Source of the DNA: Sipunculus nudus | Lineage: Eukaryota > Annelida > Sipuncula > Golfingiida > Sipunculidae | Assembly (NCBI GenBank): GCA_026874595.1 | Contig: CM049307.1 | Span: 32,475,862 to 32,539,861 of the forward strand | Direction of reading: 5' to 3' | Length of the DNA: 64,000 nt | Shown: one piece after another, positions 1-64,000 of the stretch | Position numbering within the stretch: the stretch's first letter is position 1 | Layout: each line of letters opens with the position of its first letter | Position numbers and translations under genes: made by a program | The notes under the pieces: generated by a model | Seen by the model: the letters and a program-made list of their open reading frames with translations, nothing else | Database searches by the model: none | What the model was told of the DNA's origin: nothing

Positions 1-144
1 CAGTAACACTGGCATAATACTATTTTTGGTTAGTTAAATCATAGTTAACTTTGGTTAGACAAGTCGTTCCTGTTTAAGTTGTTTTCGGTTCTGCAAACTT
101 CTCTTCCAGGGAAGTGAGTTCCGTTCTCTCTTCTCCGTTTCCTT

Positions 145-902
145 GTTTATTTTTATTTATTTATTTATTTATACATATATTTTACCAGGATGGCCCATTC
201 AGCATGTTCAGCTGTTTTTCGATGGGGTCCTGGAAATATCACAGAGAAATATACATTGACAAAGATATATACATTACATACTCATATTAGAATAGTCATT
301 GAAAATAAAATAAAATGTTTAAAACAACGATCTAAACATACACATATTTAAAACATATAGATTGCTACATATGACATTAATGTAATCATATACAATTATA
401 AAGGTCGATTATTTAAAAATCTGAGTTTAAAACATGGAAATCGTCATAAAAAGGATTTATATAGTTGTTTAAAACGCTTAACATCAGTTACGTGTCTTAA
501 ATTATTGGGAAGTTGATTCCAGTAATGCGGGCCTGAGTAAAGAAAGCTTGATTTAAATCTATCAGTTCTCGGTTTTATGATGGCAAGATTGCCAATGGTC
601 GTGTGTCGTGTATTGTATGGGTAACGTGCATATTTGAGACCATGTCTAAAAGTAGGAGGTGCATCACCAAATAAACATTTAAAAACTAAAAGATTTACAA
701 AATAGCGATATCTCTGTTCCACGGTCATCCAACCTAACTGAATTATTAATGATGCTGGAGAAGTATTTATATCGAAGTTTTTTGTAACAATACGGGCAGC
801 TTTATTTTGGAGTCTCTGGATTTTTGACTTGTACGTTTTCGAGCATCCACCCCATACAGAAATACAGTAATCAATATGGCTTTGAATAAGAGAATGATAT
901 AT
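145..902 (-). mobile_element. 5'-truncated non-LTR retrotransposon (LINE), 3' end
   Basis: Read on the minus strand from about 902 down to 444, one open frame gives the C-terminal end of a LINE reverse transcriptase. It contains SHIDYCISVWGG, then LQNKAARIV, YNTRHT and WNQLPNNLR, the usual order of motifs at the end of CR1/jockey-type RT ORFs. The frame ends at 444. The sequence from 440 down to about 180 looks like a 3' UTR, and the element finishes in a (TAAA)n-like tail (TTTA repeats near 150-172 on the + strand). The catalytic RT core and endonuclease are absent, so it is a dead 5'-truncated copy. The clade assignment (CR1/jockey-like) is an inference from motif style. Confidence 0.8.
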
Positions 903-915
903 AAGTTAGAGAATG

Positions 916-3029
916 ATATATATCCTTTGAATTGAAATTTATCTAATTTTTAATTTTAAACATTCCCATGCACCACTATTGGTCATTTAAATGATTCCTT
1001 TGCTTTGTCCTCAAGTACCTTATATTATGTTTTATCAGTGATATATAATCTGGATCATTCTGTAATGAAACGTTTAGTTTCCAATTGGACGGTCCTTGAG
1101 TTTGATCCGACACGGAGCATATGGAATACTGGGAGTTTCCTCGGTATCTTATCCTCCAAAAATCGATTAATCCATATTCAGATAAGATAGATTTTAATAA
1201 TTTTACTGATTCAGATTTTGACTTATAGTTTACTGTTAGCTTCAGGGCGGAAAAACTCTCAGGTGTTTATAGATCTGTCATTTATCTGTCTGTCTGTAGC
1301 TTCCAGCTCATACATTGCTTATCCAGCTTATTAACGCGTACCTTTTTATGCACTTTTATGTACACCCTTTACCGGATTCCTATATCGTCCGGACATTCCA
1401 TACAATTAGTAATTAATTTAACAGTTAAATTAATTAATTAATTTATTAATCAAATATGTCTTGAAATAAAACAAGTATTTTATTTTAAAACTTCCAACTT
1501 ATGTAATAATAAAGCTCGGAATATGGGCCAAATAAGTGAATGCAAACACGCTTTTGGGAGCATCTCACGATTGGGATAACCACATCGCGAAGTTTGTTTT
1601 CAAATAATTACTCAGGAACGAATGGATCGATTTCTCCGTTGAGGAATGGGCCACATTCAACTTGAACGGATTCGGGTAAAATAGCGCTAAATTTTCCGGG
1701 GGTATGCGCTCTACTTAGAAAGCCCCTATTTACAAGTCCTGCGTGAAGCCAGTCAGCGGTGGTCGGACCATATACCGTGATCCCTGTTGCCTCGGGGATG
1801 TATAAATCGTTCATTGGGTGTAAGGGCTTACATAAACGTATTGCTGCAGGCAGCTCTGCTTGTCGTTAATGTGGCCGTAGAGTAGCTATTGGATACTGGA
1901 ACAGACTTTTAATGGCAGAATAATTATAGCTGTTCCGTTAGTCTCCCCCGCACCCAGACACAGACTATACCATACTGGCCGACCTAAGTGGCATCTCATT
2001 CTAGCCACTTACCAAATCGGCGACGATCATTAGATACGGCTAAAGACCCACGTCCAATATACTGAAACTGTAATTATGGTAAATGACTGTTTTACTTATT
2101 CTAAGTATGTAACCGAAACGTTCTCAGCCCCAAACACCAGGACCCCGTCTTGTATAAACAGTATTTTCTAGGATAAATAGTCTCAAATAGGCAGGAGTGG
2201 GGTAGAATTTAGAGATTTAAAGCAATCTGACGGTCCTCCACTAAAGTGTTTTACGTCCCAACTCCCAATATTCCTTCAAGTTAGATCACGAGCAGACGGA
2301 GTGATTTGAGACCAAGACAAATAGCCAAAGCACGTGACATAAGAGCTCTGTATTTTTTTGGTCGCCAGTGGCTGATATGTTGTGGAGGAAATCTTATCTA
2401 AACACAAAGGACGTAAACTGATATTAGTGGCAACCCCTGAGACCTGAGCATTGAACCGCCAGACTTGCTCGCAGCGCCATCTGCTCAGATATCTATGTTC
2501 GTGACAGACGGGGTGCAAATTGAAAAATCACACGTAGTACGACGACCTCAAAAAATACCTTAAATATGCGAATAGTTATCATCAGAAGTGGTTCCTAGGC
2601 CACAGTCATGACGACGCAAACACGTCAGTTAATTTATTTAAACTTTATTTTGAATACTGAACATTTTGTCCATTAAATTTAAAGTACGTGACGGGCATGA
2701 AATGAATGAATGAACCAGTAATGATGACAAATACCCCGATACTAAAATGTAAAATGGAGGTTTATTTAATTTTTTCAATGGATTTAATGTGTAAGTGCTA
2801 TTCATTGCTATTTCAAATCAGTTCTGTGAAGTATGTATATGTGATGTTGATCCCTCGTTCTTTACGTGACGTTCGTTCTCTCCACAGAGACGAGTCGTTT
2901 GCATGTGGATTAATGCGGTCATTACCTGTTGGTCTAATACAAATGGGTTTTAATGATTTTCTTTATATTCCATACAAGTCACGGAGCATCCCCGCCGATA
3001 GGTAATCAAAGAGACGGCTGGGACGAGAA
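916..3029. other. no recognisable gene
   Basis: I see only short open frames and no family motif. A 68-residue minus-strand frame at 1608-1814 ends in ECGPF, faintly reminiscent of the TMC-family CGPF motif, but it has no membrane segments and no splice context that I can defend. Confidence 0.5.
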
Positions 3030-3377
3030 TCACGAAATCCACAGAGCTCTCATAGAAACAACCTGTAGATGTCGCCCGGGTTCCAGGATGTCATAGAAAA
3101 AAAAGTCAGAATTCATGCTGTGGAGTAGTCTGAGCAGGCAGCAGTTGTCGTCCGTGTCACATGATTGTTTTAATTTCATCTTCTTTCCGTAATCTCTAAA
3201 GCTGAAGGAAACCTGAGGACCCGGAGAAAGCGATGCACTGACCTTGGACGTGCATGCCTCGTACAACCCTCTCTTATAGCCACCCCGGGGATCAAAACCA
3301 AATATCCAGCGGACTAGGTCGAGCGTTGTACCACTCGACTGTCCAAGCCATAGGACTCTACAGGGGCATATATCCAT
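3030..3377 (-). mobile_element. tRNA-derived SINE
   Basis: On the minus strand, a tRNA-like head occupies about 3352 to 3275. It has an A-box-like stretch (AGTCGAGTGG) and a B-box-like GGTTTTGATCCCC, and its ends can pair as an acceptor stem (TGGCT near one end, GGTGGCTATA near the other). Downstream lies a core with CCGGGTCCTCAGGTTTCC (about 3210-3232), which also occurs in the SINE at 35,800-36,020. A 115-codon open frame across the element is incidental. The boundaries are approximate and no clear target-site duplication was found. Confidence 0.6.
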
Positions 3378-5702
3378 GTCAACCGGCTCAAATACACCAC
3401 TATACTAATGTGATATTTAATATTTGATTACATCCAGTGGAGAAATATGACAGTAATAAATAGCTCTCACGGCATATTAACTTTCCTTCCCCGCCATGAT
3501 AGGTTAGCCTTCCTGTTGGACACCTCTGTTAACGTTGAGGTGTAATTTTCCAGGAAAAGTGGAAATAGGACCGTTATCCTGACCGTAGAAACTAACGCTC
3601 CACTTAGTCCGTTCAAGAGACTCTCTGTTGCCCTGCTTGCATTCGGCAAATATCATTAAAATATCATAAATATTCATGTACATTAACACTTAGATAAGGA
3701 GCAGTGAAAAGTTTTAGATGGCTTTGAGGAACCTCACGTCTATGTATAAACAGCTGCCTGGATTTCAGTTTAATGGATTAAGCAAAAGTGCTGGCACAAG
3801 GACATTTTTATACTTGATTACTTGTTGCAAGCTCTCAGCGTTCAGTGATAGCGCACGCAATATATCATTACTCGGCCCACTCCACAGTTGACAGGACAAC
3901 AACCATTTGTTTGGGTTTTATAAAAACTGACAGTACTTGGGCATTACTGTTTGAACTAAGAAATACTCATTATTATGATTAATATTAACAAAACTATCCA
4001 TGTAAGTTCTTTCTCATATATCCATTCCGTGTGAAAAATTTGCAATTTACGCCTGGAATTGTAAAATATGAGCATTCCAAGTATGAAGATTATAAAGTCT
4101 CGTTACCATATAAACAGCAAAAAAAAAATTGTAAAAGTGTTAATTAATACACAATCCATGAATAGAAATTGAGGGAAGGACGTCAACAGCATAAAGTCCG
4201 AGATTACCGATATACACGACGACGCAATACTTAATCAAATAAGTACTCAATCAACTAAGAACCTATGATATCAATTTAATTAAAGTCAAGAAGTTCATGT
4301 CGTCTTTTTAAGAATATGGTGTGTTTGATTGGCTCCTTCCTGGCGAGGTTCCATCAAATTAATTAAACGCACCTTCCGATGTATACAGCGAATATGAAGT
4401 CACAAAGAAAGGCCATAACGGGAGCCATTCAATTGCTTTATTAAACCAGGGGTCCTTTGTGAACGACTATATTAGTGTGGTTTATAGATCCTGGCGGTTT
4501 ATTGTTCTGCCGGGTAATGAATTATCTGTTCTTCCGAGCCTAATCACGCTAATGATGTATATGAAACGCTTGACATTTTATTACTTATTCTATATAAAGG
4601 ACATTATGGGATTATTCTTGTGTATGGGAATAAAAGAACGAAGAAAGACATATCAAATTTCTCTTATAACATATCATCATGAATTAAATTCATTTAGAAT
4701 ATTTGCTTCAAATGAATTATGGTTATTTGCCATTGTACACAGTCATTGTTGTAACTTATTTAATACCAACATGTATGTTATTTTACGGAATGTCTTACTT
4801 GGACCAATACTTTTTTACTCATTATATGCATTTTTTATCTTCAAACCAAATAAATCTTATGATGGGGTCTTAACACTTCTCTTCATGACGGTTTTCAATA
4901 TCCTTTTATTTGAAATTTCCCGTGCATGATGTTGTAATTGCATTCAGTAAAAGAAACATATATAATGATATATTTTGCCTCACGTATCTCACGTAAGCAA
5001 AATTTTCTATGAAACAAAATGTAAAACAAAAAGCTATAGTTTCCCTTTTATTGATTAATCGTTTAATTTCTTACGATAAAATTATTATATCTCCTTTAGA
5101 CCCAAAGATTTATTCTAGAAAGGATAGGGAGGTTTGCCATATGTTGAGCTTTTATATATTTCTATATTATGATATGATTAATGATATCATATGTAGCATT
5201 TCCCATCTTCTTATCACTGTTTAAGTTTAATTGTATGGAATGGATGATTTTAAGTCTTTATTTACATAAAAATGTAAATACCGTAAATACGACATGGCCA
5301 TAACTTACGTATTCTCATGCAGCCTTGACGTAAAGATCATGTTAATACATGCAAACCAAGGAAACCATGGGACAGTCATAAAAATTAACAGTATAATAAA
5401 TAGAACAAACTTTGCAAAAAAATATGCAAAATTAACGATATGAATTAATCCACAGCGCTGAGGTCCATGCTTCAGACGGATCAAATTACTGCAGTGATGG
5501 GTAGATGGTGTGGCTGCTGGGAGTATTATTTACAGAACTAAGTAATTATGTTAGCCGTCATTGTTTAATAATCACATTAACCGTGCATTAATCCAATAAT
5601 GTAATTGGTTTGAAGAGAGGATAAAGTTGATATTATATTATTTTCTAGTATTTTATTTTTGATGGCTTGAAATCATTAACTGCCACCTCTCGAAGAATAA
5701 AC
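3378..5702. other. AT-rich, no supported gene
   Basis: The longest open frames are at 4459-4929 (156 codons, opening at GTG, hydrophobic) and 5009-5224 on the + strand. Neither has a recognisable domain, splice context or codon signature, and both lie in very AT-rich DNA. I treat them as chance frames. Confidence 0.45.
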
Positions 5703-5709
5703 ATAATTA

Positions 5710-5710
<1 letters not shown>

Positions 5711-5744
<34 letters not shown>
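5711..5744. repeat. (TA)n microsatellite
   Basis: About 34 bp of uninterrupted alternating TA. Confidence 0.95.
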
Positions 5745-7254
5745 TTTAGACCTAAAGGCTTAGTAATTTGTCACATTTCGCAGAAAAAAACAATATCCAC
5801 GAATTACCCGCAAGAGTATTAACATATTAATCTAACAAACTGTTCAGGTGGACAGGCCAAGGCTGTCTATATTACCTTTCTCATTACAACAGGGTCTCAC
5901 CATACCGACGTCATGATTAAATCCTACACAGAGCTTTAACTCAGTTACTAGAAGTAGATTTGTTGAGCTAAATCTATAGGTTCCCTTTGCTCATCATACG
6001 TCTTTGACTACATTATCCCAGCATTCAAACGAGAGGTGCTGGTCTTCTGACAGCTTATCTTAAAAATGAATGTTGAAATGTACTCTGGTTTAGCTCGTTA
6101 GTCCGTGAGCCGATGTACCGTACAGTGTGGTACTCATTTGTAAACTCCTTGCATGACACATCTACTTTCAAGATAGTGTCGATTCTTATTTTGTAACCTT
6201 GGTTGGGGGTACTGTTTCTTCCGCCATACTTTGCTAGTAATAGATTTGTTCAGCGTCTCTTGTTTTAAAACATTGTCTAGCAGCTAAACCACGACTGTCC
6301 AATACGCCTGTCCTTTTCTTCATTTTTTTTTTCTGGTTTGATGCAAGTGGATTTTGAAGACAAAACATGCAATACAAAGGACATTCTTTCAGTTTAGAAC
6401 TAATAGTCGATATACAATACAAATAAATAGTAGTACACAGACCGATAATAGATATAATTACAAGGTAATTAAATTCAGTTTTTATAATATATTACAAATA
6501 TTAACTTTATTAAGAATATCAGCTTTCAAAATACAAAGCCTTTTCAACACATAATTTATGCAGCAATTGAGCAGCCGTGGCGTCACTAGCTCTTTTAATG
6601 TGTTACTGGACCGTACAGAAAAGATACATAATTTCGTTAACTGGCCATTTTATAATCGAGGAATGATTAACAGAAATCTGACTTCCTATATACATCTCGC
6701 TTATTTTTCCATGTTTTTTTTTCACTGAAAATAATATGTATGGTTGGAGTTGAACAGTTAGAATTAATCAGTTATAGGTAATTAAAATTAATCATAACAC
6801 AAGCTGAGATAAATTACTTTTTTACTACCAAGACTAAATCATAACCTGTGACACATAACTTCTGTCCCTAACATTTTCTATATATGAAAACACCGATTCA
6901 GTAATGTGGAAACCCGACGACGATGCATCTCTACATATGACAGCTCGCATGGTAAATTATAAATGTGCTCCGGCTTTATTACTTTCGTTACTGTGGGGTC
7001 AGTTTGTATCCCCAAATATTTCAAATATTTCACTCTCGTGCATTTAGTCTTTGTCAAAATTGTTTTTCCTTTCTAGACATGTTAGGACATGGGAAACATG
7101 TTCTTTCTTAGTGCAAGAAAAAGATCGATTAAGAAACTCTTTTGCACTCTGTCACTGCACTACAATACCTCAAAGACCTTTGCTGTCTGTATCAACCCCG
7201 CAGAGCCTAGCGATCTTCATCTGGCCAGTAGAAGCTTGATGTCGCGAGGCATCA
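5745..7254. other. no recognisable gene
   Basis: AT-rich sequence with only short frames and no motif, repeat array or RNA gene that I can identify. Confidence 0.5.
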
Positions 7255-7590
7255 ATCTAGTATGAGACTAGGTCATTCAGAACACTTGGTGCTATGTTAT
7301 GAAATGAGTTACCTTTAGCCATCCGGAAAATCAATATTTTAGAAAGCAATTCAAAACCCTCTTGCTCAGGTGTTTTCACTGAACTGTTTGTTATTAGTCA
7401 AACTTATATTTTAACTTTTTTTAAATGACGTATTATACTGTGATATAGTATCAGATTATGAATGTCTTTTATGTGTATGCTATAATACCTCAAATGGTAT
7501 TTTTTATGTGAAGCGCATAGAAGCTTGAAGTCAATTTGCGCTATATAAATGAATATAATAATAAGAATAAGAATTAGAATAAGAATAATT
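7255..7590 (+). mobile_element. decayed LINE 3' end
   Basis: Around 7300-7360 a + strand frame reads NELPLAIRKINILES directly after an in-frame TGA where the family normally has Trp (the WNxLP motif of LINE RT C-termini). The segment ends at about 7535-7590 with GCGCTATATAAATGA followed by an AATAAT/AAGAAT simple repeat, the usual 3' tail style of L2/CR1 elements. It is a pseudogene fragment of unknown 5' extent. Confidence 0.6.
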
Positions 7591-7599
7591 AGTTTTTGT

Positions 7600-9812
7600 A
7601 GTTTTTGCCGACGTGATAGCTGTCAAGTGTAAAAAACATGCATTAGACTGCAATTAAACGGTGTTTTTTAATATAGGAACTCTCTTACGTTTTCGCTGAC
7701 CATTATTATAAATCAAAATCATTTAGTGACTACTTATTTACATCATGCGCATACTTTTAGTATAACTTCATAAAGTTTGTAATCGGTTATATTGTTTTAA
7801 TGACGTTTCAGATTTGATAAGATATTAACCATCCTCAGACTTGGTAACTCACAGGTTAATGACATATATTTGTAAGTACAAATTATCAGGTCAACTGGTC
7901 TTCGAGGAGTAATGTTTTAATGAGGGTTTTAAAAGTTTGTCTTACATTGGTAAACAAGAACCATACATAAACAAGCAATGAAAATCTTCACTATACAGTT
8001 ATAGCACGATCGAGTTAATTGTCACCCGTGTTTTCTGCCTGTTTGTCTATCTCTTTTACTGGACTGTGTATCTAAAGGTGTCTTGTCTTTTGGAGGCATT
8101 TGGTATTTAGGGTTCACAGAGGATAATCTTAATCCAAAACATTGCTCCTTATTCAAAACAAGATTTGACACACAAGAACTTCCAAGCAGTTGTCATCAAT
8201 GAACGATGTCTCATATGTCTGCTCATAGATATATAACAGTTTCCCAGCAACCCCCCCCCCCCCCACATACACACACACACGTACTTACTTTCTCCAATGC
8301 AACCGTTGTTATAGCACTTTTTTGGGAGTGAACACTTTCAACCTGTGTCTGTTTACCGTAACAAGACTGCTTCACCAAAGGTCTGATCTTGGGCATGCGC
8401 GGTAACTCATAAATACTGAGAAGCATCTTGCAAGAAGATACATCGCAGAAACACTGGTTTGAAGCTTGAAAAATCTTGATTTGTGAAGTTGCAATGTACG
8501 ACCACCAGATAGAGTGCCTGCTTTATTTATGTTTGCACCACTGATCGCGCCCGGTATAACGTCATAGAATAAACTTTATTTAACACTCAAGACATAAGAA
8601 TTGTATCCTTTAAAAATGACCAGGGGAGAATAGGTCCGAAAGTTTCAGAAAATGGACAGGGGTAGGTAAATGGAGAGCACAATCAAGCATTCAACAATTA
8701 CCTTAAAGTTATGTATAATATAACATTAACCATATGACATAAACCTGCTGACGTTGTTAACAGAACTACAGATAAAATGCACAGCATTACAGTAATGGTA
8801 AAAAATGTGTAGTCAAACAGTTTTGCCTTTCCCAGAAAAAAGAACTGCTTTTCAGTCGACAATTATAGGTAAATAATCATGCACAGTATATATGTGACAA
8901 AAATGGTTGTGGAAAATATGTGATTCCCCTTTGATTGCTCAATCGGTAAAGCAGTAAGGTAAGGATTGAGAATAGTGTCTATGTCGGGGCAGCTGGACTT
9001 TTGTTGATCTGTTTTCTTGCCTGTAGGGGCGTGCGGTTTGTAGTTACCTTGGCGTGCTTCTCGATTGAACAAAGTAGTAGCAGGGGCATAGCAATTCCTT
9101 ATCATCGATTCAAATAAAAAATTAAAGAGGAATATTCAAATACTTCCGCTTTCAAGACATGGGTGATTAGCTCTTTTATATAAACCGTCCATGTAACATC
9201 TCGCCACCGACAGGCCTAAAAAACACACACTTTTGTATGTCGTATCGATGCCGGGATTTTCTGCAACATTGAAAGACTTACATCAATCCAGTCACAATAC
9301 TGCATCGACAGCCACAAAAGAGAACGCTAAACGTTCAGAGAAATAAAAAAGGGGCGCTTAACCATAAAAGGGTTCTGAAACAGAGCACTTCCTCTGAGCG
9401 AGATATTGAACACGTGTTTTAAACTCATGGATAGAAATGCTAAATGCGTCATTTGATATGTTCCTTGAGCATTACGTGGCAACAATATTAGGATAAAGGC
9501 CGATAAATTGTAAACGGGGCGTATCGATGCCAACGTTTTCCTGGTAAGCGTATAAGAGTTACAGGTCACGTGATATGCTTTAGTTTATGCAGCTGTTGAA
9601 TTCCTATACCTACCAGCGACCTCAGGACCGTCTTTCATTCATATATTTATTCATATATTTATTCCATTTTCAGCTCCTCAGCCTTTAAGCGTTATCCTAT
9701 TGAGACTGTGGGCTTTTTTTGTGTTTGTCAAAGTGTTAACCGTTCCTGTTTTCGTGATTACTTGAGGTAATTTCTTCGCGCGTGACAGGGGTTTTACTCG
9801 GTTATTCTGGTA
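7600..9812. other. no recognisable gene
   Basis: Apart from the poly-C/(CA)n tract at 8251-8280 I see no coding motif, RNA gene or array in this stretch. Confidence 0.5.
8251..8280. repeat. C-run plus (CA)n microsatellite
   Basis: Fourteen C residues followed by an alternating CA tract on the + strand. Confidence 0.9.
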
Positions 9813-10060
9813 TCAACCAGGTTCGATGTGCCAGTCCTGGATGTGTGCCATCCCTATTGCTGGATCAAAACACCGAGGACCCCCAAAGGGGCACTCGTTT
9901 GTGAGTGAAATATGACTGTTATGCACAGTCTCCCCATTAAGCCTGCAGAGCGCTACCCTGGGTGGGGGCCGACCGTGAAAAATCTCACCATCTCGGCAGA
10001 TTTGAACTCCCGACTTTGAGTCCTGCGCTCTACCGCTGAGCCACAGAAGCATGTCAGATT
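9813..10060 (-). mobile_element. tRNA-derived SINE
   Basis: On the minus strand, beginning near 10,050, there is a pol III type 2 promoter. The A box is TGGCTCAGCGG and the B box is GAGTTCAAATC, with spacing as in a tRNA (about 9990-10,050). The anticodon arm pairs poorly, so this is a SINE head and not a functional tRNA. About 180 bp of non-tRNA body follows, and its sequence differs from the SINEs at 3030-3377 and 35,800-36,020. The 79-codon open frame across it is incidental. Confidence 0.75.
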
Positions 10061-13000
10061 ATGCCGAGGTCTCTCCCATGTGATTTCAGCGTCCGCCAGA
10101 TATCTACACATCCTTTCGAAAATAGGTGACATGAGGACCTGTTTTTACACTTCATACATTGTTTCTTTGAAGTAATAATCAAATATCACGATGATTTTAA
10201 ACATTAATATTTTGTTCGCTTTTGACCACCTTTATCCAAGTGTACAGGGTACGGAATGTTGATATTTTATATTTGCCTAACATGAACAATATTGATTTAC
10301 ATTCAATCATTTCTAAAGAATATTTTCGGCGGCATTTCATATCAAGTAACCTCATTAGGGGCATGGTTTGGCGATAACGCTCAGATTGTGACAATTAGTG
10401 TCAGGCCTGACAGATTACAGATCAACAATTCCATCCCCAAATTGCTCTAATGACATACGCAATTAAACGTCCTTAGCTTCTCTATGGGTCTGCAAGGGAG
10501 GCCCTCAGGTAAAATCGGATAAAACTGATAAATAATTTACACTAGGCGATGTCCAACAGGCATCATTATAGGGACAGGAATGTCGTGATGTTGCACAAAG
10601 CCCGACTTCCATATGATAACTTGTGAAAACTCCATGTTCATTAATATCGATATAGGTTTTGCCAATTTGTTATCGTAAGCATCAGACTTAAGGAAAGAAA
10701 CACCATAACCTGAAACCTTAAAAGGGAAATGTAATATGTTAAAACACGAACTCGCGCTCTCGCTCAACAAACGCGGTTGTCAACCTGGCCCAGCTCATAA
10801 ATGTGGCAAAAACTTCAGACTTTCATGATTTCTCCAATTGTTGCGATAGTCATGACTTCATTTGTTTAATTTTTAATTTTTCGCACCAGATATCAGTTGG
10901 AAGTTGAGTCTTGTTGATTCAGGCATTCAGACATTGCGTCCCAATCTTTCAGACATCAGAGTTAGCAGCGTATCGCAGATTTTTTTACTTTTATGATTTT
11001 TATACTTTCACCTTTTATTTGAGACTCAGCCTTATGGGCCACGATATCATACTTCATACATTTTTGGTCAAACTGCAGGGGTGGTGAACTGAAACATTTA
11101 TGTATTCTTATTCGTTAGATGGACCTAAGGGAAACTAAACGAGTAAACAACGGGTCTATCGATCCTTAAACCCTTCGTTGATGTTTCGTTACTGCAATCT
11201 GTATTTTAAGTAACAAATTATCGTTAGTCTCTTTTGTTAGCATTTCTAGGAAGGGTCTAAGCAGCATCCAATGCTCCTTTTCCTATGCTCTTCTGTCGAG
11301 GAAGGTTGTTTTGAAAGATTATATTTCTTAGGTTGCGGATAGACAGAAACGACGAAGAGTGCTTTTTAACCAATCGTCTCCATGACGTGCACTTTGCCAG
11401 GCCGGTGTCAATCTTTACCCGTACGATTGCAACCACTGCACATGTACAGAAATCTGCATAAAAGCTTTATATGACACTATAAAAAAGCGGTTCTTTATTT
11501 TCAGAGTGGAGGTCTAACTAGGTATCCAGGTACCATATTTATGTTAACGCTTTTTCAACCAACTATAGACAGTTTAAAATTTTATTATTCTAATAAAATA
11601 TTGGTTTATAATTAGGTTTAAGGCTTAAAGCCTAACGAATACTTTACATAAGTTTTAGAGGGGACAATCCAGCTGATGAGATTATGGGTCAACATTCATC
11701 ACTTTGAATCTCATTATCATTTACTTGTTTGTTTGCCAATTTTGTTAAGACTTGTAGGATGACAAACAGAAACATTTATATCCTGCTGAAACATATGAAG
11801 TGATGGTCTAAGGCATAATATACGATGGTTGAGCATACAGGTGCTGATACTGTGAAGTGGCTGATACGTGTCAGTCTCAAAATACCCTAGCCGGTAAAGA
11901 TACAAAAAAGAAAAAAAAATTAGATGCCACATCTACGTGATTCAAAGGATAATGCTGTAAGGTCAACAACTATCACTAAGAAATTAAAACGTTGGTATGC
12001 TTTGTCTCAAAATTGCCTGATGGTTGAGACATTTCAAAACTGTTCGGTCGAATTACTTTTGAGGATCCCAAATTTATATGCAGGTTTACAGGAATATATG
12101 TTTTATTAATAAACATACTTTCAGTATGATATTCAAAAGCGAACTGTACAATTGCTTTATTAATACCCTGACAAGACTTGATTTTCTAATAATATTAGCA
12201 GACTTAGTGCTCATAGGGCAGTTAAAGAATTCACGGCTGAAATACTCACCAAGTTGCTGTTAATCGGCTGTTTTATCAACAATACAAGTACAATGCGATA
12301 TAAATGAATTCAAGATACAGCTTGCACCACCAGCCTTTAGCTCCCTATATATTTTCTAGAGTTAATGAGAATACACAGATTTAAGAAAACGGGAAACTCA
12401 TTTGCTCATTACCGAGAAACTACACAAAACATTTCTGTTATTTGACTGTAAACATGCGTTAAAGGATAGTAAAATTAGAGCTTGCACCGCTAGTCTTGTT
12501 CATCTCATTAACCATACCAAGTTTCTGTACTATAACTTATTGTACAGTTGAACCTAAAATCATGAATTAAACTTGGAAGTCTAGAAAAAAGTTAAAACTG
12601 ATCAAAATTACAAAAATATAGGTAACTATCAATGCTCAATCAGCATTTATGTTTCAGGATAATAAATAAACCCAAAGCTGAGAACACTCCACGTTTGCTG
12701 TGATTTGATAGTCCCATAAATACATATAAGAATATATATAAGAATAAATATATAACAGATGGTGCCACTTTTCTATATCAACCAAAAAAAACCAGAAGGT
12801 CAATGATGAAGTGCTCATCCGGCACCTCCGCATAATTAATAATGTCATTTTCACCAGGCACATGAAATTACCTTTTGATCAGAAATTTGGTATTTTGGGA
12901 GGTGCAGGTTAAAGTTTTGTGTAAAGTTTGAGAAGGCGGCTCGAAGACTAATCAGATAAAACAAGCATTTTTTGTTATTTAAAAAAAGCTTGCATAAATA

Positions 13001-13340
13001 TGCATAATCAATAAATTTCTGTCTAGAAGTTTAAAGCCATCGCCTGGCCCTAACAGTAAAAAAAACTAAAATGTGTCAAGAAATTAAGGAGAAGATGTGC
13101 TTTGTGGACGTCAGCCGCATGGAAATGACCTTATCTCATCGGGCTAATGGCTGGATGTGCTAAAAAATTGAAAAGGACATATTCCGATACCTGACGTGTA
13201 CAAAATAAAGATAATATATTGAAACTTTTATATAAATGAAGCAAATAAATATAACTTAGGGGATCATAAAGTGCACCGGCTGTCTGTTTTTGTTTATATC
13301 ATACAACGACTGCTGCGCATTCAGTCACCTGCAGTCACGT
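10061..13340. other. no recognisable gene
   Basis: AT-rich sequence with only short unrelated frames. No splice-flanked conserved segment was recognised on either strand. Confidence 0.5.
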
Positions 13341-13344
13341 TGTT

Positions 13345-14146
13345 TTTCTGTTCGTCAACATTGGCACGTGTACCGCGTGTTTACTAACAGCATGTAGATT
13401 AACAGGTTATGCATCTGTCACAGGGCGTTATAAGAACTCTTCTGAGCAGGAATTAACTAGAGACTATAACTGTTAACCCAGAGTGTTTGTCAACCTGGGT
13501 ACCATGTTTACTAATAGCATGTAGATAAACAGGCTCATGCATCTGTCACAGGGCGTTATAAGAACTCTTCTGAGCAGGAATAAACTAGAGACCATAACTG
13601 TTAACCCAGAGTGTTTGTCAACCTGGGCACGGGTACCATGTTTACTAATAGCATGTAGATAAACAGGCTCATGCATCTATCACAGGGCGTTATAAGAACT
13701 CTTCTGAGCTGGAATAAACTAGAGACCATAACTGTTAACCCAGAGTGTTTGTCAACCTGGGCACGGGTACCATGTTTACTAATAGCATGTAAATAAACAG
13801 GCTCATGCATCTATCACAGGGCGTTATAAGAACTCTTCTGAGCAGGAATAAACTAGAGACCATAACTGTTAACCCAGAGTGTTTGTCAACTTGGGCACGG
13901 GTACCATGTTTACGAATAGCATGTAGATAAACAGGCTCATGCATCTATCACAGGGCGTTATAAGAATTCTTCTGAGCAGGAATAAACTAGAGACCATAAC
14001 TGTTTACCTAGAGTGTTTGTCAAAATGGGCACAGATACCGTGTTTACTAATAGCATGTAGATAAACAGGCTCATGCATCTATCACAGGGCGTTATAAGAA
14101 CTCTTCTGTGCATGAATTAACTAGAGACCATAACTGTTAACCCAGA
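13345..14146. repeat. satellite array, 134-bp unit, six copies
   Basis: The anchor CAGGGCGTTATAAGAA starts at 13,421, 13,549, 13,683, 13,817, 13,951 and 14,085, giving spacings of 128, 134, 134, 134 and 134 bp. Each unit also carries ACTAGAGACCATAACTG and a GTTAACCCAGAGTGTTTGTC block. The central copies are nearly identical and the outer copies are more diverged, as expected if unequal crossing-over homogenises the middle. The unit is not a multiple of three, and the repeated short frames it creates on the minus strand are not genes. Confidence 0.95.
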
Positions 14147-14244
14147 CTGGTAGAGAAATGATAGGCTTACGAACGCTTCCAGTTTATCCCCGGCCGGGTG
14201 ATGGCACGCGATCGCCTTCAAAGCGGTTCTCAGTGATATTGAAA

Positions 14245-14375
14245 ATAAACTAGAGTGTGGAGAGCACGGCCAGATTTCATAAAGTAGAGAGCACGTCCAG
14301 ATTCCAGAGTGTGAGGAGCATCTCCAGAGTCTATAGTGTACAGAGGACGTCCAGAAGTCATCGTGCAGAGAGCAC
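14245..14375. repeat. short imperfect tandem repeat
   Basis: Roughly 28-30-bp units built on GAGAGCACGTCCAGATT occur about four times with substitutions. They lie just after the satellite array and may share its history. Confidence 0.6.
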
Positions 14376-14479
14376 GCAGCTTTGGTCAGTACCATTTATT
14401 GCTCATTCATGGCGGCACCTAGTGTGTAAATTAGGAATTATAAGCCAACATATTGGCACAATTGCTTGACTGGATTTGT

Positions 14480-15178
14480 AATTCGTTATACAAGTGGTTA
14501 CATCAGACAAAAACATATGTGCGACCATTTTAGTATTGACACGTCTTTTATCAATAATTATCTAATTAGTATATGTAAGAGACATGTGCATACTCACCCA
14601 CTACAAGCGATTTATGTCTGTTTCATTTATTTTCTCTCATGTTAACCATAGGTATGATGATACAATTAAGTAACTGTGGACCACTATTGCGAAGAAAAAT
14701 GGGAGAGAAAATATAAGTATATAAACTGAGTTTACTACTTCTACTTTAACCATTATTCACACTACTACGTACATACACTGTAACTATTGATATTACCATA
14801 ATTATCGTTATAAAAGTTACTTGATCTTCTCTCGTTACATTACAACAACAAAATAAGGGTTTCCTATGTAATCGCGCCACCTGTTCAGAACACTGAAATA
14901 AAATAAATACTTGTTTATACATTTTATCAAAAGAATTGTTAGATAAATAGGTAGGTGAAAATGAAATGTTTAATCCGTGTGCATTCAGTATGTTTCTATA
15001 CAATCATGTACACGTATACAGTACATCAGGTGTAAATGATTAGTACAGACTGATCTAACCACGGAGACCTGCAGTAAATCGTCAGACGCCCCCGATAAGA
15101 CACGCTTTTTTTGTTTGCAGCTTCAACCAGGAAGCAAAGCATACAGGAAGCAGCCTATCACGGCGTCACGTGCTCTAT
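14480..15178. other. no recognisable gene
   Basis: AT-rich spacer. No motif or RNA gene was seen. Confidence 0.5.
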
Positions 15179-15199
15179 GGGGGGGGGGGGGGGGGGGGG
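15179..15199 (+). repeat. poly-G tract
   Basis: Twenty-one G residues in a row on the + strand. A second, shorter G-run lies near 15,450, upstream of the promoter candidate. Confidence 0.95.
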
Positions 15200-15493
15200 A
15201 CGAAGTCATAGGTCAAAGGTTCAGGTAGCCAGACGGTCTAAAAGAACTCCAGGAGATAATCACAGTTTTACTTAAGAAAACTGATTTGAAGATTTTTTTA
15301 AACAAGATTCAGTTTAAATAAGGACAATGGCAACCGTCTATCCTAGTCAAATGTACAATTAAACACTTATCATATTACCTAAGCTAAAATCAATCTTTAG
15401 AATGGCAAAGCCTAGTTACTGATAAGATAATTAAACAGCGGGTGACGTGGGGGGGGGGGGGGCGTGTTATAAGCATTACTGAGTATTGACAGC

Positions 15494-15543
15494 TGACGTC
15501 AGGTAATTGACCTATAAAACAGCTTGTGGAGAGCTCTCAGATT
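15494..15543 (+). promoter_or_regulatory. candidate core promoter with CRE, TATA box and initiator
   Basis: The sequence shows a full palindromic CRE, TGACGTCA (15,494-15,501), then TATAAAA (15,513-15,519), then TCAGATT (15,537-15,543), which fits the metazoan initiator YYANWYY with A at 15,539. The TATA-to-initiator distance (26 bp) is slightly shorter than usual. A GTGACGTGG half-CRE lies about 50 bp upstream. About 40 bp downstream is a strong 5' splice site, GTGAGT, at 15,580. The + strand gene it could serve is the NLR starting near 17.4 kb. CREB/ATF control is an inference from the CRE alone. Confidence 0.55.
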
Positions 15544-15579
15544 AGTGAGTGCCAGGAGACAGTCGACAGGGCAAATAAT
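15539..15579 (+). other. candidate non-coding leader exon
   Basis: The stretch between the initiator and the GTGAGT donor at 15,580 contains no ATG, so it would be a 5' UTR exon. It would have to splice to a coding exon downstream, possibly the CARD exon at 17,385 or a small start-codon exon I have not found. Confidence 0.4.
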
Positions 15580-16186
15580 GTGAGTCTATGTATAAAACTT
15601 TATATGTTTAAAAGTAGCTGGGTATGCGTGTATATATATGTGCGTTTGTTTGCTCAAAATGCAGTTAATAATTTTGATAAGAGGTACAAATCTGTAAGGT
15701 GTTTGGGTATTAATAATAACGTATAACTACTTAGATAAGAGGTGCTGATGTGTAAGGTGTTAGGGTATATGATAAAAAATAAGATATGAAATTCACCTTG
15801 CTTAAACGTGCTGAAATGTGTATCAAAGCGTGTGTGAGTTATTATATGAGAAAAGGGACAGGAAATCACATGATTGTTTATATTTATTAAGACGTACATT
15901 ATAATACCTAAAAAGTATTGTATGGGTGACTCGTGATGTTTAGCACAGATATCAGATGAAACTGATCCAAGAGTGTTTTATCTTGCTGAGCACGGAAAGT
16001 TTTAAATTCAGTTTTGTATCTTGTGCTGACATCTGGTGGAACAGTCATTACTACTGAGAACTTTGATCAAGTGTTTGTTTTTGGCGATTGGGAGAGGGCT
16101 GGTGATTACATGTAACGGCTTTGATTGTTATTGTATTTTTTTTTACCTGAGGGGTACCTAAAAACAATGACATATACAAAAATGTA

Positions 16187-16660
16187 TTAAAGGTGCCCAT
16201 TCACCTAGCTTATGAAAAAGAATTTATGTGATATCTGGCTTCCTCTGTGTATATATTAATGATCTAAGGGAAATTTTGATTGTGGAAAGTTCTTATAAGG
16301 CCGTGGTAAAGGATGTAGGGACTTGATTATCAACAATATGTTTGTAAACACAGCAATGTTGACAAACGGCAAAATCATGTAACCTAAGGCGGTAGGTTGT
16401 ATATATTCGGAGGTAGAAAGGTCACTTGTAGCAAAATGCCATTTGCAAAGCTCTTCCTTATCTGACTTGCTGCCAGATGCCCTTGTTGAATTTGTTTTGA
16501 TTTTATTTTTGCGGGCCCCGCATATTTCAAACACGTTGATATAGACAAAACAAGCAGCTGGTGTGTGGTGATATCCATGTTTTCTGGCCTATTTTTTATA
16601 AAAGCTCCAAGGGATTACCTTTAGTTTATAAAGGTCAGATAGGGGATTTGGCCCCTTTAA
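16187..16660. mobile_element. TTAA-flanked MITE, copy 1
   Basis: This 474-bp element is closely similar along its length to the copy at 38,490-38,961. It begins TTAAAGGTGCCCATTCACC and ends GGCCCCTTTAA, so the ends are imperfect inverted repeats with TTAA at each tip. TTAA duplication is typical of piggyBac-type transposition; membership of that group is an inference. No transposase is encoded. Confidence 0.75.
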
Positions 16661-17066
16661 GCGAAACATATCACTTTTTAACTTAACATTGATATGCTGT
16701 ATTAAAATTAGGATATGATATACCCTGAACAACATTTATTAATGTGGCCTTCATACACTTAGTACAAAGCTTGAAGATTACATCTTAAGCCTCTCAATAT
16801 TAAACTCCAGTGCCCTCAAGCCGATACAGATGTCTCGGGCTGATATAACCCGTAATAACTGGAACAGAATATATGAACCGGGCATCTTGCGTCGTGCCGC
16901 GTGAGCCAATATACAATTATAAGGTTGTTAAATGGAATGAAAGGGATGTTCTCTCTGATTCATACAAAGGTTTACAAAGACTGTTATGAAACTGTTCTTC
17001 ATTTATATAATTCACGAAATAAATACACTTTATTTTTAAAATAATTTGTTTTAGATATGTTTTGAT

Positions 17067-17070
<4 letters not shown>

Positions 17071-17118
<48 letters not shown>
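17071..17118. repeat. (CT)24 microsatellite
   Basis: A pure CT dinucleotide tract. Confidence 0.95.
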
Positions 17119-17120
<2 letters not shown>

Positions 17121-17384
17121 TTGCAATTATTAAAATTATAATTTTTTAATTGTAATGGAAAAAAAAACTATATCTTGTAAATGATTGTGGCACTAAATCG
17201 TTTTCTCGCAACATTTCTGTGTCTATGACTGGGAAATGCCCTTCCATTGTCTAAAAGAGTCGGAAATGATGGCAAATATGTCCTAACTGGGGCCATTTTC
17301 CATATCCTAATAGTCTATTTAAAGCACTATAGACATCACAGTCTCAAGTTATTATGAAGTTATTATAGTCATCTGCTTCTCAAG

Positions 17385-17523
17385 GGACCTGCTGAGCGAC
17401 AAGAGGCGACAGTGGCTGAAGAGAGTGAGAGTGAAACTGATGGAGACCATACAGCTTAACGCTTTGGTGTGGGCACACCTCAGACAGTATGGCGTCGTCA
17501 CGCAGATAGAGCAAGAAAAAATG
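17385..17523 (+). CDS. NLR exon: N-terminal half of CARD
   Basis: The frame reads DLLSDKRRQWLKRVRVKLME, then LNALVWAHLRQYGVVTQIEQEKM, matching CARD helices 1-3: an R/K-rich first helix, a Leu-rich second helix, then a G-V-[VL]-T turn followed by an acidic helix. The proposed acceptor is AG at 17,383-17,384, though AG at 17,367-17,368 is also possible. The donor is ATG|GTGCAT at 17,524, a weak match, and the 31-bp minisatellite begins almost immediately after it. The first in-frame ATG (17,440) lies inside helix 1, so the true start is probably in an earlier exon. Confidence 0.65.
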
Positions 17524-20500
17524 GTGCATTACCACAACACCAGTCACTACAAAAAAATTCACATGGCTACACATGTTATAATACTACATTCACACGGCTA
17601 CATCTGTCACAATACCACATTCACAATACAACACCTGTCACCAAACCATATTAACTCGGCAACCACCTCTCATAGTTCCACTTTCACACGGCAACACCGG
17701 TCACCATACCACATCTACACGGCAACACCGGTCACCATACCACATCTACACGGCAACACCTGTCACCAAACATCATCCACATGGTAACACCTGTCACCAA
17801 ACTACATACACACGGTAACACCTGTCACCATACTACATCCACATGGTTACACCTGTCACCATACTCCATCACTTGTCACCATACTACATCCACATGGTAA
17901 CACCTGTCACCAAACTACATCCACATGGTAACACCTGTCACCATACTACATCCACATGGTAACACCTGTCACCATACTCCATCCACATGGTATCACTTGT
18001 CACCATACTACATCCACATGATAAGACCTGTCACCATACTACATCCTAACGGTATCACTTGTCACCATACTACATCCACACGGTAACATCTGTCACCATA
18101 CTACATCCACATGGTAACACCTGTCACCAAACATCATCCACATGGTAACACCTGTCACCATACTACATCCACATGGTAACACCTGTCACCATACTCCATC
18201 CACATGGTATCACTTGTCACCATACTACATCCACATGGTAACACCTGTCACCATACTACATCCTAACGGTATCACTTGTCACCATACTACATCCACACGG
18301 TAACACCTGTCACCATACTACATTCACATGGTAACACCTGTCACCATACTACATCCACATGGTAACACCTGTCACCATACTACATCCACACGGTATCACA
18401 GGGGCGGATCCAGGATTTAGGGGAAAGGGGGGGGGGGGGTTCCAACCAAGGAGGACTAATGAAAAACCCAAAAAAGATCACCAGGTCCGGAAAAGGGGAG
18501 TCCAGCCTGCAAAATTTTGTCTGAAACCAATAAAGAAAGCTTGCAGCGGACGAAAGGGGGGGGGGGGGGACCACTCCCGTGGATCCGCTTCTGTATCAGT
18601 TGTCACCATACTACATCCTCATGGTGTCACTTGTCGTCATACTACATTCACATTGCAGCAATTTTCACCAAGCAACATGCACACGGCTACACCTGTTACT
18701 ATCATATCAAACTAAAAAAACACAAGTTAAAACTTACACATTATAACATTCACAAATTACTCGTGTGTTTATTAATACATATTTGTCACTACAACAATTG
18801 TACTTTAATCACTCGTTATATTACATGATCTACAAGTCTTTTGTCCTTACCACATAATACCTGTTCCATGAACACTTCAATCATTAATTATCAGTAACCT
18901 ACTCTATGCCAAATCACATATTTTAGAGTAGTCTCCCTTTTTCATTACCACATATTAACCACATTCATTCGTTAGCCACCTGTAACCATACACAAACCGT
19001 AATGAATTCTTGGTTTCGTGACTTCATATATATGTTAGCGCTTTTCCCCTCAAAACCAGTCTTTCCCACTTACTTCATATCTTAAGTTATTATAACCTAA
19101 AATGAAGAGCAAGAAAATATATCTTTCTTTGGAGTACAGGGCCCCTGCAATTAATATAATATATGCAACATTTATCTCTTTTATCTTTCCAGCAAAAGGA
19201 GCCAAACTCGTGTCAGGTAGGGTGGCTGATTGATAGCATCCTGGGACGCACTAATTCGGATTATGACAAGACGTGTCAGGCGCTTGAATTGTCCAACCAA
19301 AAACACGTGGCTCAGATACTCCAAAACCCTGAAGGCAAGCAATCTGTTAAGGAACAATGTGTTACCAAAAAATGTGGCACAAATGACAAAAAATCCCATA
19401 TCTAGAATCAATCCAAAAAGTTGTCTTATATTCATAATATACCCAATAAAGTATACATTATTTAAAATTTATTACAGTGTTCTTTCTGATGACATATAGC
19501 TTTTCATTAATTTTGACATGATTTTGATAGAGGAAAAACAAAAACCCACTTGTGAGATAGTGTCATGTAGTTTAATACTGCTCCGCTAAAAGTAGACTTG
19601 CTTTTTTCTGGGTGATTAACGTCCATTTTTTTAATAAAAAATTGTTAAAATATCATATGAAAATGAATAAAATTTACATATGTATACCATCAGAAGAAAC
19701 ACTGTATCAGGTTTTAAACAGTGTATACTTCATGGTTTAAATATAGATTTAAAAAAATTTGATTGATTTTAGATACAACGGAATATGCCAGTTTTGCTAC
19801 TCAAACAACATAAATGCACTTACAGTCAGGGCTCGCTATTAATAAGCAACAGAGATTCTTAACATACGTTAAAGCATTTTGAGATAAATTTATCTGTATT
19901 ATTGTACGGAACTGCCATTGCAATTGGTTTTACCAATGCAATAACGAATCGGACGTTAAAATAAAAAATGGTTCAGATTTATTCAAGATCAACTTCTACT
20001 CTTTGAACCGTTAATATATTTTTCAACATAATCGTCATTAAATGGAGGTCCTGTGTTACCAGGGGTATTGTTGGATGACTGGCGCAATCTACTGGCCGAG
20101 CACTACATCGACCACTATGGAAGGATGCGAGTCAACACCCACGGCGACGATGAGAGGGAAGCCCCTATAGACGAACTCTATACAGACACGTGTCTGACTA
20201 TACATGACGCGACTCCAAGTGAACCGGTCGAAACCAAACTACTCAGCTTCTTATCCAAGGTAAACTGCTTAAAAAAATCCACGGTCACATCATAATACAC
20301 TGGGGCAGTTACAGACTCCTAAAAAACAAGGGGGGGGGGGGGATCCCTGGCACAGGTAATTAATGATTCTTAAATACTCTATATCACAGAGGAGTAACTG
20401 AAACATGATCAGTCTCCCTTCAGTTAGTTTCTGCAAAGTTTTTTTTACTGTGTATACACAATTTCAAGCAAACATAGTGAAAACTGTTGCTCAGTTTACC

Positions 20501-23500
20501 TTATATATCTCGATTTTAATATACAAGTTTCCCTATTAAATAAAAAGACTTGAATGTTAAAAGTACTTAACACATATCGACATTTGTTATTATATGATGT
20601 GTATTGAAAATTTTACAAAATTATTTTTCCTCACGTGTACGAGTTGTACGAGGGGAGTTTGCCTTGGACCTCAGATTAAATTGAATCTGTATATAGATGT
20701 TTATTCCATCAAAGGTTTGCTTTGTGATAACAATGAGATCGATCATACAATTGCCCGAGTACATGACTCATTCAGCTATGAGCAGCTATGTTTTAAGTAT
20801 TCACTTTGAAAAAAAAAAACAATATGTAAAATATCTATGACAACAGTTGGGTGGTACGGACAACAAAAACGTATAGAAAATTGCAAAAGGATTTTATGTG
20901 TATATGTACAAGTAACACAAGTCAGAGTGGACCTTGGACTGGTCCAAACTTAATTGAGTTTTACAAGTTGTCTTTTTAATATTTGTAGCACGCAGCTTGT
21001 TTCTCCAATAGGCTGTTAAGTACAAAATTGGAAAAACAAAACTTTATGGAAGACTTTTAATGAATGTATAAGAGAGTAATAATAGAGATACTAGGGAAAC
21101 AGATATAAAGCTGAAAATCGCTCATGATTTCAAACTCTAAGCAATTCGTTTTTGTGACGGACTAACAATTAACGTGCTTTGACATATGAACCAAATAATG
21201 ATTATTATTATTATTATTATTATCATCATCATTACAGGCGAACGGTAATCTCATATACATTAAAGGACCACCAGGAAGCGGCAAATCAACACTAGTAAAA
21301 CGCTGTTTAGTGTTGTGGTCGAAAAGTGTTCAGGAGAGTAACGCAGTAGAAACAATGTATGATCTGGTCTTGTGCACATGTGTTGATACAATGGAAAAAG
21401 GAAAAGATTTTACCATTAAAGACATTCTTTGCGAGCGATTCAACTCTGATACTGAAGAAGTCCTCAAATTCATGGAGGCGAACCCAGACCGGGTTCTGAT
21501 TATATTTGATGGGATACACCTTCTGGATCAAACAAGGTCGAAGGAGATAACAAGCATCATCCACGGACATACTCTGCGAGGTGTTTCCAAAATAGTCACA
21601 GCACGTGACATATGGCCGACCAATGAAATAGACAGACGTGTTACACGTGACTACACAGTCATGGAACTTCACGGATTCAATAAACAGCAATGTTCCACCT
21701 TTATAGGGAAATATTTCAGACCAACCATTGCAGGCACAGTTAATATGCCAAACCCTGATGAGGAAGTCAAACTAGGGGAGCTTCTTGATGCTGAATTAGA
21801 ATCAAGGAAACTTAAAGATTTGTATCAACTTCCGATCCATCTGAATCTTGCTTGTCAACTTTGGCACACAGAAAGAAAGATATTCCCCAGGCGTACAGAT
21901 CTATATGCTGCTGAACTGCAAATCATGCTGGATCAGGATCACCATGTCAGATTCAGACCAATTCAATTAAGCTTAGAAAACCTGAACAGATATGGTGCTC
22001 ATGTCATAAGCTTTGGGATAAGGGTTTTCATGCAGCTTATAGATTTATCAAAAATATCTGGAAGTGAAGAAAGAGACGAAGTACTGAGGTTTGGGGCCAA
22101 ATTAGGTCTCTTTGAAGAGAGTCAAGAGCATGGTATCGGACGACAGGTTATATACCTGAATATCCCGATGATAAGGTTTTTGGCTGCATATGCAATTGTT
22201 CATGTAGAGGGATATTTCAACAGGTTTATGTCTCATGTCCAGACAACTGAATGTCTTCATAATTTCCATGAAGTTGTTTTGTTTGTCTGTGGGCTTTCCG
22301 AGGCGTGTGGTAACAGAATCCTTGCGCATGCTATTCACCTGAGTTGTTATGACGCAAAGGGTGTTTCATCCAGTAAATTTCCTCACTTCTTACCCAAAAT
22401 CGGTAACGTATGGAAGGCTAGACTGAGATCATCAAGAAACATTAGCTTCTTTATCTCTCGGTGTCTTCGAGAATTCAACAACAAAACGCTGATCAACCTA
22501 CCGTTACCTGACAGGTTAACTATCGACCTGGGAGACTTAGATAACAGCCTCATAGCCTGGTTCAGGTCACAGGCTGGTCAATCTGCGGGTGTTCAGCATA
22601 TAACTATAAACAATGGACGGTTATCCCAAATGGTATGGAAAAGTATCTCAGCAGCTATAAATCTGACGGAGGTGAGAAATGTCTACCTGGAGCTCGATGC
22701 CATCGAGGACGTCAAGGATCTAGCTCACAGCATTCGAGAGACCCGACTAAGCAGCCTCCAGTATCATGTAACAGATGTGACGGAAGAGCAGACTACCGAT
22801 CTTGTACAATCTATAACCGAACCCAAAAGATTAATGCGGTTTAATGTTTCACACTTGAAGCTGAATCAGTGTGCTGATATATTTTGGCGAAAGGTTGCAC
22901 AGATGGACAGATTAGTGCGGTTGTCTGTGAGGAGCGTTGACTTGTCGTATCTAGGTGAAAACGTTAGCTCCCTCGCAAACTCAGCATGCTTGACTCAGCT
23001 TGTACTGGAAGATACAAACCTCTCTGATTCACAGGTACACGCCTTGTGTCATGGCCTGGTTAGAACCTCAAAGAATCCTCTATTACCAGCGGTTCCATCC
23101 CCAAACAAAACACTCGTCTGGTTAGACCTCAGTAAAAATGACTTGCGTCGTTCCATCAACGTCTTCAGTAAAACTTTGCCAAAGCTCTCCTGCTTGAAGA
23201 TGCTGCATGTTAACTACTGTAGAATCACAGAGGATTGTTTCAAAGATATTGTCCTGAATTCACCGTCATCGCTGCTTGCCTTGCACGTCGCACACAACCG
23301 AATACAGACAGCTCACTGGATGGCTAGTGGTCCGGTTCCGCTGCCGGAGAAACTTAGGTTTGTCCTGTGTAAGGAGAATCATATGTCCGACCATCAGGTC
23401 CAGCAGATGGAAAGGGCATGGAAAATGTTTCTGCCAAACATCACTTTTTTGTACAATGAAACGACACTGTCAGACTACCAGGACAAACTGAGGAGATGTC

Positions 23501-23580
23501 ATACAGAAATCATACGCAGTGACATCCAGGGTATGCTTAAAAAGGAAGATGCAAGAAAAAAGGACGAAGATTTCACGTAA
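17385..23580 (+). CDS. NOD-like receptor: CARD-NACHT-LRR (four exons visible, start not found)
   Basis: The exons are 17,385-17,523, 19,193-19,334 (or a later donor), 20,063-20,259 and 21,238-23,580, giving about 939 residues. The first two exons together form a six-helix CARD, the homotypic adaptor-binding domain used in innate immune and cell-death signalling. Exon 3 is a linker with the LYTDTCLTI motif often seen before NACHT domains. Exon 4 has the P-loop GPPGSGKST (21,265-21,291), a Walker B-like strand RVLIIFDG (21,490-21,513), a sensor-1-like IVTARD (about 21,600), a winged-helix-like region and C-terminal leucine-rich repeats. By family, this is a cytosolic ATP-dependent receptor that oligomerises on ligand sensing and recruits partners through its CARD. 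The ligand is unknown. The acidic residues that normally follow Walker B are missing (DGIH). No initiator ATG precedes the CARD, so a 5' exon is probably missing. Confidence 0.85.
17562..18720. repeat. 31-bp minisatellite, over 25 units
   Basis: The unit contains CACATGGTAACACCTGTCACC followed by ATACTACATC (for example starts at 17,891, 17,922 and 17,953, period 31). Units at both ends are more diverged and of variable length; central units are nearly identical. It is interrupted at 18,399-18,593 by a MITE. There are no unique spacers, so it is not a CRISPR-type array. Confidence 0.95.
18399..18593. mobile_element. 195-bp MITE inserted in the minisatellite
   Basis: The ends are CAGGGGCGGATCCAGG and, inverted, CAGAAGCGGATCCACG. 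TATCA flanks it on both sides (18,394-18,398 and 18,594-18,598). Neighbouring minisatellite units show the unoccupied form GGTATCACTTGTCACC, so the insertion point is visible directly. It carries two internal G-runs. The GCGGATCCAGG end resembles hAT-type non-autonomous elements, but a 5-bp repeat is shorter than the usual 8-bp hAT duplication, so the superfamily is uncertain. Confidence 0.8.
19193..19334 (+). CDS. NLR exon: C-terminal half of CARD
   Basis: The frame opens QKEPNSCQVGWLIDSIL, then GRTNSDYDKTCQALELSNQK and HVAQIL, matching CARD helices 4-6 (L-L-D-x-L, then an A-L-x-x-[GS]-[NQ]-Q helix). It joins the preceding exon in phase 0. The frame stays open to 19,403. The only donor I find with good surrounding bases that fits the phase of the next exon is a GC donor, GAAG|GCAAGC at 19,335. 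The alternatives T|GTGTTA and T|GTGGCA further on also give the right phase. The exon end is therefore tentative. Confidence 0.7.
20063..20259 (+). CDS. NLR exon: linker before NACHT
   Basis: The frame reads VLLDDWRNLLAEHYIDHYGR and continues to ELYTDTCLTI and ETKLLSFLSK. The amphipathic Leu/Arg helix followed by L-Y-[TV]-D-x-C-L-x-[IV] is typical of invertebrate NLRs just upstream of the P-loop. The acceptor is TTACCAG|GGG and the donor AAG|GTAAAC. The exon starts in phase 1 and ends in phase 0, agreeing with its neighbours. Confidence 0.8.
20330..20342 (+). repeat. poly-G tract
   Basis: A G-run of about 13 in NLR intron 3. Confidence 0.9.
20594..21197 (+). other. NLR intron 3, distal part
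   Basis: No element was recognised; the 71-codon frame at 20,594-20,809 has no motif and lies inside the intron. Confidence 0.5.
21198..21231. repeat. (ATT)n/(ATC)n tract at a splice acceptor
   Basis: The trinucleotide tract runs directly into CATTACAG|GCG at 21,238, so it stands where the polypyrimidine tract of the NACHT exon should be. Confidence 0.85.
21238..23580 (+). CDS. NLR exon: NACHT ATPase and LRR
   Basis: This exon has 780 codons ending in TAA, continuous in frame from the acceptor. Order of features: P-loop GPPGSGKST (21,265); Walker B-like VLIIFDGIHLL (21,493 on); IVTARDIWP, equivalent to sensor 1; HGFNKQQCSTFIGKYF at the start of the helical/winged-helix region (about 21,670); LPIHLNLACQLW, equivalent to the conserved P-L-x-L-x-x-x-C segment; then GLFEESQEHG and IRFLAAYAIVHVEGYF at the end of the winged-helix/HD2 region. 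From about 22,560 on there are degenerate LRRs with clear units such as LVWLDLSKNDLR, LKMLHVNYCRIT and LLALHVAHNRIQ. The C-terminus is Lys-rich. Antisense frames across this exon are shadows. Confidence 0.9.
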   Translation, partial: ANGNLIYIKGPPGSGKSTLVKRCLVLWSKSVQESNAVETMYDLVLCTCVDTMEKGKDFTIKDILCERFNSDTEEVLKFMEANPDRVLIIFDGIHLLDQTRSKEITSIIHGHTLRGVSKIVTARDIWPTNEIDRRVTRDYTVMELHGFNKQQCSTFIGKYFRPTIAGTVNMPNPDEEVKLGELLDAELESRKLKDLYQLPIHLNLACQLWHTERKIFPRRTDLYAAELQIMLDQDHHVRFRPIQLSLENLNRYGAHVISFGIRVFMQLIDLSKISGSEERDEVLRFGAKLGLFEESQEHGIGRQVIYLNIPMIRFLAAYAIVHVEGYFNRFMSHVQTTECLHNFHEVVLFVCGLSEACGNRILAHAIHLSCYDAKGVSSSKFPHFLPKIGNVWKARLRSSRNISFFISRCLREFNNKTLINLPLPDRLTIDLGDLDNSLIAWFRSQAGQSAGVQHITINNGRLSQMVWKSISAAINLTEVRNVYLELDAIEDVKDLAHSIRETRLSSLQYHVTDVTEEQTTDLVQSITEPKRLMRFNVSHLKLNQCADIFWRKVAQMDRLVRLSVRSVDLSYLGENVSSLANSACLTQLVLEDTNLSDSQVHALCHGLVRTSKNPLLPAVPSPNKTLVWLDLSKNDLRRSINVFSKTLPKLSCLKMLHVNYCRITEDCFKDIVLNSPSSLLALHVAHNRIQTAHWMASGPVPLPEKLRFVLCKENHMSDHQVQQMERAWKMFLPNITFLYNETTLSDYQDKLRRCHTEIIRSDIQGMLKKEDARKKDEDFT

Positions 23581-24282
23581 AAAACATGTCTAAGCATAAT
23601 ATATTTTGCTTATCATGCAGTATTAGGGAACTGATCTATTAATGCATATCGCCAAACCGCTTCTACTTTTGTAGGAGTACTTTTGAGGTAAAGGGTAGTT
23701 ATTTTGTGGTCGAAGCGACTTCAGAAAGACAACACAGTCCTTTATTTTTGTCTGAGGTACACCCAACAAGTGCCCATTACAGTGGATGTTCACGTTTAAT
23801 TGCGGATCGGAGAAGACTTTGAAGTTTTGTTCCTGTTTATAAAATGACATGTTGTATTTTTACTTAATCATGCCATTTTAATATATAACTTTTAGTGACA
23901 ATATTACAGGCCATGGAAATACTTTTGGCTTCATTTAAGGTTGGTCGTGCCCAAGATAACTAAAGCAATTCTGAATGCCTCGTAGAGTTCATTTCCTTAT
24001 TTGAGGGAAAGATAATCGATTTTAAATGCTCTATAAAGTTATATATGTATTCAATTTATTTACTTTCACGAAAAGTCGGAGTTAATTGTAAAAGTAGTAT
24101 ATAGCATTGCCAAGGTAATGTCTTGATATTCTCTTAAACCTGAAATTGATATTAAAAGAATTATACAAGAAATAACAGGCCAATGTATTAAAAAAAACAT
24201 GTCCATCGCATAAAGATTGATCATAAAGATTTAAACATAGCATTTCCAGGATCATGTGGCATTCTAACTATTATACGCACAC

Positions 24283-24366
<84 letters not shown>

Positions 24367-24406
24367 TGCATCTAAATGTGAAAGTGAATGCTAAAAAATG
24401 AATAAA
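23581..24406 (+). terminator. NLR 3' UTR with poly(A) signal candidates
   Basis: The first AATAAA after the stop is at 24,401-24,406, just past a long TA tract; another is at 24,825-24,830. ATTAAA variants occur near 24,150 and 24,187. Which one is used cannot be told from sequence. Confidence 0.4.
24283..24362. repeat. (TA)40 microsatellite
   Basis: An 80-bp perfect TA tract, self-complementary and likely to be length-variable. Confidence 0.95.
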
Positions 24407-25244
24407 ACTGTAAATTACCGGCAAATATTTTGTCATATGGAGCACGTGTTTCTTGTCTGGCATGGTTAATATTTGCAGAATTTCATTGTTGAATATTCTA
24501 TTTTCCCCTTAGTGTATGTGGTTTATGACACTCCTGTTACGTTCCTTACATGTGTTTGTATAGATATTGCAAAGTACCTGATTTGCTTGAATTATTTGAA
24601 AATTACAATGTAAAAGTCCTTGTAAAAGTAATAACCATGCAACTTTAAATTTCGAAATATGTGTGCAGTAGTGGTGGGGTTGTTAATTGTTAATCAGGTT
24701 CCAAACCCCACCCGGTCTTGAGTAACATAGATAAGATACACTTCCTTCTCCCTCACCCCTCCTGCATGGACTGAAAAGATACCAGAAATTTGTGCGACTG
24801 GTGTTCAACCACTTCCCAAAGCCGAATAAAGTAAACTGAAATCAAATAGCATCAACATATATGTATCAAAGCAAGCTGCTTGATAAATGCGCTGAACGGG
24901 GCACATCCAGCTAAAGAGATGCGCTAAAAATGACTGTGTAAAGGAATGAAAATATTGTCGTGTGGCCCAAAAATCTTGGTTTGACTGCGGGAGTCAATTT
25001 TTATCCCTCTCATAACAAATTTTGATTTTCACAAGAAATTTACCGATTTTCAAGAAAATGATAAATCCGATAAAATTTCTGTTTTTAATGTATGTTCACT
25101 TGTTATTAAAAACAATAATGTTATTATCATATTGTCCCCTAATTATATGAAATTCTAGTCTACATTTATAATAAAAAGGTAAAAAAAAAAACAATTTCGC
25201 CCTCCCGCACTGATTTATGAAAAATGTACATTTTTAGCTTAAAG
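24407..25244. other. intergenic, nothing recognised
   Basis: Spacer between the NLR 3' end and the MITE relative; no motif seen. Confidence 0.5.
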
Positions 25245-25451
25245 CAGAAGGGGATTCAGGGGAGGGGCTCAAGGGGGTCCGGAACCCCCCCCCCTCCCTT
25301 TTTTTTCAACCAACGCCACTTTTTTTAAAGGGTTTCAGAATTTTTTTGCGGCCTGGACCACCCTTTTCGCACCTATGGACCTTCATTAGATTTTCTCATA
25401 GGTCTTCCCGAAGTGGATCTCTCCTTTTTATAAATCATGGACCCGCCTCAG
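25245..25451. mobile_element. decayed MITE related to the 18.4-kb element
   Basis: It starts CAGAAGGGGATTCAGGGG, then has a G/C-run segment, and ends near TGGACCCGCCTCAG. Both ends are degenerate forms of the GCGGATCCA inverted repeats of the 18,399-18,593 element. No clear target duplication was found and the boundaries are approximate. Confidence 0.5.
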
Positions 25452-26759
25452 CAAAAGGTGGTTGTATTGGACGGCATGATACTGTTCCAATTATAATTTT
25501 AAATTCAATGACCCAAATTAGTAAACAAATTTACGGCGATTATTTGACTGTACTTTTTACGCCGAAGAAGCTCCCCAAAGCGACCCGTTTTAGTTATACC
25601 CAGTTTTTCGGCGCCGGGGTTAATCGAACGAATACTCTAATTACAATCAAACTGTCGAATTTAGGAAACTGTGGTGGGCGCGGTCAAGTAAACATTTATG
25701 TATACTTTATTTAGAAGCTAAATAGAACAGACAGCGCACATACACGCCTTCTGACGTTTCCGTATGCAGCAAGTGACTCCACCGAGGGCCAAATTGATAT
25801 GTCTCAATGTCCAGGACCAAAGCAATGCCCATGGACGTAGCACTATCTCAAAGCAGATTGTCCGAGTAAATATGCCGAGCAAACATTGCCTGGGTCTCTT
25901 ATATGCCCATCTCATATAACGTTTACCAGTGCATATAGACTCCCCACTCTTTTGTTAACTATATTACCTGTGTTAAGCTGCTTGTGCTATTATATTAGAC
26001 AAACATAAACTTGCGGCTATGTGTCCGGTAGGATTTAACTGAGTGGCTCCAGATTAAATCTATAGTTTCACATCCTGCTGGAGAGAGAAGTACTTGCCGT
26101 TATCTAATGGTCTTCTGAACAGCGTCTGGAGAAGCTGAGACCATTATTCAACAGCCGGAGGGTACGTAGCAGAGCTGAATATCCATGGCCCCTGCTCTCT
26201 ACCACTTGACTTGTATCTGGTCAGCTTTAGATACACTACGAAGGTACAAACAGATATACAGTTTATAGGTGTACAGTACCCCAGGTTAACAAATGCTGCT
26301 TCTATCAGATATATGACGTATTCCAATCACCCACGCTCCCGGCTCGTGGCGTTGTGTACAAACGATCTACACAAAGGAAGTTTGCATGAGTTAATTTTCT
26401 TCATTAAATATTTGGCAGACCTATAGGATATCTCAGTCAGACCGGCTACCAGCAGGTTAACATTACAATATCAAATACTTATCTAGCCACAGACCCTGAG
26501 CGGGACTTCCCGATAGTGCGTGAACAACCAGTAGGTTGGATACGAGGATACAACTTCAGTACTTCACTGTGGCTGTCTGTTCGAATGGTCAGTGTAGATC
26601 AGGGGGATGCTAAGTAACACTTGTCGATGGGAAACGCGGGTTTCTTTCAAGATTTGCCTTCGTCTGATCAGGTTTCGCCAACGAGGACAACTATTCTGCC
26701 GTATATTATATTGTTATTGGAGGAGGAGTGTTTAATATAGTTGCTTATAAGTTTTACCT
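25452..26759. other. intergenic / 5' flank of the membrane-protein gene
   Basis: No conserved exon or repeat recognised. It should contain the promoter and 5' UTR of the gene that starts at 26,760, but I see no distinct TATA-initiator pair. Confidence 0.5.
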
Positions 26760-28064
26760 ATGGAGTCAAATTATAAAATAAACGCGTCTACACGAACACC
26801 AAACTGTACAGAAGACGATTCTTGTGTTGATCTGTATGACAGCCAGGGGGCGGTACTATACACTATTGTGGTGGTCATCTTCTATTCTTTATCTGTGGTA
26901 TTACTTTTGCTCACAATGTGTAGAAGGAGAACAAAAGGGAAGCTGTTAGATCATGAAGTTGAAAAATACTTTAAAGGTCTGGAGGATGTGAACAGACAAA
27001 TAATGGTTGAAAAACTTATTCACACCCGACTTCGTGTACCGGGCAATTATATGTGTAAAAGATTTGCCGGCCGCAAGTCCCGCGCTGGTGTGCCTCCTGG
27101 GATCAGACCTCGGTCAATCGTTATCTTAGATGACGTAGATGAGATACCACAAAACACACCAGGACCACAGCCTTCCGGGTTGGTACCAACAGCACAAGAA
27201 TCTGGCGAAAATTCTGAACAGTTAAGAGATGATAACAATCCGACGCTACAGTTACCAGGTTTTAACGTTTATAGGCCGCTAATTGGCGCGGATGTTGTGA
27301 CAGGAATGGAAGCATATAATAAAGATACCGATCAAGATGAAACAACAATGAGATATGGTGAAACCATACAGTCATGGACGTGTAACAATCATTCTTCGGA
27401 GAGTCTTCCTTCACAAGGCCCGTCTTTAGTGGAAAAGAAAGTAACTAACAGATATCGGCCACACAGCCCGAGGCCCTTGACTATAATGATTCCGGGAAAT
27501 GATATATCGAAACAGAGGAATGATGGCCCCCAGAATGAAAATCCGTATATACAGGTCGACATGGCTTCAGTGCATTCCTTTGCACAAAATCGTGCTAGTG
27601 ATGACGACCTTCAAATTTCTGAGACAACGGAACTGATGCCTCGTTTACGCCGCAGTGACGTCACTCAGTCGTTTGAATCGTTCCGAGAAGAACTGATGAC
27701 TTCAGCTTCACAAGCCAACACCCCTTTGTGTTCAACACCTGTTGCCACACACCTAAATAGTCATGAAACAATTAACGCTCTATTACTTACAGAGGGGCCT
27801 CGGATAAATATCCACAGACCATCTACGGTTGACAATTCACCACTGCATGTCCAAGAGGCATTAAATACTTCTAGCAATCCTAATGGTAAAACAGACTCGC
27901 CTACAAACACCTTGTTAACACTGGATGTCCCGGTGATCCGACGTGGGTCACGTGACTCCAGGAACAGTCGAAGGAGAAGACGCATGGGCGTGGCGTCAGG
28001 GGATTGGTCGGGCCCTCCAAAAGAGGAAACAGAGACACAAAATACCAAAGAAAACCCACAATGA
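26760..28064 (+). CDS. single-pass membrane protein, KCNE-like topology, family not recognised
   Basis: A single-exon frame of 434 residues opening at ATG and ending at TGA. Residues 1-30 form a short, polar N-terminus with two N-glycosylation sequons (NAS at 8, NCT at 15), two Cys (16, 22) and no signal peptide. Residues 31-53 are one strongly hydrophobic segment containing an FY pair, followed at once by RRRTKGK, so the N-terminus should be outside and the C-terminus in the cytosol. A charged juxtamembrane stretch follows (KYFKGLEDVNRQIMVEKL). The remaining 330 residues are Ser/Pro/Asn-rich, probably disordered, and end with an Arg cluster (RNSRRRRR). Short glycosylated ectodomain, YxxxxxxFY membrane segment and basic stop-transfer recall KCNE potassium-channel beta subunits, but the tail is far longer and I do not claim membership. 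The length of the frame and the ordered features argue that it is a real gene. Confidence 0.75.
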   Translation: MESNYKINASTRTPNCTEDDSCVDLYDSQGAVLYTIVVVIFYSLSVVLLLLTMCRRRTKGKLLDHEVEKYFKGLEDVNRQIMVEKLIHTRLRVPGNYMCKRFAGRKSRAGVPPGIRPRSIVILDDVDEIPQNTPGPQPSGLVPTAQESGENSEQLRDDNNPTLQLPGFNVYRPLIGADVVTGMEAYNKDTDQDETTMRYGETIQSWTCNNHSSESLPSQGPSLVEKKVTNRYRPHSPRPLTIMIPGNDISKQRNDGPQNENPYIQVDMASVHSFAQNRASDDDLQISETTELMPRLRRSDVTQSFESFREELMTSASQANTPLCSTPVATHLNSHETINALLLTEGPRINIHRPSTVDNSPLHVQEALNTSSNPNGKTDSPTNTLLTLDVPVIRRGSRDSRNSRRRRRMGVASGDWSGPPKEETETQNTKENPQ

Positions 28065-28438
28065 ACTAACTCAATATTTATTAATAAGCAACAAGTGTAA
28101 ATTCTGCTTCATTTTCACGAGCACTCATGCTGCATCTGTTCATCTGTTGTGTTCAGATTTATTGATTAAGCAATGTGGGGTTGTCAAGAGAAATCATATA
28201 CATGCTAAAGTCTTCTGCAGGAACAGAACAGCTAATGTAGTTTTCCACCTTGATTTGAGATATATAAAAATATTATCGCTAGTGACAAGGAAATGGTCTT
28301 TGGTATTAAATCAATGCCAAATAAGGACACAGGAACACAAAAAAGGTTGAGTGACCTAATTTCTGAGCACTCCTGTATTGAGGTAAATCTCTGAGTTCAT
28401 GTTTTCACCTGGTATTACTGATTAAGTATGTAAATAAA
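28065..28438 (+). terminator. 3' UTR and poly(A) signal
   Basis: A canonical AATAAA lies at 28,433-28,438, about 370 bp after the stop of the membrane-protein gene, with no earlier canonical signal. Confidence 0.6.
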
Positions 28439-28953
28439 GCATGAACAACTTATATCCAGAGAGAAGGTCCGAAAGAAACAATATAAATCTGCATTATTAA
28501 AATGAAAATCTGTTTACTGCATATTTAAGCTCTACGAATGGGCTACAACAGAACACGCTTTTTAGTCTGCTTCCTTCGGAAATACTGTTGTCATGTATTT
28601 TTTAAATAAAAAAAATTCGAATTATTCTATATTAGCTGTAATATACACCCATTATCTTAAACAAATTACCTTCCTCTAAGTTAGTATAGAAAAGATCGAC
28701 TTTTTTTTAGTTTGACTATTCTTGTTCGGTCTTGATCAATATCCATCAGAATGCTATTGGTACATTCCGGATATTCCTAGTTTTTAATTCAGTGATAGAT
28801 CCATTATAAAGTGAAATTTGATTTATTATACCAATTATACTTTGGTCAACTCTTTTTTTTACTCTGCTATCTCTGGAGTATATATATGCATTTAAACAGC
28901 GTATAGGATATTATAGTCCAGAGTACTCCAAACCCACGCATCCCTATCAAGAA

Positions 28954-30738
28954 ACAAGGGACCCGTGGGTCACGGCGCTCAGCTGATTGTGACAGTTATA
29001 ACTGCATCACCATTTTTTTTTTTAAGTTGCTATAAAAATACTATCCTCAGTGCTCAGGAACTAGGGATCAATGACTGGGAGGGGGGGGGGGGGGAGGAGG
29101 GGGGGGGGGGGAGAGAGTTACAACACCTTTGGTTATAAATACAGAATACGGAATTAAATTCAATGGTGCTTACTGGGACTTGAGGGAGTTACAGCACCTC
29201 TGCATATACGTAAAGGATAAAATCTAATTTAAATGAAATTATTTTTAAATATTTAAAGACAGGCAGAGAGATGGAAAACAAAGCAATAACTTTAATTTCC
29301 ATTCTTCGGAGACAGGAAAATAATGATCAAATATTTGCATTAGATCCTATTTTTTTCTTTTGATAAGTCATTTTTCAAGTTTATGAATTTGACTATATAT
29401 TTACAGTTTATCATATATATATGATTCACAAATCTAAATTGTATCAACATTTATACTTAATTTAGTCAGGTAACATCACATTATGAAAACAGATATATTT
29501 CTTATTTTTATCAAATATATTTTTTTATATTTGCAAAGCAAAAATATATAAAAATAACACTCCAGAATTCACACTTTTAAATTGCACCTTTATTTATCCA
29601 TGATTTGTTTCATATACTATCAAATTATGATTACTGATGGGTTAAATTATATTTTGTTTAATTATTTAAAAGGAAATAATTTCTTAAAAATGCTACATCA
29701 GAAGAACGTGGCATCTCTTGGATTACTTCTTGAATTAATATTTCAAGAAAAGTTGTGCACATTGGATCAAAAAACAGCTTTACATTTAAAGAAATACAGT
29801 TGGCATTAACAAACCATGTATTGCCATATAATTGGTGATTGTGGTGGGATTGGGGACCGGGGGGGGGGGGGGGGTGTTTGGGTAGGGCCCATGAGAATAA
29901 GTGTATGTTTATTACAGCAGGGGTGTTCTGCCAGTGCTGCATCACTAATAAGGTTACCTAGGAAAGGCTATAGTGAGCAAGAGTGGGGTCATTTGATATA
30001 CAAAATGCAAATACATTAGAGCATCTGAAAAACTTCAATAATTAGAATAAATTTTAAACTTTTACTTTGAAATTTCAGAATTCAACAGATGAAATCCACA
30101 TATATCCCGGCTGTGAAAAATAAATTAAATATACTTACGAGAACAAAACGTGCCATGGTCAAATTTGGGCAAAATTTAAGGTAGGCCTACAAATTTCATA
30201 GTTTTGCTAATATTTTAAAAACTTAAAAAGATTTTGATCTAATTTTGGGTATACAATTAAGTTTTGAATAATTAAAATTATATAACTGAAAAAAAGTCCC
30301 TAGTTTTAACATTTTTTTTTTGTGTTAAGTGACCAAATATTTTTCCTGATTTTTTACAAAGTGCAATATGTTTTGGCCCCTACCTTTTCTAAATTATATA
30401 ATACAGACCTTATTTCTGGCATGTACATAGGAACTATATAGAGGGATATTTATGGTAAATGTGAGGAAAAACAGATGAGTGGTTTTGATATTAGGCAGTC
30501 CTGAAGTGTGAAAATAGGTTTTTTTAAAAAAAAACTGAGGTTTTTCCTTAATTTCTCAAAGGAACGAAGTCGCCAAGACCCAGTTTTTGGTTTGGAAAGA
30601 CGTCTTGGGGACATCTAACATTATGCCAGGATTCCCAGGTCTCACGTTTTCAAAACGAGCCACATCTACGGACGGACGGACAGCTAGACGGACAGTGGAC
30701 CACGACTATAGCTCAGATGGCTTATAGTCAGCCGAGCA
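28954..30738 (+). mobile_element. Helentron/pearl-like element A
   Basis: It begins ACAAGGGACCCGTGGGTCA then GGCGCTCAGCTGA, the terminus shared with elements at 40,515, 49,251 and 55,055. Its interior matches elements B and D, including the TTTATTTATCCATRATKTG stretch (about 29,590), a G-run at 29,859 and the block ending TGATATTAGGCAGTCC (30,487 on). It ends with an ACGG tetranucleotide array (about 30,669), then CTCAGATGGCTTATAGTCAG and GCCGAGCAAAA. The terminal hairpin and CTAA are mutated here. No helicase or Rep frame is present, so it is non-autonomous. Confidence 0.7.
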
Positions 30739-31319
30739 AAACATACGACGTAGCCGGGTAAGCTCATAGATCACGATGCACAACCGAATCACATTTCGCA
30801 TGCCAAAACAGACCATCAGCGGCGACAATTTATACTCTGGTTACAGGACACCAGTTAAATCTATGGTTACCAGACCCGCAGTTTCTTGCAAGCATGCAGT
30901 ATCTCATGAAACGACGAAAAAAAAACATATCATGGAGATTTCCCCTAGTCCCTGTGTAAGAAATCTCATTCAAGGCACTTTTTTATACGAAGAAGTTAAA
31001 ATATTCACAGAAGGTTTATGGGCGCAGATGAAACGAGGTATAATCATTGGTATGACTAGAACACTGCAAGGTCAGGGAGGACCCTGCAAAAGGCCTATAA
31101 TCTCTCATTGCGGGCCGAATGATGCTTAAATAAAGAACCTGTAGAGACAGACAGAACTGACCGAAACAGTATTTAAATAACTGAACAAAGATTTTAATAT
31201 TTGAACCACTCATAATCGTGTTTAAAGATCTAGGAGTGAAGCATCTCAAGCAAAGAGGCATAATTACATTTGATGTATTAAACTCTAAGCCTGGTCAGCA
31301 TGTAAATCAGTAAAATGGT

Positions 31320-32270
31320 CCTGTAACCTTGACCTTCTGATGTTGAAATCAATGTGGTTATTGTCCTATTGTTAAGTGAGCCATAAGTGACGGATGGAAG
31401 CTTTGGATTGAAAACTTTTCTTAAAATGCGTCAACATACTTTTTTAAGAAGTGGGTTGTGTGATCAGCCTCTGGTGAATGTGGTGGAAGGTTTAGGACAA
31501 AAAAAAGGCTTGCTTAAAATGCATTCACAATCTTTTCAAAAAGATGGGTCCTGTGACCTTCATCTTTGACCCCAAATCAATAAAGTTCTTACTAAAGTAG
31601 TAGGGCAGTTTGAAACAAATCTGTAAAGCCATACAGGAGTTATCATATGGCAACTAATTTGTGGCTGGATGGGCTCTGTGACCTTGACACCCCGGAATCA
31701 AAATAGATCTTCCCTTGTTGGCACACAAGCTATATGTGAATAGATTGGGTTAAAATGCATCCACATTATTTAAATAAAGTGGGCTCAGTGACATTCACCT
31801 CTGACCTCATGATCCCAAAATCAAAACGTTTTTTTCTTTCATGGTGGCCTATACACAAGTCAAGTCTGAAAGCAATTCATAAATCCAAACAGAGAGTTAC
31901 CGTCCGGAAACAAATTTGTGGATGGACGGACAGGGTGCCTACTAGAGGGCCCCTGTTTATTCAATTTGGGCCCTTAAAATCATAATCCTTTACCTTAAAT
32001 CTACTGCAAGGCTGTTTCCAAATCATTGAATTTGTGCACATGGCACAGAATTGGACTCACAATAAACTTTCATGCCCAGACAAGCCTAAGACAGTCTTTA
32101 AGTGAAACAAAGGCAGTGGTCAAAATGGAAAAGTGCTTATATATTCCACAAATAAAGGGCAAGGTCATCAAAATATTAATAATTTTGAGGACTTCATTCA
32201 GAGCCACTTAATTAACAATAAATATGGTCAAAAGTGCGTGTGACCAAAGGTCAAGGTCACAGCAACAGAC
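31320..32270. repeat. decayed repeats with TGTGACCTTGAC motifs
   Basis: Diverged blocks with a recurring [TG]GTGACCTTGACC-like motif (about 31,325, 31,553, 31,678, 31,789) and, inverted, GGTCAAGGTCACAG near 32,255. A short ACGGAC element-like stretch occurs near 31,925. This looks like old, eroded tandem or dispersed repeats; no precise unit can be defined. Confidence 0.45.
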
Positions 32271-32274
32271 CTCT

Positions 32275-34734
32275 GTAATATAGTATATCGCTAATTGCTG
32301 GCAGTATGTCTGAAAAATAAGCTTTAAAAAAGGAAACACAACCACTCACTCACACAAACAATTGATAAGACCCCCTATGGAGCACTTAAACATGGCACCT
32401 TGATATTAACCTCCTGTTAAGAGAAAAGAACAAGAATACCATTTATAATTTATTCTGTAAAATACTCATACATTTACAATTTGAACATATCAGTTGTACA
32501 ACAAATATACATATATGCATTCACTAATTAATTCTGAAATTGTCGTATCACTGACCTGGAATATGAATAATGTAGTTTATGACTAGATGAAAACATGAGC
32601 CATAAAACAACGGCTCAAAGTGGATGAACATAAATATTTTTTGTACAAACAGTATTTTCTCATTTTGGCTGATATTATTAAACCAAATTAACACATATAA
32701 AATTAGAATCCAATGCTTAAACCTACTGTAATTAAATAGTTAAGAACTTTTCAAAAACTAAGAGAGATCACAGGCAGATAACCTGTATCTTACAGGTGGC
32801 AACAATTGAAAATCTTCTAAACTAATAATACTCTGTTTCAGACGTACACATCGTCTGTAGCAATGAAGGTAGGTTGTTTTTATTTCTTGTGAAAAAGAGC
32901 ATTTGAACTGAACTTGCCCATTTTGTATATTTTTATATCTTTCATACTTGTTGGCTATGTGAATGAATTTTCCGTGTTATTCAGTGAAGAAGTGGGAACA
33001 AACAAAAAAATTATATTTTATATTCAGAGGTGATGTGAGAAGAAGAGGTGAAAGTCACAAAATATTGTAAGTTTAATCTCATCAAAAATTTCTTATCCAG
33101 GAATAATCTTTGGAATGAAAATACAATGCAAGGCTGTAATAATAATAATAATGCTAATAATAATATGGAAACACAACATGTTATTGGATTGCATAGCCAT
33201 CCTGAAAGTAATCATAACAATCAATACTCAAGACTTAACATTCTAATACATATCCATTGTTGCAGTTGTCTGTCAAAAAAGATAGACTTGACAGTCTGGC
33301 AGGATCTTTCCAGTTTTCTGTGGACTGGAACCCAAGAATGACCATGGTCCACTGGGCACAAACATAAGAAAAACAGGAAATATTCACACTTAGATAGTCA
33401 GTAAAATAATAGTGTTATCTTCCACATTAAAAGATTATCTTCCTGAAGTACATCTGTTCTCAGGCATACAAGTGGCACCAATGGATTTTTGATACCATCA
33501 ATTAGATTTGTTTCATTTCATCTTCATAAACAGTTACACAAGATAAATTAAAGCACTCAAGTTTAGGAAATTCTTTCTATACTGCATAATTTAAATTGAA
33601 CCAAATGAATAATTCCTAAGTCTCCATGTATAATGTTTCACAAATTTATCATTCCATATCAACACATAGTGTTATCCTTTACAAAGAGATATGAACTTTG
33701 TAATCCCCGGATAATTCTTGCAGGATCACATCAATGGCATTTTACACTGTAAGACCCATCTTTTTACTGCAACTAACATGAAAGATGAAGGAAGAAATAC
33801 CTTTAATCCCAATGTTATATCCCATCAAATTTCAATATAATTTTAACAATACTAAAAATCATTTTTTTATGACTTCAGATGTTTTGTGTGCCTGTGAAAT
33901 TAAGACAATTTTTTTCTTAAAGAATATAAAATGTGAATATGAGTTCCAGAGGTAAATCTGGTGCCCCACCTTGAAACTTTTCTTAATTGCATGACAAATG
34001 TCGAATGGTGTAAGAGGAATTGAAGGAAGGTCTTTGCATATTTGGATTTTTCAGCAGTTCATCCTGCTGTTATATTCCCAAACCCAAAAACCAATACTGA
34101 AACAGGCTCTGTCCCATTTTGATTAGAAGCACTGGCATCACCAGAAACATTATAGTTTGGCCAAAATAATTGCATAATCTAGAAATTTAATATATTTTCA
34201 AATTTGGTCAAAATCCATAAAAAGAAGTATATTGAATGCACAAGTCACACAAACAGATGGACACAAAGATGATCTCATAAAAGGATGGACACATCCCATT
34301 TGAATGGTCCTTCTTAGGTCCTGGGGGAACTGATCTGAACTGGAAAAAACATAACATGGATACATTTCTTGTAATTTCTATTTTTTAAATGTTCTCTCCT
34401 AATGTGGTTGGTCTTTAAGAATCAAAATAAACACCATTATGAATATCAAAATAGATCAGTCCACATTATTAGCTCATGACAAAAGCTCCAGATGGCAGCA
34501 CCAAAGGCATGGTTGTCAATTTTGGCTTCAACACAAGCATGTTTTCACAGGTATTTGATCTGCTTGAAAAGGTATTCATTTTTTAATTCAAGATAAAAAC
34601 TTCATTGGCATTGAAAGAAGAAGACATACCTGATCACTCAAAATAAGGCATACTAAAATATGAATGTATCATTGTGTGTATGTGTGTGTATGTTTATGTG
34701 CTAGGAACACCAATCACTGGAATCAGCAGTGAGG
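32275..34734 (-). other. 3' flank / possible 3' UTR of PKG
   Basis: No repeat or coding motif recognised. On the minus strand the first canonical AATAAA after the PKG stop is at about 32,884-32,879, so either the 3' UTR is about 1.85 kb long or a variant signal is used. Confidence 0.4.
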
Positions 34735-34830
34735 CTAAAACTGCTCGTCCCATCCTGAGGTCTCATCTGGTGGTATGTCCATATCCTTTGGATAGCTGTC
34801 AAAGTTGCTGAAATCTGTCGGGCTTTTGAC
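34735..34830 (-). CDS. PKG terminal exon
   Basis: Encodes [20 protein letters not shown] then [11 protein letters not shown] and TAG. SPTD-x-SNFDS and SGWD near the C-terminus match the family's tail. Confidence 0.97.
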   Translation of the reverse strand, partial: VKSPTDFSNFDSYPKDMDIPPDETSGWDEQF

Positions 34831-37800
34831 CTGTAAATATTTTCAAAAGTGTCTAAATAATTTCATGTGGACCTTCTGTACTGAATTACAAACTTTCAAC
34901 AGAGCCAATGGCAAATCAAAAAATTTGAGAACAATCGGGTAGCTTATGAAACAGGGTTAGCCGTAGATGGATATCAAGAAAATGTAATTTTAAATTGTGC
35001 ATTTCACTTTTGTGTGGGAAAAATTATATTTAAATTATATATATAAATATAATGTGCCTACATAGTATATTAATTATGCAATTTTAGGAAAAAAATTTAT
35101 GGTTCTCAGGCACAACCTGCATCAATTTTAACCCCCCTGCATCAAAATTTTTTATTTTAATTTTCAAAAGAAACTTATAAATATTGAGCTCAAGCCCCTC
35201 TGCTAGAGCTGTGGCTCAAAACATTCTGTTATTATCATGCTTTTCCCTGATCATATGACATTTTTATGAACACATACATGAGGAGGGTAAAGATACCCTT
35301 CACAGAAAAGATGAGGATTTCCTAATCCTCAACTCTATTCTATTAAATGTTTTTACATAATGTAGTCACACTTAAGGGCGTTATTCCAGGTGGTTTTCTT
35401 TAATATTTATATTCCTTCAACTTAGAATATGAACTGGTGATGTCCCCCTCTTGAATTGCCACTGAATAGTAGTTTCTAAAATAGTCAATAGGTGGCAGCA
35501 CACGTTAAATATTTTTCAAGAAACTGTTAAATTTCAATTTACATATTACATATACAAAATAGTTAAATCCTCATGACGCCTTCACCTGTTATCAACTTCA
35601 ACTATTCCTTTTATGGATAACCAACAATTTCATCATTTCACATGCGTATACATACATGAGTGTATATATACTGACGTGTGGGACAAGGATAATTGTTGTT
35701 TGTGTATGTTGTCTCTTGGCATGCTTTCAGGTACATCAAAAGAGCAAGAATATATAACATTATTTATTTTACATGGATTGTACAACCAGTTAAAGTAACT
35801 CATACAAGGAACTCTCCATAGCTCAGATGTTGCAGCTCGGTAGTTGGTAAGGGTGGAGAAAACCGGAGGACCCAGGGAAAACCACAAACCTTGGATAGGC
35901 CAATACAACCCAATCTCATACCCATGCTGGGAATCAAACCCCTTGGTCCCCAGCAGAGAGGGACGAGCATTTTAAAATTCTGCTCTCCAGGCTGAAATGG
36001 CATTCTTTTAAAGGTATACATTGCTAAGATGAATTTTTATGACCCTTCTTTAGCATAGTATGCCACATCAGGAGGTAGGCCAGAAAAGGTGCATATAATG
36101 CTATATTAAGAGTCTCAGTGAGCCTGTTGAGAACTTTAAAACACACACAGTTATCTTTACCTTAGGTATAATAGGTGACTGACAAACACACACAGTTATC
36201 TTTACCTTAGGTATAATTGGTGACTTACAAACACACACAGTTTCTTTACCTTAGGTATAATGGGCGACTGACAAACACACACAGTTACCTTTAACTGAGG
36301 TATAATTGGCAACCGACAAACACACAATTTCTTTACCTTGGGTATAATAGGCGACTGACAAACACACACAGTTACCTTCAACCTAGGTATAATTGGCAAC
36401 CGACAACCACACACAGTTTCTTTACCTTGGGTATAATGGGTGGCACCATTGTCTGGTTCTTCAAACCCTCCCAGTCAAAACCTTGGAACCATCTACAGTG
36501 ATAAAAGATTAAGGATAATTAGAAATCAACAGCAAACATTCCCCACTTTAAATACATGATTCAACTAAATCTCCTGTCTGTATTCAATGCAAATAAAAAG
36601 GTTTAGTGAATGCCTTGGTAGCAATATGTGACTCAAGCAATTTGGCTCCACTGATGAGCTTGAAAGAGGTTTGTGGGTAATTTTAATTCTGTCAGTGGTA
36701 TTATGCTTCAAATTAGGTTTTGTTTCACAGCGAACAAATTACAGATGACTATGAATTAATTTGGCATCTAGACTTGTCAGTATTTGTGGTTTATGATATA
36801 ACTGTCCTGCCAACATGTAACTGGGTTGACAAAATAGTAACTGTCAAAAACTGATGGCCACCTTATCATGACTAAACAACAAGAGCCAAATTTAAGATAT
36901 ATGAAAGTGTATGAAAATTTGTTATATGTGGCTTAAATTTGAAAATTAACACAAATTAGATAAAATATACACCTATGAATCACCATCTTTATTCAAAGTG
37001 TCATCTTACAGACGTGTAACTATAATGACAGTAGTTTGCTCACTTGTGCTTCTTAATATCGATGATGCCATTCTTGCCATAGCCGAGCCTTTCCGCTGGA
37101 TTGTCACGACACAGCCTCTTTATCAGAAGGTGAGCAGTTCTGCTAATCTTTTTAGGAAACTCGATCACATCGATGCCTTTCAGGATGATGTTATAGGTCT
37201 TCATTGGATCTGACCCAGAAAATGGAGGACTGGAAATGAAGAGAACACAGAAATAAGCCCCATTTACACTAGAAAGATTGGGGTCCACCTAACCAAATCT
37301 CAGAGCAAGTGCTCTCATGTTTACAAAATATTAAATGGATAATATGTCATTTGCCTTCAAACATAAATTTCACAGTGACAATTTCAAAATTTTAATAATG
37401 TGTGAATATTGTGCTTACCTTATATTTATTCTCTCAAGTTTTAACTGTATATGGAAATTTATTGACAATATTACTTATATTAATGATGTGCTCCAAAGGC
37501 CAGTAAACATGCAGTGTACTGAAGGGAACAGTTTTTAAGTAATTTTTTTTGTGACCCAGTAATGTATTCTCAACTGTTTGTTAACTGGAGAAGTTTAATA
37601 GATGACCTAAATAAAATAATAATTAATTTATAAGGTTGTATCTGCAAAGGGTTCACCTCTGAATCAGATTATACCAACCAGTTTACTTGAGTCTTGAACA
37701 TGTATGCTTTGTGTCAGCACTGTAGTTTACTTTACAAAAGCCTAATTGGACTTATTTTATAAAATGAGTTTGCTGTCTGCACTTCATTGTTAATCAAGTT

Positions 37801-40800
37801 GACTGTGCTGCAAAAAGTTATATTTTATGGGAAGGATAGGGTGAAATGATAGCTAAACTGGCCTCACAAAAAACTGCCTGTATGCACTAGAAACAAGTTT
37901 ACTGTAAACTGAACCTAAGTAAACTGAACTACTGTCGACCTTCCAAGCAGACTACTGTAGACTGTGCTGATAAGTGGGCTAGTGCATGCAGACAGGGTAA
38001 TCTGATTCATGATCTGGATTGTCTGCTACAGTCTTACATGACAACCCACCTTCCTGTTAGTAGTTCAAACATGAGGATGCCGAGTGACCAGAAGTCTGCC
38101 GCGTGGTCATGACCTTTGTTTAAGATAATCTCCGGAGCCACATACTCTGGTGTGCCGCAGAAGGTCCAAGTCTTACGACCAACACCGATCTTTTTGGCAA
38201 AGCCAAAGTCAACCTACAATCAGAAAGTCAACCTTAAGACACAGTGACACATCTGTTATGAACAAGGTAAACTTTAAAATTAACAATATATCAGTTTCAT
38301 TTTATTTTCACTTCTCCAGTCTTCTGTGCATCCTTGCATATGATACAAAACACTGAATGAAATAACTTTTGGTTGTTATTAATGTATTCATGACTGCATT
38401 CAAGAAAATATATATTTTATAAATTCTTTATCTTTTTTACATGTTTATTACTAAAGGTGTAACTGCTTTAAGACTTTTCCATTTCCCTCTTAAAGATGCC
38501 TATTCACCAACCTTTTGTAAAGAATTTATGTGATTTCTGACTTCCTCTGTGTATATATGAAAGATCTAAGGGTATTTCTGGTTAGGAAAAGTTTTTATAA
38601 CGCCCCCCTGGAGGTTGTATGAACTTGTTTATCAACAATGTGTTTGTAAACAAAGTTTTGTTGACAAACAGGAAAAACATGTACCGGTAACCTAAGTGGC
38701 AGGTTGCATATATGCAGAGGTAGAAAGTCATTTGTTGCAAAATGCCATTTGCAAAGCTCTGGCTTATCGGACTTGCCGCCAGATGCTTTTGTTGAATTTG
38801 TTTTATTTTGGCAGGCACTCACATAATAAAAAAACACGTTGATGAAAACAAAATCAAGCAGCCATTGTGAGGTGATATCCTTTTTTTCCAGCCTATTTTC
38901 ATAAAAGCTTAAAGGGATTACCTTTTGTTTATAAAGGTCTGATAGGTGATTGGCCCCTTAAACTTCTTATTTACTATAGACACAGTTCATCCAGACAAAT
39001 ATTTCTAAGTTATGAACTACAGATTCTCCCTTTGTGTACATTCTTATAGAATCATGTGTTTATCAATACCAAGTAGCCGGGAATATAAATGAATCTTGAG
39101 TTTTAATACTAGCTACTTTGATACTTGGATAAATCAGTGAGTGTTTTAATACCTACCAGTTTGACATATCCTTTATTGTTCAGCAGTAGATTTTCAGGCT
39201 TGAGATCCCTGTATATTATGCCCTTATTGTGTAGATATTGAAAGGCTTCTATAACACAGCCCACTGAGAACCGTGTCATCTGATCATCAAAGTTACCCCT
39301 GAAATAACAGTTCATGTTCAAATCATTGACAAAGACACTTGAAAGTAAATGTTACTTTGAAATTTGTAGCAATTAAAAGACAGTACACATGAACATGAAT
39401 CATATGCATGAACAGTGAAACCTTGAAATTTTGACCTCCAATGACATGGCAATATTTAATTTGTACTTAGTGGTAATATAATCAAAGTTCAGCTCACCTG
39501 TTTGGACCAAAATAGGGGCCCGCATAATGGATAAATCAGATGCCCACTACTGAGGTTTAAATATATGATGTAAAGAGTAAAATTAATCTGGACCATGAAA
39601 AGCTGGTTTTTATTTCAAGGTGGTCACAATACCAAAGTTGTCTTTAATTGTGTTAGTTTTTACTGTATATAACTGATACCAGTCAGATAAAAACAGGAAC
39701 AGGTTTCATGAGTTATGAAGAACATCCTATAATTATTTAATTTCCAGCCTGTTAAATTGAGATGTATGATGTACAATGATTATGATAATGATGAACTCAT
39801 TATAGTTGTGAAAGAATCCTGGAATTCATGAAGAATACAAAGTCAGAGTTGATCCAGCATGAAGACCACAGTATGTATAACAACACTGCAAATCTCCATA
39901 AATATATTCTTATACCATCTCTACGCTGCTAGGTCATTACAGATTCTTAACCTTTACTTCTCTTCCTACATTTGTATATAAATGTTTTTATTAGCTTTTT
40001 TTATTGAATGCCACATATACATGAATGCCAACTTCGAAATGTTGCTTAAAAAGGAAAATTACACAGTTGTAGCTAGATGAAACATGATGAGTTGTACATT
40101 GTAGAAGAAAAGACTTTACGTAAAAGTGTTAAAAATCACTGGAGGTACTGGATAGATCATTTTAGGGCCCTACCTTACATGGTAATAACCAGCTAGGTCA
40201 TTTACATTGCAAATTACTCATGGCATTTGCTCATGGGGAACAGGTTGGGTTGCTGCTTGTATATTAGTGTTTGGGTGGAGGTTTTTTACCTGTCCCTGAG
40301 AATGGTCCACAGTTCTCCACCCAGACACACCTCCATTAACATGTAGACATATTTCTTATCTCTGAACGTCTTGTACAACCTGAAAAACAGATATATATAT
40401 AGTTATGAGAAATGTTTAGGTCCAGGAACATAAGAAAACATTTGAATTCAATGTAGACATAATAAAATCATGAAAATAGGAAATATATTGCGGCCCATGT
40501 TTGCCAAATATGAACACAAGGGACCCATGGGTCACGGCGCTCAGCTGATCGTGATTGGACTATAAATGTTTCTCCACTGTGATACTATATCGAGTCGATA
40601 AAGCTTATGAATATCATGTACATGTTGGGCTATTATAAAGGAATGTAATGTAATATGTGAGTAAACGATAAATGAAATTACCTGACTGATGGATTAATTG
40701 AGTCAAATAAAGTGGTTTATTTTTTATTTATTTAGGAGGGGTTGAAAAATGTGATATATTTGAGCAAATATGAATGCAATGACAGCAGTAATAAGCAGTA

Positions 40801-43800
40801 GTAGAATGATGATAAGGCTATTTGTTGAAGGATCTAAAGTGTATGGTAGTCTGCAAGCGTTCAATTTGACAGATATGATGTTATGATTAACTATGCTGAT
40901 GAAGTGATTTATGAATATGTGACTGTATGACACAATATCTCTTTAGTCTTGACAAGGTACATTATTGTGATGCCCACTATGTCTACATATTACACAATAT
41001 TGACATAATTTCTGGCATGTACATAGGTACCTATGGACGAATAGTTATACAAAATATTAAAGTATGAATATATCTTATTCATCTTGTTCTTGCTTACTGA
41101 GGCTGACTTTTGGATGGGGTTCGGAGAAGGGAAAAGTGAGGGCAGCACGAAGGTGGATGTAGAAATATTCTATTGTTATGTTTTTCATTTATATAAGAAT
41201 ATGAAAAGCTAAGAGGAAAGGGGCCCTCCTACTTGGTTATAGTAAAGTTCTAAATATATGATTGCAAACTAATACTCTGACAAGACTGTCATGAAGAAAA
41301 ACAGTAAAAGTTTTGAGATACTGAGTTGCATACGAAAATTTACAGATGGACAGGCAAGTGGACAGAATGGACTAATACCTTTATTTCACTTTCAAGAGAA
41401 TAATGCATTTAAGTTTATATATAATCCTATTTTTTTAAGCAGATCCACTTTTTCATTAAGAAGTTTTTATCTGAATCATTTTTTTATTTACAGGTTTATA
41501 AATTTTTAATTAAAAAACCTGAAAATATAAGTTAAAATATTAGAATTGTTGCAAAAGTTGCAATCATTATATATACAGAGTAAAAAACATTGGGTCATAT
41601 TATGCATACACATATATTTTATTATTTTTATATCATAAATGTTTAAACTGATTTTAAAAGAAAATAATACCACAACATGGCATCTACAAGAATATTCCTT
41701 GCATCACTATTAAAAAGTTTTGCACATTGGAGTTTTCAGGACATGCTTAATTTTATTCACCAAAATAAAATAAAAAGTAAATTTGATAAAATAAAACATC
41801 TTTTCAAATAAAGTATACACACTGTTGGTTGAATGAGGGACAAACAATATCATTGTGCTAATTACTATCCCAGTTTTAATTAATTACTGGAATTAATAGT
41901 CAATTTCACACCTGGTGAAGTTTTTACTCTTCTGAAGTAAGGAATTACTTATCTCATGAACATCCACACTTTCACAGCAAAAGACGCAATTTGTGGACAC
42001 AATTAAATGTACACTTTAATCATTGTAACCCTGGTGGTTCAATACAAAATCTAAAATGTAGCATGTCCAAGAATAAAATAAAATACAGAAAAATTATAAC
42101 ATTCATCTAGTTTATGCACCAGCTGGGGGGGGGGGGGGGATGAGTGCAGTGCAGAGGGGAAGCCTGCTAGTAGTGGCCAAGCTGGGCCAAGGTAAGCTGC
42201 TTGGGGTGGGTTACATAATGCAAGTGAAGGCTGTACTACTAGGTGGGCTAGATGTAAACAACACTTGACATGGTGTATGAAAACATGAATAAATGCTATT
42301 CATTCCAATTAATTTCTTTTGAAAGTTCAGATTTTAAAAGATTAAATCCTTATGCATGTATGCTGGGAAAATTAAATCAACAGTGCCAAAGTTGGACAAA
42401 ATTTAAGGTATTGATTTTTCATTTATGCTAATAACTTGAAAAATTTGCAAAATTCAGATCTAATTTTGGGTAAACAATTGAATCTTGATTAAATAAAAGT
42501 TATATTCCTGAAAAAAAGTCTCTAGGTTCAGCAATTCTCATGTTAGGTGAGTAAATATATTTCCTGATTTTTTAAAAAATTGCATTATGTTTTGGCCCAT
42601 AACTTCAAAATAATACCCAAAACTGACCTAATTTTGGTATGTTCATAGAAAATGTATAAAAGAATGTGAATACTATATACAATCAAAAACAGATCAGTGG
42701 TTTTGATATAAGTCAGCCTTGAAGTGTAACAATGGCTTTTTTTTATGGAAAACAGAGTTTTTTTTCCTTAATATCTCGAAGGAACAAAGTCCTAATGACC
42801 CAATTTTCGGTATGGTAGGAGATTTTGGGGACATCTAAAATTATGTCAACAGCCTGGGGAGCATAGAGATGTGCACTGAATGACCTACAGTCATCAAAGT
42901 GGACTGCTTGACAATGTAATGGAATACAACAAGAGCCTCCAAAAAAATTCAATAACTAGCCTAATTTTGCAGCTTTTATTTTCAAATTTCAGATTTTAAC
43001 AGATTAAATCCTTATGTATACATGGTGTGAAAATTAAATCCACAGTACTTACAGGAAAAAAACGTGCCACGGTCAAAGTTGGGCAAAATTTAAGGTACCT
43101 ATTTTATATTTTTGCCAATATTTAAAAAAATTTAACAAATTTTGATCTAATTTTTGGTATACAATTAAATTTTGATTAATTAAAGTTGTATTACTGGAAA
43201 AAAGTCCCTTACCTTTAACACTTTTGGTCTTAAGTGACCAAATATCTTCCTGATTTTTTTACAAAGTCCATTATGTTTGGGCCCATAACTTTTTTAAATT
43301 ATATAATACTGACTTAATATCTGGCATGTACATAGGAACTATATAGAGGAATATTTATGGTAAATATGAAAAAAACCAGATGAGTGGTTTTGATATTAGG
43401 CAGTCCTGAAGTGTGAAAATAGATTTCTAATAAAAAAATTGAGGTTTTTCCTTAATATCTCAAAGGAACGAAGTCCTATTGACCCAATTTTTGGCATGGT
43501 AGGAGATTATGGGGACATCTAACTGTATGCCGAAATTCAGATTCGTAGGTCCAACGGTGTCGAAACGTGCCAGTCTTACAGACGGACATCCAGACGGACA
43601 GACAGACAGACTGACGGACGGACGGACGGACAGACAGACGGACGGACGACGGACAATGGACCATGACTATGAGTGGTTTTGATATTAGGCAGTTCTGAAG
43701 TGGGACAATAAGTTTTAAATGCAAACTTGGCAAACTTGAGCTTTTTGCTTAATTTCTCAATGAACAAAGTTGCAGTAACCTGGTTTGGTATTCAAACTTA

Positions 43801-46800
43801 TGGGAAAAAACAGGTTAAAGTGGAGATTTATAGTCTGATATCACCAACGATGTCAGTCTCATCTGATTTTACACTTTGCCTTCTTGGTCTTTCGGGCTTG
43901 TTCATTCTTGCAACTTTTCTCGGCTCCCTGGGGGAGCATACAACGCAAGCTGCCATATCAGACTCTAGAAGGTTATTCGTTCTACATTTGCCTTCCTCCA
44001 ATTACCAGTACCCATTCACTCCTGGGTCGAGAGAGCCCACAGTTGTGGAAAAGACTTTGCCTAAGGAGTCTTAGCGCAGATGGCGGTCAGAACGGGACGC
44101 GATATCTAATGATCTAATATTGAATTTAGGTCCAACATTGCCAATATATGCCAGTCTTAACAGTTAGATGGACAGACAAAAGCCCTCAAGTATAGCTCAG
44201 AAGACTTTGAACAGATTTTCTTAAATTTTCATTTTAACTCTATATTCTTACAATTATGGATGGGCTATCTTATGAACACTTAATGCTTTTTCAAACACAT
44301 TTAAGTATTAATTAGACCAAAAGTTTATCCACAGATCATGTAGTAAATACTGCAGATATGCTTAGATAATAAAATTATATAATATCAAATTCATAGTATG
44401 TCTCTTCAATTCCTCATTTTTTTAATAGTTGTATTTACCTTGCAATAAATTGTGACCTAGACTCCATCATTATCCTCTTCTCTGAGAAGATGTGTTCCTG
44501 TTGTCTTGTCTCTACGATGTGTTTCTTCTTCAGACATTTCAGAGCAAAGGATTTACTCTTGTCTGAAGCAAGATGAACCTGCAAAACATGAAACACATGA
44601 AGTGATGTTATAACACTTCAGCTGGTATTAACATCAACAGCCAGCAGATGGGGCTGTATATCAAATGCAACCAATTTCTTGGTTTATTTATGCCAATGTT
44701 TTCCTTTCATTCTACCTTTAGTTCAGACCATCAAGCATATTGCAGAAGTTTCTTTGTTCCATTCTATATTTTAACATGCAGGTGTCTTCATTTTTCTGCA
44801 GTTCTAAATGGAAATATGCAGTTTTAATTCTGTATTTTTGCAGTTCTCAAATTTGAAGTTCAGTTCCATCACAGACTGAAAAACAACTTTTATGTTCATG
44901 AGTAGATAAATTATTTTTTATATCAGTTATATTAAGGCTATACACCATATAACTGGTTCTGGTATGAAATTTAAAACATTATATTTCTGTTATATAATTT
45001 GTTATATTTTCATTCATTAGACTCATATCATATAAATAAGCTTTATATACAAACTCAAGATGAACTGGTAATGAATAGGCTCCTGTCTCTGATGACCCAA
45101 TCCCTTTGCTTTTAACTGTATGGGTTACATTTCATGTGCAATGCTTGATTAAAGGTGTGTGCAGTTCTAATTTCCTTAAAATATACCAAGCTGTATTCTT
45201 AAGATGTGAATTATTACAACAAGGTAGCTATTTTAAATTGAAAACCATTAAAGGTTGGTGGCAGCTCTTATTAAACAAGCTATCCATTAAGAAGAAAGTG
45301 TACACTTTGACCATGAAAAATACAGGGTCAAAACTCATGCAGGGTCAACCTGTGGGTTCCACCTGGCATCCCCAATTGTGCACACCGGTGAAGCTTTCCT
45401 CAGTATACTGTATTTGTCTTCATATTCATGAAGTTAAATTTAGCAAATTTCACTTTTTCATTGTTTTACAAGGGTTCCATTTTCGCAATCCAATATTAAA
45501 ATAACCTACACAGAGCTATATTCTTTATTATATAAATTAATTATATTAAATAATATGTACTCAACAGTGTAACAACTGGATGGAGACCTAAGTGAACATC
45601 AAACAAGCAGAAAGTATTGTTCATTACTGGCAGATACTATGAAAGATCTGATATCATTTATAAAGGCAATCTTTGATTCATGGGTAACTTACAAGATCTA
45701 TTGTTAGCTATCACTTGCTCTTAGACTGGCCCTTGATGACAGTGACTCTTATTTATGAAGGTCTAAGTTGGTGATAATTTCCCTTTCACAAAAATCACAA
45801 ATTCGTAACCATCGTGAACAAAAAGGCAACCACAGTACCATATTCATTCACTGTTAGATAACAGTTCATTATGAACTCTTGTAAGTTCTTTAAATAATAA
45901 ATTAAATTCCTCTCTGGAACAGGTTATGATAGATAGGAAGTGATTTCTACGTTGGGAACATTTATTCCCATGCTAAAGCATTTAGTTTTAACACCTGCCA
46001 CTAGATGGCACTTTATACCAACCAGTTCAACCCTTCCAAAGCCTCCCATGCCCAGTGTAGCTAGGACTTCAATCTCCTCCAGACGGACTGTTGCATATTC
46101 CTGGTCTAAGAGCTCAGTGCTTCCCGCAGAATCTGTGGCAGAGCTCTTCCTATAATCAGAAGATATCTGTGTATACATATGCTAGTCATATATACCGCAC
46201 TAAAAGATCCACCAAATTTGTTAGACAGAAAAAAAAACAACAATGGAAGGTATTTGGTACTAAATACTGTTGGTACTAAACAATATTGACACTAGGTAAC
46301 TAATGGCAGTTCAAACAGATTAAGTGAAGAAAGCAGTTAAAATAAGTGTAAATAAAAAAGAAATATCAAATCTAAGAAGAAACCAAATATCAGGATGACT
46401 GAAGCACTTACAGTTTATAACTAACAACAACAGAAAAAAAAGTTGTAACACTAAAATATTTAAATAAATCATGCCAAAATTATGAAAGATAAATCAAAGG
46501 AATTGACATAAAATTGTAAAATTTAAAATGAGAGACAATGAGTGTGAGCACTGTAAGATTAATATGGTAACTAAATAAATGATTTGGTCAGTTTATCTGA
46601 CATTTAATATGATTTGGTCTATTAGGCCAAATAAAAAGAAAGGTATGATTCTCAGGCACTGCCCACATCAATTTTTAAACCCCTGTATAAAAAAATTTTA
46701 TTCAGATTTTCAAAAGAAACTAACCAATTTTGAGCTCCAGGCACTTAGACATTTCTTTCAAGAAGATTGAATCATACAATGTTTATAAAAGTTCCTTTGT

Positions 46801-49800
46801 TATGTAGTGCTTTAACTTGTTTAGCAAAATACAACTGTGATTATCATGCTTTTCCCTTATAATTTTACATTTTTATTGAAACAAACAAAACATTTAACAT
46901 AAAAAACTGCCAGTCTGCATTGATTTAAGAAAAAAAGTGCCTGAGAACCAAACCTTATTTTTTTTGGCCTTACAGGTTAAAAGTCACATTCCAATTTTTC
47001 CCACTAGACATGATAATCAGATTCAAGGTAGAAGCATTCTGTTGGTGCAGGAACCAGATGTTCAATCAAAAGTGCACAATATTACAATATATATGTAAAT
47101 ATTGTTTTAAGAATTGATAAACATACAGTAAATATCTTGACCAATCACCATGTAATAATAGTCAACACTTTTGATTTTTTTGTTTAAAGTGCACTGATCA
47201 TTGAATATCCCAGGTACATTATATATTTTCAGTTCTGCTTTGAACTGAAGATCTTTATTTAATATATTGATTGGTGATTTAGGTGCAATCACAATATTCC
47301 CCTCCAAAAGTGAAGCACTGCAGCCAGGAAAAGCCAACTCTAAATTTCTTCATCTCCCTACCATTAACTCCATCAGCAACTTTATTTCTGAATTTCAGTA
47401 ACAACCACTGTTAACTGTGTTAGTAAATTTATGGGTTTGGACACCAAAAAAAATAAAATACCAGTCTTGTAAAGACAGCTCCTGTATGTTTCACTTTAAG
47501 GTTCTGGGGAAAATTTTTCAACCTTTTTCATTGTCAAAATTGATAGGAGTATATCTGATGTGTGCTCAGAAATTGATAGAGGTCATTTTTGCTAGAAACA
47601 TTCAGGCATGTTCATGGAAAAAGCCAGAGCAGCTCAATGAATCAAGGTCTCTGTAAGCATGGCTACCACAGACTTGGTGATATGAAAATGGTAAATACTT
47701 TTACAGCTGGTGCACTTGGCAGATAAGCATTTTTCAGACCTCTCATGGGTATCACCTGTACATGGTGGTTTTGTTACACATTGCACCATGGAACACAATT
47801 TTATCCATCTGTTCTCAATAACCTGGTGAAAAAATTCATGATTGGTTCAAGTTATATTTGGGGGAGTACTACTTTAACATCACCTGGTTTGAAATCAGGA
47901 ATATTTAAGATAATTAGCAATAAGTTTGCAATGCAATCCACTTCACTTTTAACAAGTGTCTTACATAACACTGCACTCTGAACAAAACTGCAACCAGTGA
48001 GACACTGCACATGTGCAGTGTATATTGGCACTGTAACACTGCAATGGACAACCACAATCACTATGAAAGAGTGTACTTTAGTGCATAACAGTGCATGCAC
48101 AACACTTGATTTTGAGACACTGCAACATGCAGTGAGTTTTTGTCATGTATTGCTTTGAAAGGTATCACTCCATTATGTAGCCATTGTTCATGTGAATTCT
48201 CATTTATTCACTTCTTATACAGTGTGCACCTCATAGTTAAAAGTTTCACATTTTTTATAATCAAACTCATTTGATTTTTTTTTATTCAATCAGTCTTGAT
48301 AGATCAGCATCGATTTAGAACTATCAAGAAAAACAGTAGTGCTGGCAATTGATATTTCTTTGAAGTAAATCAAGGGTAGGCAGAGAATATGCTTAGGTCA
48401 TTCATTCTACCAAACAAATTGTCAATTTCTTCAGTGTTATTGCATTCAGTAAGTGGTGTATGGTATACACAATCAAACAAGCCAGGTGTACCAGGATATG
48501 AGCAAGCATTAACCAGGGTTAGTCAAAGTGCACAAACATACTCTAGATGTTTAGACTTAACAGGTGTCCGAGGTTTGGGTGTTTCAGATTTTACAGGTTC
48601 TCTGACTTTTGTCCTGGAATAAACGAGTAATATAGTGATACAATAAAGGATATCACGAAACTGGTTTAAGAAAGTATTAACTATAAATTACTGTAAAAAG
48701 ATCTCTCTTAAACTGTTCTTTTCATAGATGGTCCCTACTTCAAAAGACTAGGTGGTCAGTCACCTTGTAATTTAAAGGTTTTTTTTCTGTTATCAGGGTG
48801 CATGTTTTAATAGCTCATGCTCCTCCAGCAAAAGCCAGGGTTAGAACAGAATCAATATTATCTATACTTAAATGAATCTTAATATCTTGTTTTCTGCAAG
48901 TTTATGGTGTCTCATTATAATAGTGATCGATATAGCATACACTGACTTTAGTCAGTCTCATAAGTCATAAGTTTAGCAGATGTCACAAACATAATGAACA
49001 GATATATAGAAAGTGGAAATAATGAGAAGTAAAGGATAAGTAAGTTTAGGCAGGAGCCTAGAAATAAAAACATCTCTTTGTTGCTATCTATATGCAACTA
49101 TATCCTTGACTCGAGAATCAAATGATAAGTGAAGTTCCCCAAGTTATAACTTCCCGAGTAGGCACTGCATTCCAACTATATGAACAAAAGTAACACTGAT
49201 ATCATTTAATTGGTTATTTACTGAAGTACTAACAATCTATTGTATGTTTAACAAGTGACCCATGGGTCATGACGCTCTGCTGACTGGGAAGAGATTCGCA
49301 AAAGGAAATTTTATCATCAGAATGGTAGTATATACCCATTCAACTGAAGCATCAAACAGATTAACCAACAGGCCAAGATTAAGTCTGTATTTATATATCT
49401 CGAAAATAGAGAAAAATGTGTAAACTTTTAAAACTAGAATACGGGTAACCGACAAGTGACTACATGTATCTGCCAAAATCGGATAGTGAGGCATGGATTG
49501 AGTGGCAAGGGGAAATAGAGTGAGGTATGTTGCATATTAGCATGGATGTCTGCAGCCTAAATGTGTATGTAGGTTGTGCCACCTACCACAAATCCAGAAA
49601 GCTGTCCAAGTTGTATACACCTGCAAGATTTTAGGCAGAAAAGTCAAACCACTACATGTATATGAGCGATTTTTGCCCATGGCAGACAAACAGACAAACA
49701 CTGTGCAAAAATCTTTGCAGGTAACCCCTCCAGTTTTGTGTATGATAAAGACCTATGTGAGATCTAATCACATGCACAATTTTGGCCCAATCAGTCAAAT

Positions 49801-52800
49801 GGTTCCTGAGATATGAGCTTGGATGTGTCCAGCGTTATCTAGAATGTAGGTGGCGCCACCTGTCATAAAATCAAGAAAGCTGTCCACGATGTATAAACCT
49901 GCAAAATTTTAGGCAGTTATGTTGAACCACTACAGAGAAATGAGTAATTTTAGGCCACGGCAGACTAACAGACAGACGCTGTGCAAACATTGTTACAGGT
50001 GGCCCCACCATTTTTTGTGTATGTTACAGAGCTATCAAAGGGCTACATTTGTATAAATTTTATTTCCTGATCGGTCAAACGGTTCCCGAGATATAAGCTT
50101 GGATGTCATCAGCGTGAACGTGAACGTAGGTGGCGCCACCTGTCATAAAATCAAGAAAGCTATCCTGGATGTATACACATGACGAATTTCAGGTGAATTA
50201 GTCAATTCACTGCAGAGATATGAGTGATTTTAACCCAAGGCAGATGAACAGATGGACACTGTGCAAACATGGTTACAGGTGGCGCCACCATTTTTTGTGT
50301 ATGTTATAAAGCAATCCAAGGGCTACATTTGTATCAATTTTATATCCTGATCGGTCAAACGGTTCCCAAGATATGAGGGTTTATGAGTGGAAACAGACCC
50401 ACAAATGGACACTGGATAGAGAGGAAAGGTCAGAGGTCAATGCAAATTGCTTAGGCACCAGTTCACATGTGACCCGATAATAGGTGTAAGTTTGGGAAAA
50501 ATCGGTCCATTAGTCTTCGAGGAGCTCTCTGGAAACGAACGCTGCCGCGGCGGAGGAACTCGGTCAAAAACATAGTATCCGCAAAACTTCGTTTTGGCGG
50601 ATACAAAAATACAGGTGGCTCCACCAGTCTGCAGAAACTAATAAAAACACTTAATGGTCAATATCCATGCAAAAAATCATGGTGATCTCTGCATTAGTTG
50701 TTCAGATACTTCAGTTTTTGTATCAAATTGTCCATTATTCTGAGGGATACTTCGGAGTCCTATAGCTTGAAGGATATGGGTAACAGAGACCTAATTTCAA
50801 GTTTCCACAGGCACCTTAAATGGGCCTCCTTGCATGACAAGAATGAAGATTCTAGGTCCAGTTGTTGCGATTTGTACCCTGTTGACAGATAACCACATCT
50901 TTAAAGGTCTCAAAAAAAAGAAAAAAATTCGTAAAAATTTGAAAAAAAAATAGAGGTGGCACACCCAGTCTGCAGAAACTGATGGAACAGCTCATGATCA
51001 ATATGTATGCCGAAAATCATGACCATCAGTGTTGTAGTTATTGAAATACTGCAGTTTTTGTATCAAATTTTCCATTATTCTGGGGGGGGGGGGGTACTTT
51101 GGACCCATACAGCTTAAAGAATATGGGTAACAGAGACCTAATTTCAAGTTTCCATGGAGACTTTTCATGGGTCTCCCTGTGTGTCAAGAATGAAGATTCT
51201 CGGTCTAGTTTTTATGATTTGTGCCCTGTTAACAGATGTTCATATCTTTAAAGGTCTCAAAAATACAGAAAAATTTCGTAAAAAAAACCGAACAAATACA
51301 GGTGGTGCCACCAGTCTGCAGAAACTGATGAAACACTCCATGATCAATATCCATGCAAACAATTATGGTTATCTCTGCATTAGTTGTTCAGATACTTATT
51401 ATTCAAATTTTCCATTATTCTGAGCTGTACTTTGAGTGCCATAGCTCAAAGGATATGGGTAACAGAGACCAAATTTCAGGTTTCCATGGAGACTTATCAT
51501 GGGTCTCCCTGTGTGTCAAGAACGAAGATTCTAGGTCCAGTCGTTAAGATTTGTACCCTGTTGACAGATAACTACATCCTTAAAGGTCTCAAAAATGGAG
51601 AAAACAATTCGTGAACATTGAAAAATACAGGTGGCGCCACCAGTCTGCACAAACTGATGAAACATCTCATGATCAATATGTATGTCGAAAATCATGACCA
51701 TCAGTGATGTAGGTAATGAGATATTGAAGTTTTTGTATGAAATTTTTGACTATTCTGGGGGGTAATTTTGGGCCCTATAGCTCGAAGGATATGGGTAACA
51801 GAGACCTAATTTCTGGTTTCGATGGAGACTTTTCATAGGTCTCTCAGTGTGTCAAAAATGAAGATTCTAGGTCCAGTCGTTACGATTTGTGCCACGCTAA
51901 CAGATGACAGCATCCTCAAAGGTCTCAAAAATAGAGGAAAAAATCGTAAAAAATCAAACAGTACAGGTGGCGCCACCAGTCTGCAGGAACTGATCCAACA
52001 TCTCATGATCAATATGTATGCCAAAAATGAAGACCATCAGTGATGTAGTTATTGAGATATTGAAGTTTTTGTATGAAATTTTTTACTATTCTGGGGGGTA
52101 CTTTGGGGCCCCATAGCTCAAAGGATATGGGTAACAGAGACCTAATTTCTGGTTTCCAAGGAGATTTTTCATGGACCTCTCAGTGTGTCAAGAATTAAGA
52201 TTCTAAGTCCAGTCTTTATGATTTGTGCCTTGTTAACAGATGTTCACATTTTTAAAGGTCTCAAAAATAGAGAAAAAAATTCGTAAAAAATCGAAAAATA
52301 CAGGTGGCCCCACCAGTCTGCAGGAAGTGATGTAACATCTCATGATCAATAAGTATGCCAAAAATCATGACCATCAGTCAAGTAGTTAATGAGATATTGA
52401 AGTTTTTGTATGAAATTTTTTACTTTTCTGGGGGGTACTTTGGGGCCACATAGCTCGAAGGATATGGGTAACAGAGACCTAATTTCTGGTTTCCAAGGAG
52501 ATTTTTTATGGACCTCTCAGAATCCCAAGTTACAAGGTTCTAGGTCCAGTGGTTACGATTTGTGCCTGGTTAACGGACGGACAGACGGACAAAGAGTGAT
52601 CGCTATAGCTCAGATGACTTTCAGTCAGCTGAGCTAATAAATTATACAAACATACTAACAAACAAATGTTAGCTTCTGGATACAAATGTTCTAGTACCAG
52701 ATATTAAAGGTTACAGGTTTGTTTTTTCTTAAAGTGGAAATATTTGGCATAAAATACTTATGAAAACTAGATATTTCTTGGCACCGCAGGTGCCACAGTA

Positions 52801-55800
52801 TACCCAGACAATTAATCCCCCTCCCCTTTAAGAATAGGCCCCCATCTTCAGCAACAATTAATATCAGACCACACTCATAGAAAAGGTCACTCTCACAGAA
52901 AAGGTCATGACCCCAATTTCAATATACATCATCCCCTAACCCATGTCTATGTATATGCATAATATAAAAGAAATCTGTCCATTAGTTTTTGACTTATAAT
53001 GCTCACAGTACTGTTAAGTGGCAATGATGGGGTATTAAACGGCACGAAAACAAGAAAAAGAATAACAGGTGGCTCTACCAGTTTCTGGTACATGACAACA
53101 CTATCCAAGATCTTAGGTCAAGTTGATTTTTGGACTAATCAATGCATCCCTTATTGAGATATTAATGATTTTGTGTGATTTTCACCATATATGGCAATAT
53201 TCAAGGTCAAGGCCACTCTCATAGGAAAGGTCACGACCCCAATTTAAATAAACATCATCCCATAACTTATATCTATGTATATTCATAATATGAAAGAAAT
53301 CTGTCCATTAGTTTTTGACTTATAATGCTCACAGTACTGTCTAGTAGCAATTTTGGGGGTATTAAACGGCAAGAAAAAAGTAAAGAAAAACAGGTGGTGC
53401 CACCAGTTTCTGGAACTTGACAACCCTATCCATGATCTTCCATCAACTTGATTTTGGGATCAATCCATGCAAGATTTCTTGAGATATTTAAGAATTTGTG
53501 TGATTGTCCCAAAAATTGGACCTATTCAAGGTCAGGGACACTCTCCTAGTCAAGGTCATGACCTCATTTTAAATAGGCGACGTCTTCTCACCCATATCTA
53601 TACATATACCAAGTTTGGTAAAGATCCGTGAAATATTTTTTGTGTTATCGTGCCAACAAGATTTATATGCGGCGGCGGGGGGACCAGTATGAAAACATAG
53701 TATCCCTCCGACTTTATACAATAATTACCTTACAGATAATGAAACCTAATTATTCATTGATTGAAGAAGTCCCTATCATTGTTACAATCTTGGGCAGTAC
53801 TTGAAGACTATATTTAATGTTTTTCTTTTTTTTGGTATCTGGGAGGAGTTATTTTCAGATGTTAGCTGACTTCCATAAAGGAATACAAGTATGGTCAATG
53901 TTTTTACAACTCCTGAAAATGACTGATCATATTTTATGTGGCTAACACTGTACAGTTCAACAGTGAAGAGAAAGTTCAGAATTGCAGCCTAAACCATATA
54001 AATCGTTGATGTTTTGGCATGCTTTTGAAAATTCCTTTTACAACTTCTTGTAGAAGGAGTTGCATTTTCAACTAGTCTGTCTCATGTAGAATTTTGCAAA
54101 TGATTACATACACATGCAAGCATCTTGTATTAAAATGTTACCATCAGGCAAAAAAAGTTAGTGATGACCTAGTATTTACAGACTGATTAAGAAATCCTCC
54201 TTGTTTTACATCCGAGTGTTACAGCTTTGACTCATGTCCCCTCAAAACACAAGGTGATCAGAGTATTCTTAACAAAACAAAAAGGTCAAAACAGCCATTT
54301 TTTTTATCAAAGTACCAACATTTCAAACATTTTCATTATTTACTCATCTGACTTTAACAATAACTTTGGTTTACTGTCCATTAATAACACTACTGGTGCT
54401 GCCTGGTGCTGTAACTAAAGCGACCATGACAGGTGTTTAAGTGTCTGGTGTATGTGCACCATACTAACCTCTGTACCCCTCTCTTCTCATCACCATAGTC
54501 TTTTTCTCTGAGTTCATTCAGATCTCCAATCAGCTGATTAAAGGAACTGTAACATGTGAAAAGAAAACATGTATACCATACAACAGAACTGTAAGTTGAT
54601 CTGTTTAAATCAACATAAGGATAAAGTTACTCCAAAGGAACACATGGAACATTGACCAATTCGAACTGAGGTTTCATGCTACATATAAGTGGACTGCTAA
54701 AAGATAACACAAACAAATCATATTATACAATCAACTGTATTTTTTAGTAACATAACTGAAATAAATGTGATTATATATAAAAAGGCTTTAAAACAGTATT
54801 CCATTTATTTGTTTTCTAAAATGTTACAAAATACCACTGTTCATCATAGTCCAACATATAGTCACATGATTCCTTTTGACATATAATGATGAATTACTGA
54901 TTGTCATGTACTTTGGCTATTCAAGAGTTAACAATTCATTATGGCATCTCAAGAGTTAAACAGCAGCACTCATTGTCACTTAAACATTTTCTGTTTTGGT
55001 TTTGGACTCATTCATTTTTCGTGCAAAACTACTGCAACTAAGAGACACTGTTAAACAAGGGACCCATGGGTCAGTGTGCTCAGCTGAAGTTGACCTTGAG
55101 GGTAAAATTCTAAAATAATATCAAATGGAGATAAAGTGTAAGAGAAAGAGGTTATAAAGGCCATGGTTGGTTTATATGATTGGTTTGTATTGATGAGCAA
55201 GAAATTGTTGCAAATAATATTTTGTGACCTGACCATGTGTTTCCTAATGTTGAAACTGAAGCATGTGAGCAGTTTGTGAACAAATGATCTGTACTATTAC
55301 CATGATCATTAGTTGGCCTATTGATTAACAGTTGACATTTCAGTAGTTTACACATTTGTTCAATTGAATCTATTTTTTTGTAAAATATATATTATTAAAT
55401 ATATATGTATGTTTTTATGAAATGTATACAGTTGAAATATAACTAATTAACAACATAAAACAGGGCAAACAAAGCCTGATCTCAAACTCTGCTGAGGCAG
55501 GAAAATAAAGAACAAATGTTTGTATTAAATCCTCGTTTTTTTATCACATCAATTTTTTAAAATTTAAATTTATATTTCTATACATTTCCAATATAACATA
55601 TATATCTGAATATAAAAGTTGATTCATAATTCTCAATTGCATTATCATAAATCTCAATCTTGTCAGATAACACCACATCATGCATACAAATGTTTATTTA
55701 TTTTTTACCACAAAAATATATCTTTAAAATCTGCAAAACAATAAATATCTAAAAATAATACTTGATTTTGATTTCACAATTTTTAATTGTGTCTTTATTT

Positions 55801-58800
55801 ATCCATAATGTGCTTCATATTTTATAAGTTTAAGCATACTGATGGGTTCAATTATATTTGTTAAAATCATTTAAAAGAAAATTGATTTCTTTAAAAATGC
55901 TACATTACACAACATTGCATCTTCTGGATTACACCTTGAATTACTTTTTCAAGGAAAGTTTTTGCATATTGGAGTGGAAACAGCATTACAATTAAGGAGA
56001 TACAGTGAAAACAATAACAGTTACTGCATAACACTTGGTGGGTTGGGTTTGCAGGGGGGGGGGGGGTGATTGGGGTGGTGATATTAGAATAACTGTACAC
56101 CTTTCACAGCAGGGGATCTCCCCCAGTGACTGTAACAAATCAGAAACCCTGGCACAGCTGATTTCCAGTGACCTGGAGTGTGACCCTGCATCTGTAATCT
56201 GTAATCAAAGCAAATGACTACAATAGAGCCTCAAGAAAAAAATTAATAACTAGCTTAATTTTCAATTGCTGATGACGAAAAACTTGCTAAAAACTTGCAT
56301 AAGCGGGGAAACCCGGTTAAAATGGTCCAATTGGCCGAAACTGCAAGTACAAGGGCTATGAGTCTTGAAGCAATGTCATTCACAGGATCGAGTTCAGTTC
56401 TCGAATGGCATGGCTGGGTCTCCGCTGCTGGGATCGGTGGAGGGAATGTAGGTTGCTTCTGGCTTTGTTGCTGTGGATGCTGTAGCTTTCTAAAAAGGAC
56501 AACAGCTCCAGATGGACAGTGGCGCCCTCTACGGCTCCCTGCTTGGCTTGGCGTGGCACTGTGACTGTTGGCTCGGAGAACATGCTTAAGGAGTGCACAG
56601 GGCTGAGGTCTTGACTGCAGCAACCTGTAGCTGCTCGATGAGCATATACTTCTTTTTGGCTTGCCTTAGCTTAATTTTCAAGCTGTTATTTTCAAATTTC
56701 AGATTTAAACAAATTAAATATTTATGTTTACATGCTGTGAAAATTAAATCAATGGTACTTACAGGAAAAAAACGTGCCATGGTCAAAGTTGGGCAAAATT
56801 TAAGGTACTGATTTTATTTTTATGCTAATAACATAAAAAATTTACAAAATTTAGATCTAATTTTGGGTGAACAATTGAATCTTAATTAAACATAGTTATA
56901 TACTTGGGAAAATAGACTCTAGTTTCAAAATTTTTCATGTTCAGTGAGTAAATATTTTTCCTGATTTTTTACAAAGTCTATTATGTTTGGGCCCATAACT
57001 TAAAGAATTTATACTTAACAGACTTTATTTCTGGCATGTAAATAGGAACTATATAGAGGAATATTAATGGTAAATATGAGGAAAAACAGATGAGTGGTTT
57101 TGATATTAGGCAGTCCTGAAGTGTGAAAATAGGATTTTAATAAAAAAACTGAGGTTTTTCCTTAATTTCACAGAGGAACGAAGTCGCAAAGACCCAGTTT
57201 TCTGCTTAGTAGGAGATCTTGGGGACATCTAACATTATGCTGAATTTTGGATTCCTAGGTCTTATGGTTTCAAAACGTGTCACATCTATGGACGGACGGA
57301 CAGACGATGGACAAATGGACCCAACTATAGCTCAGATGACTTATAGTCAGCTGAGCTAAAAATCTATAGTTGTGTTAAATTTATATGTGAAAGATAATCA
57401 AGTTTCCTGCATTAAACAGAATTAATCATATTCTTTAGTATTTATGATGAATATGATAAGACCACCAGGAATCAAAAGATACTTCACTTACTCTCTGTCA
57501 ACAGTCAGGCATTCAACACCAGGTGGCAGGGCGATCACATTAGCTGTACGACGGTCCTCACTGGACAAATACAAAATCATTTATTACTGACAGTTCATGA
57601 GTGCTAAATAATAAAAAAAAATAAATAAAATAAAATAAAAACAGAATATAATCTCTGATATGATAATTTATAGATGAGTGTTAACTTAAAAAGGCCACCT
57701 GGACATATATTGATGATACAAAGATGCATGTGTGAGACAAGGCAAAGATAAAACTTAGTCAAAATTATGCACTGGATTGCACTGGATTCATTTGTTTAAA
57801 ATAGTAAAACCTACACTGTTAATTTAAATTTTAAAACTGCCTGAAACTTGTATTGTATTTCCATATATACACAAGAATTCAACAGGTAAAAGCATAACAG
57901 AACTTAAAATATAAATAAACAGGTACACTGCCTATGCAGTGCAGCATATGACACTGGCATACACACTCTAAATATAAAGTTGATATATCTTTTTGTGCAT
58001 GTTTGCTGGGAAAAACATGGTGAATTATAATACAAACTTGAGGCTTGACTTACATCTACAACAAACTCATATTTATAAAAGATAAAATATACAATAATAA
58101 TAATGGAGAATGTGACATTAATCACTACCTGAGGAGAGCTTTCTCTCCGAAGTAGTCCCCTCGCTGCAGCTTCCTTATCTCTTTAGGATCATTAAACCCT
58201 TGGATTTTCTGGGTTACTTTTACCTGGAATAATTTAATATGGATCCTGCTTGAAAAAGATGTCAGCATGTACATCAATATGAGATGCTGAAATGCATATG
58301 TCATGCACTTTATAAAGTCACAAAAATTCAGTGCTTCCACTGAAATTATTGTTAAAATTATCAAAAAGCAAATCTAATAATTTAAAAAAAAAAAAAAAAA
58401 TTCTCAATTTGTTGTCTATTATCACACATGTAAGCTAGATTACATGACTTGCATGATTTCATATGTTCAAGCTATCGCACAGAATGTTAAGTTTTTGCAT
58501 GACTTGGCATGGGACACCTAGTTTGCAATATCAGTCAAGTTAATATTACATGATATCAAACACAAAATATGATGTAATTATCTAGATATCAAACAGAAAA
58601 TATGTACTGTACTTATATTGGAACCTGTATTATCATTAGTATGCTCTATAAGCAGTGTTTGTGCTATGCTCAACTATTTGAACGAAAGTGCAGTTGCCCA
58701 TCAAGTTTGGCCACCAGGAGGTGCTGTCTCTGTCGAATTCCCTCTACGTAACATTTAGCCACCACCCGTTGGTATATAACCTTTTAAGACAGCCTCTATA

Positions 58801-59989
58801 CTAATTTGCTGGTGTGGTCTGGGGCCATTTAATTATCATCCACTGTTTGCAAATTTCCTCTCTTGCAGTGCTGTACAACAAGCTATGCATGGAGACAGCC
58901 ATTGTTGTTAACATGCTGAGCTATTCAGATTTTGTTTTACTGGCTGCGTAATGGCCACAGTCAGCTTTGTTTAAATGCTGAGCCAATCAGATTTTATCTT
59001 ATCCAGAGTCAGTTTGCTGGGTGTTTGGCAGCTTGCCAAATCTGAAAAATCCTTCCATTTGTCACAGCGTGTGAGTGGAAGGTGACTCCAGGAGGTCACG
59101 CACTGTGTTCAGAGCATATATCATTAGTGGTTCAGAATAGAATTTTTGCTCATAACGCATATTATGGAGCCAGTATAAGATTTTAAAAAATTACTTTTCA
59201 TGGGAAACTACAATCGCCTGTTGTAAAAAAGAGTTGTTTGTAACTGAGAGGTGTCTGTTATACAGAGGTGTCCTTAATACAGAGGTGTCTGTAACAGAAA
59301 GGTGTATGTTATAGCAGGGGTCTAAAGAAGAGAGGTGCCTGTAATAGGTGCTGTAATAGTAGTGTCTGTAAATACAGAGGCAGTTTTATTTTGTATACAA
59401 CAAGATGCTTACCTCTCCCTTATTGAGTATGAAGAAGCTATCTCCGGTGCCACCCTCTCTGATGATATACTCTCCCTCATGGAAAAAGTCCTGGCAGTAA
59501 CAACACCAGACCATATGTATGCAATCACCAAGCAATTAATCCCCCATCACTCACTCTACCTAGCTCACCTATCCCCCACTCCTCATTTTTCATATATCAG
59601 TCTACTGTATAACCATTTTTACCCTTTCATCAATTTTAATTCTTGTTTTACTTGTTTTTATTTCCAACCTAGCATAGTACCACTTAAATCAGTGTGAAAA
59701 TAAAAATTATATGTGAGTTAAATTTAAAACTGCATGTACAGGCCAATAAAACATTGGGCATTTTAAATAATTTGTGAATATTCTGAGACAAAAATATGTC
59801 AACATATTCAGAAGTATAATTTTATTATATATAACTTTACAGCATCAAAGATTTAAGTCAAAATCAAATTTATTATTAATAAATGTCGTCATCTGACCAA
59901 TAGTGCAGGCTACCACATGACTTACCACTTCCAGGACATCAGCTATTTTGGCAAGCTTATCTGCAGGCAATCCCCGGAGCAAAGGCACA
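34735..59989 (-). CDS. PRKG1-like: cGMP-dependent protein kinase (PRKG1-like), 13 C-terminal exons
   Basis: Splicing thirteen exons (listed separately) gives an unbroken 464-residue C-terminal part, all junction phases agreeing. It contains the second cyclic-nucleotide-binding domain (residues 1-about 115), with FGEKALLSED and RRTANV; Glu74 and Arg83 bind the cyclic phosphate and Thr84 is the residue that favours cGMP over cAMP. A short linker leads to an AGC kinase domain: Gly-rich loop GMGGFGRV (161-168), Lys184, catalytic YRDLKPEN (Asp278), DFG (Asp296), activation-loop [10 protein letters not shown] (Thr311), APE, and an AGC tail ending SGWDEQF. By family it phosphorylates Ser/Thr substrates in response to cGMP. 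All catalytic residues are present, so it should be active. Full-length relatives have about 670 residues; the roughly 200 N-terminal residues lie beyond the window. Introns hold Helentron-like elements B, C and D. Confidence 0.97.
35085..35270. mobile_element. partial copy of the GGCC/TTA MITE
   Basis: Matches the interior and one end (GGTTCTCAGGCAC onward) of the 46,625-46,969 element, including ATTATCATGCTTTTCCCT, but lacks the second terminal repeat. Confidence 0.6.
35800..36020 (-). mobile_element. tRNA-derived SINE in PKG intron
   Basis: On the minus strand there is a B-box-like GGGGTTTGATTCCCAGC (about 35,945-35,925), then CCTGGGTCCTCCGGTTTTC (about 35,877-35,858), matching the core motif of the 3,030-3,377 SINE. 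It inserted in the same orientation as PKG, in the last intron. Confidence 0.6.
36140..36430 (-). repeat. 44-46-bp minisatellite made from a PKG exon-intron boundary
   Basis: Six tandem units lie directly downstream of exon l. On the minus strand each reads a TATTATACC or AATTATACC block, then AAG|GTAAAG or a variant, then an ACTGTGTGTGTTTGTC block. The exon's own end, CCCATTATACCCAAG|GTAAAG, is the first unit. Two subtypes alternate near the exon: A keeps AAG|GTAAAG, B has TAGGTTGAAG|GTAACT or CAGTTAAAG|GTAACT. Confidence 0.92.
36426..36492 (-). CDS. PKG exon l: AGC tail start
   Basis: Encodes [20 protein letters not shown] then PK. The donor is CCCAAG|GTAAAG. The last 15 bases of this exon plus the donor are copied in the adjacent minisatellite (36,140-36,430). 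Confidence 0.97.
37044..37229 (-). CDS. PKG exon k: kinase C-lobe
   Basis: Encodes [40 protein letters not shown] and [20 protein letters not shown]. The RDNP-x-ERLG motif is typical of AGC kinases. The end Lys codon is split AA|A. Confidence 0.98.
38050..38213 (-). CDS. PKG exon j: DFG, activation loop and APE
   Basis: Encodes [40 protein letters not shown] and [14 protein letters not shown]. Contains the DFG Asp, the activation-loop Thr in TWTF and APE. Ends AG|T (Ser). Confidence 0.98.
38490..38961. mobile_element. TTAA-flanked MITE, copy 2
   Basis: A 472-bp copy in the same orientation as 16,187-16,660, sharing its ends and interior (for example GCAAAATGCCATTTGCAAAG). It lies in the PKG intron between exons i and j. 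TTAA is present at both ends. Confidence 0.8.
39157..39298 (-). CDS. PKG exon i: catalytic loop
   Basis: Encodes [20 protein letters not shown] then [19 protein letters not shown], carrying the catalytic Asp in YRDLKPEN. Ends phase 0 with donor CTG|GTAGGT. Confidence 0.97.
40290..40379 (-). CDS. PKG exon h: hinge region
   Basis: Encodes [20 protein letters not shown] then GELWTILRD, the hinge and GGELWTIL motif of PKG. Codons are split at both ends (Arg each time). Confidence 0.97.
40515..44216 (+). mobile_element. Helentron/pearl-like element B
   Basis: It begins ACAAGGGACCCATGGGTCA, then CGGCGCTCAGCTGA. It fills most of the PKG intron between exons h and g, antisense to the gene. Inside are the G-run at 42,125 and two successive copies (about 42,300-42,960 and 42,960-43,660) of the block that contains AAAATTTAAGGTA and ends TGATATTAGGCAGTCC. 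A long ACGG/ACAG array follows (about 43,575-43,650). A further partial block and an eroded end, TATAGCTCAGAAGACTTTG, occur near 44,195. Confidence 0.65.
43840..44115. mobile_element. GC-richer insertion in element B, possibly an old SINE
   Basis: This stretch is clearly richer in G and C than the element around it and interrupts the pattern seen in elements A and D. It includes GCTCCCTGGGGGAGCATA, a self-complementary hairpin. No tRNA boxes or target duplication could be fixed. Confidence 0.35.
44439..44578 (-). CDS. PKG exon g: ATP-anchoring Lys and C-helix
   Basis: Encodes [37 protein letters not shown] and onward. Contains the FALK Lys and the conserved TRQQEHI-x-SEK helix with its Glu. 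Ends AG|G (Arg). Confidence 0.97.
44600..46022 (-). other. PKG intron g/f
   Basis: No element recognised; a 132-codon + strand frame at 45,106-45,504 has no motif and lies inside the intron. Confidence 0.5.
46023..46149 (-). CDS. PKG exon f: linker and Gly-rich loop
   Basis: Encodes a Ser/Thr-rich linker ([15 protein letters not shown]) and [20 protein letters not shown], the nucleotide-binding loop of the kinase. Acceptor ATTATAG; donor CTG|GTTGGT, a weaker match than the others. Confidence 0.95.
46625..46969. mobile_element. 345-bp MITE with GGCC ends and TTA duplication
   Basis: Left end GGCCAAATAAAAAGAAAGG then TATGATTCTCAGGCAC; right end, inverted, GGCCAAAAAAAATAAGG then TTTGGTTCTCAGGCAC. 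TTA flanks both sides (46,622-46,624 and 46,970-46,972). Three-base TWA duplications are typical of PIF/Harbinger elements; the superfamily is an inference. Confidence 0.75.
46973..49250 (-). other. PKG intron f/e, unassigned part
   Basis: No exon or element was recognised apart from the palindromes near 48.0-48.1 kb. Confidence 0.5.
48002..48135. repeat. pair of CACTGCA/TGCAGTG palindromes
   Basis: ACACTGCACATGTGCAGTGT (48,002-48,021) is a perfect 20-bp palindrome. About 110 bp on, CACTGCA and TGCAGTG recur as a 7-bp stem around ACA (near 48,116-48,132). Confidence 0.8.
49251..52637 (+). mobile_element. Helentron/pearl-like element C with palindrome-tagged tandem core
   Basis: It begins ACAAGTGACCCATGGGTCA. 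It ends in an ACGG array (about 52,574), then a hairpin with arms CTCAGATGACT (52,609-52,619) and AGTCAGCTGAG (52,623-52,633), then CTAA. The core differs from elements A, B and D. Three units of about 280 bp (motif starts 49,572, 49,849, 50,129) are followed by six units of about 330-346 bp (50,614, 50,955, 51,301, 51,631, 51,966, 52,303). Every unit carries a GGTGGCGCCACC-type palindrome. Short open frames in these units are not genes. Confidence 0.8.
50575..50604. repeat. strong hairpin inside element C
   Basis: GTATCCGCAAAAC and GTTTTGGCGGATAC pair around a TTC loop with a one-base bulge. It marks the switch from 280-bp to about 337-bp units. A decayed form (CATAGTATCCCTCCG) sits at about 53,687. 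Confidence 0.85.
52780..53715 (+). mobile_element. tandem-core element, about 330-bp units
   Basis: It starts near a small hairpin, GGCACCGCAGGTGCC. Three blocks follow, with AAGGTCATGACCCCAATTT-type starts (about 52,895, 53,223, 53,555) and GGTGGYKCYACCAGTTTCTG at 53,068 and 53,393. It ends near the CATAGTATCC motif. It is related in layout to the left half of element C but has different sequence. Confidence 0.6.
54469..54546 (-). CDS. PKG exon e: end of CNB-B and linker
   Basis: Encodes [20 protein letters not shown] then KRGVQ. The SF-x-x-LIG-x-L motif is the C-terminal helix of CNB-B; what follows is the charged linker to the kinase. Last codon split AG|G (Arg). An 8.3-kb intron follows. 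Confidence 0.93.
55055..57359 (+). mobile_element. Helentron/pearl-like element D
   Basis: It begins ACAAGGGACCCATGGGTCA and has the shared interior with a G-run at 56,056. It ends with GGACGGACGGACAGACG (about 57,291), a hairpin with arms CTCAGATGACT (57,331-57,341) and AGTCAGCTGAG (57,345-57,355), and CTAA (57,356-57,359). It lies in the PKG intron between exons e and d, antisense to the gene, and is interrupted by the 401-bp insertion at 56,266-56,666. Confidence 0.8.
56266..56666. mobile_element. 401-bp GC-rich insertion with 15-bp target duplication
   Basis: TAGCTTAATTTTCAA occurs on both sides (56,251-56,265 and 56,667-56,681). Elements A and B are uninterrupted here. The insert is much richer in G and C than its host. 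The minus strand has open frames of 122 and 72 codons without recognisable domains, and no poly(A) tail or inverted ends. A long duplication points to retroposition, perhaps of an mRNA fragment; the source is unknown. Confidence 0.75.
57492..57560 (-). CDS. PKG exon d: cGMP-selective cassette
   Basis: Encodes [20 protein letters not shown] then DR. RRTA supplies the phosphate-binding Arg and the cGMP-selective Thr. The end codon Asp is split GA|T; donor GTAAGT. Confidence 0.97.
58129..58223 (-). CDS. PKG exon c: phosphate-binding cassette, first part
   Basis: Encodes [20 protein letters not shown] and DYFGEKALL. Contains the cassette Glu in FGEKAL. The last codon (Ser) is split AG|T with the next exon. 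Confidence 0.97.
59235..59385. repeat. about 20-bp degenerate minisatellite
   Basis: Repeats of a CTGTAATACAGAGGTGTC-like unit lie directly downstream (in PKG sense) of exon b, six or seven times with variation. Confidence 0.7.
59413..59490 (-). CDS. PKG exon b: CNB-B beta strands
   Basis: Encodes [20 protein letters not shown] then ILNKGE, the G-E-Y-I-I-R-x-G-x-x-G-D-x-F-F signature of cyclic-nucleotide-binding domains. Phase 0 at both ends; donor GAG|GTAAGC. Confidence 0.95.
59926..59989 (-). CDS. PKG exon a: start of cGMP-binding domain B
   Basis: Encodes [20 protein letters not shown] plus V, the helix leading into CNB-B. It starts with the third base of a split codon (AG|T for Ser in relatives) and ends phase 0 at GTG|GTAAGT. 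Acceptor TTTCAG. Confidence 0.9.
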
Positions 59990-60404
59990 CTGAAACAAGG
60001 AATCCTTGCTATTATAAATACATACAACTACCACAATAATTCCTGAATATCTGTTCCCCAGTGAGATAAAAGAAATTATCAATATTATCCATACTGCTAT
60101 GATGGTTTGTGTTAAAGCTGGTCTATGATAAGTTCTTGAGTTAAAACCTTGTGAAAAGGTTTCTAAAGAATTTGAGAAAATAACCTTGGTATTTTATACA
60201 TCAGATATAGCAGGACTGGTTTGCCTTTAGTTCTGGCTTAAATCAAAATTCAAATACATGACTGAAAAAAAAAACAGGTCATCAATAGCTCCCCTGGCTG
60301 TTATACAAACAACCACTACACGAGCAGTTCAGAAATTCAAAATGACAGCCCTTGTCCTTGGGATCATTTTCTTTCCTTTTACTTTGTTTGAACATTTATA
60401 GGCA

Positions 60405-60805
60405 GTTCACAGATATTATCACACCAGTTCACAGACATAAGTTCACAGATATAACCTCACAAATTTCACAGATATAACCTTACTAGTTCACAGATATAAC
60501 CTCACCAATTCACATGAAGATGTAACCTCACTTATTCACAGATATAACCTCACCAGTTCACATGCAGATATAACCTCACCAGTTCACAGATATAACCTCA
60601 CCAGTTCACAGATACAACCGCACCGGTTCACAGATATAACCTCACCAATTCACATGAAGATCATAACCTCACCAATTCACATGAAGATTTAACCTCACCA
60701 GTTCACAAATATAACCTTACCAGTTCACAGATATAACGTTCCTCAGCAGTTCACAGATATATAGTTCCTCACCAGTACACAGATATAACCTCACCAGGAA
60801 CAAAT
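60405..60805. repeat. 22-bp minisatellite, about 18 units
   Basis: Unit GTTCACAGATATAACCTCAC plus CA, with variants such as AATTCACATGAAGAT. It lies upstream of PKG exon a, so in an intron of that gene if the gene continues to the right. Confidence 0.92.
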
Positions 60806-61524
60806 CCAATATACTGCCAGTCATTAAGTAAAAGCATGTCATGTGTTTTTTCATGTATCAAAATCTGGGACATTTAATGGTATTTCAGGATTGTGGGGAG
60901 TGCTTTATAGACTTTTATGGTAATTGGTGAATTTTTACATTTGATTTAAATTATGACATGTGATTTAAATGATTTTTGGTGACAAAAATTCACAGCTTTA
61001 TAGGCCTCAGTTAATAAATAAACTATCTTCATAACCATGGAAACCAGTATAACTGAGGTCAGATACATTCTTCATGGTGTCAAACCAACATTTCCATAAG
61101 GCTTAAACTGTATCCATGGTTATTTCTTGGCATACATTTTTACTTTTCTTTAAATTAACAAGTGAATTTTGTCCTACTTTAATAAACTGTTTGGAACATA
61201 ATATTTGTGTACAAGCAAAATTCAATTAATATTCATATAAAAGAAAGTATGGTTGCCACAGTAAAATTAACAGTAGTTTGGTGACACAGAATATGATACA
61301 TTGTTATCTTGTTTATTTGATTTAAATAGAAGAAGTGAAAATCAGAAAGTCTAAATGTAGAAACGCAAGACAATTAAGTTACAGGCCTACCAAAGGTTAA
61401 TGACTGAAAAAAAGAGAAGACTTCTTTGAAAAAAAAAGACTGAATAAGATTAAAATTACCATCAATACCCCCATTTTTTTTATATCAAACTGAATAAAGA
61501 TGTGCTTTGCATACCACAACTGTG

Positions 61525-61580
<56 letters not shown>

Positions 61581-64000
61581 TTCTCAATGTCAGAAAGTCA
61601 GAAACAACATGGTGCACATCCCCATTCATGAAGATAAGAGCATTTTCCACGTATTGTGACACATGTTGGACATTTGCACACAAACAAATCTGTTATGTCC
61701 CATTTTTGTTCTAACTGGACTGTTAAGGCAGGAGAGAAATACCATATATTGGAATAATTTCACATAAAAAAAAAGAAAAAAAAGTGCTGCTGCAAAAAAG
61801 AATGAAACAATTGTTGTTAGCATCATTTTTAGGAAATCCTTAAAAAAGTGGGACTCTTTTAAAAAGAAGTGATTAAGCAGGCCTGAGTTTTACATAAGTT
61901 AAACATTGCACTATAAGTGTAAATACAAAATTCCCAATAAAAGTACTACAATATGTTCACTTATTACTAAACAGTCAACCTAGAAAGAAGACACATTGGT
62001 CAAGTTAAAATGTGACACATATTTTTATCATATTAGCAAATCTAAGGAAAAACACTGCAAACCTTGATCAGCCCCACCACAGGTAAACAACTGGAAAAAG
62101 AGCAAATGCTCCAGAAAAAAAGATTAGCTGCTTTAAAATTAGAAGTGATATGGGGTAAAATCAGCAATGTAGCCAAAACAAGTCTGTAAAATTTAATTTG
62201 ATCACAGACTGAGAAAAGATATGCTTCAGATACAAAAAATGTACATATCTTGCTCCACATGTCAGAAACATGCATGGTCTTCATGCCTCTACTTGTGGAT
62301 ATGGGTGTTTTGAACATGTTTCAATACATGCTGGCCATCTGCAGATATGAAAACTGTAAAGTGTCCAATACCTGTTCTTACTGGACTGTACATGCATGCA
62401 GCAGGATAGTAATATTATGTTCCAGAACTATTATACTGAAATAGGTTTTTTCATCATTTCCAGTTAATTTTATATTACATAAAGAGTGACCCTTTTAAAA
62501 CTTTTTTAATTAAGAGTGATTTGGAAGGCCTGCAAAAATTGCTTCTTACCTCCAAATTTCTACAACATTCTATATTTAAACCTAACTGAATGGTATACAT
62601 GAAGTGTTCATGAGAACTGTAAATTTCCCCTTCAGTGATGATTATAATATGAATGAATCAGACACAACACTTATTCTGCATGCATGTACAAATCATCACG
62701 CAGCACAACAGATATCCAATCAGCCCAAAGGTCAAAACAGCAGCACAAGATTAGAAGCTACTGATATTCATAGATCACACCCATATATGCCACTACATCT
62801 CATCGTATTACAGTATTGCTCGGCTGTTAATCCAAGGATTCCTAGCTACTTAAGCTGTATTTGCCCTCAGGGCCACATTAAGCCTACCAGCTACTGAGGG
62901 TTCCTGTTCTCACATGTTCTACTGGATTCCTTGACCACAATGGTACCCCAGGCTCCTGGTAAGCACAGGTATGAAGGGAGTAGGTCCTGTTAATTATCTG
63001 TTGTGGGTGTTGTAAAACCTATCTACTTCCTCTTGGTTTTTTTTTTTTCTGGAGCACTAAATGACCTTCCCTTTGGTTTGTTAAGGAACAATGCATCAGA
63101 TCTCTCTCAGACTGCTCCCACAAGACACCATGATTAAATGACTATTTTCCCTTCTATGCAGAATATGACCTCACGATGTCCCAAGAAACATGTATGCAAA
63201 GAAGCCATGATTCTTGTTTGAAAATGCTTGTCTTTGTTATGTTAAATCTATATAACCAATGCACACTATCACAAACTTCAATGTCTTGTAAGTCACCTGG
63301 AAGTTATTGAATAATCAGGACATGTAAAACCACTCAGGCACAAACAGTGCTGTACAGGACTTCCTGGAAACCAGCAGATGTGTAGCGGGGTCACTTCACA
63401 CGCTAGTTGGACCAGGGCTGTTGAAGACTAGATCTGTAGATCAGTGTAAGCCCTACATTTGTGACAACACCTGTCCTGGCTAAGATGTCCGGCGTTTAGT
63501 TTAATCAGGCCACAGATGTACACCATTGGCCACAATTGCTGTTCATTGTAATTAATTATAGCTGGCTGTGGTTAACAAGTGACTGTCAACCGGGACCTAA
63601 ATATTGATTTATTCAGGTAATTGGTATCTTGGTAATTGTCCCTCAGCTTAGTGAGTGCATGGGGATCCCCTACACAATGGTCTGCTGCAAGAAATACTGG
63701 ACACAGAGGGCAAGAATATTGGATCTATACAGACAGGCGAAAATTCTCTGAATGATGCCAAGAGAATTATTAACTATATATATTCACTTCATTGGTTTAC
63801 AAATGCTTTTAGAGTAACAGCTACTAATCAGTCCTTCCTGGTTTATAAAATGTTTCAAATATACTATTAATGTAATCAACACTTACCAACATTACCTGAG
63901 ACAATCTATTTATAATTTTTGTGTGTTTTCCTTTACCACCTGTGGCTTTTGAATAAACAGAAACTTTTGCATTTAATAAACATAAATCATTTTCTTCACA
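60806..64000. other. no recognised exon; probably PKG intron
   Basis: I searched the minus strand for the first cGMP-binding domain (a GELAIL/RTATV-type motif) and for the helix preceding CNB-B and found neither. Only the TA tract at 61,525-61,578 stands out. Confidence 0.5.
61525..61578. repeat. (AT)n microsatellite
   Basis: About 54 bp of alternating AT. Confidence 0.95.

What the first reader, a model, noticed from the sequence alone, without database searches (positions are those of the whole stretch)
36140..36492. A minisatellite has amplified the 5' splice site of a PKG exon
The array beside exon l is built from the exon's last bases and its donor. Four downstream units keep a TATACC[CT]AAG|GTAAAG site like the real one; two others have shifted AAG|GTAACT sites. 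U1 snRNA therefore faces several near-equal donors in a row. Use of the next donor would add [15 protein letters not shown] and a stop, removing the conserved SGWD tail. Unit number could thus tune PKG C-terminal isoforms, or the decoys may be silent. The A/B alternation suggests growth by a dimer.
Basis: partly seen in the sequence, partly recalled or inferred. Interest (0 to 1): 0.75.

Follow-up and report, generated by a model that had tools for sequence, protein, structure and literature searches.

The report
Splice-donor minisatellite beside a PKG exon
The end of one exon of an animal cGMP-dependent kinase gene, with its splice signal, has been copied in tandem into the following intron, giving the cell several near-identical places to splice; a human gene is already known to use such repeated splice signals, so this is a further example whose effect is unproven.

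Summary
On the minus strand, PKG exon l (36492-36426) runs into a 45-bp minisatellite of seven copies (36439-36130); copy U1 contains the exon's last 14 bases and its donor. U3, U5, U6 and U7 repeat the donor AAG|GTAAAG exactly; U2 and U4 carry a shifted AAG|GTAACT that scores slightly higher (8.45 against 7.52, recalled matrix). Splicing 36426 to 34830 gives a normal PKG C-tail. All six decoys run into one TGA in U2 (36380-36378) and give the same 15-residue ending, so unit number cannot make different C-termini; it could only change how much normal message is made. By the recalled 50-55-nt rule two decoys escape decay and four do not. Donor columns vary as much as the rest of the unit (4 of 9 against 14 of 36), and another array upstream of exon a holds more donor-like sites, so selection for the decoys is not shown. 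Human IFI6 is a published precedent. Unlikely but not excluded: four copies also form AG-bounded, in-frame 18-nt microexons (SPIIPK). No RNA, further individuals, related genomes or species name were available.

The parts
36426..36492 (-). PKG exon l (67 nt), ends in the true donor CCCAAG|GTAAAG
   Evidence: translation with exon m matches human PKG1 C-terminus (E 5.4e-19); acceptor ...CACTGTAG before 36492
36130..36439 (-). 45-bp minisatellite, seven copies U1-U7; U1 overlaps the last 14 nt of exon l
36396..36439 (-). U1 (44 nt): exon end plus true donor, last exon base 36426
36351..36395 (-). U2 (45 nt): original donor lost, shifted donor AAG|GTAACT with last base 36376; holds the stop TGA (36380-36378)
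36309..36350 (-). U3 (42 nt): intact decoy AAG|GTAAAG, last base 36337
36264..36308 (-). U4 (45 nt): original donor lost, shifted donor AAG|GTAACT, last base 36289
36220..36263 (-). U5 (44 nt): intact decoy AAG|GTAAAG, last base 36250
36175..36219 (-). U6 (45 nt): intact decoy AAG|GTAAAG, last base 36206
36130..36174 (-). U7 (end set at 45 nt; 3' part diverged): intact decoy AAG|GTAAAG, last base 36161
36337..36354 (-). candidate 18-nt in-frame microexon SPIIPK in U3 (similar ones at 36267-36250, 36223-36206, 36178-36161)
   Evidence: computational only
34735..34830 (-). PKG last coding exon m: [31 protein letters not shown]-stop

Best explanation
A stretch of about 45 bp spanning the end of PKG exon l and the start of its intron was duplicated in tandem, then grew as 89-bp dimers and probably also single units, leaving a minisatellite of redundant U1 snRNA sites downstream of the true donor. 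Shown: the repeat structure, the overlap with the exon, the donor sequences, the reading frames. Inferred: that the exon copy is the source; that the first donor (36426) is the one that makes functional PKG; and that the downstream copies are largely neutral, used at most at a low level. Any use of the six decoys yields one and the same truncated ending, part of it probably removed by nonsense-mediated decay.
For: Unit structure and overlap with the exon. PPIIP in the copied part is shared with human PKG1, so the exon sequence looks older than the array. The 36426-34830 junction gives a full PKG tail; all six decoys give the same stop. Donor columns are no better kept than the rest: 4 of 9 variable, against 2 of 11 upstream and 12 of 25 downstream. 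Two of the six decoy units have lost the original site. Another array, 60440-60797, upstream of exon a, has 10 sites at or above the same score in 320 nt, against 7 here including the true one, and I recognised no PKG exon beside it, so such clusters can arise from unit composition alone.
Against: The decoys are equal or better by score than the true donor, and the discussion of PMC5933811 (read) reports, citing Eperon et al., that when U1 occupies two donors more than 40 nt apart the downstream one is preferred; here the spacings are 50 nt and more. In IFI6 two downstream units are used (PMC4526556, passage). The array RNA is no more structured than shuffles (z 0.48), so structure does not explain silence. 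The test of donor conservation has little power with seven copies. No RNA evidence exists on either side.
Confidence: 0.6

Rival explanations
1. The decoys are used appreciably. Competition among donors diverts part of the PKG message into truncated or decaying forms, so the array acts as a brake on PKG level, with array length setting its strength.
For: Near-equal donor scores and computed U1 duplex energies (-6.8 for AAGGTAAAG, -6.5 kcal/mol for AAGGTAACT); spacing above 40 nt, where PMC5933811 reports preference for the downstream site; IFI6 precedent; U3 is predicted as accessible as the true donor (0.139 against 0.120); four of six decoys put the stop 89-217 nt before the junction, which predicts decay, and two (2 and 41 nt) do not.
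Against: The two shifted decoys and U6 are predicted poorly accessible in local folding (0.001, 0.005, 0.006 for the six intron bases), though the small hairpins at the shifted sites are not beyond chance (z -1.17 and -1.49). No expression data.
Confidence: 0.22
2. The extra U1 sites help: U1 bound downstream strengthens definition of the short exon l without being used as donor, as reported for PAH exon 11.
For: Exon l is short (67 nt) and its donor has 6 of 9 matches to CAGGTAAGT; PMC5933811 abstract and discussion.
Against: The PAH variants lie at +17 and +20 of the intron, and there a greater distance led to exon skipping and use of the cryptic site; here the nearest strong decoy is 50 nt away. 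The exon l acceptor scores 8.14, fourth of ten real ones, so the exon does not look weak.
Confidence: 0.1
3. Copies U3, U5 and U7 (perhaps U6) are read as 18-nt in-frame microexons, each adding SPIIPK before the conserved tail, so that dimer number sets the number of hexapeptide repeats.
For: Four AG-bounded 18-nt segments, all SPIIPK, phase 0, in exactly the four units with an intact donor; three of the four acceptors score 5.82, just under the 90th percentile (5.85) of 1365 AGs in the gene stretch and within the range of 10 real acceptors (2.77-9.72); the implied introns are 69-71 nt.
Against: No yUnAy branch-site-like motif inside the array; very short introns; a UG-rich tract; the fourth acceptor (36223) scores only 0.44; a better AG (9.09) lies just past the array at 36123; AG and intact donor are linked by the A/B dimer, so their coincidence is about one event, not four.
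Confidence: 0.03
4. An older intronic minisatellite spread into the exon end.
For: All seven copies share ATTATACC, so the sequence alone does not give the direction.
Against: The exon codons for PPIIP align with human PKG1, so the exon sequence probably predates the array; no further copy of the unit core with up to 3 mismatches lies in the window.
Confidence: 0.03

Closest known systems
Human IFI6 (G1P3, 6-16) minisatellite, Turri et al. 1995
   Same: [quoted passage not shown] PMC4526556 says two downstream repeat units serve as donors, giving three mRNA species (passage).
   Different: There use of downstream units is reported; here it is not known. As I recall, the IFI6 unit is about 12 bp and use of extra units keeps the frame; here the unit is 45 bp and every one of the six decoys leads to a stop. 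The original paper was not held.
Internal tandem repeats at exon-intron boundaries of human paralogs (PMC2812944)
   Same: Minisatellites (units of 30 bp on average) at an exon-intron boundary that alter splicing (abstract and passages).
   Different: Those cases form novel introns; here the repeat lies in an existing intron and overlaps its donor.
Polyubiquitin UBC tandem dual-specific AGGT sites (PMC10809524)
   Same: A tandem array with AGGT in the units (abstract and section 7).
   Different: UBC units are coding and in frame (228 nt). Here the units are mostly intronic, and the six AAG|GT copies downstream of exon l score poorly as acceptors (0.76-2.45).
Intron gain by tandem genomic duplication (PMC4974935)
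   Same: Tandem duplication involving splice-like AGGT sequence.
   Different: No new intron is evident here. Seen only as a search listing with the start of the abstract.

Membership tests
Minisatellite (tandem array, 10-100 bp unit) | Head-to-tail copies of a 10-100 bp unit | tested here: met
Minisatellite (tandem array, 10-100 bp unit) | Length variation among individuals | not testable with these tools
   one sequence only; no genome held
Minisatellite providing multiple splice donors (IFI6 kind) | Array overlaps an exon end and repeats its donor | tested here: met
Minisatellite providing multiple splice donors (IFI6 kind) | Downstream units are used as donors in mRNA | not testable with these tools
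   no RNA data
Dual-specific AGGT splice sites | AGGT sites credible both as donor and as acceptor | tested here: inconclusive
   On a recalled matrix six AAG|GT copies score 0.76-2.45 as acceptors, below all 10 real ones (2.77-9.72), but TAG|GTTG of U2 (36382) scores 3.77, inside that range, while it is a weak donor; actual use not testable
cGMP-dependent protein kinase (PKG) | Exons encode PKG cyclic-nucleotide, kinase and C-tail sequence | tested here: met
   PDB best hits are PKG1 for exon k (7.2e-28) and exons l+m (5.4e-19); exon a has one weak hit, PKG2 (0.086); Pfam kinase for 2 of 8 pieces, cNMP_binding just below its cut-off for 1, none for 5

The most novel reading that the evidence does not exclude
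The 89-bp dimer is a repeating unit of one 18-nt microexon plus a roughly 70-nt intron, so that growth of the minisatellite adds whole in-frame SPIIPK repeats to the PKG C-tail: a minisatellite that expands a protein through tandem microexons rather than through a coding repeat.
Probability: 0.03. Interest if true: 0.8.

Novelty: new member of a known kind. Interest (0 to 1): 0.36.

Why it matters
It is a natural series of near-identical donors behind one exon, with the units told apart by diagnostic bases. If the array varies in length, the same exon exists in nature with different numbers of competing donors, which would allow a direct test of how U1 chooses among equal sites, in a signalling gene where the wrong choice removes the kinase tail.

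Tried and rejected
Isoform tuning by unit number: rejected, since the six decoys and two weaker GT sites (36326, 36229) scoring 4 or more give one protein; a GT at 36415 scoring 3.83 lies before the stop and was not followed. RNA structure in the array: not beyond shuffles (z 0.48; six short pieces z -1.49 to 0.56). Dual-specific or recursive use of AAG|GT copies: weak acceptor scores, one TAG|GT site excepted. Intronic polyadenylation: AATAAA occurs in the intron at 35768 and 35156, too common a motif to mean anything alone. Relatives: the 17-base unit core gave one match in each of 10 viral stretches; I did not read them and treat them as chance. The exon h protein found no relative in viral contigs (8 stretches matched a pattern, none confirmed). 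No whole genome is held for the window. Rfam: no match in the window at gathering scores. ARAGORN: no tRNA at 35500-36200. I did not try to identify the species, nor to find the exon between exons e and g.

Limits: donor and acceptor matrices, the U1 5' end, the 50-55-nt decay rule and the role of FDxYP are recalled. The real donors and acceptors were read by eye from ORFs that look like PKG; exons c, d and e rest on recalled likeness alone. Literature searches with minisatellite and splice-donor, boundary or microexon terms were made; earthworm metallothionein minisatellites (PMC12783039, passages) are intronic, with no donor link stated in the passages seen. The search on PKG, splicing and C-terminal tail gave listings only, none read. 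PMC8724738 was seen in passages; they did not settle which of two donors is preferred. One search gave listings.

Full report
What is there. The gene lies on the minus strand and looks like a cGMP-dependent protein kinase: exon k (best PDB hit PKG1, 7.2e-28) and the joined exons l and m (PKG1, 5.4e-19) match its kinase end and C-tail. Ten exons (a-e, g, h, k-m) were placed by eye from ORFs and their splice sites. Of eight pieces scanned with Pfam, two gave the kinase domain, one cNMP_binding just below its cut-off and five nothing; exon a gave one weak PDB hit, PKG2, at 0.086. Exon l is 36492-36426 (67 nt), with an acceptor ending CACTGTAG; exon m begins at 34830 and its stop ends at 34735; the intron is 1595 nt. 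Spliced so, the tail reads [20 protein letters not shown]...SGWDEQF, in line with PKG1.

The array. From 36439 to 36130, seven copies of 42-45 nt run head to tail (the last was cut at 45 by my script). The first, U1, holds the last 14 nt of the exon and its donor. ATTATACC is identical in all seven. Because these bases lie in the codons for PPIIP, which human PKG1 shares, the exon is probably the older copy. With up to 3 mismatches the core is found in the window only in six of the seven units (U2 has drifted past that limit). U1 is nearer to U3 (4 differences) and U2 to U4 (3) than neighbours are to each other (10, 12, 11), which supports growth by dimer there; U5 and U6 differ by 3, so single steps or conversion also occurred.

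The donors. U3, U5, U6 and U7 repeat AAG|GTAAAG; U2 and U4 have lost it and carry AAG|GTAACT instead. On a recalled vertebrate matrix the true donor scores 7.52 and the shifted ones 8.45; the eight other PKG donors read here score 4.05-10.14. Of 27 sites in the stretch 34735-60067 scoring at least 7.52, 7 lie in the array. In 1000 shuffles of the intron the largest cluster in 320 nt was 4, against 6 observed. As a caution, another array at 60440-60797, upstream of exon a and presumably intronic, has 10 such sites in 320 nt, with units like CTGTGAACTGGTGAGGTTATAT, and I recognised no PKG exon beside it.

What use of a decoy would do. Each of the six decoys extends exon l through the TGA at 36380-36378 and gives [15 protein letters not shown]-stop; the stop ends 2, 41, 89, 128, 172 and 217 nt before the junction for donors 36376, 36337, 36289, 36250, 36206 and 36161. 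By the recalled 50-55-nt rule the first two would escape decay and the other four would not. The product loses the whole tail after PPIIPK, including FDSYP. So unit number cannot produce different C-termini through these sites; at most it changes how much normal message is made.

Is it functional? For neutrality: donor columns vary as often as others (4 of 9 against 14 of 36) and two of six decoy units lost the original site. Against silence: identical donors cannot be told apart by strength; U3 is predicted as accessible as the true donor; PMC5933811 (discussion read) reports that with two occupied donors more than 40 nt apart the downstream one is preferred; IFI6 uses downstream units (passage of PMC4526556). 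The array has no unusual fold that would hide the decoys as a group. I put largely silent at 0.6 and appreciable use at 0.22.

An overlooked possibility. U3, U5, U6 and U7 each have an AG 18 nt before the donor, bounding TC[GA]CC[TCA]ATTATACC[CT]AAG, that is SPIIPK in phase 0. Three acceptors (36354, 36267, 36178) score 5.82, just under the 90th percentile (5.85) of 1365 AGs; the fourth scores 0.44, and a better AG (9.09) lies just past the array at 36123. Joined as 36426-36354, 36337-36267 and 36250-36178, the introns would be 71, 69 and 71 nt. There is no consensus branch site in the array. I give this 0.03.

Comparison. The closest known case is the human IFI6 minisatellite that provides several splice donors (Turri et al. 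1995; not held; known here through citing papers, and recall). PMC2812944 reports minisatellites at exon-intron boundaries changing splicing (abstract and passages). By sequence the finding is a further member of that kind; membership by use is untested.

Noticed in passing
60440-60797: A 22-bp minisatellite upstream of exon a whose minus-strand units (like CTGTGAACTGGTGAGGTTATAT) are packed with donor-like CTG|GTGAGG sites, 10 per 320 nt at or above the score of the exon l donor; no PKG exon recognised beside it.
   Followed up: partly
49534-53575: Three neighbouring long-unit tandem arrays (periods 280, 336 and 325) between PKG exons d and c.
   Followed up: no
13349-14146 and 17560-18399: A 134-bp array of 6 copies and a 31-bp array of about 27 copies that TRF also reports at periods 62 and 93.
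   Followed up: no
35815-35990: A stretch with GAGAAAACCGGAGGACCCAGGGAAAACC and GGGAATCAAACC reminds me of a SINE with a conserved core (recalled); ARAGORN found no tRNA and Rfam no match.
   Followed up: partly
36366-36406 and 36279-36319: The shifted donors of U2 and U4 can pair with GGTTGCC at the end of the unit before, which would hide them, but the hairpins are not beyond shuffles (z -1.17 and -1.49).
   Followed up: yes
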